In this document: positions 1 through 36,956 of the stretch, one piece after another
Position numbering within the stretch: position 1 is the stretch's first letter
How the letters are laid out: the number at the start of each line of letters is the position of its first letter
Assembly (NCBI GenBank): GCA_018221205.1
Contig: JAAOYF010000013.1
Coordinates: 1-36,956, forward strand
Direction: 5' to 3'
DNA length: 36,956 nucleotides
From: Candidatus Woesearchaeota archaeon
GTDB lineage: Archaea > Nanobdellota > Nanobdellia > Woesearchaeales > WJIZ01
Notes under the pieces: generated by a model
What the model saw: the letters and a program-made list of their open reading frames with translations, nothing else
What the model was told of the DNA's origin: nothing
Database searches by the model: none
Made by a program: the position numbers and the translations under genes

Positions 1-15
1 CGGACAAATCTTCAT
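1..15 (-). CDS. Start of a minus-strand gene cut by the window edge
   Basis: On the minus strand an ATG (15 to 13) is followed by four codons reading M-K-I-C-P before the window ends. A Shine-Dalgarno-like GAGGTGA (28 to 22) lies six bases upstream. The single Cys-Pro is compatible with a zinc-ribbon protein, but five codons cannot identify a family. The call rests only on the ribosome-binding site and start codon. Confidence 0.35.
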
Positions 16-188
16 TAAAGTTCACCTCATTCTTTTTTGAGATGAACTTATTTATTAATCTGTCGATTAGTTAACACTGTCGCCTTACAGTATACACTTT
101 TCTGATACTGATACCCTCGATAAGCTTGTCCTATGGGGAAGAAATGACTATTATATGGTGAATAAATGGAAATTTATAATATTTATAA
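16..188. other. Intergenic stretch with no recognised gene
   Basis: This AT-rich stretch lies between the truncated gene at the window edge and the zinc-finger gene. I see no open frame with a ribosome-binding site and no tRNA-like fold. The T-rich tract near 35-40 (minus-strand A-rich) belongs to the upstream region of the edge gene. Confidence 0.5.
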
Positions 189-455
189 TCATTCCAGGCT
201 CACAACATTGGTTGTGGGAAACTTGATGCCTGCCTTCTTCAGATCAGCATGCTCCTCTATCTGCTCCCGTGTTATGTCCATATAAGCCTCAAAATCCTCT
301 GGTTTGAGTTTCCGTATGAGAAAATGGAATGTATCGATATGCGTCCTATACACCAATCCCATCTCTTTATGCTGCTGGACGCATCGCTTGCAGATGAAGT
401 TCTTGCCGATGATCTCCAGCCATGGATCCTCTTTCTTACAATTATCGCAGTTCAT
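189..455 (-). CDS. Small zinc-finger protein, function unknown
   Basis: An 88-aa protein with an N-terminal zinc-binding pattern: CDNC at residues 3-6 and CKRC at 22-25, spaced like a four-Cys zinc ribbon. The rest is a charged helical region. It starts 10 bases after the stop of the upstream GTPase gene, so the two are probably co-transcribed and the protein may work with that GTPase, for example on rRNA or ribosomes. That role is inferred from position only. I do not recognise a named family. Confidence 0.7.
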   Translation of the reverse strand: MNCDNCKKEDPWLEIIGKNFICKRCVQQHKEMGLVYRTHIDTFHFLIRKLKPEDFEAYMDITREQIEEHADLKKAGIKFPTTNVVSLE

Positions 456-465
456 TCATTGACCC

Positions 466-1206
466 CTAGATGATCTTTCCTTTCTGCCAGTCCTGCAGTA
501 CCTGCCTGGCTGCCCTCATGATGTCCATCTCACCACGCTTTTTTAAAATGTTGCGTTTTCTTGCGATATCCTCTAACGTGATCTCTTTATCCTCGCTTCT
601 ATCTACGCCATAGAATTTCTCGATCTTCCCTGGATACTTCCTCATGATCTGCATAGCCACGAGATCAGGATCCTTGACTTTAGTATAATCAGTCGTTCCG
701 ATCATAGCATGCTTCATCTGGTCCTCTTCTTTATAGGGAATGACCCCTGGTGTATCTAAGAACATGATCCTGCTGTCTCCCTTGACAAGCTGCACCCCTT
801 TTGTATGGCCGCTCATCGAACTGGTAGAAGCGCTTTTTCTCCCTTTCATCGCATTGATCAGAGAGCTCTTTCCGACGTTCGGATAGCCTAATACGCCGAC
901 AGTGACATTCTTCAACCCGATACGTTGTGTCTCTATCAGTATCCTCTCCCTCAGCCTTGATGTGCCGACATGCTTAGTAACAGAGACGAACACACAAGGA
1001 TTCAGGAATTCCCTAAACTCCCTCGCCTCTGAATCATCAATCAGGTCAAACTTGGTGATGGCGTAGATCAACGGCTTCTCTGCCTGTTTCACTTTATACT
1101 CGACTTCCTCATTCCTTGTCTCATTGATCATACGTGCATCTAACACTAAGAGAAGAATATCTGATCTCTCGATGACCTTATTCACCAATCTCCAATAATT
1201 CGCCAT
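466..1206 (-). CDS. Circularly permuted GTPase of the YlqF/RbgA/MMR1-HSR1 type
   Basis: A 246-aa GTPase with motifs in permuted order. G4 (TKFD, about 51-54) and a G5-like SVTK come first, then G1 (GYPNVGKSS, about 107-115), the G2 threonine in GHTKG (about 135) and G3 (DTPG, about 151-154). This order defines the YlqF/YawG family, which binds GTP and assists assembly of the large ribosomal subunit. The longest frame begins at a UUG three codons upstream, but a TATA box centred 26 bases before the ATG at 1206 indicates a leaderless transcript starting there. A zinc-finger gene follows 10 bases downstream. Confidence 0.88.
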   Translation of the reverse strand: MANYWRLVNKVIERSDILLLVLDARMINETRNEEVEYKVKQAEKPLIYAITKFDLIDDSEAREFREFLNPCVFVSVTKHVGTSRLRERILIETQRIGLKNVTVGVLGYPNVGKSSLINAMKGRKSASTSSMSGHTKGVQLVKGDSRIMFLDTPGVIPYKEEDQMKHAMIGTTDYTKVKDPDLVAMQIMRKYPGKIEKFYGVDRSEDKEITLEDIARKRNILKKRGEMDIMRAARQVLQDWQKGKII

Positions 1207-1225
1207 AAGAGACAAAAGAAAAAGA

Positions 1226-1236
1226 GTGTATAAAAA
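1226..1236 (-). promoter_or_regulatory. TATA box of the GTPase gene
   Basis: On the minus strand this reads TTTTTATACAC, centred about 26 bases before the ATG at 1206. The spacing predicts a transcript starting at the initiation codon. It also overlaps the space just past the stop of the upstream gene at 1245, making the GTPase a separate unit. Confidence 0.65.
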
Positions 1237-1244
1237 TGTTTAGG

Positions 1245-1940
1245 CTACATGCTTCCTTCTTGACTCACCATGTATGCCATAAGGCGATACATTGCGTGTA
1301 GGGTATAGAGAGAACCAGTCAAATTTAATTTTTCCATAAATAATTCAATTCCTGGATCATCAAACTCATCTTCTGGCTCGGGTGGAAACGCCTCTAGTCT
1401 TTTCCCTTTTAACGAATCACAAAGATATTTTGTTCCTTTCAATTGCTCTACAAAGTAATCTCGTAATTCAACAGCGAAGATCCTTCTTTCTTCCACCTCT
1501 AACCCATCAAAAGAAGTACATATATCTTCAAAATCCATACTAGTCTCAGCATTAACACGGTAAATTACCCAGAGCATCTGGATATGTTTTGGTTCTGTTA
1601 TTGGTAATTCAACACGGCAAGGAGTACACACGTTTGATTTTTTCGATTCATCAGAGTAAGGGGTTCCTTCACTCAGTTCTGTTGATTCGGTAATTTTTCC
1701 TTCAGTTAATCCGGACAAAGTTGCATCATAGAGTGCCAACAGGTACTCAGACCGTTCTAAAATAAGAGAATAAGACACACTTAATCGATCGATAATTTTC
1801 TCCATTTCTTGTACTTCTCGATCATTATTTTCAGCTTCGACATAATCTTTCCAGCTTTCAAGAAGGGCAGCTCTATTTGATTCAGGCGCCTCAACTCCTT
1901 TCACAAGATCTGCAATTGAATCTACCATGATTCTAACCAT
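1245..1940 (-). CDS. Uncharacterised acidic protein
   Basis: A 231-aa, strongly acidic, mostly helical protein with no transmembrane segment or signal peptide. A Cys pair (CTPC) sits at about 105-108 in the middle, and a Glu/Asp-rich stretch follows at about 188-196. I recognise no family. Its ATG overlaps the stop of a 35-codon ORF by eight bases (1933-1940), which points to translational coupling. An in-frame ATG four codons in is an alternative start. Base composition is slightly more AT-rich than the neighbouring GTPase and helicase genes, so acquisition is possible but unproven. Confidence 0.6.
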   Translation of the reverse strand: MVRIMVDSIADLVKGVEAPESNRAALLESWKDYVEAENNDREVQEMEKIIDRLSVSYSLILERSEYLLALYDATLSGLTEGKITESTELSEGTPYSDESKKSNVCTPCRVELPITEPKHIQMLWVIYRVNAETSMDFEDICTSFDGLEVEERRIFAVELRDYFVEQLKGTKYLCDSLKGKRLEAFPPEPEDEFDDPGIELFMEKLNLTGSLYTLHAMYRLMAYMVSQEGSM

Positions 1941-2040
1941 TCATCATGAGGGCAGTCTGAAAATAGCGATATTCGTGCTCCTCTTCGTCCTCTTCCTTCT
2001 TCTGTACTTTCTTGCTCCATACTTCCATATCTGGCATCAT
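1933..2040 (-). CDS. Small coupled ORF, 35 aa, Glu/Lys-rich
   Basis: A 35-aa frame begins MMPDMEVW, continues with a KKEEDEEEHE-type charged stretch and ends ALMMNG. A strong ribosome-binding site, GAGGTGG (2053 to 2047), lies six bases before the first ATG. Its stop overlaps the start of the 231-aa gene by eight bases, so it is either a real small protein or a leader ORF tuning translation of the next gene. No homologue is recognised. Confidence 0.5.
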   Translation of the reverse strand: MMPDMEVWSKKVQKKEEDEEEHEYRYFQTALMMNG

Positions 2041-2072
2041 TTTTTACCACCTCAAAGTGAATGAGACATAAG

Positions 2073-2080
2073 TATTATAT
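2073..2080 (-). promoter_or_regulatory. Possible TATA box for the 35-aa ORF operon
   Basis: The minus strand reads ATATAATA about 36 bases before the ATG at 2040, allowing a short leader that would carry the GAGGTGG site. It is the best AT-rich element in the divergent spacer but is not certain. Confidence 0.4.
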
Positions 2081-2118
2081 CAAATAGATTATGAAATATC
2101 CTGACATATATGGGAATA

Positions 2119-2128
2119 TTTATAAATA
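2119..2128 (+). promoter_or_regulatory. TATA box of the Lrp-like regulator
   Basis: TTTATAAATA is centred 26 bases before the ATG at 2150, with no ribosome-binding site between them. This predicts a leaderless message. The spacer is shared with the oppositely transcribed gene pair, so the regulator could bind here to control both; that is inference. Confidence 0.65.
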
Positions 2129-2149
2129 AATACAGCTTTTTACTAATAT

Positions 2150-3118
2150 ATGGGTTATCAGTTAGACAAAATTGATAGAAGAATCCTCTTTGAACTAGAC
2201 AAAAATGCACGTATTCCTGATTCAAAACTCGCAAAATTAGTGAATAGAAGCAAGGAATCAGTTAGATATAGGATTAAAAAACTCATCAAAGATGGTATCA
2301 TTCTTAGCTTCACTACCTGGATAGATCCTGCAAAATTAGGATTTATCTCATCAAAGATTTATCTCAACCTAGCAAATAAGCCAGAACAAAAGAAAGCGTT
2401 TGTTGAAGATCTTAAGAAAGATAAAAATCTCTTCTGGCTTGGTATGGCTGAAGGTGCCTGGAATACAGGCTTGACCTATTTCATAGAATCCAATGCAGAT
2501 TTTTTTGATCTGAAGAATGCGCTCTTTACTAAATACCGTGAATTGATTCTCGATAGTCATACCGGCTCATTAGTTGGAGTGTACATCTGTGACAGGACAT
2601 TTCTCCATGATACAGAAACCAAATGGAAAAGGATGATCGGATCTCCAGAGAACCACGAATTAGACGAGATAGAAAAGAGCATTCTCAAGGAACTGTTTCA
2701 AGATGCAAGAATTAGTTTGGTAGAAATTGCAAGACGACATGATACGACAATAGATATCGTCAGGAACAGAATAAAGAAATTAGAAGAAAAAAAGATCATC
2801 TTCGCCTATAAAGCTATCATGGATTACAACAAGTTAGGCTATGAGTTCTTTAAGACCTTCCTCTATTTCCGAAATCTCACCAAAGAAGATGAACAGAAAC
2901 TCATGGAATACACGAGAAAACAGCCCCAGATCATACACTTAGTCAAACAGATCAGTCCTTGGGATATTGAATTAGAGATCATGTGCAAGACATATTTAGA
3001 ATATAATGAGATCATCTCAAAGCTGACTGAAGAATTCTCAGACATAATAAACAAGGTAGAAACAGCCATCATGGGCGAGGATTATGTCTTCCCAGCACAA
3101 AGAACGATTTTTGATTAG
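2150..3118 (+). CDS. Tandem Lrp/AsnC-type transcriptional regulator
   Basis: A 322-aa DNA-binding protein built from two Lrp/AsnC-like halves. The first winged helix-turn-helix is at about residues 4-55 (starts LDKIDRRILFELDKNAR), followed by a partner/effector-like region. A second HTH begins at about 171 (LDEIEKSILKELFQDAR) and is followed by another region ending near the C-terminus. Classical Lrp proteins are about 150-165 aa with one HTH, so this is a duplicated single-chain form. Its target is unknown. The TATA box 26 bases upstream and the lack of a ribosome-binding site fix the start at the first ATG. Confidence 0.85.
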   Translation: MGYQLDKIDRRILFELDKNARIPDSKLAKLVNRSKESVRYRIKKLIKDGIILSFTTWIDPAKLGFISSKIYLNLANKPEQKKAFVEDLKKDKNLFWLGMAEGAWNTGLTYFIESNADFFDLKNALFTKYRELILDSHTGSLVGVYICDRTFLHDTETKWKRMIGSPENHELDEIEKSILKELFQDARISLVEIARRHDTTIDIVRNRIKKLEEKKIIFAYKAIMDYNKLGYEFFKTFLYFRNLTKEDEQKLMEYTRKQPQIIHLVKQISPWDIELEIMCKTYLEYNEIISKLTEEFSDIINKVETAIMGEDYVFPAQRTIFD

Positions 3119-3132
3119 CTGTTGAATATTGT

Positions 3133-3552
3133 TTATCGTCTGATTATTCTCTTGAGCGAGATTTTTTCTTGACTTTCATCAAAAGAAATAACGAATTTCT
3201 CAAAAAACCCTGTTCTTCCTAAAAGGACTGGAAAATCATATTTTCCAAGGATTACTTTTACAGGCATTTGAAAACTATAGCGCTCATGACCCTTTTGAAT
3301 CGAAATTCCCATATTCGTTTCCACTGAATCAACTTTGCCTCCGATTCCGAATGCAGGACTCTTTGCACCGCTAAGCCGAATTCCTAGAATTTCTGCAAGA
3401 TCTTGGGATATTGCCGAGATATCAGCCCCAGAATCCACTAGGGCAATAGTCTCAAATATCTCTTTCCCCCTTAAAGTTACTGGAATTGAAGGTGTTTTTA
3501 CCTGTGTCCCATCTGGTCTGCTGACTGCCTTGTACTTAAAGCTTATTGTCAT
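3133..3552 (-). CDS. Retropepsin-like aspartyl protease domain protein
   Basis: A 139-aa single-domain protein with the catalytic loop of clan AA aspartic proteases, VDSGADISAIS at about 39-49. Near the C-terminus is the hydrophobic LLGRTGFFEKF segment (about 110-120) usual in small retropepsin-like folds, which act as dimers. There is no signal peptide, so it is probably cytoplasmic. The gene starts inside the stop of the upstream DUF5678-type gene (ATGA overlap), so the two proteins are translated together and may function together. The substrate is unknown. Confidence 0.78.
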   Translation of the reverse strand: MTISFKYKAVSRPDGTQVKTPSIPVTLRGKEIFETIALVDSGADISAISQDLAEILGIRLSGAKSPAFGIGGKVDSVETNMGISIQKGHERYSFQMPVKVILGKYDFPVLLGRTGFFEKFVISFDESQEKISLKRIIRR

Positions 3553-3752
3553 TTGAGAATAAAAATCATGGTAGCTTTATCAGGAACTCTCGTAATAAGT
3601 GGTCTTTTTGTAGGACACTTCTTTTTCGCTTCTGCAAATACTTTTTTTACATCAGTGCCGTGAGATACTATTTCTTGGTCGCATACAGCAACCCATTGCC
3701 CAATATAGGAATCTACATTACTTTTCATAAAGAACTGATAGTTATCTGCCAT
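3549..3752 (-). CDS. DUF5678-type small protein
   Basis: A 67-aa protein matching my memory of the DUF5678 family: a YIGQWVAVCDQEIVSHG strand pair followed by a helix (KKVFAEAKKKCP) and a conserved-looking VPDKATMI tail. The longest frame begins nine codons earlier, but AAGGAGGT lies five bases before the ATG at 3752 and fixes the start there. It overlaps the following aspartyl-protease-like gene by the four bases ATGA. Function is unknown. The pairing suggests it is a partner, regulator or substrate of that protease. Confidence 0.75.
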   Translation of the reverse strand: MADNYQFFMKSNVDSYIGQWVAVCDQEIVSHGTDVKKVFAEAKKKCPTKRPLITRVPDKATMIFILK

Positions 3753-3797
3753 ATTAACCTCCTTGCTCTGAAAAGACATCCTTCTATTTAAAGATTT

Positions 3798-5702
3798 CTA
3801 ACTGCCTTCAAACTCAGCCTTAACAATATCCCTATCCATCTTATTGATACATCGTCTAATTTTATCCTGAAGATTGACATCATGCGTTGCTTTATTGATC
3901 TGCTTCATGACATCGATCATACGCCTGAACAAACGGATGATATCGCCTTCAAGAAGATTGCAGTAATCCAGAAGGTGTTCAAAATCTCCGCCATCTGACC
4001 AATGGCTGATCAATTTTATCAACCTGCCGATGCTCCTCTTATTCAGCCTTGAATCAACATAATCATTTTTCTTGATGACTTTGACGATGTGCTCATAGAT
4101 CTGCTTTCCGCCTTTGGTGGAGAACTTATCGCTCCTCCTTTCTTCATAGACGATAGCAGCTATCAGACAATTGATCTCTGTCTCAGACAATTGCCCATAC
4201 ACTTTAGAGAAGAATATCTCGCTGATCAATAGCTCCTCGAAATAGATGTGTGTAGCAAAATCTCCCTTTTCGGTGAGATACTTCTCCTGGATGTACTCCA
4301 TGCTGCGTAGTTTCTTCACCTTGTTCTGGAACGAAGCAGCTATCCTGATCTGCTTCTCTGATTTCTTTCGCAGAAAATAATCAAAATTGCTCTTCAGGAT
4401 GATATCGATCTCTTCATCAGTATGGCCCTTGATAAGATTCAGGACAGTATTATACGAAAGCCTGAATTGGGAGATGATAGGTTCAATGTCTCGAGAGCTT
4501 ATTTTAGCCACTTTCTCAGGATCAGTCCTTACACGATCTACAAGCGCTATGACCGTCCCCTCTTTATCGATGCCTCTCCTGCCGGCTCTGCCAGCCAATT
4601 GAAAGTACTCTTTCGAATTGAGATATCTGAACATAGTACCATCATATTTGTCCAGAGAATCAAAGCAGACCGTCTTCGCAGGCATATTGACGCCTACAGC
4701 AAAGGTCTCTGTAGCATAAAGGACAGAGATAAGCCCTTTCTCAAATAACCGCTCGACAATCTCCTTCAGGTTAGGCAATAATCCGGCATGGTGATATGCT
4801 ATGCCTTTATTCACACATTGTCTCAAGCGCTGATAGCTCTGCATCTGCTTGACTTCCTTATTGATATAACGGTTGACAATATTGATGATCTGCACTTTTT
4901 CCACTTTAGAAGTATAATCTTGCTTCTTCGCAAGCTCATGGGCGTATTTTTCACACTTCTTCCTGCTGAACGTAAAATAGATGCAGGGCACTTTGCTCCC
5001 TATATCCCTTATAAGATCAAGATGATAAGCTGGTTTCTCTCTTATCTTCTTACCGCCGCTCCGCGTAAAAGCAGGTATGCCCTTTACTTGACGAAGGTCC
5101 TGAGGCATGCATATGCCAAGATGCTTCTCATAGACATAATGCGTCAGAGGGACTGCTCGCTTAAGATATTCGACTATCTCAACAGGATGCCCCTTGATTG
5201 AGCTGATCCACTCAGCAAACTCCTTGGCATTAGGGATAGTTGCAGATAAGCAGAGAAATCTGATGGAAGGAGGTGAAAAGATGATGCTTTCTTCCCATAC
5301 CGTACCTCTTTCCCTATCAGAGATGAAATGGATCTCATCAAAGATGACATAGCTCAGATGCTGGATGATCTCATCTTTGGCCAGAAGCATATTTCTGTAG
5401 ATTTCGGTGGTCATGACCAATAAGGGAGCATCTGGGTTGATGACGACATCACCAGTCATTATTCCCACATTATCCTTCCCATGATCCTTGATAAAATCCT
5501 TATACTTCTGATTAGAGAGTGCCTTGATAGGGGCAGTATAGATGACCCTCCTTTTCTTATCTAAGAAACGCTTGATCGTATAATCCGCTATAAGGGTCTT
5601 CCCTGTGCCAGTAGCCGCACTTACAATCACAGAATGGTGCTCCTCTATGTGCTTGATCGCTTCTATCTGGAAATCATCAAGTGTAAGTCCCTTAAATTGC
5701 AT
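3798..5702 (-). CDS. Ski2/Mtr4-like superfamily II RNA helicase
   Basis: A 634-aa helicase. Motif I ATGTGKT is at about 30-36, a TAPIKALSNQK motif Ia at about 56-66, motif II DEIH at 122-125, motif III SAT at about 154-156, and motif VI QLAGRAGRRG in the second RecA domain. The DEIH box and the AGRAGR sequence place it in the Ski2/Mtr4/Dob10 group rather than the DEAD-box group. The C-terminal 200 residues are helical, as in the DSHCT region. In archaea such proteins are thought to unwind RNA for decay or processing. It stands alone, with a short gap to each neighbour. Confidence 0.88.
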   Translation of the reverse strand: MQFKGLTLDDFQIEAIKHIEEHHSVIVSAATGTGKTLIADYTIKRFLDKKRRVIYTAPIKALSNQKYKDFIKDHGKDNVGIMTGDVVINPDAPLLVMTTEIYRNMLLAKDEIIQHLSYVIFDEIHFISDRERGTVWEESIIFSPPSIRFLCLSATIPNAKEFAEWISSIKGHPVEIVEYLKRAVPLTHYVYEKHLGICMPQDLRQVKGIPAFTRSGGKKIREKPAYHLDLIRDIGSKVPCIYFTFSRKKCEKYAHELAKKQDYTSKVEKVQIINIVNRYINKEVKQMQSYQRLRQCVNKGIAYHHAGLLPNLKEIVERLFEKGLISVLYATETFAVGVNMPAKTVCFDSLDKYDGTMFRYLNSKEYFQLAGRAGRRGIDKEGTVIALVDRVRTDPEKVAKISSRDIEPIISQFRLSYNTVLNLIKGHTDEEIDIILKSNFDYFLRKKSEKQIRIAASFQNKVKKLRSMEYIQEKYLTEKGDFATHIYFEELLISEIFFSKVYGQLSETEINCLIAAIVYEERRSDKFSTKGGKQIYEHIVKVIKKNDYVDSRLNKRSIGRLIKLISHWSDGGDFEHLLDYCNLLEGDIIRLFRRMIDVMKQINKATHDVNLQDKIRRCINKMDRDIVKAEFEGS

Positions 5703-5734
5703 ATGATATCAGAATTTTGCTTGTTTAAAAATCT

Positions 5735-6103
5735 TTAGGGTTGCCGTGCTTTAAATTCTTGAAGTGTCCGTGATACCAGGCCACTAACTTCTACAGCTGT
5801 CCGCCTATCTCCAGTTAATATGGAACCATGCCCACCTGCCCCAATATCACCCATAAATGTACTTGCGATTGTTTCACATGCTTTAAGATAAAGAAGATCA
5901 CCAAGAAGGGCTTTTGTATCTAGATCGTGTTCCATACAGTATTGTAATGCAGAGTTTAGAAAGTCTGAATTATTTCTAAGCATGGGTTCTTGCGGCACCA
6001 TCCATCCTTGACCGGCTAAATCAACTGCTCTCTGGGCTCTTTCATGATAATGCACAGGCATATCAACGCTTGTAGCCATACTTTCTAATCGATATGTTAC
6101 CAT
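5735..6103 (-). CDS. Uncharacterised protein, 122 aa
   Basis: A 122-aa soluble protein with no recognised domain. It has a central helical stretch (DTKALLGDLLYLKACETIAST) and a Gly-rich loop (DIGAGGHGS) near residue 90. The longer frame would begin at a UUG. The ATG at 6103 is preceded by GGTGGT at 6114-6109, five bases away, so that start was chosen. Neither composition nor neighbours suggest a function. Confidence 0.6.
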   Translation of the reverse strand: MVTYRLESMATSVDMPVHYHERAQRAVDLAGQGWMVPQEPMLRNNSDFLNSALQYCMEHDLDTKALLGDLLYLKACETIASTFMGDIGAGGHGSILTGDRRTAVEVSGLVSRTLQEFKARQP

Positions 6104-6148
6104 AAATACCACCAATAGAGAAGAATGAAGAGGATTTTATAAGCTTTA

Positions 6149-6295
6149 TCAGGCTTTTCCCATGATCCTAAACACTTTTGTGCCGCAATGCACACATTTC
6201 CCTTTGAGAGCCATCATACCATTCTTCATAGTATAGTTCTCAGAATCCTTGATCTCTACTTGCTTCTTGCAGCGCATACATCTTCCTTTATCCAT
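6149..6295 (-). CDS. DUF5679-type zinc-ribbon mini-protein
   Basis: A 48-aa protein with CMRC at residues 6-9 and CVHC at about 36-39, plus the TMKNGMMALKGKC segment typical of DUF5679, ending in a short basic tail. Four Cys suggest one bound zinc. The longest frame begins 27 codons earlier, but GGTGAT lies six bases before the ATG at 6295 and the shorter product matches the family length. Small zinc ribbons of this kind are common next to archaeal translation genes; the exact role is unknown. Confidence 0.78.
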   Translation of the reverse strand: MDKGRCMRCKKQVEIKDSENYTMKNGMMALKGKCVHCGTKVFRIMGKA

Positions 6296-6323
6296 AGAAT
6301 CACCAAAAAAAAGAGAAAAAGAA

Positions 6324-6491
6324 TTATTTCTTGAGCTTCTGGGCCTGTTCCTTTGAGAGTACTCTCCAGCACTCATGTGGACCAGATAGGGACTTTGCTA
6401 CTGCAAAGAATCGGCCTTTTCGCTCTTTCACTGTAAAACTGGTTGCCTTAAACTTCTTCTTTGACTTGACATCATAAAATTCCATTTCCAT
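6324..6491 (-). CDS. Small basic protein, 55 aa, unknown
   Basis: A 55-aa lysine-rich protein (MEMEFYDVKSKKKFKAT...) with a single Cys-Trp (ECWR) near residue 42. It looks like a small beta-rich nucleic-acid-associated protein, but I cannot name a family. The longer frame beginning at 6536 is unlikely: a TATA box at 6543-6551 puts the transcript start near 6522. GGTGG lies five bases before the ATG at 6491. The DUF5679-type gene follows 28 bases after its stop and is probably in the same message. Confidence 0.65.
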   Translation of the reverse strand: MEMEFYDVKSKKKFKATSFTVKERKGRFFAVAKSLSGPHECWRVLSKEQAQKLKK

Positions 6492-6542
6492 GGTACCACC
6501 TTCCGCCAAACTATTGGCTATCTGTGTTTGAGCCATGTGTAC

Positions 6543-6551
6543 TTTATAAAG
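6543..6551 (-). promoter_or_regulatory. TATA box of the small basic protein operon
   Basis: The minus strand reads CTTTATAAA here. About 25 bases downstream the transcript would begin near 6522, leaving roughly 30 bases of leader with the GGTGG site. This supports the internal start at 6491. Confidence 0.6.
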
Positions 6552-6598
6552 CTTTTGCTCTATACACAGGAATTAAGCATGAAGTCAAAAAAAAGTGC

Positions 6599-6793
6599 TT
6601 ATTCAGCACGTTTGACATTAACAGCCTTAGGACCACGGTCTCCTTGCTCAACATCGAACTCAACTTGATCATTCTCGTTGATAGAGACGCCTTCTTGTAG
6701 GCCTGTCTGATGTACAAAGTACTCTTTACCGTCTTCAGACTCGATGAAACCGAATCCCTTCATGGTGTTAAAAAACTTTACTTTACCTTTCAT
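6599..6793 (-). CDS. cspA: Cold-shock domain protein
   Basis: A 64-aa single cold-shock domain with both nucleic-acid-binding motifs: RNP1 KGFGFIE (about 12-18) and RNP2 YFVHQT (about 25-30). The length is that of bacterial CspA proteins (65-70 aa), which bind single-stranded RNA and prevent secondary structure. Its ATG overlaps the stop of the upstream 45-aa zinc-ribbon ORF (ATGA) and AAGGAGG lies just before it. That ORF in turn overlaps a DEAD-box helicase gene, so an RNA helicase and an RNA chaperone are made from one message. Confidence 0.93.
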   Translation of the reverse strand: MKGKVKFFNTMKGFGFIESEDGKEYFVHQTGLQEGVSINENDQVEFDVEQGDRGPKAVNVKRAE

Positions 6794-6927
6794 TTTTGTT
6801 CCTCCTTATAATACACATTTACTTTTTTTTGGCACGGATTGCAGTAAATCTTCTTAGATTCCTTTTTGGGCAAAACCATTCGTTTTTTGCACATTCTGCA
6901 ATACTTGACTATGTTGTACTCAACCAT
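6790..6927 (-). CDS. 45-aa zinc-ribbon protein linking helicase and cold-shock genes
   Basis: This frame encodes a 45-aa basic protein with CRMC at residues 10-13 and CNPC at 29-32, a four-Cys zinc ribbon. GGAGGGG lies three bases before the ATG at 6927. The start overlaps the last 19 bases of the DEAD-box helicase gene and the stop overlaps the cold-shock start by ATGA, so three genes are translationally chained. The lysine-rich composition fits RNA or ribosome binding. It is too short for most gene callers. Confidence 0.8.
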   Translation of the reverse strand: MVEYNIVKYCRMCKKRMVLPKKESKKIYCNPCQKKVNVYYKEEQK

Positions 6928-8087
6928 CTTCCCCTCCGGGGTCTTTGTGAATGTGACCCTCTTGGCCTCTCTGTAATGGCGCCTATCTGTTTCAGATAAG
7001 GCCTCTCGATCTTCTCAATCTTAAATACATTATCTCTCAATATTCTTGAGAAATTATCATGATCAGCATTGCTCAAGAGGTTGATGACCTTCCCTTCCTC
7101 TCCTGCCCTGGCAGTCCTGCCTATCCTATGGACATAATCCTTAGAATCCTTAGGCAATTCATAATTGTACACATGCGAGACATCATCGATATGCAGGCCG
7201 CGTGCTGCGACATCAGTGCATACTAAGACACCCACCTTGCCGTTATTGAATGAATTGATAGTATCAGTCCTCTTATTTTGGGACAATCCCCCATGGATAG
7301 CGATAGCACTGACCTTGTTAGCTTTCAGGTTCTTGACCACAAAATCAGTCGTTCTTCGGGTGTTGCAGAACACCATCACCAAACCCCTATTCTCATGCTC
7401 TAGAAGGTGCGCTAAAAGTGATAATTTCATATTTCTGGGAATATCATAGTATTCCTGCTTGAGCTTTGAAGGGTCGACATGTCTCTTAGCTGCTACGATG
7501 ACTGGATCATGCATATGCCTTTTGGCCAGATCCTTCACTCTAGGGGTGATGGTAGCAGAAAAGAACAAGGTCTGCCTTTTCTTAGGGCAGTTCTTGATGA
7601 TCTTCTGGACATCATCGATGAAGCCCATATCAAACATCCTGTCTGCTTCATCAAGTACTAAGATGCTGATCTTAGAGGTATTGATGGTTCCTCTTTGAAG
7701 ATGGTCCAATAATCTTCCTGGAGTCGCAACAACAACATGGGATCGCTCTAAATCGTGTATCTGCGGATTGATAGAGACTCCCCCATAGACAGCCATTACC
7801 TTTAACTCAGGTGCAAAATTCTGTAATGCTCCTTTTACCTGTTCTGCTAATTCCCTTGTAGGGGTCAGAATCAATGATTGCAGACCTCCATCTTTCTCGA
7901 GATGGTCTGCTATTCCACAGCCAAAAGCCAAAGTCTTTCCAGAGCCTGTAGCAGATTCTCCAACAACATCCTGCCCTTTCATGATAGGCGGGATAGACTT
8001 TTCTTGGATCTGCGTGGGTGTGACTAAGCCTAGCTTCTTTATAGCTGCTAGCAAGGTATTGCTTAAGCCGAAATCTTCAAATTTCAT
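6909..8087 (-). CDS. DEAD-box RNA helicase
   Basis: A 392-aa ATP-dependent RNA helicase. It starts MKFEDFGLSN as family members do, then shows the Q motif region (TPTQIQEKSIP, about 23-33), motif I ATGSGKT (about 46-52), PTREL (76-80), DEAD (146-149), SAT and the C-terminal HRIGRTAR motif. A short basic tail with Arg-rich repeats follows the core. The longest frame would add 39 residues with no family similarity; the ATG at 8087 was chosen by family alignment. No clear ribosome-binding site is visible there, so the start is less certain than the product. Confidence 0.9.
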   Translation of the reverse strand: MKFEDFGLSNTLLAAIKKLGLVTPTQIQEKSIPPIMKGQDVVGESATGSGKTLAFGCGIADHLEKDGGLQSLILTPTRELAEQVKGALQNFAPELKVMAVYGGVSINPQIHDLERSHVVVATPGRLLDHLQRGTINTSKISILVLDEADRMFDMGFIDDVQKIIKNCPKKRQTLFFSATITPRVKDLAKRHMHDPVIVAAKRHVDPSKLKQEYYDIPRNMKLSLLAHLLEHENRGLVMVFCNTRRTTDFVVKNLKANKVSAIAIHGGLSQNKRTDTINSFNNGKVGVLVCTDVAARGLHIDDVSHVYNYELPKDSKDYVHRIGRTARAGEEGKVINLLSNADHDNFSRILRDNVFKIEKIERPYLKQIGAITERPRGSHSQRPRRGRWLSTT

Positions 8088-8178
8088 TAGTTTACAAGCA
8101 CTTTTCCAGAAAAAGCTAAATGTTTGGTGAACAAGTGCTCTCTCGAAATGCTTACTGAAGATAAGAAATCCCCTCATA

Positions 8179-8190
8179 CTATATAAAGCT
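8179..8190 (-). promoter_or_regulatory. TATA box upstream of the helicase operon
   Basis: The minus strand reads AGCTTTATATAG immediately after the HAD phosphatase stop codon. It predicts a transcript start near 8157 and a leader of about 70 bases before the chosen helicase ATG. Long leaders are common for cold-inducible RNA helicase genes, but that role is inference. Confidence 0.5.
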
Positions 8191-8193
8191 TTG

Positions 8194-8859
8194 CTATCCC
8201 ACAATCTTCAGAATCTCGCTGAAATCATCTACAGTATAATCAGCGTCAGTCTTCTCTTTACGCCAATTACCATAACGCGCATAGCAGGTCTGTATTCCGA
8301 CTGCTTTCGCACCTTTGATGTCCCGCTCAGGCCTATCTCCGATCATGAGGCATTCCTCAGGTTTGAGATTAAGCTTTTTCAACACAACCATAAAAGGCTT
8401 CCGTGCTGGCTTATGCTTCTTCGTATCTTCAAATGCCACAACAGCATCAAAAAAACTATCTAACCGCATCGCACTCAGTCTGATCCATGCCTTAAGCCTT
8501 GGAGCATCTGAAAGGATAGCAAGTTTCACTCCTTTCTCTTTAAATTTGATCAACGTGCTCATCACATGTGGATAAGGCTCGAGATAGCCGTAACGAACCC
8601 TTCGATAGGCATTGATAGCATTAGCCAATATCTTATCATCTACTTTTCCTATGACTTTCTTGAGATATTTCTGGAAGACAGTGGAATCTTCATAGCCAAA
8701 CTCATCAAGGATCTCCCATAGTCTCCTGATGATCTTCTCCTTTTTCTCCTTCAATCCGGCATCGATCATCGCAGAAGCTGCTGCTTCTAAAGTCATGTTC
8801 TTCATCCTGATGAAATCTATCAGAGTATTGTCCACATCAAAAATAACAGCTTTTATCAT
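8194..8859 (-). CDS. HAD-superfamily hydrolase
   Basis: A 221-aa phosphatase-like protein with the four HAD motifs: DVDNT at about 8-12 (nucleophile Asp), LSDA at about 115-118, a Lys in KHKPARKP near 150, and GDRPERD near 173-179. The cap is a helical insertion after motif 1, as in subfamily IA. These enzymes remove phosphate from small metabolites; the substrate cannot be told from sequence. It ends just before the promoter of the helicase operon. Confidence 0.88.
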   Translation of the reverse strand: MIKAVIFDVDNTLIDFIRMKNMTLEAAASAMIDAGLKEKKEKIIRRLWEILDEFGYEDSTVFQKYLKKVIGKVDDKILANAINAYRRVRYGYLEPYPHVMSTLIKFKEKGVKLAILSDAPRLKAWIRLSAMRLDSFFDAVVAFEDTKKHKPARKPFMVVLKKLNLKPEECLMIGDRPERDIKGAKAVGIQTCYARYGNWRKEKTDADYTVDDFSEILKIVG

Positions 8860-8891
8860 AGGAATAGATTATCTCTTGAGCTTTATAATCC

Positions 8892-10502
8892 TTACTTTTT
8901 CCAACGGGCTTTTCCCTTTCGAGTATCGATATGGATTCGATCTGTATATATGCCAATACCTCCAAAACCGAATTGTTCAGCCAGTGCAGCCATCTGTGGA
9001 ACAGTCATACCTTTGATGATAACATCTGCAGCTGTTCCTTTCATATGCTGGCTATCGTCAGCACCACCTGCTTTAGCATTATTTACTGCACATCGACAGC
9101 CTGAATTGACTTTTATCGATTTGCCTGTACGTTTGCGCAATGCCTCGAGTTTGAAAAGAAGTTCTGGCATCAACCGAAAGTTTCTACATCCATCTTTACA
9201 CATGAATTCTTTGACTGAAAAATGTTCAGTTAATTTGCTTGTCCTCGTCACATAAAAAGTAAATTTTCCATTTGGCTTGCCATTTGGCATCTCCATTACC
9301 TTCAGATAAGGTTCGCCATGCTCATCCATACTATTATCATGGTAGAATAAAGCGACAGGAAGAGATTGGATCCGATCCTGGCTGACTAAAGCAGATGCAA
9401 TGTTAAGATTCCGCTGCCATTCATTGAGATTATACGCCTCTGGATTCTGTATCTTACCCAAAGTAGCGCTATCAAAAAAACAGCTGAACTGGTGTGTTTT
9501 GAGAGCATTTTCAACAAGAGTATGAGGAAAATCTGGAGAGATCATCCTATATTTGATAACATCCCAGACCGCAATTTTCGCTTGGTCTGAACACGTCTCA
9601 GCTTCGCCCATAAATAATCGTGCTAGTACAACAGATGGATGCTCTTGAGCTATTGCTTGTCTGACTTCCTTAGCAGTTTTTGCTTTGATATAGTATTTTC
9701 CATGAGTGATTTGAGGCGGTTCTGCACCTGGTTTGAGTGGAATCCTCATTTCATTCCCTGGATAAATCGTATCGATGTCAACCTTGGGATTCAGTTTCTT
9801 TATTCCTTTGATGAATTGGTTATACGGTGGAGTGAATGCATGCAATTTGTTATAGATAATCCCTATGTTCTCCCCACCCTTCACAATATAAGAGAATTCG
9901 GTTTGTGAAGATTTTGCAGAAGGTGCTATTTTCTCAGCTACGGGCTGGGTCTGTTGAAGGGTCTCTTTTGACATGTCTACCCTATGCAACCAAAAAATGC
10001 TCAAGAGGATAGCACCGATGAGAAGAGTAGTCACGTTCGATATGCCTGCTTGCTGTTCATACTGCTTCCTGAAACTTTCCCGGGCCTGTTCAGGCAGATG
10101 TTGTTCGCAGACAACTGCAAATTGTGTGGCAATGATCTTCTCTCTTTTCACCAAGTCTCCATACACAACATTGGATCCTGCCCTTTGCTCCCTAAGGAGA
10201 TGATTCTTCGCTTTTACAAGAAGCTTACTGATTTTATGAAGAAATTCTATCTGCGCTGCGAATGCAAACTGCAATGTATTTTTCTGTCTTTTAAGACGAT
10301 GATGGACTCGAGAAAGCCTTTTGGTAAGCCCGACAATATCCCGTAAAGAATCATCGAGAAGAGCTATCTCTTCGCCAAGCTGTTTCCGCAATGTTTTCCT
10401 ATCGGTCCAGCTCGATCTCCTGTCCTTCAGCTGTTTTGCTGCATCATACCTCTCTTTTACTGAAGCATAAACACCCTTCAAGATACTTTGATAATCGAAC
10501 AT
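8892..10502 (-). CDS. Membrane-anchored LysM / SleB-like / peptidase M15 protein
   Basis: A 536-aa protein with an unusual chain of domains. Residues 1-150 are charged, helical and probably coiled coil. One membrane segment lies at about 157-173. A LysM carbohydrate-binding domain follows at 203-255, then a SleB-type cell-wall hydrolase-like region at about 290-400 (GEAE around 299-302, QFSCF at 339-343). A C-terminal peptidase M15A-like domain carries SQHMKGTAADV, with zinc ligands expected at His486, Asp493 and His524. In bacteria these domains cut peptidoglycan, which archaea do not make. GAAAGG precedes the ATG. A divergent pth2 gene shares the promoter spacer. Confidence 0.85.
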   Translation of the reverse strand: MFDYQSILKGVYASVKERYDAAKQLKDRRSSWTDRKTLRKQLGEEIALLDDSLRDIVGLTKRLSRVHHRLKRQKNTLQFAFAAQIEFLHKISKLLVKAKNHLLREQRAGSNVVYGDLVKREKIIATQFAVVCEQHLPEQARESFRKQYEQQAGISNVTTLLIGAILLSIFWLHRVDMSKETLQQTQPVAEKIAPSAKSSQTEFSYIVKGGENIGIIYNKLHAFTPPYNQFIKGIKKLNPKVDIDTIYPGNEMRIPLKPGAEPPQITHGKYYIKAKTAKEVRQAIAQEHPSVVLARLFMGEAETCSDQAKIAVWDVIKYRMISPDFPHTLVENALKTHQFSCFFDSATLGKIQNPEAYNLNEWQRNLNIASALVSQDRIQSLPVALFYHDNSMDEHGEPYLKVMEMPNGKPNGKFTFYVTRTSKLTEHFSVKEFMCKDGCRNFRLMPELLFKLEALRKRTGKSIKVNSGCRCAVNNAKAGGADDSQHMKGTAADVIIKGMTVPQMAALAEQFGFGGIGIYTDRIHIDTRKGKARWKK

Positions 10503-10544
10503 ATCCTTTCTTCAGATTAAATCTATATTAACCTTATGGTTAAT

Positions 10545-10554
10545 TTTTTATACT
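10545..10554. promoter_or_regulatory. TATA box between pth2 and the LysM protein gene
   Basis: TTTTTATACT lies 26 bases before the pth2 ATG at 10575, predicting a leaderless pth2 message. Read on the minus strand it is AGTATAAAAA and could also serve the LysM gene, giving a leader of about 23 bases with its GAAAGG site. A second minus-strand AT box near 10527 is an alternative for that gene. Confidence 0.55.
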
Positions 10555-10574
10555 GTGCAATAAAAAATCTCATT

Positions 10575-10913
10575 ATGAAACAAGTCATTCTCATAAGGCA
10601 GGATCTCAAGCTCCCGAAAGGCAAAATGTCTGTCCAGGCTGCGCATGCCTCGACTGAATCATTGCTGCGAAGCCATAAGGACGATGTCCAGAAATGGCGC
10701 AATCAAGGCATGAAGAAAGTCGTCCTGAAAGTGAAAGACGAGGAAGAGCTGATCAAGTACAAGCGCGAAGCAGAAGACATAGGATTGGTGACTGCCCTCA
10801 TCCAGGATGCAGGCAGGACTGTTTTAGACCCTGGCACGACAACATGTTTGGGAATCGGCCCTGACAAAGAGGAAAAGATTGATAAAATAACAGGAAAATT
10901 AAAGATGGTATGA
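10575..10913 (+). CDS. pth2: Peptidyl-tRNA hydrolase type 2
   Basis: A 112-aa enzyme that frees tRNA from peptidyl-tRNA dropped by ribosomes. The sequence starts MKQVILIRQDLKLPKGKMSVQ and continues AAHAS, the classic Pth2 N-terminal block. It also has a central QDAGRTVLDPGTTT block and LGIGP near the C-terminus. Archaea and eukaryotes use this type, unlike the bacterial Pth. The longer frame upstream was rejected because the TATA box places transcription at the ATG used here. Its stop overlaps the next small gene by ATGA. Confidence 0.96.
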   Translation: MKQVILIRQDLKLPKGKMSVQAAHASTESLLRSHKDDVQKWRNQGMKKVVLKVKDEEELIKYKREAEDIGLVTALIQDAGRTVLDPGTTTCLGIGPDKEEKIDKITGKLKMV

Positions 10914-11092
10914 AAAAGAAAAAGATGTCTCAGGAAGAGAGGGAAAAGATTATCGCAGACTTAAGGAAAGGTGTCAAAGACGCTGCTGAATCATTATCAG
11001 AGATTGAAGCACTGTATCAAAAGGTCGCAGAAGATATCAGGATAGTTGATGAGATAGCTGAAGAGACCGAGCAATCAGAAAAAGATTTTTAA
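10910..11092 (+). CDS. Small charged helical protein
   Basis: A 60-aa, almost wholly helical protein rich in Glu and Lys (KKKKMSQEEREKIIADL, then a heptad-like stretch to residue 55). It probably forms a coiled coil or dimerises. It starts inside the pth2 stop (ATGA), so it is coupled to peptidyl-tRNA hydrolase. I recognise no family and infer only a possible link to translation quality control from position. Confidence 0.6.
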   Translation: MKKKKMSQEEREKIIADLRKGVKDAAESLSEIEALYQKVAEDIRIVDEIAEETEQSEKDF

Positions 11093-11095
11093 ACC
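11086..11095 (+). promoter_or_regulatory. TATA box of the tRNA-Lys gene
   Basis: TTTTTAAACC is centred about 28 bases before the first base of the tRNA, at a distance usual for archaeal tRNA promoters. It overlaps the final codons and stop of the preceding small gene. Confidence 0.55.
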
Positions 11096-11117
11096 ACTTA
11101 CTTATTCTTGGGGCAAT

Positions 11118-11283
11118 GGGCTCTTAGCTCAGCCTGGCTAGAGCACTTGGCTCTTAACCAAGGGGTCGGGGGTTCGAAGAGATTTTTGCGAAAAATCTCG
11201 TAAAAAGCGGGCGACTTACGCACTACGTGCTCAGTCCCCTTGACGACAGATGATCGCAGATCCCGAAAGTCCCTCAGGGCCCA
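11118..11283 (+). tRNA. tRNA-Lys (anticodon CUU) with a T-loop intron
   Basis: The acceptor stem GGGCTCT (11118-11124) pairs with AGGGCCC (11276-11282), followed by discriminator A. The D arm is GCTC/GAGC. The anticodon stem CTTGG/CCAAG encloses loop CTCTTAA with anticodon CTT at 11153-11155. The T stem GGGGG (11168-11172) pairs with CCCTC (11271-11275). Between them the T-loop is broken by a 91-base insertion. Removing 11179-11269 gives the standard seven-base loop TTCGAAT and a 75-nt tRNA. CCA is not encoded. Confidence 0.93.
11179..11269 (+). other. Intron in the T-loop of tRNA-Lys, bulge-helix-bulge type
   Basis: TTCG (11173-11176) can pair with CGAA (11264-11267) to form a four-base central helix. 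The three-base bulges are AAG (11177-11179) on the 5' side and AGT (11268-11270) on the 3' side. Cutting after the second base of each bulge, the rule for archaeal splicing endonuclease, yields a perfect T-loop. The inner helix is weak (GATTT with AGATC). The intron opens with a hairpin, GAGATTTTT-GCG-AAAAATCTC. Part of it resembles a repeat-like cassette upstream of the superoxide dismutase gene. Confidence 0.85.
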
Positions 11284-11289
11284 TTTTTT
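11284..11289 (+). terminator. Oligo-T terminator after tRNA-Lys
   Basis: Six T residues directly follow the discriminator base, as expected for archaeal factor-independent termination at T-runs. Confidence 0.6.
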
Positions 11290-11338
11290 CATTTCTCAAT
11301 ATAGAGTTGTCACTCTACAATGCTAACAGATAGAAACA

Positions 11339-11347
11339 TTTATAAAG
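11339..11347 (+). promoter_or_regulatory. TATA box of the frameshifted lipoprotein gene
   Basis: TTTATAAAG is centred 26 bases before the ATG at 11369, which starts the signal peptide frame. This shows that the true start lies in that frame and not at the downstream ATG of the second frame. Confidence 0.65.
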
Positions 11348-11368
11348 AGGTATTTACTTCCTCGTCCT

Positions 11369-11780
11369 ATGAAACGAGCAATTTCAACCGGAATAGCTGC
11401 ATTAGCCCTTATGTTATCAGAGGGATGCAACTCTACACAGAATGAATTCTACGAGCCAACTGATGACCCTAGCGAAGCAGAAAAAAAGAGATGAAGGTCT
11501 TGTTGATGCAATGGGAGATCTAAGAAAAGCAGATACAAGACTCAAATATAGTGGAAACAGTGAATCAGTATTAGAAGCTTCTCTAAACGACTATAAATCA
11601 GCTAGAGACTCTGTAGATCCACAAAACCCATGGCATAGGGAAACGTACATCAAGGCAATGGAAGGAATAATCAAGATGCATGACGGCCTTGGTAAGAAAG
11701 AGACTGCAGATTCATATCGAAGAGCATTGTCTATGTACCAAGATCTTAATAAGCCAGCAGAAGCAGCACCTGCTAAGTAA
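11369..11780 (+). pseudogene. Secreted lipoprotein gene with a frameshift in an A-run
   Basis: The first frame starts MKRAISTGIAALALMLSEGC, a signal peptide with a lipobox-like SEGC, and stops at 11492-11494 after 41 codons. A second frame, +1 relative to it, continues to 11780 with a helical, Ala/Lys-rich 95-residue region (KRDEGLVDAMGDL through PAEAAPAK). The switch falls at seven A residues (11481-11487); six would join both frames into one protein of about 136 aa. This may be a sequencing or assembly indel, a real mutation or phase variation. Function is unknown. Confidence 0.72.
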
Positions 11781-11785
11781 TTTTT

Positions 11786-11923
11786 TTATTTCTGTTTCTT
11801 TCCTATATACCAGAATACACTCCATGCTATCAATACAAACAGGAATCCTCGATAGCCGAACAAGAACGTCGCGACGATCAAGAAGACGATAAAGGAGAGC
11901 TGGTACTTTTGAATGGTTTTCAT
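11786..11923 (-). CDS. 45-aa two-pass membrane peptide
   Basis: A minus-strand frame of 45 aa with two hydrophobic stretches at about 10-23 and 27-40, joined by a short GYRG turn, and a basic C-terminus (GKKQK). A TATA box lies 25 bases before its ATG, indicating a separate leaderless gene. It ends tail-to-tail with the lipoprotein gene. Role unknown; small membrane proteins of this kind often bind larger membrane complexes. Confidence 0.65.
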   Translation of the reverse strand: MKTIQKYQLSFIVFLIVATFLFGYRGFLFVLIAWSVFWYIGKKQK

Positions 11924-11943
11924 AATTCAGATATAAAGAAAAG

Positions 11944-11952
11944 AGTATAAAA
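11944..11952 (-). promoter_or_regulatory. TATA box of the 45-aa membrane peptide gene
   Basis: The minus strand reads TTTTTATAC, centred 25 bases before the ATG at 11923. It lies just beyond the glutamine synthetase stop codon, so the small gene has its own promoter. Confidence 0.6.
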
Positions 11953-11954
11953 AC

Positions 11955-13274
11955 TTACCTATCAAGGTACATCTTATGTTCCCAAGGATGAATCGCTCGA
12001 TTAAATTCTTCCAACTCTTGTCTCTTCGCATTGACGTACAAAGGACCAGTATGCGGACCAAGGGCTTTCATGAGAACTGGATCCTGTTCCAACAATCGCA
12101 AAGCCTCACTTAGTGTGGCAGGAAGTGTTGGATACTTGATATCACTTCTGCTTGTCGGCTCATACATACTTCCTTCGACAGGCTCAGCTGGTTTCATGCG
12201 TCTTGCCATTCCATCTAGGCCTGCTTCCAACATGACAGCAAACGCGAGATAAGGATTGCAGCTAGGGTCTGGAAAGCGTAATTCAGCCCGTACTGAATTG
12301 GTATTTCCACCAAAGAACTGAGGGATTCTGATCATAGTGGATCTATTCTTCTGTCCCCATGAGATGATCACTGGCGCTTCATATCCTGGAACTAATCGCT
12401 TGTAGGAATTCACTGTTGGAGCAACAACTGCAGCCATCGCACCTGCATGCTTTAATTGGCCTGCGATAAATCGTCGTGCAATCCCGCTCAAATAAAACTG
12501 TCCATTTTCATCATAAAATTCGTTTTTATCTCCTTTGAACAGGCTTTGATGAGTATGCATTCCTGATCCATTCAGACCCTCAAAAGGTTTGGGCATGAAA
12601 GTAGCAACAAGATCGTGGTCCTGCGCAACAGATTTTACCACATACTTAAAAGTCAGGCACCTGTCTGCTTGTCTAAGTGCTTCTCCGTATTTGAAATCAA
12701 TCTCATGCTGCCCTGGCGCAACTTCATGATGGCTCATCTCAGGCTCAAATCCCATCTCTCGAAGATATCGCACAATCTCTCTCCGAATCTTTACGCCTAG
12801 GTCTCTTGAACCCATATCAAAATAGCCAGCAGTATCATGAGGAACGACGAGTGCTGTTGCAGCCTCCTTTGGAAGAAGAAAAAATTCCAATTCTGGTCCG
12901 ACGTTAAAAGTATAACCTCTTTTCTCTGCCCGTTCGACTGCTCTTCTAAGAATATGTCGAGGATCACCCTCAAAATGAGTTCCATCCGGGTTAAAAATAT
13001 CGCAGATGAATCGAGCTGACTTATCTCCATCATTATTCCAAGGAATTGTCTGGTATGTTGATGGATCAGGCCGCAAGTAGACGTCGCTTTCCTGGATCCT
13101 GGTAAAGCCTTCAATAGAGCTCCCATCAAACCAAGTGCCCCTTTCCAGACTTTCCTCAAGTCGCGAAGAGGGGAGATCAACAGACTTCAATACACCATGT
13201 AAATCAGTAAATTGTAATTCTATAACTTCTACCTCATCCTTTCTAACTCTTTCCAGTGCTTCATTTTTATCCAA
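11955..13274 (-). CDS. glnA: Glutamine synthetase type I
   Basis: A 439-aa enzyme that joins ammonia to glutamate using ATP. Family motifs are present in order: FDGSSIEGF (about 49-57), GPELEFFLLP, HHEVAPGQHEIDF, KPFEGLNGSGMHTHQS, NRSTMIRIP and AELRFPDPSCNPYLAF. The size and absence of an obvious adenylylation-loop Tyr fit the shorter alpha-type GSI found in archaea and Gram-positives. The start is a UUG, with GGAGGG eight bases upstream; the nearby ATG is out of frame. A TATA box at 13311-13320 allows a short leader with that site. Confidence 0.95.
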   Translation of the reverse strand: MDKNEALERVRKDEVEVIELQFTDLHGVLKSVDLPSSRLEESLERGTWFDGSSIEGFTRIQESDVYLRPDPSTYQTIPWNNDGDKSARFICDIFNPDGTHFEGDPRHILRRAVERAEKRGYTFNVGPELEFFLLPKEAATALVVPHDTAGYFDMGSRDLGVKIRREIVRYLREMGFEPEMSHHEVAPGQHEIDFKYGEALRQADRCLTFKYVVKSVAQDHDLVATFMPKPFEGLNGSGMHTHQSLFKGDKNEFYDENGQFYLSGIARRFIAGQLKHAGAMAAVVAPTVNSYKRLVPGYEAPVIISWGQKNRSTMIRIPQFFGGNTNSVRAELRFPDPSCNPYLAFAVMLEAGLDGMARRMKPAEPVEGSMYEPTSRSDIKYPTLPATLSEALRLLEQDPVLMKALGPHTGPLYVNAKRQELEEFNRAIHPWEHKMYLDR

Positions 13275-13310
13275 ATTATCAGCCCTCCTATTTTTTCACA
13301 ATCAGGTGAA

Positions 13311-13320
13311 GATATAAAAG
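13311..13320 (-). promoter_or_regulatory. TATA box of glutamine synthetase
   Basis: The minus strand reads CTTTTATATC. A transcript starting about 25 bases on, near 13291, would include the GGAGGG site and the UUG start at 13274. Confidence 0.55.
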
Positions 13321-13369
13321 CTTTATTGCACTGCAACATAACGTTAAGAGAAGAGATAATCCAAGTAAA

Positions 13370-13379
13370 CTTTTTAAAC
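13370..13379 (+). promoter_or_regulatory. TATA box of the lysine operon
   Basis: CTTTTTAAAC is centred 26 bases before the dapB ATG at 13401, giving a leaderless message for dapB-dapA-lysA. Confidence 0.65.
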
Positions 13380-13400
13380 CCGCTTAAAATGCAGATCCTT

Positions 13401-14156
13401 ATGAATATCGCAATAGTAGGTTATGGTGGTATGGGTAAGATAATCGCCCAAGAGGCCAGAAAGAAAGGCATGATAATAGTATCGATAATCGATCCCAAAG
13501 TAGAAGGAGCGACCCATAAGATCGTATCATCAGAGTCATTGAAAGGTGTCGATGTCGCTATCGACTTCACCAGTCCAGGTGTGGCATTAGAGAACATCAA
13601 GAAATATGTCGCCTACAAGACGGATGTGGTCATGGGAACAACCGGTTGGTATGACCATATGGATGAAGTCAAAGAGATGGTGAAAGACTCCGGCATAAAG
13701 TTCCTCTGGGCAAGCAATTTCTCTATCGGAGTGAATCTCTATTTCAAGATCATCGACTTTGCTTCAAAGCTCATGGACAGTGCAGAAGAGTATGATATCT
13801 GGGGCAACGAGGTACATCATAAGAACAAGAAAGACTCCCCATCAGGAACTGCAAAAAGCATATCAAAGATAATCCTCAAGAATATCGAAAGGAAAAACAA
13901 GGTTGCCTATGAGATGCTCAACAGGAAAATTGACCCAGATGAGTTCCACTTTTCCTCAACTCGTGGAGGAGAGGTGAATTTCGAGCATACCATCGGATTT
14001 GACAGTCCGGCAGATACCATCACGATAAGACATAATGCAAGAAACAGAAATGGTTATGCTTCTGGATCTATCCATGCAGCAGAATGGCTCAATAAGAAAG
14101 AGCCTGGCTATTATGAATTAGATGATTTCATGAAAGAATTGGGTGAGAAAAGATGA
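13401..14156 (+). CDS. dapB: 4-hydroxy-tetrahydrodipicolinate reductase
   Basis: A 251-aa enzyme that reduces the DapA product with NAD(P)H, the second step of the diaminopimelate branch. It has the nucleotide-binding GYGGMGK (7-13), MGTTGW (78-83) and the catalytic block EVHHKNKKDSPSGTA (137-151), where the family consensus has DAPSGTA. The ATG was chosen because the TATA box places transcription there and GYGGMG then sits at the usual N-terminal position. It overlaps dapA by ATGA and opens the lysine operon. Confidence 0.94.
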   Translation: MNIAIVGYGGMGKIIAQEARKKGMIIVSIIDPKVEGATHKIVSSESLKGVDVAIDFTSPGVALENIKKYVAYKTDVVMGTTGWYDHMDEVKEMVKDSGIKFLWASNFSIGVNLYFKIIDFASKLMDSAEEYDIWGNEVHHKNKKDSPSGTAKSISKIILKNIERKNKVAYEMLNRKIDPDEFHFSSTRGGEVNFEHTIGFDSPADTITIRHNARNRNGYASGSIHAAEWLNKKEPGYYELDDFMKELGEKR

Positions 14157-15031
14157 ACTGGCAAGGTGTATATACGGCAATAGTGACTCCGTTTAAGGAC
14201 GGAGAAATTGATTGGGATGCATTGAAGAAACTCGTAGAATTCCAGCTGGAGAATAATGTAACAGGGATTGTGCCTTGTGGAACAACAGGAGAATCCCCTT
14301 GCTTATCCGATGAAGAAGCATTCAAGCTCATTGAAAACGTAGTCAAATGGACTGACGGAAAATGTAAAGTCATCGCCGGTTCAGGAACGAATTCAACCGC
14401 AAAGACCATCGCCAAAAGCAAGAAAGTAGAAAGCTTAGGTGTAGATGGACTATTGGTCGTCAATCCTTATTACAACAAACCGACGCAGGAAGGATTATAT
14501 CAGCATTTCAAAGCTGTCGCAGATTCAGTGAAGATTCCGATTGTCCTCTACAACATCAAAGGCCGGACAGGAGTGAATGTCGAAACCTTAACATTGATGA
14601 GGCTCATAAAAGAATGTCCAAACATCAGAATAGTCAAGGAAGCATCTGGAAATTTGGACCAGATGAAAGAGGTCATCAAGCAATCTCCAGATGACTTTAC
14701 TGTCCTTTCAGGAGACGACGGTATAACATTGGATCTGATAAAAGCTGGAGGAGACGGTGTTGTTTCAGTCGCCTCAAACATCATTCCCGATAAGATGGTT
14801 GCATTAGTGAACGCAGCATTAAAAAAAGATTTTGATGAAGCAGAGAAGATGAACACAGAACTGAAAGATTTCTTCGAGAAAGAATTCATCGAGACCAATC
14901 CACTCCCTATCAAAGCAGCATTGGCCATGAAAGGCATGATTGAAGAGGAATATAGGCTGCCTATGTGCAGGATGTCCTCTGCGAACAGAGAGAGATGGCA
15001 AGCAACATTAAAGAATATGAAGATACTATGA
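14153..15031 (+). CDS. dapA: 4-hydroxy-tetrahydrodipicolinate synthase
   Basis: A 292-aa TIM-barrel aldolase that condenses pyruvate with aspartate semialdehyde. Active-site residues are where expected: Thr44-Thr45 in GTTGE, Tyr133 and Arg138 in YNIKGRTG, and Schiff-base Lys162 in IVKEASG. The length equals the family norm. The start overlaps the dapB stop and the stop overlaps the lysA start, each by ATGA, so the three proteins are made in a coupled way. Confidence 0.95.
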   Translation: MNWQGVYTAIVTPFKDGEIDWDALKKLVEFQLENNVTGIVPCGTTGESPCLSDEEAFKLIENVVKWTDGKCKVIAGSGTNSTAKTIAKSKKVESLGVDGLLVVNPYYNKPTQEGLYQHFKAVADSVKIPIVLYNIKGRTGVNVETLTLMRLIKECPNIRIVKEASGNLDQMKEVIKQSPDDFTVLSGDDGITLDLIKAGGDGVVSVASNIIPDKMVALVNAALKKDFDEAEKMNTELKDFFEKEFIETNPLPIKAALAMKGMIEEEYRLPMCRMSSANRERWQATLKNMKIL

Positions 15032-16266
15032 AACTTCCTTTCACTAAAGAACAAGTAGAGAAGATAAGAGAGAGATTCCCGACTCCCTTCCACATCTACG
15101 ATGAGAAAAGAATCAGAGAGAATGTAAGAAAGTTCAAGAAAGCATTCGGCAAATTAGAAGGCTTCAAGGAATTCTTTGCAGTCAAGGCATTGCCCAATCC
15201 ATACATCCTAAAGATATTGAAAGAGGAAGGCTTCGGCACTGATTGCTCTTCCTTGCCTGAACTCATCCTATCAGAGAAAGTCGGCATAACAGGAGAAGAG
15301 ATAATGTTCAGCTCTAATGACACTCCAAAAGAGGCATTCAAGAAAGCAAAAGAGCTGGGAGCGATCATCAATGTAGACGACATTTCTCATATTGAATTTC
15401 TTGAGAAAGCAGCTGGCCTGCCGGATCTCATATGCTTCAGATACAACCCAGGACCAGCAAGAAAAGGCTCAACTATCATCGGCGATCCGAAAGAGGCAAA
15501 GTACGGCTTCACCAAAGAGCAATTGCTGGAAGGATATAGGATCTGCAAAGAAAAAGGTGTGAAAAGGTTCGGCCTGCATACTATGGTCATCTCAAATGAA
15601 CTCAATGAAGACTATTTCATCGAGACAGCAAAGATGCTTTTCGAACTCGCTATAGAAATAAAAGAAAAACTGGACATTCAGCTAGAATTTGTCAATCTAG
15701 GTGGGGGCATAGGCATTCCCTACAGACCAGATGAAAGACCAGTAGATTATGAAAAGATTGCAGATGGTGTACAGAAGCAGTATGATGAATTGATAAAAAA
15801 GAACAACCTGCATCTAAAGATCTATCTGGAGTGCGGCCGTGTCATAACAGGTCCTTATGGCTATCTCATAACAACAGTCCTTCATCTTAAGCATACCTAC
15901 AAAGAATACGTCGGTGTAGATGCTTCCATGGCAAATCTGATGCGGCCTGCGATGTACGGTGCACATCATCCTATCACTGTCCTAGGAAAAGAAGACAAAG
16001 CAAATGATCATACCTATGATGTCACTGGATCATTATGCGAAAACAATGATAAATTCGCGATTGACAGGAAGCTGCCAGAGATCAATGAAGGAGATATCTT
16101 AGCGATCCACAACACCGGCGCGCATGGCCATAGTATGGGCTTCAATTATAACGCCAGTCTAAGAAGCGCAGAACTCCTCTTAAAAGAAAACAAAGATGTC
16201 ATCCAGATCAGGCGTGCAGAGACAGTGGAAGATTATTTCTCCACTTTAGATTTCTCAAACCTATAA
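15028..16266 (+). CDS. lysA: Diaminopimelate decarboxylase
   Basis: A 412-aa PLP enzyme that makes lysine from meso-diaminopimelate. The N-terminal barrel carries AVKA with the PLP Lys53, the LGGGIGIPY phosphate-binding loop and an ECGR motif. The C-terminal domain has the SLCENNDKFA block (family: CESGD) with the catalytic Cys, and GHSMGFNYN. A longer frame starting in dapA was rejected; the ATG at 15028 overlaps the dapA stop. An ornithine decarboxylase-type relative is possible but the neighbours argue for lysine. Confidence 0.93.
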   Translation: MKLPFTKEQVEKIRERFPTPFHIYDEKRIRENVRKFKKAFGKLEGFKEFFAVKALPNPYILKILKEEGFGTDCSSLPELILSEKVGITGEEIMFSSNDTPKEAFKKAKELGAIINVDDISHIEFLEKAAGLPDLICFRYNPGPARKGSTIIGDPKEAKYGFTKEQLLEGYRICKEKGVKRFGLHTMVISNELNEDYFIETAKMLFELAIEIKEKLDIQLEFVNLGGGIGIPYRPDERPVDYEKIADGVQKQYDELIKKNNLHLKIYLECGRVITGPYGYLITTVLHLKHTYKEYVGVDASMANLMRPAMYGAHHPITVLGKEDKANDHTYDVTGSLCENNDKFAIDRKLPEINEGDILAIHNTGAHGHSMGFNYNASLRSAELLLKENKDVIQIRRAETVEDYFSTLDFSNL

Positions 16267-16267
16267 A

Positions 16268-16276
16268 TTTTTAAAT
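16268..16276 (+). promoter_or_regulatory. TATA box of dapL
   Basis: TTTTTAAAT directly follows the lysA stop and predicts a start near 16298. The leader then includes GAGGGA at 16304-16309. dapL may therefore be expressed both from the operon and from its own promoter. Confidence 0.5.
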
Positions 16277-16314
16277 CAGCAATTATTCTTCCATATTAAA
16301 AATCGAGGGAAAAA

Positions 16315-17496
16315 ATGAGGATTGAAGCGTCAAAAAGAGTGCAGTCAATAGGCAGCTATGCATTTGCAGATGTCGACAATGAAGTTGCCAAATTGAAAAG
16401 ACATGGAATTTCTCCGATAGATTTCGGCGTCGGTGATCCTAAAGAGCCCACTCCAGGTATAATCCGAAATTATACTAAGAGGGCTATTGACAAAAAAAGA
16501 GAATCCGGCTATCCTTCATACATCGGCTCTGAGGATTTCAGGCAGACCGTATCAGAATGGAACAAGAAAAGATTCAATATCGACCTTGATCCAAAGACAG
16601 AGATATCCTCGACCATAGGAAGCAAAGAAGGCATCTTCAATTTCGCAGAAGGCTTCATCAACCCTGGAGATTATGCTATCATACCCACTCCTGGCTATCC
16701 GCCCTGGAGCAGAGGAACTTTATTCTCAGAGGGAAAATCATACTTCGTTCCATTGACAAAAGAAAATGAATTCCTGCCCGATCTCGATAAGATTCCAAAA
16801 GACATCATAAAGAAAGCAAAGATACTCTGGATAAACTATCCAAATAATCCGACATCAGCCATAGCATCAAAGGATTTCTTGAAAAAAGCAGTTGATTTCG
16901 GCCATGATAACAATATCATCATCGCCTCTGATGAAGCATATTCAGAATTTTATTTTGAGGAAGAATACCGGCCTCACTCAATCCTGGAGATCTCGAAACA
17001 AGGCACTGTCGCTTTCAACTCCTTATCAAAAAGAAGCTTCATGACAACCTATCGGGTAGGATGGCTCGCCGGAGATAAGGAAATCATCGATATCTTCAAG
17101 AAAGTGAAGACCAATGTCGATTCAGGAACATCCACATTCATCCAGGATGCTGCCATCGCAGCTTATAATGATGAATCTCATGTGAAACATATGCGGGAAG
17201 AATACAAGAAAAAACGCGATTATATGTGCCAGGCTTTGAAACAGGCTGGATTAGAAGATTGCACTCCGAAGGCAACTATGTACATCTGGCAGAAAGTTCC
17301 AGAAAAGCTCTCATCGATTGAGTTCGCAAAAAAACTATTGGATCCGAAGATTGCCTGCGTCGTCACGCCAGGAGAATGGATATCAGAAGAAGTGGATGGG
17401 ATGAACCCTGGAAAAGGCTATGTCCGATTTGCGCTAGTACCCACAATCCATGAATGCAAGGTGGCTGCAGAAAAAATAGGGAAACTTTCGTTCTAA
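16315..17496 (+). CDS. dapL: LL-diaminopimelate aminotransferase (class I/II)
   Basis: A 393-aa PLP aminotransferase of fold type I. It has NYPNNPT (174-180), DEAYSEFYF (206-214) and the PLP lysine in NSLSKRSFMTTYRVGW (Lys239). Placement right after dapB-dapA-lysA strongly suggests it converts tetrahydrodipicolinate to LL-diaminopimelate, avoiding succinylated or acetylated intermediates. Class I aminotransferases share these motifs, so the substrate is assigned by context. GAGGGA lies five bases before the ATG. Confidence 0.85.
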   Translation: MRIEASKRVQSIGSYAFADVDNEVAKLKRHGISPIDFGVGDPKEPTPGIIRNYTKRAIDKKRESGYPSYIGSEDFRQTVSEWNKKRFNIDLDPKTEISSTIGSKEGIFNFAEGFINPGDYAIIPTPGYPPWSRGTLFSEGKSYFVPLTKENEFLPDLDKIPKDIIKKAKILWINYPNNPTSAIASKDFLKKAVDFGHDNNIIIASDEAYSEFYFEEEYRPHSILEISKQGTVAFNSLSKRSFMTTYRVGWLAGDKEIIDIFKKVKTNVDSGTSTFIQDAAIAAYNDESHVKHMREEYKKKRDYMCQALKQAGLEDCTPKATMYIWQKVPEKLSSIEFAKKLLDPKIACVVTPGEWISEEVDGMNPGKGYVRFALVPTIHECKVAAEKIGKLSF

Positions 17497-17535
17497 TCTC
17501 TCTATGATATAAATACTTAAATAAAATCCTTCCTT

Positions 17536-17547
17536 GTTTATATATAG
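17536..17547 (+). promoter_or_regulatory. TATA box of the lipoprotein gene with ACG start
   Basis: GTTTATATATAG would start transcription near 17567, inside the longest frame but upstream of the AAAGGTGGT site at 17564-17572. This argues that the upstream UUG is not the start. A second AT-rich box at about 17549-17558 is an alternative. Confidence 0.5.
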
Positions 17548-17575
17548 TTTTTATATAATTTTTAAAGGTGGTACA

Positions 17576-18280
17576 ACGAGAGCAAGACTTGCTGTAGGGC
17601 TATTAGGCATTCTCATTAGTTGCACCACACCAAGAAATGATACCCTTGAAGATTCTGTTTGGGAACCTACCCATGATACACAACAGCAAACAACAGTGTA
17701 TAGTGTGCGGGCGCCCGCGCAACAAAAAATTGATTCTCCGGAGCGTGAAGAAAGCCACCCTGCAATAGATCCAGAACATGTTATCTATCCGCAAGAGAAA
17801 AAGCAGAAAAAAAAGCTCAAGCCAAGATTTTCATTATTCGCCTTTTACCTATCGGGCAACATGCCCTCATTCAACTATGATGTTCAGCATGGCAGACTCA
17901 CCGTGACTGAAACGCCCCGTTTCAAAGATCCTGAATTTTTTGAACCCAATGTCAACCTTGCTTATTCCACAGGATCAGAGATTATGTTTAATTATTGGCT
18001 GTCTCTTCGACCAACGCATGATGGCTATGATTATCAAAATATGGGGTGCCAATTCAGCGTGAGCGAATTCCCTGATTTTAGAACTCGTTTCACTCATGAT
18101 GATGGGGGCTTCAAAGTCTTCACCGGGATAAAACCATTCGGACCGGGCATTGAACCATTCCATCAATACGACTTTGATAGGGATCAACATAGGTTCGGAG
18201 CTCGTCTTAATGGGTCGAAAGCCCTCAAAGCTGCAAAAACAGCATGGAATTATGTCAGAGACATATTCTCATCAAAATAG
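17576..18280 (+). CDS. Secreted lipoprotein, unknown, probable ACG start
   Basis: A 234-aa protein with a signal peptide (RARLAVGLLGILISC) ending in a lipobox, a Pro/Gln/Lys-rich linker to about residue 85, and an aromatic-rich, probably beta-rich domain beyond it. No family is recognised. No ATG, GTG or TTG is in frame between the ribosome-binding site AAAGGTGGT and the signal peptide. ACG at 17576 sits where the start should be. Either ACG is used, or an ATG has mutated (or been misread) by one base. Confidence 0.65.
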   Translation, partial: TRARLAVGLLGILISCTTPRNDTLEDSVWEPTHDTQQQTTVYSVRAPAQQKIDSPEREESHPAIDPEHVIYPQEKKQKKKLKPRFSLFAFYLSGNMPSFNYDVQHGRLTVTETPRFKDPEFFEPNVNLAYSTGSEIMFNYWLSLRPTHDGYDYQNMGCQFSVSEFPDFRTRFTHDDGGFKVFTGIKPFGPGIEPFHQYDFDRDQHRFGARLNGSKALKAAKTAWNYVRDIFSSK

Positions 18281-18283
18281 CAA

Positions 18284-18293
18284 CTTTTAAATA
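18284..18293 (+). promoter_or_regulatory. TATA box of the TauE/SafE gene
   Basis: CTTTTAAATA is centred 26 bases before the ATG at 18315, with no ribosome-binding site between them, so the message is probably leaderless. Confidence 0.6.
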
Positions 18294-18314
18294 ACTCATT
18301 TTCAAAGTCAGGCT

Positions 18315-19124
18315 ATGATAGATCTCTTTTACTGGTTCTTGTTTCCTGTTGCTATAGTCATCGCATCTATCGCTATGATGGCAGGTATTGGTGGAGCGAT
18401 CATCTTTGCGCCTTTCCTGATGCTCGTCTTAGGATTCTCTACTTTGGAGGCATTGGCAGTCAGTCTCTTTGTCGAATTTTTCGGATTCACTTCAGGCATA
18501 ATAGGATATCTCAGACTGGGTACGATCAATCTGCAGGTGGTCAAGAAGCTGATTCCCTATACTCTGCCTGGGGCAATTATCGGTGTCACGATCGGAAGGC
18601 TCATTCCTGAATCAATATTAAAGGGGATATTGGCACTGCTCCTCATCTATCTCGGCTACAAATTCCTTTATCATAAGAAAGAAGCGTTGCCAAAGCACCC
18701 TAAGCATACAGGCGGGCAGAAATCAACAAGGAAGCACGACGTTACTCCTTTGATCAAAGGAATATCATTTCTCGGCGGTACTTTATTAGGGATGATCTCT
18801 TCTGGACTGGGTGAAGTGAATGAATACAATTTTCTTGAACGTTTAAAGATGAAAGTTTCTGCAGCCTCAGGAACCTCTATCTTTCTCGTCGGAATCTCTG
18901 CGGTCGTAGGCATCATAGTCCACGCCTTTTATTTCGGTAGTTATTCTGATGCAGCGCTCTCAGCAGGGGTTTTTTCAGTAATCCTCTTCAGCATTCCAGG
19001 AGTCATCATCGGCGGCCAGATCGGTGTTGGTTTATCCAAGAAGACTGATCCAGTATTCATGGCTAGGTATATGGGAGTGCTCTTCGCTATACTGGGCATC
19101 GTCACCTTACTGGCAATCTTCTAA
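18315..19124 (+). CDS. TauE/SafE-type membrane permease
   Basis: A 269-aa integral membrane protein with about eight hydrophobic segments. The repeated half contains GIGGAIIFAPFL near the N-terminus and GTLLGMISSGLGEVNEYNF in the second half, the glycine-rich pattern of the TauE/SafE (DUF81) family. Members export sulfite, sulfoacetate or related anions across the cytoplasmic membrane. A charged loop of about 30 residues separates the halves. The substrate is unknown; the thiol genes downstream make a sulfur compound plausible. Confidence 0.85.
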   Translation: MIDLFYWFLFPVAIVIASIAMMAGIGGAIIFAPFLMLVLGFSTLEALAVSLFVEFFGFTSGIIGYLRLGTINLQVVKKLIPYTLPGAIIGVTIGRLIPESILKGILALLLIYLGYKFLYHKKEALPKHPKHTGGQKSTRKHDVTPLIKGISFLGGTLLGMISSGLGEVNEYNFLERLKMKVSAASGTSIFLVGISAVVGIIVHAFYFGSYSDAALSAGVFSVILFSIPGVIIGGQIGVGLSKKTDPVFMARYMGVLFAILGIVTLLAIF

Positions 19125-19151
19125 ATAAGTATAGAAGGGTTAAAGATAAGC

Positions 19152-19161
19152 CTTTTATATC
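19152..19161 (+). promoter_or_regulatory. TATA box of the TlpA-ccdA-DipZ operon
   Basis: CTTTTATATC predicts a start near 19182, leaving about 10 bases that include GGGTGAT before the ATG at 19192. Confidence 0.55.
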
Positions 19162-19191
19162 AAGGCCCTTGCATTCGAGTAGGGTGATATC

Positions 19192-19746
19192 ATGAGAAAC
19201 ATACATTTCGCATTATTTGCACTATTCCTAGTAGGTTGCAGTACTGTAGTAGTAGAAAACAACCAAGCTTCACACGACACAACAGGTGCACAAGGGCAGC
19301 AGACAGGAATTCCTGCTTGGATGAACATAGAACTGAAAGACGTAAACTCTGGCGAATCCTATAAGATTTCAGATTTTGAAGACAAACCTGTTCTTCTAGA
19401 AAGTTTCGCTGTCTGGTGCCCTACCTGCACAAAGCAGCAGAAAGAAATAAAAAAATTACACGATGAAGTCGGTGATGACATCATCTCCATCAGCCTTGAT
19501 ACAGATCCGAATGAAGATGAACAAAGGGTCCTGGAACATGCAAACGCAAACGGTTTCAGCTGGAGATATTCTGTCGCCCCTACTGCCTTAACAAGGGCAT
19601 TGATTGACGAATTTGGGACAGGGGTGGTGAATGCTCCTGCAGTTCCCGTAGTCTTGATCTGCGGTGACCATTTTAAATATCTGAAGAATGGTGTAAAAAG
19701 TCCAGATTTCCTCAAGAACGAGATAGCACAGGAGTGTGGCGCATGA
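19192..19746 (+). CDS. TlpA-like thioredoxin lipoprotein
   Basis: A 184-aa lipoprotein exposed outside the membrane. The signal peptide ends in the lipobox LVGC (Cys16). A thioredoxin fold follows, with active site WCPTC (Cys76 and Cys79), the SISLDTDPNEDE region typical of TlpA/ResA proteins and a cis-Pro-like VNAPAVPVV. It would reduce or oxidise disulfides in secreted proteins. It overlaps the ccdA-like gene by ATGA; CcdA normally feeds electrons to such proteins. Confidence 0.88.
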   Translation: MRNIHFALFALFLVGCSTVVVENNQASHDTTGAQGQQTGIPAWMNIELKDVNSGESYKISDFEDKPVLLESFAVWCPTCTKQQKEIKKLHDEVGDDIISISLDTDPNEDEQRVLEHANANGFSWRYSVAPTALTRALIDEFGTGVVNAPAVPVVLICGDHFKYLKNGVKSPDFLKNEIAQECGA

Positions 19747-20420
19747 TTGACTATGCGCTCAACCTATGGTTGACCTTTTTGGCAGGCATTGTCGCTCCTT
19801 TAGGGGCAGTATGTGTCTGGCCGTTGTATCCTGGCTTTCTCGCCTATCTCTCAAACCAATTATCAGGAAAGGAGTCAAAGAAGACCTACGCTCTTCTTGG
19901 CTTTATCGCTACATTAGGGGTGATCACTTCTTTAGGCATCATCGGATTGATCGTGACCACACTATTCAGGGCATCATTGACCAATGCTATAGGCATCATC
20001 TCTCCGATAGCCTTCATCATTCTCGGCATCGTCGGCATTCTCTTGATCTTCAATGTGGATTTCGGAAGATTCCTGCCGCAGACAAAAGCCCCTATCCTAA
20101 AGAATCCACTTGCCAGTGCATATGTATTTGGGCTGTTCTTTGGAGCGATTGTCTTGCCGTGCAACCCCGGCCCCATAATAGCATTATTCGCATTGAGCAC
20201 AGGTGTCACAAATGCTGCTGCAAATTTCTCCTTGTTTCTTGTCTTCGGTCTTGGCATGGGTCTTCCTCTGCTGCTCTTCTCGATCATCTCAGCAGGCAGG
20301 AGCCAACAGATCATCAATTGGATGAGCAGAAGGAAAACAATTATAAATCGCTCTTTGGGAATAGTGATAGTGCTCATCACATTATATTTCCTTATCTTTG
20401 ATTTCAAGGTGTTCGGATGA
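19743..20420 (+). CDS. ccdA: CcdA-like transmembrane electron carrier
   Basis: A 225-aa protein with six hydrophobic segments. The two membrane cysteines that define the CcdA/DsbD core are visible: Cys24 in AVCVWPLYPG and Cys140 in VLPCNPGP. The family carries electrons from cytoplasmic thioredoxin to extracytoplasmic thiol proteins. The start overlaps the TlpA-like stop (ATGA) and its stop overlaps the next gene, another membrane thioredoxin. This gives one unit with one transporter and two outside partners. Confidence 0.92.
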   Translation: MIDYALNLWLTFLAGIVAPLGAVCVWPLYPGFLAYLSNQLSGKESKKTYALLGFIATLGVITSLGIIGLIVTTLFRASLTNAIGIISPIAFIILGIVGILLIFNVDFGRFLPQTKAPILKNPLASAYVFGLFFGAIVLPCNPGPIIALFALSTGVTNAAANFSLFLVFGLGMGLPLLLFSIISAGRSQQIINWMSRRKTIINRSLGIVIVLITLYFLIFDFKVFG

Positions 20421-21517
20421 AGAAAGAGACGATCTATCTGATTATTGCATTGATTGCTGTTGTCGGCGTCATCGGCTATATTCAAAGCATCAGTTCTGAA
20501 AGAGGATATAAAGACCTCATTGACCAACCGGCTCAAATCGGTTCAGACAGGCAGATCATCAATCCTGAAAAAGAAGGAAAATATCCAAAAGCCCCTGAAT
20601 TACGAGGGATAGCCGGCTATCTCAACGTCGAGGATATCACCATAGCACAGCAGCAAGGTAAAGTCGTCTTGATTGATTTCTGGACCTACAGCTGCATCAA
20701 TTGCATCCGTACCTTGCCTCATCTGACAGAATGGGACAGAAAGTATAGAGAAAAAGGATTTGTCATTATCGGTGTGCATACTCCAGAATTCAATTTTGAG
20801 AAAGAATATGACAATGTGCAGGCAGCGATGGAAAAGTACAACATAGAATATTCTGTTGTGCAGGACAATGATTATCTTACCTGGCGCGCCTATCAGAACC
20901 GCTATTGGCCAAGAAAATATCTTATAGACCATGAAGGGTATATCCGCTATGACCATATAGGAGAAGGCGCTTATGACGAGACAGAGAAGATGATCCAGCA
21001 GCTGTTGGAAGAGGCAGGCCAAGAAGCAGATGAAGAACTTTCTGAGATCGAGGACAAAACCCCTATTTTAAGACGCACACCAGAACTCTATGCAGGTCAT
21101 CAGTTCGCTCTTCCCCGAGGCCAGAATGTCGGGAATGAAGAAGGGCTGCAGCCAGAGCAGATCATCGACTATACCTTACCAGAGGCAATCAAGGATGATA
21201 TCATCTATCTCGAAGGAAGATGGCGTAGTGGTGGAGATGAGCTTGCAGCAAAAAGCAACGGCCTTGTCGTGCTGGACTATATCGCATCCGATGTCAATAT
21301 AGTCGCAGATGGCTCTCAGGAGATTGAGGTATTCCTTGATGATCGATATATAACTGAAGAACAGGCCGGTGCTGATGTGCAGTTCGATAATATGAGGGCA
21401 TACATCGTGGTAGACGAGCCGAGATTATATAATGTCATCAGCGGAGACTATGGAAGAGATATTCTAAAATTAAAAGTGAATGAAGGATTCAGCTTCAATG
21501 CCTTCACCTTTGGTTAA
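20417..21517 (+). CDS. DipZ-like membrane-anchored thioredoxin with C-terminal domain
   Basis: A 366-aa protein. One N-terminal membrane anchor lies at about 5-23. A thioredoxin domain carries FWTYSCINCIRTLP (Cys93 and Cys96), a signature of DipZ. Residues about 215-366 form a second, beta-rich domain like the carbohydrate-binding-module-like tail of DipZ. In bacterial DipZ the CcdA part is fused to these domains; here it is the separate preceding gene. It ends tail to tail with the CARF regulator gene, overlapping by four bases. Confidence 0.86.
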   Translation: MKKETIYLIIALIAVVGVIGYIQSISSERGYKDLIDQPAQIGSDRQIINPEKEGKYPKAPELRGIAGYLNVEDITIAQQQGKVVLIDFWTYSCINCIRTLPHLTEWDRKYREKGFVIIGVHTPEFNFEKEYDNVQAAMEKYNIEYSVVQDNDYLTWRAYQNRYWPRKYLIDHEGYIRYDHIGEGAYDETEKMIQQLLEEAGQEADEELSEIEDKTPILRRTPELYAGHQFALPRGQNVGNEEGLQPEQIIDYTLPEAIKDDIIYLEGRWRSGGDELAAKSNGLVVLDYIASDVNIVADGSQEIEVFLDDRYITEEQAGADVQFDNMRAYIVVDEPRLYNVISGDYGRDILKLKVNEGFSFNAFTFG

Positions 21518-22146
21518 GTGATATAGCCTTTCATCAGCATCCTTCCCAGGAAGCTGAGAGATATCTTTGTCCTTCCCTTCACATCCTCTGTCTTGACCAA
21601 TTCCATCTCTTTCAGACCTTCAGATTTCAGATTGCCATTGACATGATAGCTTATCAGCGGCATGCTCATCTTCACTTTCTTGCTTAAAACATCTAGTGAA
21701 GAGCAGCAATCTGAAGCAGTGTATAATACCTCAAGGATCTTCATCTTCTTGTCAGTGAGAAGTTTATAATAGGAGAACTTCAACACAGGCAGCAGCATAG
21801 TTGAGTTGCCCTCAACACCGAATGCCTTCAACCCATTCACAAAAGCTGCTGATGTAGCTGCACATCTTGAGTCTCGATCTCCTGTTGAGACATTGATGAT
21901 GATCTCACCTTTCTCATATTTCTTGATCTTTGCCACTTCCTGGAAGATCGCTTCCCATATGTTGCCCTTTATCTGTATGATCTGTGTAGGAATCTTGAAT
22001 TTCTCCAAGTTAGCCTTTGCTTCCTCTGCAATGGGCACCCTATCAACAGGAGTAAGAAGAATGATCTTCTCTGTAGGGAATTCCTTGATACCTACATAAA
22101 GGTCCTCAATATAATCGCCAACCGGTGCTACAATCGTTTTTTTCAT
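21514..22146 (-). CDS. CARF-domain winged-helix regulator (HFX_2341/DUF6293-like)
   Basis: A 210-aa protein. The N-terminal half has a Rossmann-like CARF pattern (TIVAPVGDYIEDL, then INVSTGDRDSRCAA near 88-101). Such domains bind cyclic oligonucleotides or other nucleotides. The C-terminal half is a winged helix (DVLSKKVKMSMPLISYHV, about 153-170). The family includes transcription factors linked with, but not restricted to, CRISPR systems. No CRISPR array or cas gene is in the window. GAGGTGG lies four bases before the ATG at 22146, three codons inside the longest frame. Confidence 0.82.
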   Translation of the reverse strand: MKKTIVAPVGDYIEDLYVGIKEFPTEKIILLTPVDRVPIAEEAKANLEKFKIPTQIIQIKGNIWEAIFQEVAKIKKYEKGEIIINVSTGDRDSRCAATSAAFVNGLKAFGVEGNSTMLLPVLKFSYYKLLTDKKMKILEVLYTASDCCSSLDVLSKKVKMSMPLISYHVNGNLKSEGLKEMELVKTEDVKGRTKISLSFLGRMLMKGYIT

Positions 22147-22185
22147 CACAACCACCTCATTACTTGTAAAAAAGTACCTAGTTTG

Positions 22186-22195
22186 ATATATAATT
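22186..22195 (-). promoter_or_regulatory. TATA box of the CARF regulator gene
   Basis: The minus strand reads AATTATATAT, predicting a start near 22165 and a short leader holding the GAGGTGG site at 22157-22151. Confidence 0.55.
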
Positions 22196-22270
22196 ACTAT
22201 ATTGAGCTATTAAAGATATGGTTTAACTTATTAAACTTCTGTTTTAATGCATAAAGAGAGTATAGATATA

Positions 22271-22282
22271 AGCTCGAGAGCT
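22271..22282. repeat. Perfect palindrome upstream of the 9-codon ORF
   Basis: AGCTC-GA-GAGCT lies between a weak AT box (22261-22270) and the ribosome-binding site of the tiny ORF. Its position suits an operator for a dimeric regulator, possibly the divergent CARF protein. This is inference from geometry only. Confidence 0.4.
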
Positions 22283-22316
22283 CTAAAAGGGTTATAAATT
22301 GAAAGGAGGTGCCAAA

Positions 22317-22346
22317 ATGAAAGGAGGAGATGGTTGCGGATGCTAA
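22317..22346 (+). CDS. Nine-codon Cys-rich ORF
   Basis: The frame encodes M-K-G-G-D-G-C-G-C and a stop. A complete Shine-Dalgarno AAGGAGGTG (22303-22311) lies five bases before the ATG, one of the strongest sites in the window. A T-run ends the unit ten bases after the stop. The glutaredoxin gene that follows has its own site. It may be a metal- or thiol-responsive leader peptide or a real mini-peptide. Nothing confirms translation. Confidence 0.45.
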   Translation: MKGGDGCGC

Positions 22347-22355
22347 ATTATAGGG

Positions 22356-22370
22356 TTTTTTTCTTTTTTT
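22356..22370 (+). terminator. T-run terminator or attenuator before the glutaredoxin gene
   Basis: TTTTTTTCTTTTTTT follows a GGG closely and sits between the nine-codon ORF and the glutaredoxin gene. Archaeal RNA polymerase stops at such tracts. Because it lies inside the probable leader of the next gene it could act as an attenuator. Confidence 0.55.
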
Positions 22371-22399
22371 GACAACACATATAAACCGAGGTGGTTAAC

Positions 22400-22630
22400 A
22401 TGACAGATATAAAAGTATATTCGACACCGACTTGTCCTTGGTGTACCAAAGCAAAAGAATTCCTCAAGTCAAAAAACATTGAGTTTGATGATTTGGATGT
22501 GTCGACAGATACAGATGCTCGAAACGAGATGCTTGAGAAGTCAGGCCAGATGGGTGTTCCTGTATTGGATATCAAGGGAACGATCATAGTCGGCTTCAAT
22601 CAAGAGGCTCTGGAAAAAGCATTAGGGTGA
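22400..22630 (+). CDS. Glutaredoxin-like protein (CPWC), copy 1
   Basis: A 76-aa glutaredoxin/NrdH-type oxidoreductase with CPWC near residues 12-15, GVPVLDI with the cis-Pro, and GFNQEALEKAL at the end. GAGGTGG lies five bases before the ATG, fixing the start three codons inside the longest frame. It is closely related to a second copy at 29131, mostly differing by conservative changes. The aldehyde dehydrogenase gene begins four bases after its stop, so the two are co-transcribed. Confidence 0.92.
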   Translation: MTDIKVYSTPTCPWCTKAKEFLKSKNIEFDDLDVSTDTDARNEMLEKSGQMGVPVLDIKGTIIVGFNQEALEKALG

Positions 22631-22634
22631 TACT

Positions 22635-23987
22635 ATGCGTTCAGTGAATCCGTACACAGAAGAGGTGATGAAAGAGTTCGGGGAGATTTCAATAGAACAG
22701 GCCTTGGAGCAGCTTAAGAAATCAAAGCAGGCTCAGGAAAGATGGAAACTTCTCTCTGTTGCGGATCGTATCCCTTATCTCACAAAGCTGGCAGCTGTGC
22801 TGAGAAAGAATAAGCAGAGATATGCTGAGATGATCACCAAAGAGATGGGTAAGCCCATCAAAGAAAGTCTTGGCGAAGTGGAAAAATGTGCCTGGCTTGC
22901 TGATTATTTTGCAGAAAAGTCAGAAGAATTTCTCAAAGATGAACACATCAAGACCGATTTCAAGAAATCCTACATCAGATTCCAGCCATTAGGTGCTGTC
23001 TTTACCATAATGCCCTGGAACTATCCGTTCTGGCAGGTATATAGGCAAGCTGTTCTCTCGACAGTCGCTGGAAATGCCTGCTTGCTGAAACATGCATCAA
23101 ATGTTCCCCAGACAGCCTTATTCATCGAGGAATCATTCAAAGAAGCAGGCTATCCTGATCATATCTTCAAGACATTGCTGATCAGCTCGAAGACAGCCAT
23201 GGAACTTATCCCGCATGTAGATGCTGTCTCTCTGACAGGAAGCAATAAAGCTGGAGAAGCTGTCGGCGAGCTAGCAGGCAAACATATCAAGCCATTGGTC
23301 CTTGAGTTAGGAGGCTCTGACCCCTTCATAGTATTAGATGATGCAGATGTGAAAGCAGCAGCTCAGATGGCGATCAAGACAAGGTTCATCAATACCGGCC
23401 AAAGCTGCATCGCAGCTAAAAGACTGATAGTGATGGAGAAAGTCGCAGAAGAATTTGAGAAAGAATTCATCGCTGCTGCAAAACAATTAAAGGTTGGCGA
23501 TCCCATGGATCCAGAAATAGATATCGGCCCTGTCGCAAAGAAAGGGTTTGTTGATGATCTTGAATCTCAATTGAGAGATGCAGAAGATAAAGGGGCTAAA
23601 GTGACAAGGATAGCTGAGAAGCAGGAAAAAGGATTCTTCTTCATCCCCTGCATCGTCACCAGTACTGCTGACAATATGAAAGTCCTGAAAGAGGAGACTT
23701 TTGGTCCTATTGCTCCTATCATCATCGTAAAAAGCGAAGAAGAAGTAGTGAAGATTGCCAATGATACAGAATTCGGCCTTGGTGCTGCGATCTGGAGCAA
23801 AAATCTAGAGAGAGCAGAGAGACTGGCTGGACAGATCGAGTCAGGAACGGTCGTAATAAACAGTATGGTCAAATCAGATCCCAGACTGCCTTTTGGCGGC
23901 ATCAAGAAATCTGGTGTCGGAAGGGAACTATCAAGATATGGCCTGATGGAATTCGTCAATATAAAAACAATCGTGGTGAAAGAATGA
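22635..23987 (+). CDS. NAD(P)-dependent aldehyde dehydrogenase, succinate-semialdehyde type
   Basis: A 450-aa enzyme oxidising an aldehyde to an acid. It has PWNYPFWQ (the oxyanion Asn), LTGSNKAG for the cofactor, general-base Glu in LELGGSDP and the catalytic Cys in [11 protein letters not shown]. The NTGQSC block and length match Sad-like succinate-semialdehyde dehydrogenases. The downstream ThDP enzyme could make an aldehyde for it, so the true substrate may differ. It starts four bases after the glutaredoxin gene. Confidence 0.9.
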
Positions 23988-24008
23988 AAGGAGATTTTTC
24001 AAGAAAAA

Positions 24009-25655
24009 ATGAAAGCATCTGATCTTTTTGTACAATGCCTCGAGGCAGAGGGAGTAGAGTATGTCTTTGCAGTTCCAGGAGAAGAGAATCTTGATCTATT
24101 AGAGAGCCTGAGAAAATCAAAGATCAAAGTCATTGTCAACCGTCATGAGCAGGGTGCTGCCTTCATGGCAGCAACCTATGGAAGATTGACTGGAAAGCCT
24201 GGAGTATGTATGTCCACATTAGGGCCAGGCGCGACCAACTTGCTGACAGGGATTGCCCATGCAGAACTAGGAGGGATGCCCCTTATAGCGATAACAGGAC
24301 AGAAAGGCATCAGGGAAAATTGGCAGGCTACGTTTCAGGTGATTGATGTCGTTGGTATGATGAAACCTATTACTCAAAGGGCAGTTCAAATTCGAGGTCC
24401 GAAGTCCATTCCAGAAGAAGTGAGGGAAGCGTTCAGGCTTGCGACAGAAGAGAGGCAGGGAGCATGCCACATCGAGCTTCCTGAAGACATTGCCTCAGAA
24501 GACGTCGATGATCGCTTCAAGCCCCATCATGTCCATAAGCAGAGACGTCCTGTTGCATATCATAAAGGTGTAAAAGGGGCTGCAGAGATGATAAAGCAGG
24601 CCAAGCACCCTATCATCATCGTCTCCTCAAGAGCGCAAAGAAATCTGGTCCATCGCGCTTTGAGAGAGTTCTGTGACAAGACTGATATCTACGTCATCCA
24701 TACTCAATTAGGGAAAGGGGCCCTAGGTGATGACCATAAGAACAGCCTATTCGCCTTTGGCATCCACAAAAGAGATTATGTCCATTGTGCTATCGATGAA
24801 AGCGATCTGATTGTCTGTGTCGGCTATGACCCCTCAGAACATCCTCCTGCTGTCTGGAACAAGGACCTCGATAAGAGGATTCTTCATATTGATTTCACGT
24901 ATGCCAAACCAGATGAATACTATAATCCTGCATGTGAATTATTAGGTGATATCGCGACAAGTTTGGACATGCTGAGAGAGGAGTTGAAAGATTTCACATT
25001 GCGTTGCGACCATTGCACAGCATTCAGGGAAAAGCTCAAGAAACAGCTTTTTGTCGATCATGCTGACGACGCAAGCTATCCGCTGAAACCGAGAAGGATC
25101 GTCGCTGATGCACGAAAAGTCCTTGGACAAGAGGATATCATCTGCATGGACAATGGCATCTACAAGATGTGGTTCTCAAGGCATTATCCGACGTATAACA
25201 TCGGAACATTCCTCATCGACAATACATTGGCGACAATGGGGGCAGGCCTGCCTAGTGCGATGGCTGCCAAACTCGTTCATCCAGATAAAAAAGTGTTGGC
25301 AGTCGTAGGTGACGGCGGCTTCATGATGAATTCCCAGGAACTAGAGACTGCTGTGAGATTGAAGCAGAACATCGTTGTCTTGATCCTCAATGATAATGCC
25401 TACGGCTTCATCAAGTGGAAGCAGAAGAATTATGGCTTCCCGGACTTTGCTTTAGATTATGGCAACCCTGATTTCGTCAAGTATGCCGAAGCATATGGTG
25501 CAAAGGGATTGAAGGTGGAATCAGCTGATGATCTCAAGAATAAATTGGATGAAGCATTCTCTCATGACGGCCCGGTGTTGATCGAGTGCCCGATTGATTA
25601 TTCTGAGAACGTCGAAGTATGGAACAAAGAATTAGATGATATGAAGTGCAATTAG
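24009..25655 (+). CDS. ThDP-dependent acetolactate synthase-like enzyme
   Basis: A 548-aa thiamine diphosphate enzyme. The N-terminal domain has the catalytic Glu47 in NRHEQGAAFMA and STLGPGATNL. The C-terminal domain has the cofactor motif beginning GDGGFMMNSQELETA and ending LILNDNAYG. Similarity is strongest to catabolic acetolactate synthase and related 2-oxoacid enzymes; no regulatory subunit gene is adjacent. It follows an aldehyde dehydrogenase by 21 bases. The pair could decarboxylate a 2-oxoacid and oxidise the aldehyde. Confidence 0.88.
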   Translation: MKASDLFVQCLEAEGVEYVFAVPGEENLDLLESLRKSKIKVIVNRHEQGAAFMAATYGRLTGKPGVCMSTLGPGATNLLTGIAHAELGGMPLIAITGQKGIRENWQATFQVIDVVGMMKPITQRAVQIRGPKSIPEEVREAFRLATEERQGACHIELPEDIASEDVDDRFKPHHVHKQRRPVAYHKGVKGAAEMIKQAKHPIIIVSSRAQRNLVHRALREFCDKTDIYVIHTQLGKGALGDDHKNSLFAFGIHKRDYVHCAIDESDLIVCVGYDPSEHPPAVWNKDLDKRILHIDFTYAKPDEYYNPACELLGDIATSLDMLREELKDFTLRCDHCTAFREKLKKQLFVDHADDASYPLKPRRIVADARKVLGQEDIICMDNGIYKMWFSRHYPTYNIGTFLIDNTLATMGAGLPSAMAAKLVHPDKKVLAVVGDGGFMMNSQELETAVRLKQNIVVLILNDNAYGFIKWKQKNYGFPDFALDYGNPDFVKYAEAYGAKGLKVESADDLKNKLDEAFSHDGPVLIECPIDYSENVEVWNKELDDMKCN

Positions 25656-25671
25656 GTTAGGAATCATTAAA

Positions 25672-26028
25672 ATGTTCTTTGAAAAAAGATTGAGAAAACT
25701 GAGTTCAACCTATTTCAGTATGGCTTTGCTAGGGAAATTGCTCATCATCATCTCTTTAGGAAGCATCTTCTCCCGGTTCCTCATTCTCTATGGCCTCTTC
25801 ATCCTCATCTTCGGTGTTATTATCGTAGTGAATTATCTTCATGCCAATCTAAAAAACTGGCACAAGAAAAAACAGACCACTTTTTCTACGCATATGCTAG
25901 GATATGGGGGTATGATGCTTTTAGCTCTTTTCCTGGGGATGCAAGCCACCTTTTTACCCTTTAAACATATTATTTTTATACTCGGTCTAGTGCTTATTAT
26001 CCCAGGAACGATTCAGTTTTTCAGGTGA
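25672..26028 (+). CDS. Small multi-pass membrane protein
   Basis: A 118-aa protein with about four hydrophobic segments (roughly 15-32, 37-54, 76-90 and 97-114) and a basic cytoplasmic N-terminus. No family is recognised. It starts 16 bases after the ThDP gene, so it may be the last member of that operon. Its end carries the GGTGAT site used by the following lipoprotein gene. Confidence 0.62.
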   Translation: MFFEKRLRKLSSTYFSMALLGKLLIIISLGSIFSRFLILYGLFILIFGVIIVVNYLHANLKNWHKKKQTTFSTHMLGYGGMMLLALFLGMQATFLPFKHIIFILGLVLIIPGTIQFFR

Positions 26029-26033
26029 TTATC

Positions 26034-27026
26034 ATGAACAAAAAAATAATGCTCTTAGGATTAGGACTGCTTGCGATAGTCGTTGTTACTGCATGCACTC
26101 CTCCATCTTCAGATGATCAAGAAAAAGCACCAGAGACCCCGACTGAAGATGATAATGAAATTAAAGTAGATTCTCGAGGAAGGAAATATCTTGTCGATCC
26201 TGATAAGATTCGTGGTGGTGGCCCCCCCAAAGATGGCATCCCCTCAATTGATAATCCTAAATACGTGACTGTTGAAGAAGCCGATGTGTGGATCCAGGAT
26301 AACGAACTTGTTCTGGCGATGATCTATAAAGGAGTCAAAAGAGTGTATCCCTTGCAGATCATGGTCTGGCATGAGATTGTCAATGACAACATAGCAGGAG
26401 ACCCTATCTTGATTACCTATTGTCCTCTCTGCGGTTCTGGCATTGCCTATGAACGGACATTAGATGGTGAGGAAGTTGAGTTCGGGACATCAGGAAAGCT
26501 CTACAATTCAAATCTAGTCATGTATGATAGGAAAACAGATAGCTATTGGTCCCAGATAGACGGACAGGCCATTGTCGGCGAATTGACTGGGATGGAATTG
26601 ACACCGATCAGCGTCGATACCGTAGTATGGAGGGACTGGAAAAAAGTCCATCCAGATTCAGAAGTATTGAGCCAAGATACTGGCTTCACGAGATCATATG
26701 GAAGAGACCCCTACGGCAGCTATTATGAAGACAGTTTCCTCATCTTCCCTGTTGATAATGAAGATGATAGGTTACATCCAAAAGACATCATCTTCGGGAT
26801 TGAAGTTGATGGTGCCTATAAGGCATATAGGGAAGAAGACCTGAAAACTGACGCAGAGATCGAAGACACGGTCAATGGTGTTGATATCAAAGTAACAAGA
26901 GATGAAGTGGGCATTGTCAAGATAATCAATGTTGATACCGGTGAAGAGATCGTCAAAGAACGCGATATGTGGTTCGCATGGTACGCCTTTCACCCAGATA
27001 CATTACTATACGAGACCGAAGAGTAA
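26034..27026 (+). CDS. DUF3179 lipoprotein
   Basis: A 330-aa secreted lipoprotein. The signal peptide ends in the lipobox VTAC (Cys21), followed by an acidic linker and the DUF3179 domain. Its signature ITYCPLCGSGIAYER (about 135-149) and the SGKLYNSNLVMYDR block are visible. Cys pairs (CPLC) suggest metal or redox chemistry, but the family has no assigned reaction. A frame starting at a GTG was rejected because GGTGAT precedes the ATG at 26034. Confidence 0.85.
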   Translation: MNKKIMLLGLGLLAIVVVTACTPPSSDDQEKAPETPTEDDNEIKVDSRGRKYLVDPDKIRGGGPPKDGIPSIDNPKYVTVEEADVWIQDNELVLAMIYKGVKRVYPLQIMVWHEIVNDNIAGDPILITYCPLCGSGIAYERTLDGEEVEFGTSGKLYNSNLVMYDRKTDSYWSQIDGQAIVGELTGMELTPISVDTVVWRDWKKVHPDSEVLSQDTGFTRSYGRDPYGSYYEDSFLIFPVDNEDDRLHPKDIIFGIEVDGAYKAYREEDLKTDAEIEDTVNGVDIKVTRDEVGIVKIINVDTGEEIVKERDMWFAWYAFHPDTLLYETEE

Positions 27027-27054
27027 TCAAGTGTACCATGCGTCCCGAACAAAG

Positions 27055-27102
27055 CGAGGGTATGCATTTCATCCGGAAACAGAACTTTATGAGACGGGCT
27101 AA
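27055..27102 (+). pseudogene. Relic of a second DUF3179 C-terminus
   Basis: Reading on from the DUF3179 stop, this stretch encodes R-G-Y-A-F-H-P-E-T-E-L-Y-E-T-G and a stop. The intact gene ends W-Y-A-F-H-P-D-T-L-L-Y-E-T-E-E. The matching order points to the tail of a duplicated or recombined copy whose body is lost. The DNA is diverged, so it is not a recent duplication. Confidence 0.6.
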
Positions 27103-27137
27103 AAGCGGACTTCTTTTAATCTCGATGTTAGTTTCAA

Positions 27138-27151
27138 TTGAGAAAAAGCCC
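27138..27151. repeat. Left arm of a 14-bp inverted repeat around the SemiSWEET gene
   Basis: TTGAGAAAAAGCCC here is an exact inverted match to 27526-27539. The arms are about 388 bases apart end to end and bracket the small membrane protein gene and its TATA box. There is no transposase and no obvious target duplication outside the arms. Confidence 0.7.
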
Positions 27152-27152
27152 C

Positions 27153-27488
27153 TTAACCAAATATTAGAGCACCGACTATTATTAAAACGTAAAGAATTTC
27201 CCACATAATATATATTATGATCAAAGGTTTTTCTTTGTGGACAATACCATAGGCGATAAATACTGCACCAATAATAAAATATGAAGCCCAAGTAATTATG
27301 GAAACTCCCGATGCGTTTTGTCCTATCCATATTATAACAATTTGTGGTATGGTCATAGCCAATCCAAAAAAACCAGCTATGTAAACTAATTTATCTATAA
27401 TCTTCTTCACTTTTTCTGATTGAGAAATTTTTTTATGTATTCTTTTTTTAATGTGTTGATGATGTTTTACATGCATGTCTTGAACCAT
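27153..27488 (-). CDS. SemiSWEET / PQ-loop-like membrane protein
   Basis: A 111-aa protein with a basic His/Lys-rich N-terminus (about 1-30) and three hydrophobic segments. AGFFGLAMTIPQIVIIW near 38-54 carries the Pro-Gln of the PQ-loop. Bacterial and archaeal SemiSWEETs have three helices, dimerise and move small sugars; related PQ-loop proteins act on other solutes. A TATA box 27 bases before the ATG suggests a leaderless monocistronic gene. Its stop is two bases from one arm of a 14-bp inverted repeat. Confidence 0.75.
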   Translation of the reverse strand: MVQDMHVKHHQHIKKRIHKKISQSEKVKKIIDKLVYIAGFFGLAMTIPQIVIIWIGQNASGVSIITWASYFIIGAVFIAYGIVHKEKPLIIIYIMWEILYVLIIVGALIFG

Positions 27489-27510
27489 AAATTCATAATG
27501 GTGATCCAGT

Positions 27511-27520
27511 TATATAAATG
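27511..27520 (-). promoter_or_regulatory. TATA box of the SemiSWEET-like gene
   Basis: The minus strand reads CATTTATATA, centred 27 bases before the ATG at 27488. It lies just inside the right arm of the 14-bp inverted repeat. Confidence 0.6.
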
Positions 27521-27525
27521 TATCT

Positions 27526-27539
27526 GGGCTTTTTCTCAA
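27526..27539. repeat. Right arm of the 14-bp inverted repeat
   Basis: GGGCTTTTTCTCAA is the exact reverse complement of 27138-27151. Together the arms enclose the SemiSWEET-like gene. Confidence 0.7.
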
Positions 27540-27756
27540 CTCCGCGGACGCGGTTTGACCATACGCTGTATGGTCAAAGAACTTAACAAGGCTTAAAGGG
27601 TTCATTCGTCGCTCTCCAAGCTCCTCCTTATTCTCCCAAATTTTGCCTTTGGCAAAACTTCTCTTAATCGTGATGCTAAATTCTGACACCTAACTTTACG
27701 AATCTGAGTAGAAAGCCTAAAATACTACATATAATTGTCTAATCAAAGGTGATAAC
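27540..27756. other. Non-coding stretch with two perfect hairpins
   Basis: No open frame with a ribosome-binding site is seen. Two hairpins are: TTTGACCATAC-GCT-GTATGGTCAAA (27554-27578, 11 bp) and TTTTGCC-TTT-GGCAAAA (27641-27657, 7 bp). A GC-rich CCGCGGACGCGG tract precedes the first. The region could be a small RNA, operator or relic palindromic repeat. AAGGTGAT at its end serves the next gene. Confidence 0.55.
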
Positions 27757-27957
27757 ATGGGAGAAGAATGTTGTTCTTCAGAAGGCGAGAAGAAAGATGC
27801 TTGCTGCGAAGACAAAAAAGACGAAAAATGTGAAGAAAAGAAGGAAGATTCTGTAGAAGAAAAGAAGGAAGAGTCTACTGAAGAAAAGAAGGAAGATTCT
27901 GTAGAAGAAAAGAAGGAAGAGTCTACTGAAGAAGCTTCAGGAAGCGATTCTGAGTAA
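27757..27957 (+). CDS. Cys-rich, Glu/Lys-repeat small protein
   Basis: A 66-aa protein. Residues 1-25 carry five Cys (ECC, ACC and a single C), possibly a metal site. The remainder is a disordered Glu/Lys repeat in which KKEDSVEEKKEESTEE occurs twice. AAGGTGAT precedes the ATG. No family is recognised. The adjacent ferritin and thiol genes make metal binding a guess worth testing. Confidence 0.6.
   Translation: MGEECCSSEGEKKDACCEDKKDEKCEEKKEDSVEEKKEESTEEKKEDSVEEKKEESTEEASGSDSE
27838..27933 (+). repeat. Perfect 48-bp tandem duplication inside the Cys-rich gene
   Basis: Two identical 48-base units (27838-27885 and 27886-27933) encode the 16-residue repeat. Base-perfect identity at third positions means that the copy is recent or kept uniform by slippage, so repeat number may vary between strains. 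Confidence 0.85.
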
Positions 27958-27959
27958 TT

Positions 27960-27969
27960 CTTTTATACC
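27960..27969 (+). promoter_or_regulatory. TATA box of the endonuclease III gene
   Basis: CTTTTATACC is centred 25 bases before the ATG at 27990, predicting a leaderless message. Confidence 0.6.
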
Positions 27970-27989
27970 TTTTCTTTTTCTCTTTTTTT

Positions 27990-28580
27990 ATGGAATTCAT
28001 AACAATACTCAAGAAAGCTGAGAAGAGATTTGGATCTTCTTCTAAGAGATTGGCAGCTGAAGGTTGGAGAAAAGACTGGCAAGTCCTCGTCTCAACCATC
28101 ATGTCTGCACAAAGCAGAGATGAGACAACTATTCCTATTGCAGAGAACCTGTTCAAGAAATATCCTACACTAAAAAGCTTGGCGAATGCAAGGTATAATG
28201 ATGTGCTCAAAGCTTTGAAGAGTCTCAATTATAATAAGACAAAAGCAAAGCATATCATCGAAGCAGCAAAGATGATGGAAAGGATAGGGGTTCCTGATAC
28301 TATAGAAGAATTGGTTGAAATCCCTGGTGTAGGAAGAAAGACCGCTAACTTAGTCATGACAGAGGTCCATAATAAGCATGGCATCTGTGTCGATACTCAT
28401 GTCCATCGCATCAGTAATGTCCTTGGCTTTGTCAAGACAAAAACACCGGATAAGACTGAAAAAGAGCTTAAAAAGACCATTCCCAAAAGATATTGGTCAA
28501 GAATAAATAGATTGTTTGTCCTATGGGGAAAACAAGTGCCTGGAAAGGACAAAAAAAAGCTCTTAGATGCACTCAAATAA
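27990..28580 (+). CDS. nth: Endonuclease III-like DNA glycosylase without the iron-sulfur cluster
   Basis: A 196-aa base-excision repair enzyme for oxidised pyrimidines. The helix-hairpin-helix EELVEIPGVGRKTANLVM holds catalytic Lys117, and Asp135 sits in VDTHVHRISN. SAQSRD (about 39-44) matches the family SAQTTD block. Most Nth proteins end with four Cys that bind a 4Fe-4S cluster; here the C-terminus (GKQVPGKDKKKLLDALK) has none. It lies next to ferritin and redox genes, fitting repair of oxidative damage. Confidence 0.9.
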   Translation: MEFITILKKAEKRFGSSSKRLAAEGWRKDWQVLVSTIMSAQSRDETTIPIAENLFKKYPTLKSLANARYNDVLKALKSLNYNKTKAKHIIEAAKMMERIGVPDTIEELVEIPGVGRKTANLVMTEVHNKHGICVDTHVHRISNVLGFVKTKTPDKTEKELKKTIPKRYWSRINRLFVLWGKQVPGKDKKKLLDALK

Positions 28581-28630
28581 GAAACGAAAACTTTAAAACT
28601 GGGCTGATTTCCAAAGTGAGAGGTGATATC

Positions 28631-29128
28631 ATGGCAATCCCAAAAAATGTTCTTACAGCATTGAATAAACAAATCAACGCAGAGTTCCTGGCAGCATACA
28701 AATATCTCGGCATGGCAGCCTATTTTGAGGATAAGAACCTTCCTGGAATGGCATCCTGGATGCACAACCAGACAAAGGAAGAGCTTGTCCATGGTATGAA
28801 ATTCTTCGACCATATCGTTGATAGGGGAGAGAAGATTGTTCTTGACAGCATACCCAAAGTGGTGGTCAGCTACCCCTCTGCCTTGGCGGTTTTCGAAGCT
28901 GCATATAAGCATGAGGTTGCTGTTACGAAAATGATCCATAATCTTGTTGAGACAGCAAAAAAGGCGAACGATCATACAGTGATGCCTATGCTTCAATGGT
29001 TCTTGAATGAGCAGATAGAAGAAGAGAAATCAACTGATGAGATTGTGCAGAAACTTAAGATGGTAAAAAGTGATTCTGCTGCTCTCTTGATGATTGACAC
29101 AGAATTAGCAAAGAGAAAGGAGGCATAA
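28631..29128 (+). CDS. Ferritin
   Basis: A 165-aa four-helix iron-storage protein. Likely ferroxidase residues are Glu18 (NAEFLAAYKYL), Glu51 and His54 (EELVHGM), Glu95 (KHEVAV) and the Gln128-Glu131 region (NEQIEEE). The length and the NEQIEEE block match bacterial/archaeal FTN rather than bacterioferritin, as no haem-binding Met is obvious. GAGGTGAT precedes the ATG, 36 codons inside the longest frame. A glutaredoxin gene starts two bases after its stop. Confidence 0.92.
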   Translation: MAIPKNVLTALNKQINAEFLAAYKYLGMAAYFEDKNLPGMASWMHNQTKEELVHGMKFFDHIVDRGEKIVLDSIPKVVVSYPSALAVFEAAYKHEVAVTKMIHNLVETAKKANDHTVMPMLQWFLNEQIEEEKSTDEIVQKLKMVKSDSAALLMIDTELAKRKEA

Positions 29129-29130
29129 AA

Positions 29131-29361
29131 ATGGCAGATGTAAAAGTATTCTCAACACCGACTTGTCCTTGGTGCACCAAGGTAAAGGAATTTCTGAAAG
29201 AGAAAGGCGTAGATTTCGAGGATTTTGATGTCTCGCAGGATGAAAAAGCAAGGAATGAGATGTTAGAAAAATCTGGTCAGATGGGCGTACCTGTCCTTGA
29301 TGTGAAAGGCACGATAATCGTCGGCTTTGATCAGAAGGCTATCGAAAAAGCATTAGAATGA
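29131..29361 (+). CDS. Glutaredoxin-like protein (CPWC), copy 2
   Basis: A 76-aa paralogue of the gene at 22400, with the same CPWC active site, GQMGVPVLDVKGTIIVGF segment and length. Differences are mostly conservative. AAAGGAGG lies before the ATG. It lies between ferritin and malic enzyme, overlapping malic enzyme by ATGA, so thiol reduction may be linked to NAD(P)H production in this operon. Confidence 0.92.
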   Translation: MADVKVFSTPTCPWCTKVKEFLKEKGVDFEDFDVSQDEKARNEMLEKSGQMGVPVLDVKGTIIVGFDQKAIEKALE

Positions 29362-30554
29362 AAGAAAAAGCCAAGGAGACCTTGGCACTTCACGAGAAAA
29401 ATAAAGGAAAGCTAGAGGTTAAGTCAAAAGTTCCCTTAAAGAATAGAAAAGACTTAAGCCTAGCGTATACTCCTGGAGTTGCCTATGTCTGTAGAGAGAT
29501 TGTTAAGAATAAAGATAATGCCTATAAATATACCACAAAGGCCAATTCTGTTGCCATTATCACTGATGGTTCGGCTGTGCTTGGCTTAGGTAATATCGGT
29601 GGCGTAGCTGGCCTTCCTGTTATGGAAGGAAAAGCTATCTTGTTTAAGGAATTTGCAGACATCGACGCTTTTCCCCTGTGCTTTGAGCGCTATACCCCTT
29701 ATTTTATCGAGGCTATCAAATGTCTTGCACCTTCATTCGGAGGCATCAACCTTGAGGATATCGCTGCCCCAAGATGTTTTGAGATTGAAGATGAATTGAA
29801 AGACATAGGCATTCCAGTCATGCACGACGATCAGCATGGAACAGCAGTAGTGTTGTTGGCAGCACTCATCAATGCCTGCAAAGTAACTGGCAAGAAATTG
29901 ACTGAACTCAGTGTTGTGGTCAATGGAGCAGGCGCAGCAGGCTTTGCCATTACAAGATTCCTCCATTGTTTAGGCATAGATAATAAAATGTGTAAGAAAG
30001 TGAAGAAGCTCATTGTTTGCGATACAAAAGGCATTATCCATAGAAGCAGATTAGAATTGCTTGATAATAAGTATAAATATATCATTGCCCAGGAGACAAA
30101 TCATGAAAATAGGGTGGGTACGCTGAAAGAAGCTATCGTAGGAGCAGATGTCTTTATCGGCGTTTCCACGTGTAGAATACTTACCCAAGAAATGATCAAG
30201 ACCATGAATCCAGATCCTATTATCTTTGCCATGGCCAATCCTGTTCCTGAGATCTATCCTGAAGAAGCGTTTAAGGCAGGCGCATCTATCGTCGGCACAG
30301 GACGGTCTGACTTTGACAACCAAATCAATAATGTATTGGCATTCCCCGGTATCTTCAGGGGCGCATTAGATGTCCGCGCCCGAAAGATAACTGATCATAT
30401 GCTGTTGGCAGCTGCCTACGCTATTGCAAAATCAGTGAAAAAACCAAAAAAGAACATGATCGTCCCCAGCGTGCTTGATAAAAGTGTTGCGAAAGCTGTT
30501 GCAAAGGCTGTTTCTAAAGCAGCTAAAAAAGACAAAGTAGCTAGGATATTTTAA
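29358..30554 (+). CDS. Malic enzyme (NAD(P)-dependent)
   Basis: A 398-aa enzyme that converts malate to pyruvate and CO2. It has the YTPGVAYVC block with catalytic Tyr37, a Lys in [17 protein letters not shown] (about 90-106), [10 protein letters not shown] for metal and substrate, and [14 protein letters not shown] for the cofactor. This is the short prokaryotic form, without a phosphotransacetylase tail. It overlaps the glutaredoxin gene by ATGA. Cofactor preference cannot be read with confidence. Confidence 0.92.
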
Positions 30555-30578
30555 TAATCAAGAATAAGAAATAAAAAA

Positions 30579-31175
30579 TTAATTTAGCGCATTCAAGATT
30601 TCTTGCTTAAAGGTATCATACTGCCAGCTAGCTATTGGCTTTCCGTTCAGGAAGATAGTTGGCGTTCCTGAAACACCCGCTGCCAATCCTTGACGATATT
30701 CTCCGCTGACGATCTTTCCTTTCTTTCCACTGCCTAGACAGGCTTTGAAAGAATCAATATCAAGTGAAAGAGCCTCTGCGTATTTGATAAGGTCTGTCCT
30801 TCCCAGCCGATTTTGATTGCTGAAGAGCATATCTCCATATTCTACAAATTTACCCTGATCATTGGCACATTCTGCTGCCTCTGCAGCTAGCTGAGCATAA
30901 GGATGGATGCTCGAGATAGGAAAATGCTTGAATTCATAGCTGACATTCTCCTTGAACTCTTCAACAATCCGCTTCACTGATGGGTGTGCAGCTCCGCATG
31001 CTGGACACTGGTAATCTGCATATTCCACTAACCTGACAGCTGCTGCCGGATTTCCCTGTATAGGCTTAGGTGTGATAGTGTCAGGATAATCTGGTGCCTT
31101 GAAGATGAAGAACGAACCTATGATCGCAATGATGACAATCCCCCAAAAAAGCATTTTCTTCTGTTGTTTTTTCAT
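30579..31175 (-). CDS. Membrane-anchored DsbA-like oxidoreductase (CPAC)
   Basis: A 198-aa protein with an N-terminal anchor (about 9-25) and a DsbA/Thioredoxin_4 domain outside the membrane. The active site is YQCPACGAAHP (Cys57 and Cys60). The alpha-helical insert AQLAAEAAECANDQGKF and cis-Pro loop GVSGTPTIFLNG are typical. It would form or isomerise disulfides in exported proteins. AGGAGG precedes the ATG. It ends an operon with a small ORF, a CPGC membrane protein and a second DsbA-like protein. Confidence 0.9.
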   Translation of the reverse strand: MKKQQKKMLFWGIVIIAIIGSFFIFKAPDYPDTITPKPIQGNPAAAVRLVEYADYQCPACGAAHPSVKRIVEEFKENVSYEFKHFPISSIHPYAQLAAEAAECANDQGKFVEYGDMLFSNQNRLGRTDLIKYAEALSLDIDSFKACLGSGKKGKIVSGEYRQGLAAGVSGTPTIFLNGKPIASWQYDTFKQEILNALN

Positions 31176-31279
31176 TTTTTACCTCCTAAAAAATGAAGCT
31201 CGTAAATCCTACAAGAATCCATAGATTCTTGAGGTTCAAAAATCTTTGATTTTTGTAACCTTGATTTACGCTGTTTCAT
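31172..31279 (-). CDS. 35-codon ORF on a palindromic cassette between CPGC protein and DsbA
   Basis: A 35-aa basic frame starts MKQRKSRLQ and ends LHFLGGKK. Its start overlaps the stop of the upstream membrane protein (ATGA) and its stop overlaps the DsbA start (ATGA). GAGGT lies before the ATG. However, most of it is made of perfect palindromes, so coding may be incidental. It may have arisen by insertion that duplicated the ribosome-binding site and start of dsbA. Confidence 0.35.
   Translation of the reverse strand: MKQRKSRLQKSKIFEPQESMDSCRIYELHFLGGKK
31201..31270. repeat. Three-stem palindromic cassette
   Basis: An outer stem, CGTAAATC (31201-31208) with GATTTACG (31263-31270), encloses two perfect inner hairpins. 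One is CAAGAATC-CATA-GATTCTTG (31212-31231), the other CAAAAATC-TTT-GATTTTTG (31237-31255), lengthened by GGTT/AACC. The RNA would fold as a three-way junction just ahead of the dsbA ribosome-binding site. It may be a mobile palindromic element, an RNA-stability element or a translation control. Confidence 0.75.
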
Positions 31280-31770
31280 TTTTTGACCTCTTTTATTTTA
31301 CACACTGGATTTTTACTTAAGTAATAAGCAGAAATGATCAAGAGGATTGCTGAAATGGCCAGGAGTTCCACACCAAAAAAAGGAAGATTGCCGAGAGTTG
31401 CCGTTACCCCAAATAATCCGAGAAATGCTGGAAACAACCCTACAAAACAGCCAGGACATGCTCCTGCTAACAATCCTCCAAAAGCGCCAACAGCTGCAAT
31501 GCCGCTATGTGCCTGTAATCTCTTCATCTCTTGAAACTTAAAGACAATGAGGTTGATATTCAGAGCGACAAGAATGGGCAAGAGTATGTTGAACAGAAGA
31601 TGAGGGATAAGGATGTGTAGAGGAAGGTTGAATAATACAGTATAAGATATATGGAGCTGATTGATCACTGTATTAAGGGCTATATACCCAAGAATAATCA
31701 AAATAAAAGAATAAACATAGGGTTTCCGGATGGAAACCCGTTTAATTTTCTCGATTTGCGAGCTGTCCAT
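31276..31770 (-). CDS. Multi-pass membrane protein with CPGC motif
   Basis: A 164-aa protein with four hydrophobic segments (about 18-36, 45-78, 91-125 and 131-150). A membrane-embedded GACPGCFVG (Cys105 and Cys108) is followed by GLFPAFLGLFG. A C-X2-C in a membrane helix next to two DsbA-like genes suggests a thiol or quinone-linked partner that reoxidises or reduces them, in the role of DsbB or VKOR, though it matches neither family by eye. The ATG was chosen one base after the upstream DsbA stop. Confidence 0.72.
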   Translation of the reverse strand: MDSSQIEKIKRVSIRKPYVYSFILIILGYIALNTVINQLHISYTVLFNLPLHILIPHLLFNILLPILVALNINLIVFKFQEMKRLQAHSGIAAVGAFGGLLAGACPGCFVGLFPAFLGLFGVTATLGNLPFFGVELLAISAILLIISAYYLSKNPVCKIKEVKK

Positions 31771-31771
31771 T

Positions 31772-32488
31772 TCAATTGAGTGCTTTTTCGATAGCTGCTT
31801 GGAAAGCTGCAAATGGCTGGGCTCCACTGAGCAGTTCACCATTGATGATGAATCCCGGAGTTCCTCTGATGCCTGCAGCACTGCCGTCTCTCATATCTTT
31901 CTGGACTTCAGCAGCGTGCGTGTCTGAATCAAGGCAGTCATTGAAATCTCCTGTATCAAGGCCAAGGTCTGAAGCAAAGCTCTTGAAACTAGTCACTCCG
32001 CCTGCAGCACCTTCATCAAACAGTTTGTCATGCATCTCCCAGAATTTATCCTGATCGCCGGCACATTCAGCTGCTTCAGCTGCTTTCTGTGCATTAGGAT
32101 GGAAGCTCAAAGGAAAGTCTCGATAGACAAACTTGACTTTTCCTGTATCGATATACTCAGTCTGGATCCGATCAAGAGTCTGGCTGTAGAATTTGTCACA
32201 GAACTGACATTCAAAGTCACCGAATTCAACAATGGTAACCGGAGCATCTGGATCTCCCTTGACAGCATCATCATCGACCAATGCTTCCATGTCCACATTT
32301 GGTGCAGCAGGGCTTGGTGCTGAAGGTGCCTGTTGGGTTGGAGCTGCTTTGAGTGCTACTTGACCACTGCCAGTTCCTAATCTGTCATTGAGTGTATTCA
32401 ACTGGAACGAGATCACCAATAATAGAACAACGCTGATGACTGTCCCCCACATCTGAATTTTACTTGTACTGATTTTCTTTTCGGTTAT
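31772..32488 (-). CDS. Membrane-anchored DsbA-like oxidoreductase (CQFC), probable AUA start
   Basis: A 238-aa protein: basic N-terminus, membrane anchor (about 14-29), Ala/Pro-rich linker and Thioredoxin_4 domain with FECQFCDKFY (Cys94 and Cys97) and GIRGTPGFIINGE. The only ATG before the anchor would remove the basic residues. A perfect GAGGTGG (32499-32493) lies five bases before an AUA codon, the same spacing and almost the same sequence as in the glutaredoxin gene at 22400. AUA is therefore the likely start. UUG at 32509 lies at or upstream of the predicted transcript start. Confidence 0.8.
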   Translation of the reverse strand: MTEKKISTSKIQMWGTVISVVLLLVISFQLNTLNDRLGTGSGQVALKAAPTQQAPSAPSPAAPNVDMEALVDDDAVKGDPDAPVTIVEFGDFECQFCDKFYSQTLDRIQTEYIDTGKVKFVYRDFPLSFHPNAQKAAEAAECAGDQDKFWEMHDKLFDEGAAGGVTSFKSFASDLGLDTGDFNDCLDSDTHAAEVQKDMRDGSAAGIRGTPGFIINGELLSGAQPFAAFQAAIEKALN

Positions 32489-32526
32489 TTTAACCACCTC
32501 GCAATTCAACTGAATAAACCATTTTC

Positions 32527-32538
32527 CTTTATAAATAT
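32527..32538 (-). promoter_or_regulatory. TATA box of the DsbA-CPGC-DsbA operon
   Basis: The minus strand reads ATATTTATAAAG. Transcription would start near 32507, leaving a leader that carries the GAGGTGG site and supporting the AUA start at 32488. Confidence 0.6.
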
Positions 32539-32551
32539 AGTTAAAGAATAG

Positions 32552-33601
32552 TTAAAATTCTGTATGAAGAAATTTTGCCCTGCCTTCCTTCTTCAGGCTG
32601 ACCATGCCCTTCTCTTCAAGGTAGTTGAGCCTAGACAAAACAGTAGGGTGAGTGACATTAAGATGCTTCTTCAGATCAGAGATCGTGACTTTTCTATGCA
32701 GCTCAGAACTCATTTTAATAAAATCAATGATAGCAAGATGGTCCTTGCTCAAGAGCTTTTCATCAATCTGTGCCTTCTGGACAGGATTCTTGGCTTGTTC
32801 ATGGATGACATCAAACACTTTATTGATGTTCGCCTGCAATTTCCCTATCTCTTCAATACCTTCGAAAGGGTTCAAAGAGACAGTATAATCGCCATCCACG
32901 AATTCCTGCGCTTTTGAGATGGTCTCATCGATGGGCTTGACAATAGTGGTGCTGAACTTCTTGATCTTGAGTGCAAGCAACACTAAAAATACAATGAACA
33001 ATACGATCATCAACCCGAAATAGAGCTGCGCCCTCAGTAAAAGGCCTTGACGGAGAACAGCATTCCGGCTGTTGATCTGCTGGATGATCTGTGAAAATTC
33101 AACTGCTGCTTTATTGAGGTTACTCTGATGGACATCCAATAGTATGTTCTTGTCAAAGTTCAGATCAGCAGGTGTCTGCACATCCTCCTTATGGACAGCA
33201 ATGATCTGGTTCCTGGTTTCAACAATATCATCATTCAGTTCCTTTGCGATGGCAAACTGAGCAATAATCTTCTCATCGCTGATGACAGCTGAATTAATAA
33301 GCTCCTCAACTTCGTCAATCACCTGTTGGGTCCCTTGGCTTGACTGGGCAAAAAGCTCATCACTCTGAAGAATAGTATTATAATCAGCTGTCTTCAGATA
33401 ATCTGTCAGAAGCATGTCATCTTTATACACTGCAGAAAGCATATATCCCAGTGCATCTAATGCCGGATCTGCTTCAGTGATGAGAGAATTGACAGAATGG
33501 CTATATTGTAAGAAGAGTACTGTCATGATTATGGTAATGCTGACAAAAACCATCCCTAAACCAAGCACTTCCTTGCTTAAACGCTTCCTGAGATGCATCA
33601 T
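32552..33601 (-). CDS. One-component membrane sensor: TM - sensor - TM - HAMP - winged HTH
   Basis: A 349-aa protein. TM1 lies at about 14-33. Residues 34-188 form a helical external sensor domain. TM2 lies at about 191-212. A HAMP domain follows at about 212-266 (VKPIDETISKAQEF, GDYTVSL, EEIGKLQANINK). A winged HTH lies at about 285-347 (ISDLKKHLNVTHPTVLSRL, then wing LKKEGRAKFL). HAMP domains usually feed a kinase or cyclase; here DNA binding is direct. It sits just upstream of the DsbA operon on the same strand and probably regulates it. Confidence 0.86.
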   Translation of the reverse strand: MMHLRKRLSKEVLGLGMVFVSITIIMTVLFLQYSHSVNSLITEADPALDALGYMLSAVYKDDMLLTDYLKTADYNTILQSDELFAQSSQGTQQVIDEVEELINSAVISDEKIIAQFAIAKELNDDIVETRNQIIAVHKEDVQTPADLNFDKNILLDVHQSNLNKAAVEFSQIIQQINSRNAVLRQGLLLRAQLYFGLMIVLFIVFLVLLALKIKKFSTTIVKPIDETISKAQEFVDGDYTVSLNPFEGIEEIGKLQANINKVFDVIHEQAKNPVQKAQIDEKLLSKDHLAIIDFIKMSSELHRKVTISDLKKHLNVTHPTVLSRLNYLEEKGMVSLKKEGRAKFLHTEF

Positions 33602-33620
33602 CCCTCTAAATCCGCGTATT

Positions 33621-33630
33621 CTATATATAG
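33621..33630 (-). promoter_or_regulatory. TATA box of the membrane sensor gene
   Basis: CTATATATAG is centred about 24 bases before the first of two adjacent ATG codons (33601 and 33598). It is itself a palindrome. It stands back to back with the promoter of the flavoprotein gene. Confidence 0.6.
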
Positions 33631-33652
33631 TTTTCCTTTAAAGAGAAGCAAG

Positions 33653-33661
33653 ATTTAAAAA
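33653..33661 (+). promoter_or_regulatory. TATA box of the flavoprotein reductase gene
   Basis: ATTTAAAAA is centred 27 bases before the ATG at 33684, predicting a leaderless message divergent from the membrane sensor gene. Confidence 0.6.
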
Positions 33662-33683
33662 CGCCTTTCAGTTACGCTTTTGA

Positions 33684-34349
33684 ATGAAATTCCGGGCTAA
33701 AATCAGATCTTTCAAGGATATAACACCCACAGTGAGGCACTTTAACCTAGAAGTACCCTTAGAGATCGATTTCAAGGCTGGTCAGTTCCTTATAACTGAT
33801 ATTCCTACTGAAACAGGAAAAGTAAAGAGATCATATTCCATTGCCTCTGATCCTACAAAGAAAGGCATCATTGAACTGTGTGTGAAGAAGATAGAGAATG
33901 GTGTAGGGACAAGATTCTATTTCAATCTGAAAGAAGGAGATACTATCGATTATACTGGTCCCGTAGGTCCGTTCAAGATAAAGGATTACCAGAAAAACAT
34001 AGCATTCATCTCTACGGGAACAGGGATAGCGCCTTTCAGGGCTATGATTCCTGATGTTTTAAGGCAATCTGATAAGAAAGTCGTCCTGCTGACTGGTTAT
34101 CGTTATGATGAAGAGCTCCTTTATGATAAAGAAATGAAAGAACTCCAAGAAAAATACCCTAATTTTTCCTACTACACTTGCATCAGCCGCCCAAAAGAGG
34201 GAAAAGGCAAGTATGTCCAGGAATTATTAGAGCATCTTCCTGAAGATGCAGCTGTCTATCTCTGCGGTTTAAGAGCAATGATCGATGATATAACAAAGAA
34301 ATTAGAAGAAAAAGGGATAAAAAACATCTATTTCGAGAGATATGATTAG
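33684..34349 (+). CDS. Ferredoxin-NADP reductase-like flavoprotein
   Basis: A 221-aa FAD/NAD(P)H oxidoreductase. The FAD-binding RSYSIAS is at 49-55, the second flavin block GVGTRFYF near 78-85, the nucleotide-binding [10 protein letters not shown] near 112-121 and YLCGLRAM at the C-terminal side. No 2Fe-2S domain is fused, so electrons must go to a separate partner such as ferredoxin. It faces the membrane sensor gene head to head and ends against the superoxide dismutase gene. Confidence 0.9.
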
Positions 34350-34939
34350 AATCTCTTGCTGACTTCTTCCCAATTGACAACATTCCAAAAAGCCTTGACA
34401 TAATCAGGCCTTTTGTTCTGGTAATTGAGATAATACGCATGCTCCCAAACATCTAAGCCAAGTAAAGGCACTTTCCCTTCTGAAAGTGGACTGTCTTGAT
34501 TGGCTGTAGACATAACAGCAACATCATCACCATCTTTGACAAGCCATACCCAGCCACTTCCAAATCGCGTAGCAGCTGCAGCTGAGAATTCTTCGACAAA
34601 CTTCTCAAAGCTTCCGAATTTCTTATCAATAGCTTCTGCCAATTTCCCAGATGGTTTTCCCCCTCCTTTAGGACTTAAGATTTTCCAGAACAATGAATGG
34701 TTGGCATGGCCTCCTCCGTGGTTCTGGACAGCTTTCCGGATTTCATTTGGAACACTCTTCAGATCCTTAAGAATCTCATGGACATCCTTATTCTCTAAAT
34801 CTGTCCCTTTGATAGCAGCAACTAATTTATTGATGTATGCTTGATGATGCTTCGTATGATGGATCTCCATCGTCTTCGCATCGATGTGCGGCTCTAGCGC
34901 ATTATAGTCATAATCTAGTTTTGGTAGTTCGATTTTCAT
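34346..34939 (-). CDS. sodA: Superoxide dismutase (Mn-type Fe/Mn family)
   Basis: A 197-aa enzyme that removes superoxide. Metal ligands are visible at His27 ([11 protein letters not shown]), His81 ([11 protein letters not shown]), Asp163 and His167 ([10 protein letters not shown]). Gln148 in STANQDSPL is the position used by Mn enzymes. The frame can be extended upstream by 37 codons through palindromic DNA. The ATG at 34939 follows GGAGG and gives the normal length. Confidence 0.95.
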
Positions 34940-34949
34940 TTTTTGCCTC

Positions 34950-35024
34950 CGTGGGCTTGAGCGAAGCGAAACCCACGCTTTTTGCGAGATTTTTAAGCGA
35001 GCTCTGCGAGCGGGCAAAAATCTC
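34950..35024. repeat. Palindromic cassette in the sodA leader
   Basis: Two nested structures fill the gap between the IscA-fusion stop and the sodA ribosome-binding site. CGTGGG (34950-34955) pairs with CCCACG (34972-34977). GAGATTTTT (34986-34994) pairs with AAAAATCTC (35016-35024), enclosing GCTC-TGC-GAGC. Read on the minus strand the order GAGATTTTTGC, AAAAATCTCGCAAAAAGCG closely follows part of the tRNA-Lys intron. It overlaps the last bases of the upstream gene. Confidence 0.78.
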
Positions 35025-35595
35025 AGCGGAAAGAAGATCCGCAGCCACACGTCTTGGCTGCATTCGGATTCTCAATTTTAAATCCTTGTTCCTTTAATGT
35101 CTCGACAAAATCAACATTGCACCCATGCAACATTTCCATCGACTGTTTATCAACAACAACCTTCAAACCTTTTTTATCAAGTTCAAGGTCATCAGCACCT
35201 TTCTTGTCTTCGAAGGCCATAAGATAGCTGAATCCAGAACAGCCGCCAGTAGTGATACCCACTCTAAAATAAGATTCAGTCTTTTTTTCCTTCTCTCTGA
35301 TCTCTTTGATCTTATCGACTGCCTTATCAGTAAAGGTAATGTCCATCTTTGTATAATCAAGATCTTTCGGAGCTTCCTTCTGCGGTTGATTGGCTGCTTT
35401 ATTCGCATCCTTAATCATCTTCTCAACAACTTCTGGAGGCATACCATGGCCCAAAGCGCCTTGCTCCAAAGTCTCCATCGGAGAGACAGCACACCCAACA
35501 CAGCTCAGTCCATAACCCATTAGGACCTCTACTGCTTTTGGATATTTCTGGACAATATCTCCGATAATGGTATCTTTAGTGATCAATTCTGCCAT
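35023..35595 (-). CDS. DUF1858 - IscA fusion protein
   Basis: A 190-aa fusion. Residues about 3-60 are a DUF1858 domain ([28 protein letters not shown], with Cys32 and Cys35). A linker follows, then an A-type iron-sulfur carrier domain (about 85-190) with the three usual Cys: Cys119 in TTGGCSGF and Cys183/Cys185 in KTCGCG. The IscA part would bind and pass on Fe-S clusters. DUF1858 is often found near hybrid-cluster or redox proteins. A TATA box 26 bases upstream suggests a leaderless start. sodA follows 84 bases on. Confidence 0.88.
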
Positions 35596-35615
35596 TCACT
35601 TAACGATTGTTATCT

Positions 35616-35626
35616 CATATAAAAAG
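35616..35626 (-). promoter_or_regulatory. TATA box of the DUF1858-IscA / sodA unit
   Basis: The minus strand reads CTTTTTATATG, centred 26 bases before the ATG at 35595. Confidence 0.6.
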
Positions 35627-35646
35627 ATTATGTTTAATCGTGTGAA

Positions 35647-35656
35647 CATTTATAAA
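35647..35656 (+). promoter_or_regulatory. TATA box of the peroxiredoxin gene
   Basis: CATTTATAAA predicts a start near 35678, leaving a short leader with GAGGTG before the ATG at 35690. It is back to back with the IscA-fusion promoter, so one regulator could control both oxidative-stress units. Confidence 0.55.
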
Positions 35657-35689
35657 GCAGCAATAGTTACATCTGGATGAGGTGTTATT

Positions 35690-36265
35690 ATGATATGTAT
35701 AAACGAAAAAGCTCCAGATTTCAAAGAAGATGCCTTTGTTGACGGCGAAATCAAGAAGATCAGCCTATCTGACTATAAAGGAAAATGGGTGATATTATTC
35801 TTCTATCCTGCTGACTTTACTTTTGTCTGCCCTACAGAATTAGGTGATTTGGCTGATAATTATGATAAGTTTAAGGAATTAGGGGCAGAAGTTATTAGTG
35901 TTAGTGTTGATACTGCTTTTGTCCATAAAGCATGGCATGATAATTCTGATACTATTAAAAAAATTAAATACCCTATGCTTGCTGATCCTACAAAAAGAGT
36001 GTGTTCAGCTTATGGCACGTTAATTGACCATGATAAACCTGATGAAGGCTTATCTTTGAGAGCCACAATACTCATTGATCCAGAAGGAATTGTTAAGGCG
36101 TTTGAATTTCATAATAACGATATTGGTCGCAATACTGAGGAACTCCTAAGAAAAATTGAAGCTGCAAAATTTGTTGAAAAGAATAAAGGACAGGTATGTC
36201 CTATGAATTGGAAGCCAGGAGAAAAGACCTTGAAGCCCGGACTTGATTTAGTAGGCAAGATTTAG
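35690..36265 (+). CDS. ahpC: Typical 2-Cys peroxiredoxin (AhpC-like)
   Basis: A 191-aa peroxidase. The peroxidatic Cys47 sits in FTFVCPTE and the resolving Cys170 in GQVCPMNW near the C-terminus. The FYPADFTFVCP and DPTKRVCSAYG blocks are those of AhpC. It needs a thiol reductant, which the glutaredoxin-like proteins or the flavoprotein nearby could supply (inference). Codons are more AT-rich at third positions than in neighbours such as sodA, possibly a sign of later acquisition. Confidence 0.95.
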   Translation: MICINEKAPDFKEDAFVDGEIKKISLSDYKGKWVILFFYPADFTFVCPTELGDLADNYDKFKELGAEVISVSVDTAFVHKAWHDNSDTIKKIKYPMLADPTKRVCSAYGTLIDHDKPDEGLSLRATILIDPEGIVKAFEFHNNDIGRNTEELLRKIEAAKFVEKNKGQVCPMNWKPGEKTLKPGLDLVGKI

Positions 36266-36266
36266 C

Positions 36267-36740
36267 CTACATATCTTTATATTTTACAGTATTTCCATCA
36301 AGAATAGCTAGAGTGATGCCTGCTTCTTTGAAAATACGTTTAGTCTCTTTAGACTTATGATAATCATTGGAAGCGACAACTCTTTTAATACCGCAATTGA
36401 TGATCATCTTGGCACAAGTATAGCAAGGAGTCATCCTGCAGTACAAAGTACCCTCATTCAAAGAGATGCCTAGTTTAGCAGCCTGGCAGATCGCATTTTG
36501 TTCAGCATGCGTTGTCCTGACGCAATGCTGGCTCTCTTTGCCATCTTCATCGACCATCTTCTTCATCTCATGGCCGATATCATCGCAATGCTCAACGCCT
36601 TTAGGACTGCCTACATATCCAGTGACGAGAATCTGATTATTCTTGACGATCACGCAGCCGCTCCTACCCCGATCGCAGGTTGCACGAGTGCCTACTTCCT
36701 TCATGATCTTGCCAAAATACTCATCCCAAGACGGTCTCAT
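36267..36740 (-). CDS. dCMP deaminase / ComEB-type cytidine deaminase
   Basis: A 157-aa zinc deaminase making dUMP for thymidylate synthesis. Zinc ligands and the catalytic Glu are in THAEQNA (His78, Glu80) and MTPCYTCAKM (Cys106 and Cys109). The start RPSWDEYF is typical. The ATG at 36740 was preferred to one seven codons upstream because a TATA box lies 27 bases before it and the family begins there. It ends tail to tail with the peroxiredoxin gene. Confidence 0.93.
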   Translation of the reverse strand: MRPSWDEYFGKIMKEVGTRATCDRGRSGCVIVKNNQILVTGYVGSPKGVEHCDDIGHEMKKMVDEDGKESQHCVRTTHAEQNAICQAAKLGISLNEGTLYCRMTPCYTCAKMIINCGIKRVVASNDYHKSKETKRIFKEAGITLAILDGNTVKYKDM

Positions 36741-36762
36741 AGCAAACAGCAAAAGACCCATT

Positions 36763-36772
36763 CTTTAAAAAG
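36763..36772 (-). promoter_or_regulatory. TATA box of the dCMP deaminase gene
   Basis: The minus strand reads CTTTTTAAAG, centred 27 bases before the ATG at 36740. It predicts a transcript start at that codon and argues against the upstream ATG. Confidence 0.6.
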
Positions 36773-36787
36773 ATTTCTGCATGCGAA

Positions 36788-36799
36788 ATTATATAAAGG
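36788..36799 (+). promoter_or_regulatory. TATA box of the secreted protein gene at the window end
   Basis: TTATATAAAGGA is centred 27 bases before the ATG at 36820, indicating a leaderless message. Confidence 0.6.
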
Positions 36800-36819
36800 A
36801 CTCTGCTCAAAAAGGTAGC

Positions 36820-36956
36820 ATGAAAAAAAGAGGGCTGTTTTTCCTAGTATTATTATTACCCTTAGTCTATGCAAATCCTCTTATTGTTGGAGAACGAGAG
36901 ACGATTGCCCTCTATACTCCTCAAGGTCTGCAGCGGATTGAAGCGACGATCGATAC
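36820..36956 (+). CDS. Secreted protein, N-terminal part only
   Basis: The first 45 codons of a gene running off the window. It starts MKKRGLFFLVLLLPLVYA, a clear signal peptide with a cleavage site after YA, followed by a mature part beginning NPLIVGERETIALYTPQG. Too little remains to assign a family. It is divergent from the dCMP deaminase gene. Confidence 0.75.
   Translation, partial: MKKRGLFFLVLLLPLVYANPLIVGERETIALYTPQGLQRIEATID

Follow-up and report, generated by a model that had tools for sequence, protein, structure and literature searches.

In the genome of a Candidatus Woesearchaeota archaeon (assembly GCA_018221205.1, contig JAAOYF010000013.1), positions 11118-11283 read as a tRNA-Lys(CUU) gene whose cloverleaf is complete only when 91 nt, 11179-11269, are removed from between T-loop positions 59 and 60. 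Such a locus raises the questions of whether the gene still works, which enzymes could free its transcript of the insertion, and where the insertion came from. All coordinates without a contig label refer to the window, by which we mean the whole analysed stretch of 36,956 nucleotides (contig C45 of a 1.28 Mb assembly). In our reading, this is probably a working single-copy tRNA-Lys(CUU) gene with a 59/60 BHB intron that stems from a family of non-autonomous mobile elements.

An interrupted T-loop in tRNA-Lys(CUU)

On the spliced 75-mer, ARAGORN calls tRNA-Lys(ctt) with every stem paired and the T-loop TTCGAAT; on the unspliced gene it makes no call, even when an anticodon-loop intron is permitted, and the Rfam tRNA model assigns the unspliced gene 25.7 bits, below the cut-off of 29 bits. 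The spliced cloverleaf scores 59.3 in our own scoring function, which is similar to the scores of other tRNAs in this genome, and this value is reached by 0 of 300 shuffles of 300 nt of downstream sequence. The coordinates and the T-loop position given in a preliminary description of this DNA, made from its letters alone, were exact. That description had also proposed that the exon TTCG and the intron CGAA form the 4-bp central helix of a BHB motif with 3-nt bulges AAG and AGT. When the precursor is folded without constraints, its MFE structure shows the TTCG/CGAA helix and the 3' bulge AGT, and to this extent the proposal holds; the 5' side is slightly relaxed rather than strictly canonical, with A11180/C11263 unpaired or, in an alternative pairing, with G11179 bound to C11263 and a 2-nt AA bulge left over. 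The inner-helix offset (1,1) is the most frequent offset in the class. The features of 11118-11289, all on the + strand, are the following.

11118-11178, +: 5' exon of tRNA-Lys(CUU), to T-loop position 59 (ends TTCGAA); cloverleaf after splicing
11152-11154, +: anticodon CUU, in the loop CTCTTAA at 11151-11157; ARAGORN on the spliced sequence
11173-11176, +: BHB central helix, exon strand TTCG; sequence and MFE fold
11177-11179, +: 5' bulge AA/G with predicted cut 11178/11179; fold, cut placed by the archaeal BHB rule
11179-11269, +: intron, 91 nt, position 59/60; ARAGORN and shuffle test
11179-11199, +: P1, local 9-bp hairpin GAGATTTTT-GCG-AAAAATCTC, competitor of the BHB inner helix; fold and co-variation across introns
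11200-11208, +: J, A-rich linker GTAAAAAGC; conserved together with P1 in 9 of the order's genomes
11209-11239, +: P2 hairpin GGGCGACTT...CAGTCCCC; fold, similar hairpins in sister introns
11255-11262, +: BHB inner helix, 3' strand CGCAGATC, partner of the intron 5' strand; MFE fold and class-wide co-variation
11264-11267, +: BHB central helix, intron strand CGAA; sequence and fold
11268-11270, +: 3' bulge AG/T with predicted cut 11269/11270; fold
11270-11283, +: 3' exon, with T-loop position 60, T-stem 3' strand, acceptor 3' strand and discriminator A
11284-11289, +: T-run directly 3' of the tRNA, possible terminator; sequence only

Another intact Lys(CUU) gene, which the preliminary description had named as a sign that this copy is dead, was searched for in the 94.8%-complete assembly and none was found; the best other match is tRNA-Lys(UUU) (L005), which has a 37/38 intron of its own. 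The gene in the window is, as judged from sequence, an intact single-copy tRNA-Lys(CUU) with a T-loop BHB intron, and its splicing is predicted. Introns appear to be frequent in this genome: 18 of its 25 tRNA genes above threshold are longer than the mature length, which is best explained by introns, mainly at 37/38 and some elsewhere, such as those in a D-loop (L024) and in an anticodon stem (L019). An Rfam scan of the intron and its sister elements returned only tRNA and rRNA above threshold, with no group I or other family.

Just upstream of the tRNA lies a gene for the peptidyl-tRNA hydrolase PTH2 (10536-10913), and at 8892-10502, on the - strand, a 536-aa ORF whose domains, peptidase M15 and cell-wall hydrolase, are unexpected for an archaeon; this ORF was possibly acquired horizontally. 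About 2 kb downstream, 13326-17496 holds genes of lysine biosynthesis (DapB, DapA, a LysA-type decarboxylase and an aminotransferase), with glutamine synthetase between them and the tRNA. That lysine-biosynthesis genes lie near a tRNA-Lys is probably a coincidence.

T-loop introns across the order

When Lys genes alone were compared among 60 relatives, five further genomes showed insertions at 59/60. A search of 353 genomes of the order for the T-loop junction, by the exact pattern GGTTCGAA...CGAAAGTCC, revealed long T-loop insertions with the same junction in 69 genomes and short ones in 116, with about 10 matches per search for the reversed-pattern control; both counts are lower bounds, because the junction letters are fixed in the pattern. 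After splicing, 111 of 142 distinct candidates read as tRNAs of many isotypes, the anticodon being uncertain in genes with a second intron. In a draw across the phylum, the long type occurred in 44 genomes of the order as against 1 of 113 genomes from the other orders of the class, and the named records that carry the core of the window intron are titled Woesearchaeota or Nanoarchaeota. The preliminary description had called T-loop introns unusual, and they are indeed rare in general, but within this order they are common, and 59/60 is already a listed position of archaeal tRNA introns (PMC4090602).

A third type of T-loop intron, of about 65-77 nt, was also seen, with motifs GGTT..GTAAAACC..GGTT..AAAACC conserved across families; it occurs in f63 genomes and in G018, G013, G019 and G128 (e.g. 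L181, L189, L219, L193, L194).

Two helices compete for the intron 5' strand

In the long introns, the 5' strand (X) pairs with the 3' end of the intron (X'') to form the BHB inner helix, and it also pairs with the strand just downstream (X') to form a local hairpin. Among 82 non-redundant introns, a set thinned of similar introns to reduce shared ancestry and analysed with statistics that contain no model of kinship, both X:X' and X:X'' fit better within than between introns (0/1000 permutations each), compared with 858/1000 permutations for a middle control region of the same introns. Both pairings are found in 49 of the 82, against an expectation of 11%. The two helices overlap on X by a mean of 0.85 of the shorter helix (56 introns), and because of this overlap they are mutually exclusive. 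For the window intron, two folds are predicted within 2 kcal/mol of each other (-59.9 vs -57.9). The co-varying partners of the intron 5' strand make a folding checkpoint possible, although what co-varies here is pairing, which does not by itself prove a switch. A pseudoknot between the P1 loop and linker J was considered as well and set aside as weakly supported (self 4.51 vs 4.14, 4/1000 permutations).

The intron core recurs inside and outside tRNA genes

The first 31 nt of the window intron are identical to the start of a 37/38 intron of tRNA-Thr(UGU) in G004, a genome of the same family and another genus, and this anticodon-loop intron is 91 nt long. The 26-nt core of the window intron, which we call type B, is present in 9 of 353 genomes, one copy each, mostly in T-loop introns, with one copy in an anticodon loop and one in a non-tRNA intergenic hairpin of about 200 nt, whose flanks hold an inverted and not a direct repeat. 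A sister core, type A (GGTTACGCKC-N8-CGCAA), is found in 62 of the 353 genomes, in as many as 14 copies, the reversed control for this pattern giving one match; G045, G243, G314 and G322 are rich in the element. Its sites are T-loop introns, anticodon introns, places beside duplicated tRNA 5' ends, and intergenic regions. A rough classifier assigned 20 of 73 distinct type-A copies to T-loop introns and 13 to other places in or beside tRNAs, and of the 40 left over many are intergenic, while several can be seen to be T-loop introns that escaped it. Several copies are placed between a tRNA 5'-end fragment and a complete tRNA. Unrelated sites carry the same core sequence, as would be expected of a mobile element. 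The two types are linked only by their common architecture, P2 variants and co-occurrence; a joint alignment of type A and type B cores was discarded, the types being misaligned by MAFFT.

Where the T-loop reads TTCAAA, the intron ends in TGAA, which indicates that it is the pairing that is kept, and not a target duplication. The idea that the intron CGAA is a duplicated target suits TTCGAA loops and is contradicted by these TTCAAA hosts. We also considered a viral origin and rejected it; the exact cores are absent from viral contigs.

The genome that holds the window has a second T-loop intron (G000:C34:14513-14908; L213, L268) with a type-A core, in a host gene best read as tRNA-Gly(UCC) with an additional anticodon-loop intron. 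At G000:C64:24246-24431 (L269, L025), a type-A core has the fragment GGGCCTGTAGC on one side and, on the other, a complete tRNA whose first letters are those of the fragment; this tRNA seemingly has more than one intron. In G045, G243, G057 and G125 (L255, L270-L284, L307-L308) the type-A core is part of conserved intergenic repeats of 200-300 nt with additional hairpins and a 3' portion that resembles TTTTGATCAAACTTNGGTAAA; these repeats are common to several families and have no Rfam match. In two families (L311, L322) the repeat is next to an ORF whose beginning is Pelota-like, as judged from the look of the sequence. One type-B core (L326, G243:C2) is located in a gene that resembles a tRNA but shows no evident TTC in its T-loop, and this gene may be a pseudogene or some other arrangement.

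Direct repeats at element ends

Direct repeats of at least 12 nt occur at the element 5' end in 9 of 46 type-A copies, compared with 0 of 138 control anchors, where repeats were counted at a score of at least 12 and an end no more than 6 nt from the element 5' end, in copies with enough flank (n = 46). These copies are located at tRNA 5' ends, at ORF starts and in one promoter-like region, and their repeats have the form of target-site duplications; none was seen for the type-B core of the window. The window's own genome has an intergenic copy (L267, contig C31), upstream of an ORF that resembles replication factor C, where 56 nt are enclosed between two perfect copies of the 17-bp ACTTAAATAATATCTTC. 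Compared with the second T-loop intron of this genome (L268), it matches that intron's core at 51 of 57 positions (89%), and its 5' end coincides with the intron 5' end, one nucleotide past the splice site. Replication slippage or recombination could also be a source of direct repeats. Among the ORFs beside 15 intergenic copies, inspected by eye, no transposase, reverse transcriptase, IS200/IS605 or tnpB was recognised.

The splicing enzymes

EndA enzymes of broad specificity have a CSL/ASL loop of 11-18 residues. The EndA of this genome is encoded by a single gene (one PF01974 locus) of 184-186 aa (184 from ATG), and its segment before LSLVEA, which bears on that loop, is by eye about as long as in M. 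jannaschii. With one N-terminal domain (PF02778) and one C-terminal domain (PF01974), its layout is the alpha-type arrangement. EndA was found in 58 of 60 relatives, mostly as a single gene, and the best solved relative of the present enzyme is the catalytic subunit of N. equitans, followed by M. kandleri and M. jannaschii. A C-terminal Trp aligns with the Trp of N. equitans and A. pernix and is present in all 17 readable members of the order (17/17), so that the enzyme does not have the two-arginine bulge-binding site of the alpha4 type. Alpha-type (alpha4) EndA is described as narrow in specificity, with two bulge-site arginines, and the broad types as having Arg and Trp at the bulge-binding site (PMC6379350; PMC12397907). 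The preliminary description had suggested identifying the endonuclease type, and expected a T-loop intron to imply one of broad specificity. The single alpha-type gene, an arrangement termed narrow (PMC6379350), lends this expectation no support, yet the enzyme has the Trp of the broad types, so that its specificity may be of either kind; because these two features are combined, the order does not fit cleanly into the scheme of enzyme types. A gene for RtcB is present in the genome.

Proposed explanation and alternatives

We propose that the precursor folds so that the exon TTCG would pair with the intron CGAA, and the intron 5' strand with the intron 3' end. EndA would then cut after A11178 and G11269 and RtcB would join the exons, as in known archaeal tRNA splicing. 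The intron would be a member of a family of short structured elements that extends across the order and is made up of the P1 hairpin, the linker J and the P2 hairpin. This family is most likely a non-autonomous mobile element that lacks an enzyme of its own and is tolerated in tRNAs as EndA and RtcB remove it, presumably with no obvious gain for the host tRNA. The T-loop may be a favourable site because TTCGAA is near-invariant and self-complementary, so that half of the BHB is already made. Movement could run from element to intron or from intron to element. For the type-B core of the window, mobility is supported indirectly, as the single copy outside a tRNA has no direct repeats. More tentatively, as a reading to which we give somewhat less than an even chance, the family could be a kind of 'introner' in archaea. 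Such a non-autonomous element, some 55-110 nt long, would make BHB tRNA introns across Woesearchaeota-type archaea, exploit the palindromic TTCGAA and have two mutually exclusive folds, one its own hairpin and the other for splicing.

The same introns might instead be ordinary BHB introns, vertically inherited and immobile, whose core is kept by selection for a conserved functional RNA fold (e.g. protein-binding or chaperone). The identity of 26-31 nt across families and the co-variation of both X:X' and X:X'' are consistent with this account, which we nonetheless regard as unlikely, since the core is found at differing positions, in different tRNAs and outside tRNAs, its presence is patchy, as with type B in 9 of 353 genomes, and direct repeats flank copies outside intron sites. 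Somewhat less probable still is a regulatory intron, a role that the preliminary description had raised, in which P1 and the BHB inner helix would switch the splicing of tRNA-Lys(CUU) through folding, transcription speed or a ligand. The helices do overlap and co-vary, the predicted folds of the window intron are close in energy and lysine-biosynthesis genes lie nearby, but introns of many isotypes show the same architecture, which leaves nothing specific to lysine, no ligand motif or Rfam match was found, and the energies are predictions. The core occurs also outside tRNAs, and a mobile-element origin is therefore favoured over a regulatory role.

We consider it very improbable that the gene is dead, that is, that the insertion destroyed tRNA-Lys(CUU) and that tRNA-Lys(UUU) reads the AAG codons. 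Such a loss could be survivable because a tRNA-Lys(UUU) gene exists, and the 5' side of the BHB departs from the strict canon, but the exon stems and conserved bases are all intact, dozens of genomes and isotypes, among them isotypes that are essential and single-copy, have T-loop introns with matching 3' ends, and the pairing at the junction co-varies.

Relation to known systems and implications

Archaeal BHB tRNA introns at non-canonical positions were reportedly described by Sugahara in 2008 from Thermoproteales, and the likeness of introns in different tRNAs has led to proposals of intron transposition that, to our knowledge, name no mechanism. Like the Thermoproteales case, the present family consists of similar introns in unrelated tRNAs and at different positions, a likeness of pattern; here, in contrast, the core is found outside tRNA genes as well, and some copies lie between long direct repeats. 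With the archaeal non-canonical BHB introns (PMC4090602) our introns share the position, the central helix with its bulges and the expected removal by EndA and ligation by RtcB; they differ in that they come from a DPANN order whose EndA is encoded by one alpha-type gene, and in that the long introns have a common structured core with two competing helices. The Caldiarchaeum model of tRNA disruption (PMC3293823) likewise combines intron gain with a 5' tRNA fragment that precedes an entire tRNA, but its element is 1.8 kb long and has a recombinase gene, whereas ours is non-coding and roughly 55-110 nt in length. In eukaryotes, transposons known as introners give rise to spliceosomal introns, and they would resemble this family in that a mobile element becomes an intron in many genes; those introns are spliceosomal and these are of the BHB/EndA kind, a likeness of working and not of membership. 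MITEs and the palindromic elements of IS200/IS605 are also short, non-coding, hairpin-rich and dispersed; for the present family, in contrast, no terminal inverted repeats have been established and no related transposase was found nearby, and at 12-33 nt its direct repeats are longer than is typical of MITEs.

Earlier publications already cover BHB introns and position 59/60, the transposition of introns in Thermoproteales, and a model in which a mobile element disrupts tRNA genes (PMC4090602, PMC4033280, PMC3293823). In a literature search that covered few subscription journals, nothing turned up on tRNA introns of Woesearchaeota or on archaeal tRNA introns formed by a dispersed non-coding element. 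Hence, the novelty of the intron core as a dispersed element is provisional.

Both ARAGORN and the Rfam threshold miss the tRNA-Lys(CUU) of the window, and because standard tRNA searches overlook genes with T-loop introns, counts of tRNAs in these archaea are probably too low. The abundance of T-loop introns in an order with a single alpha-type EndA gene calls into question the accepted view that enzyme type and intron position go together. A core that is found outside tRNAs, with some copies between direct repeats, makes a mobile-element route to archaeal tRNA introns directly testable; one of these copies resides in the same genome as the tRNA-Lys(CUU) intron itself.
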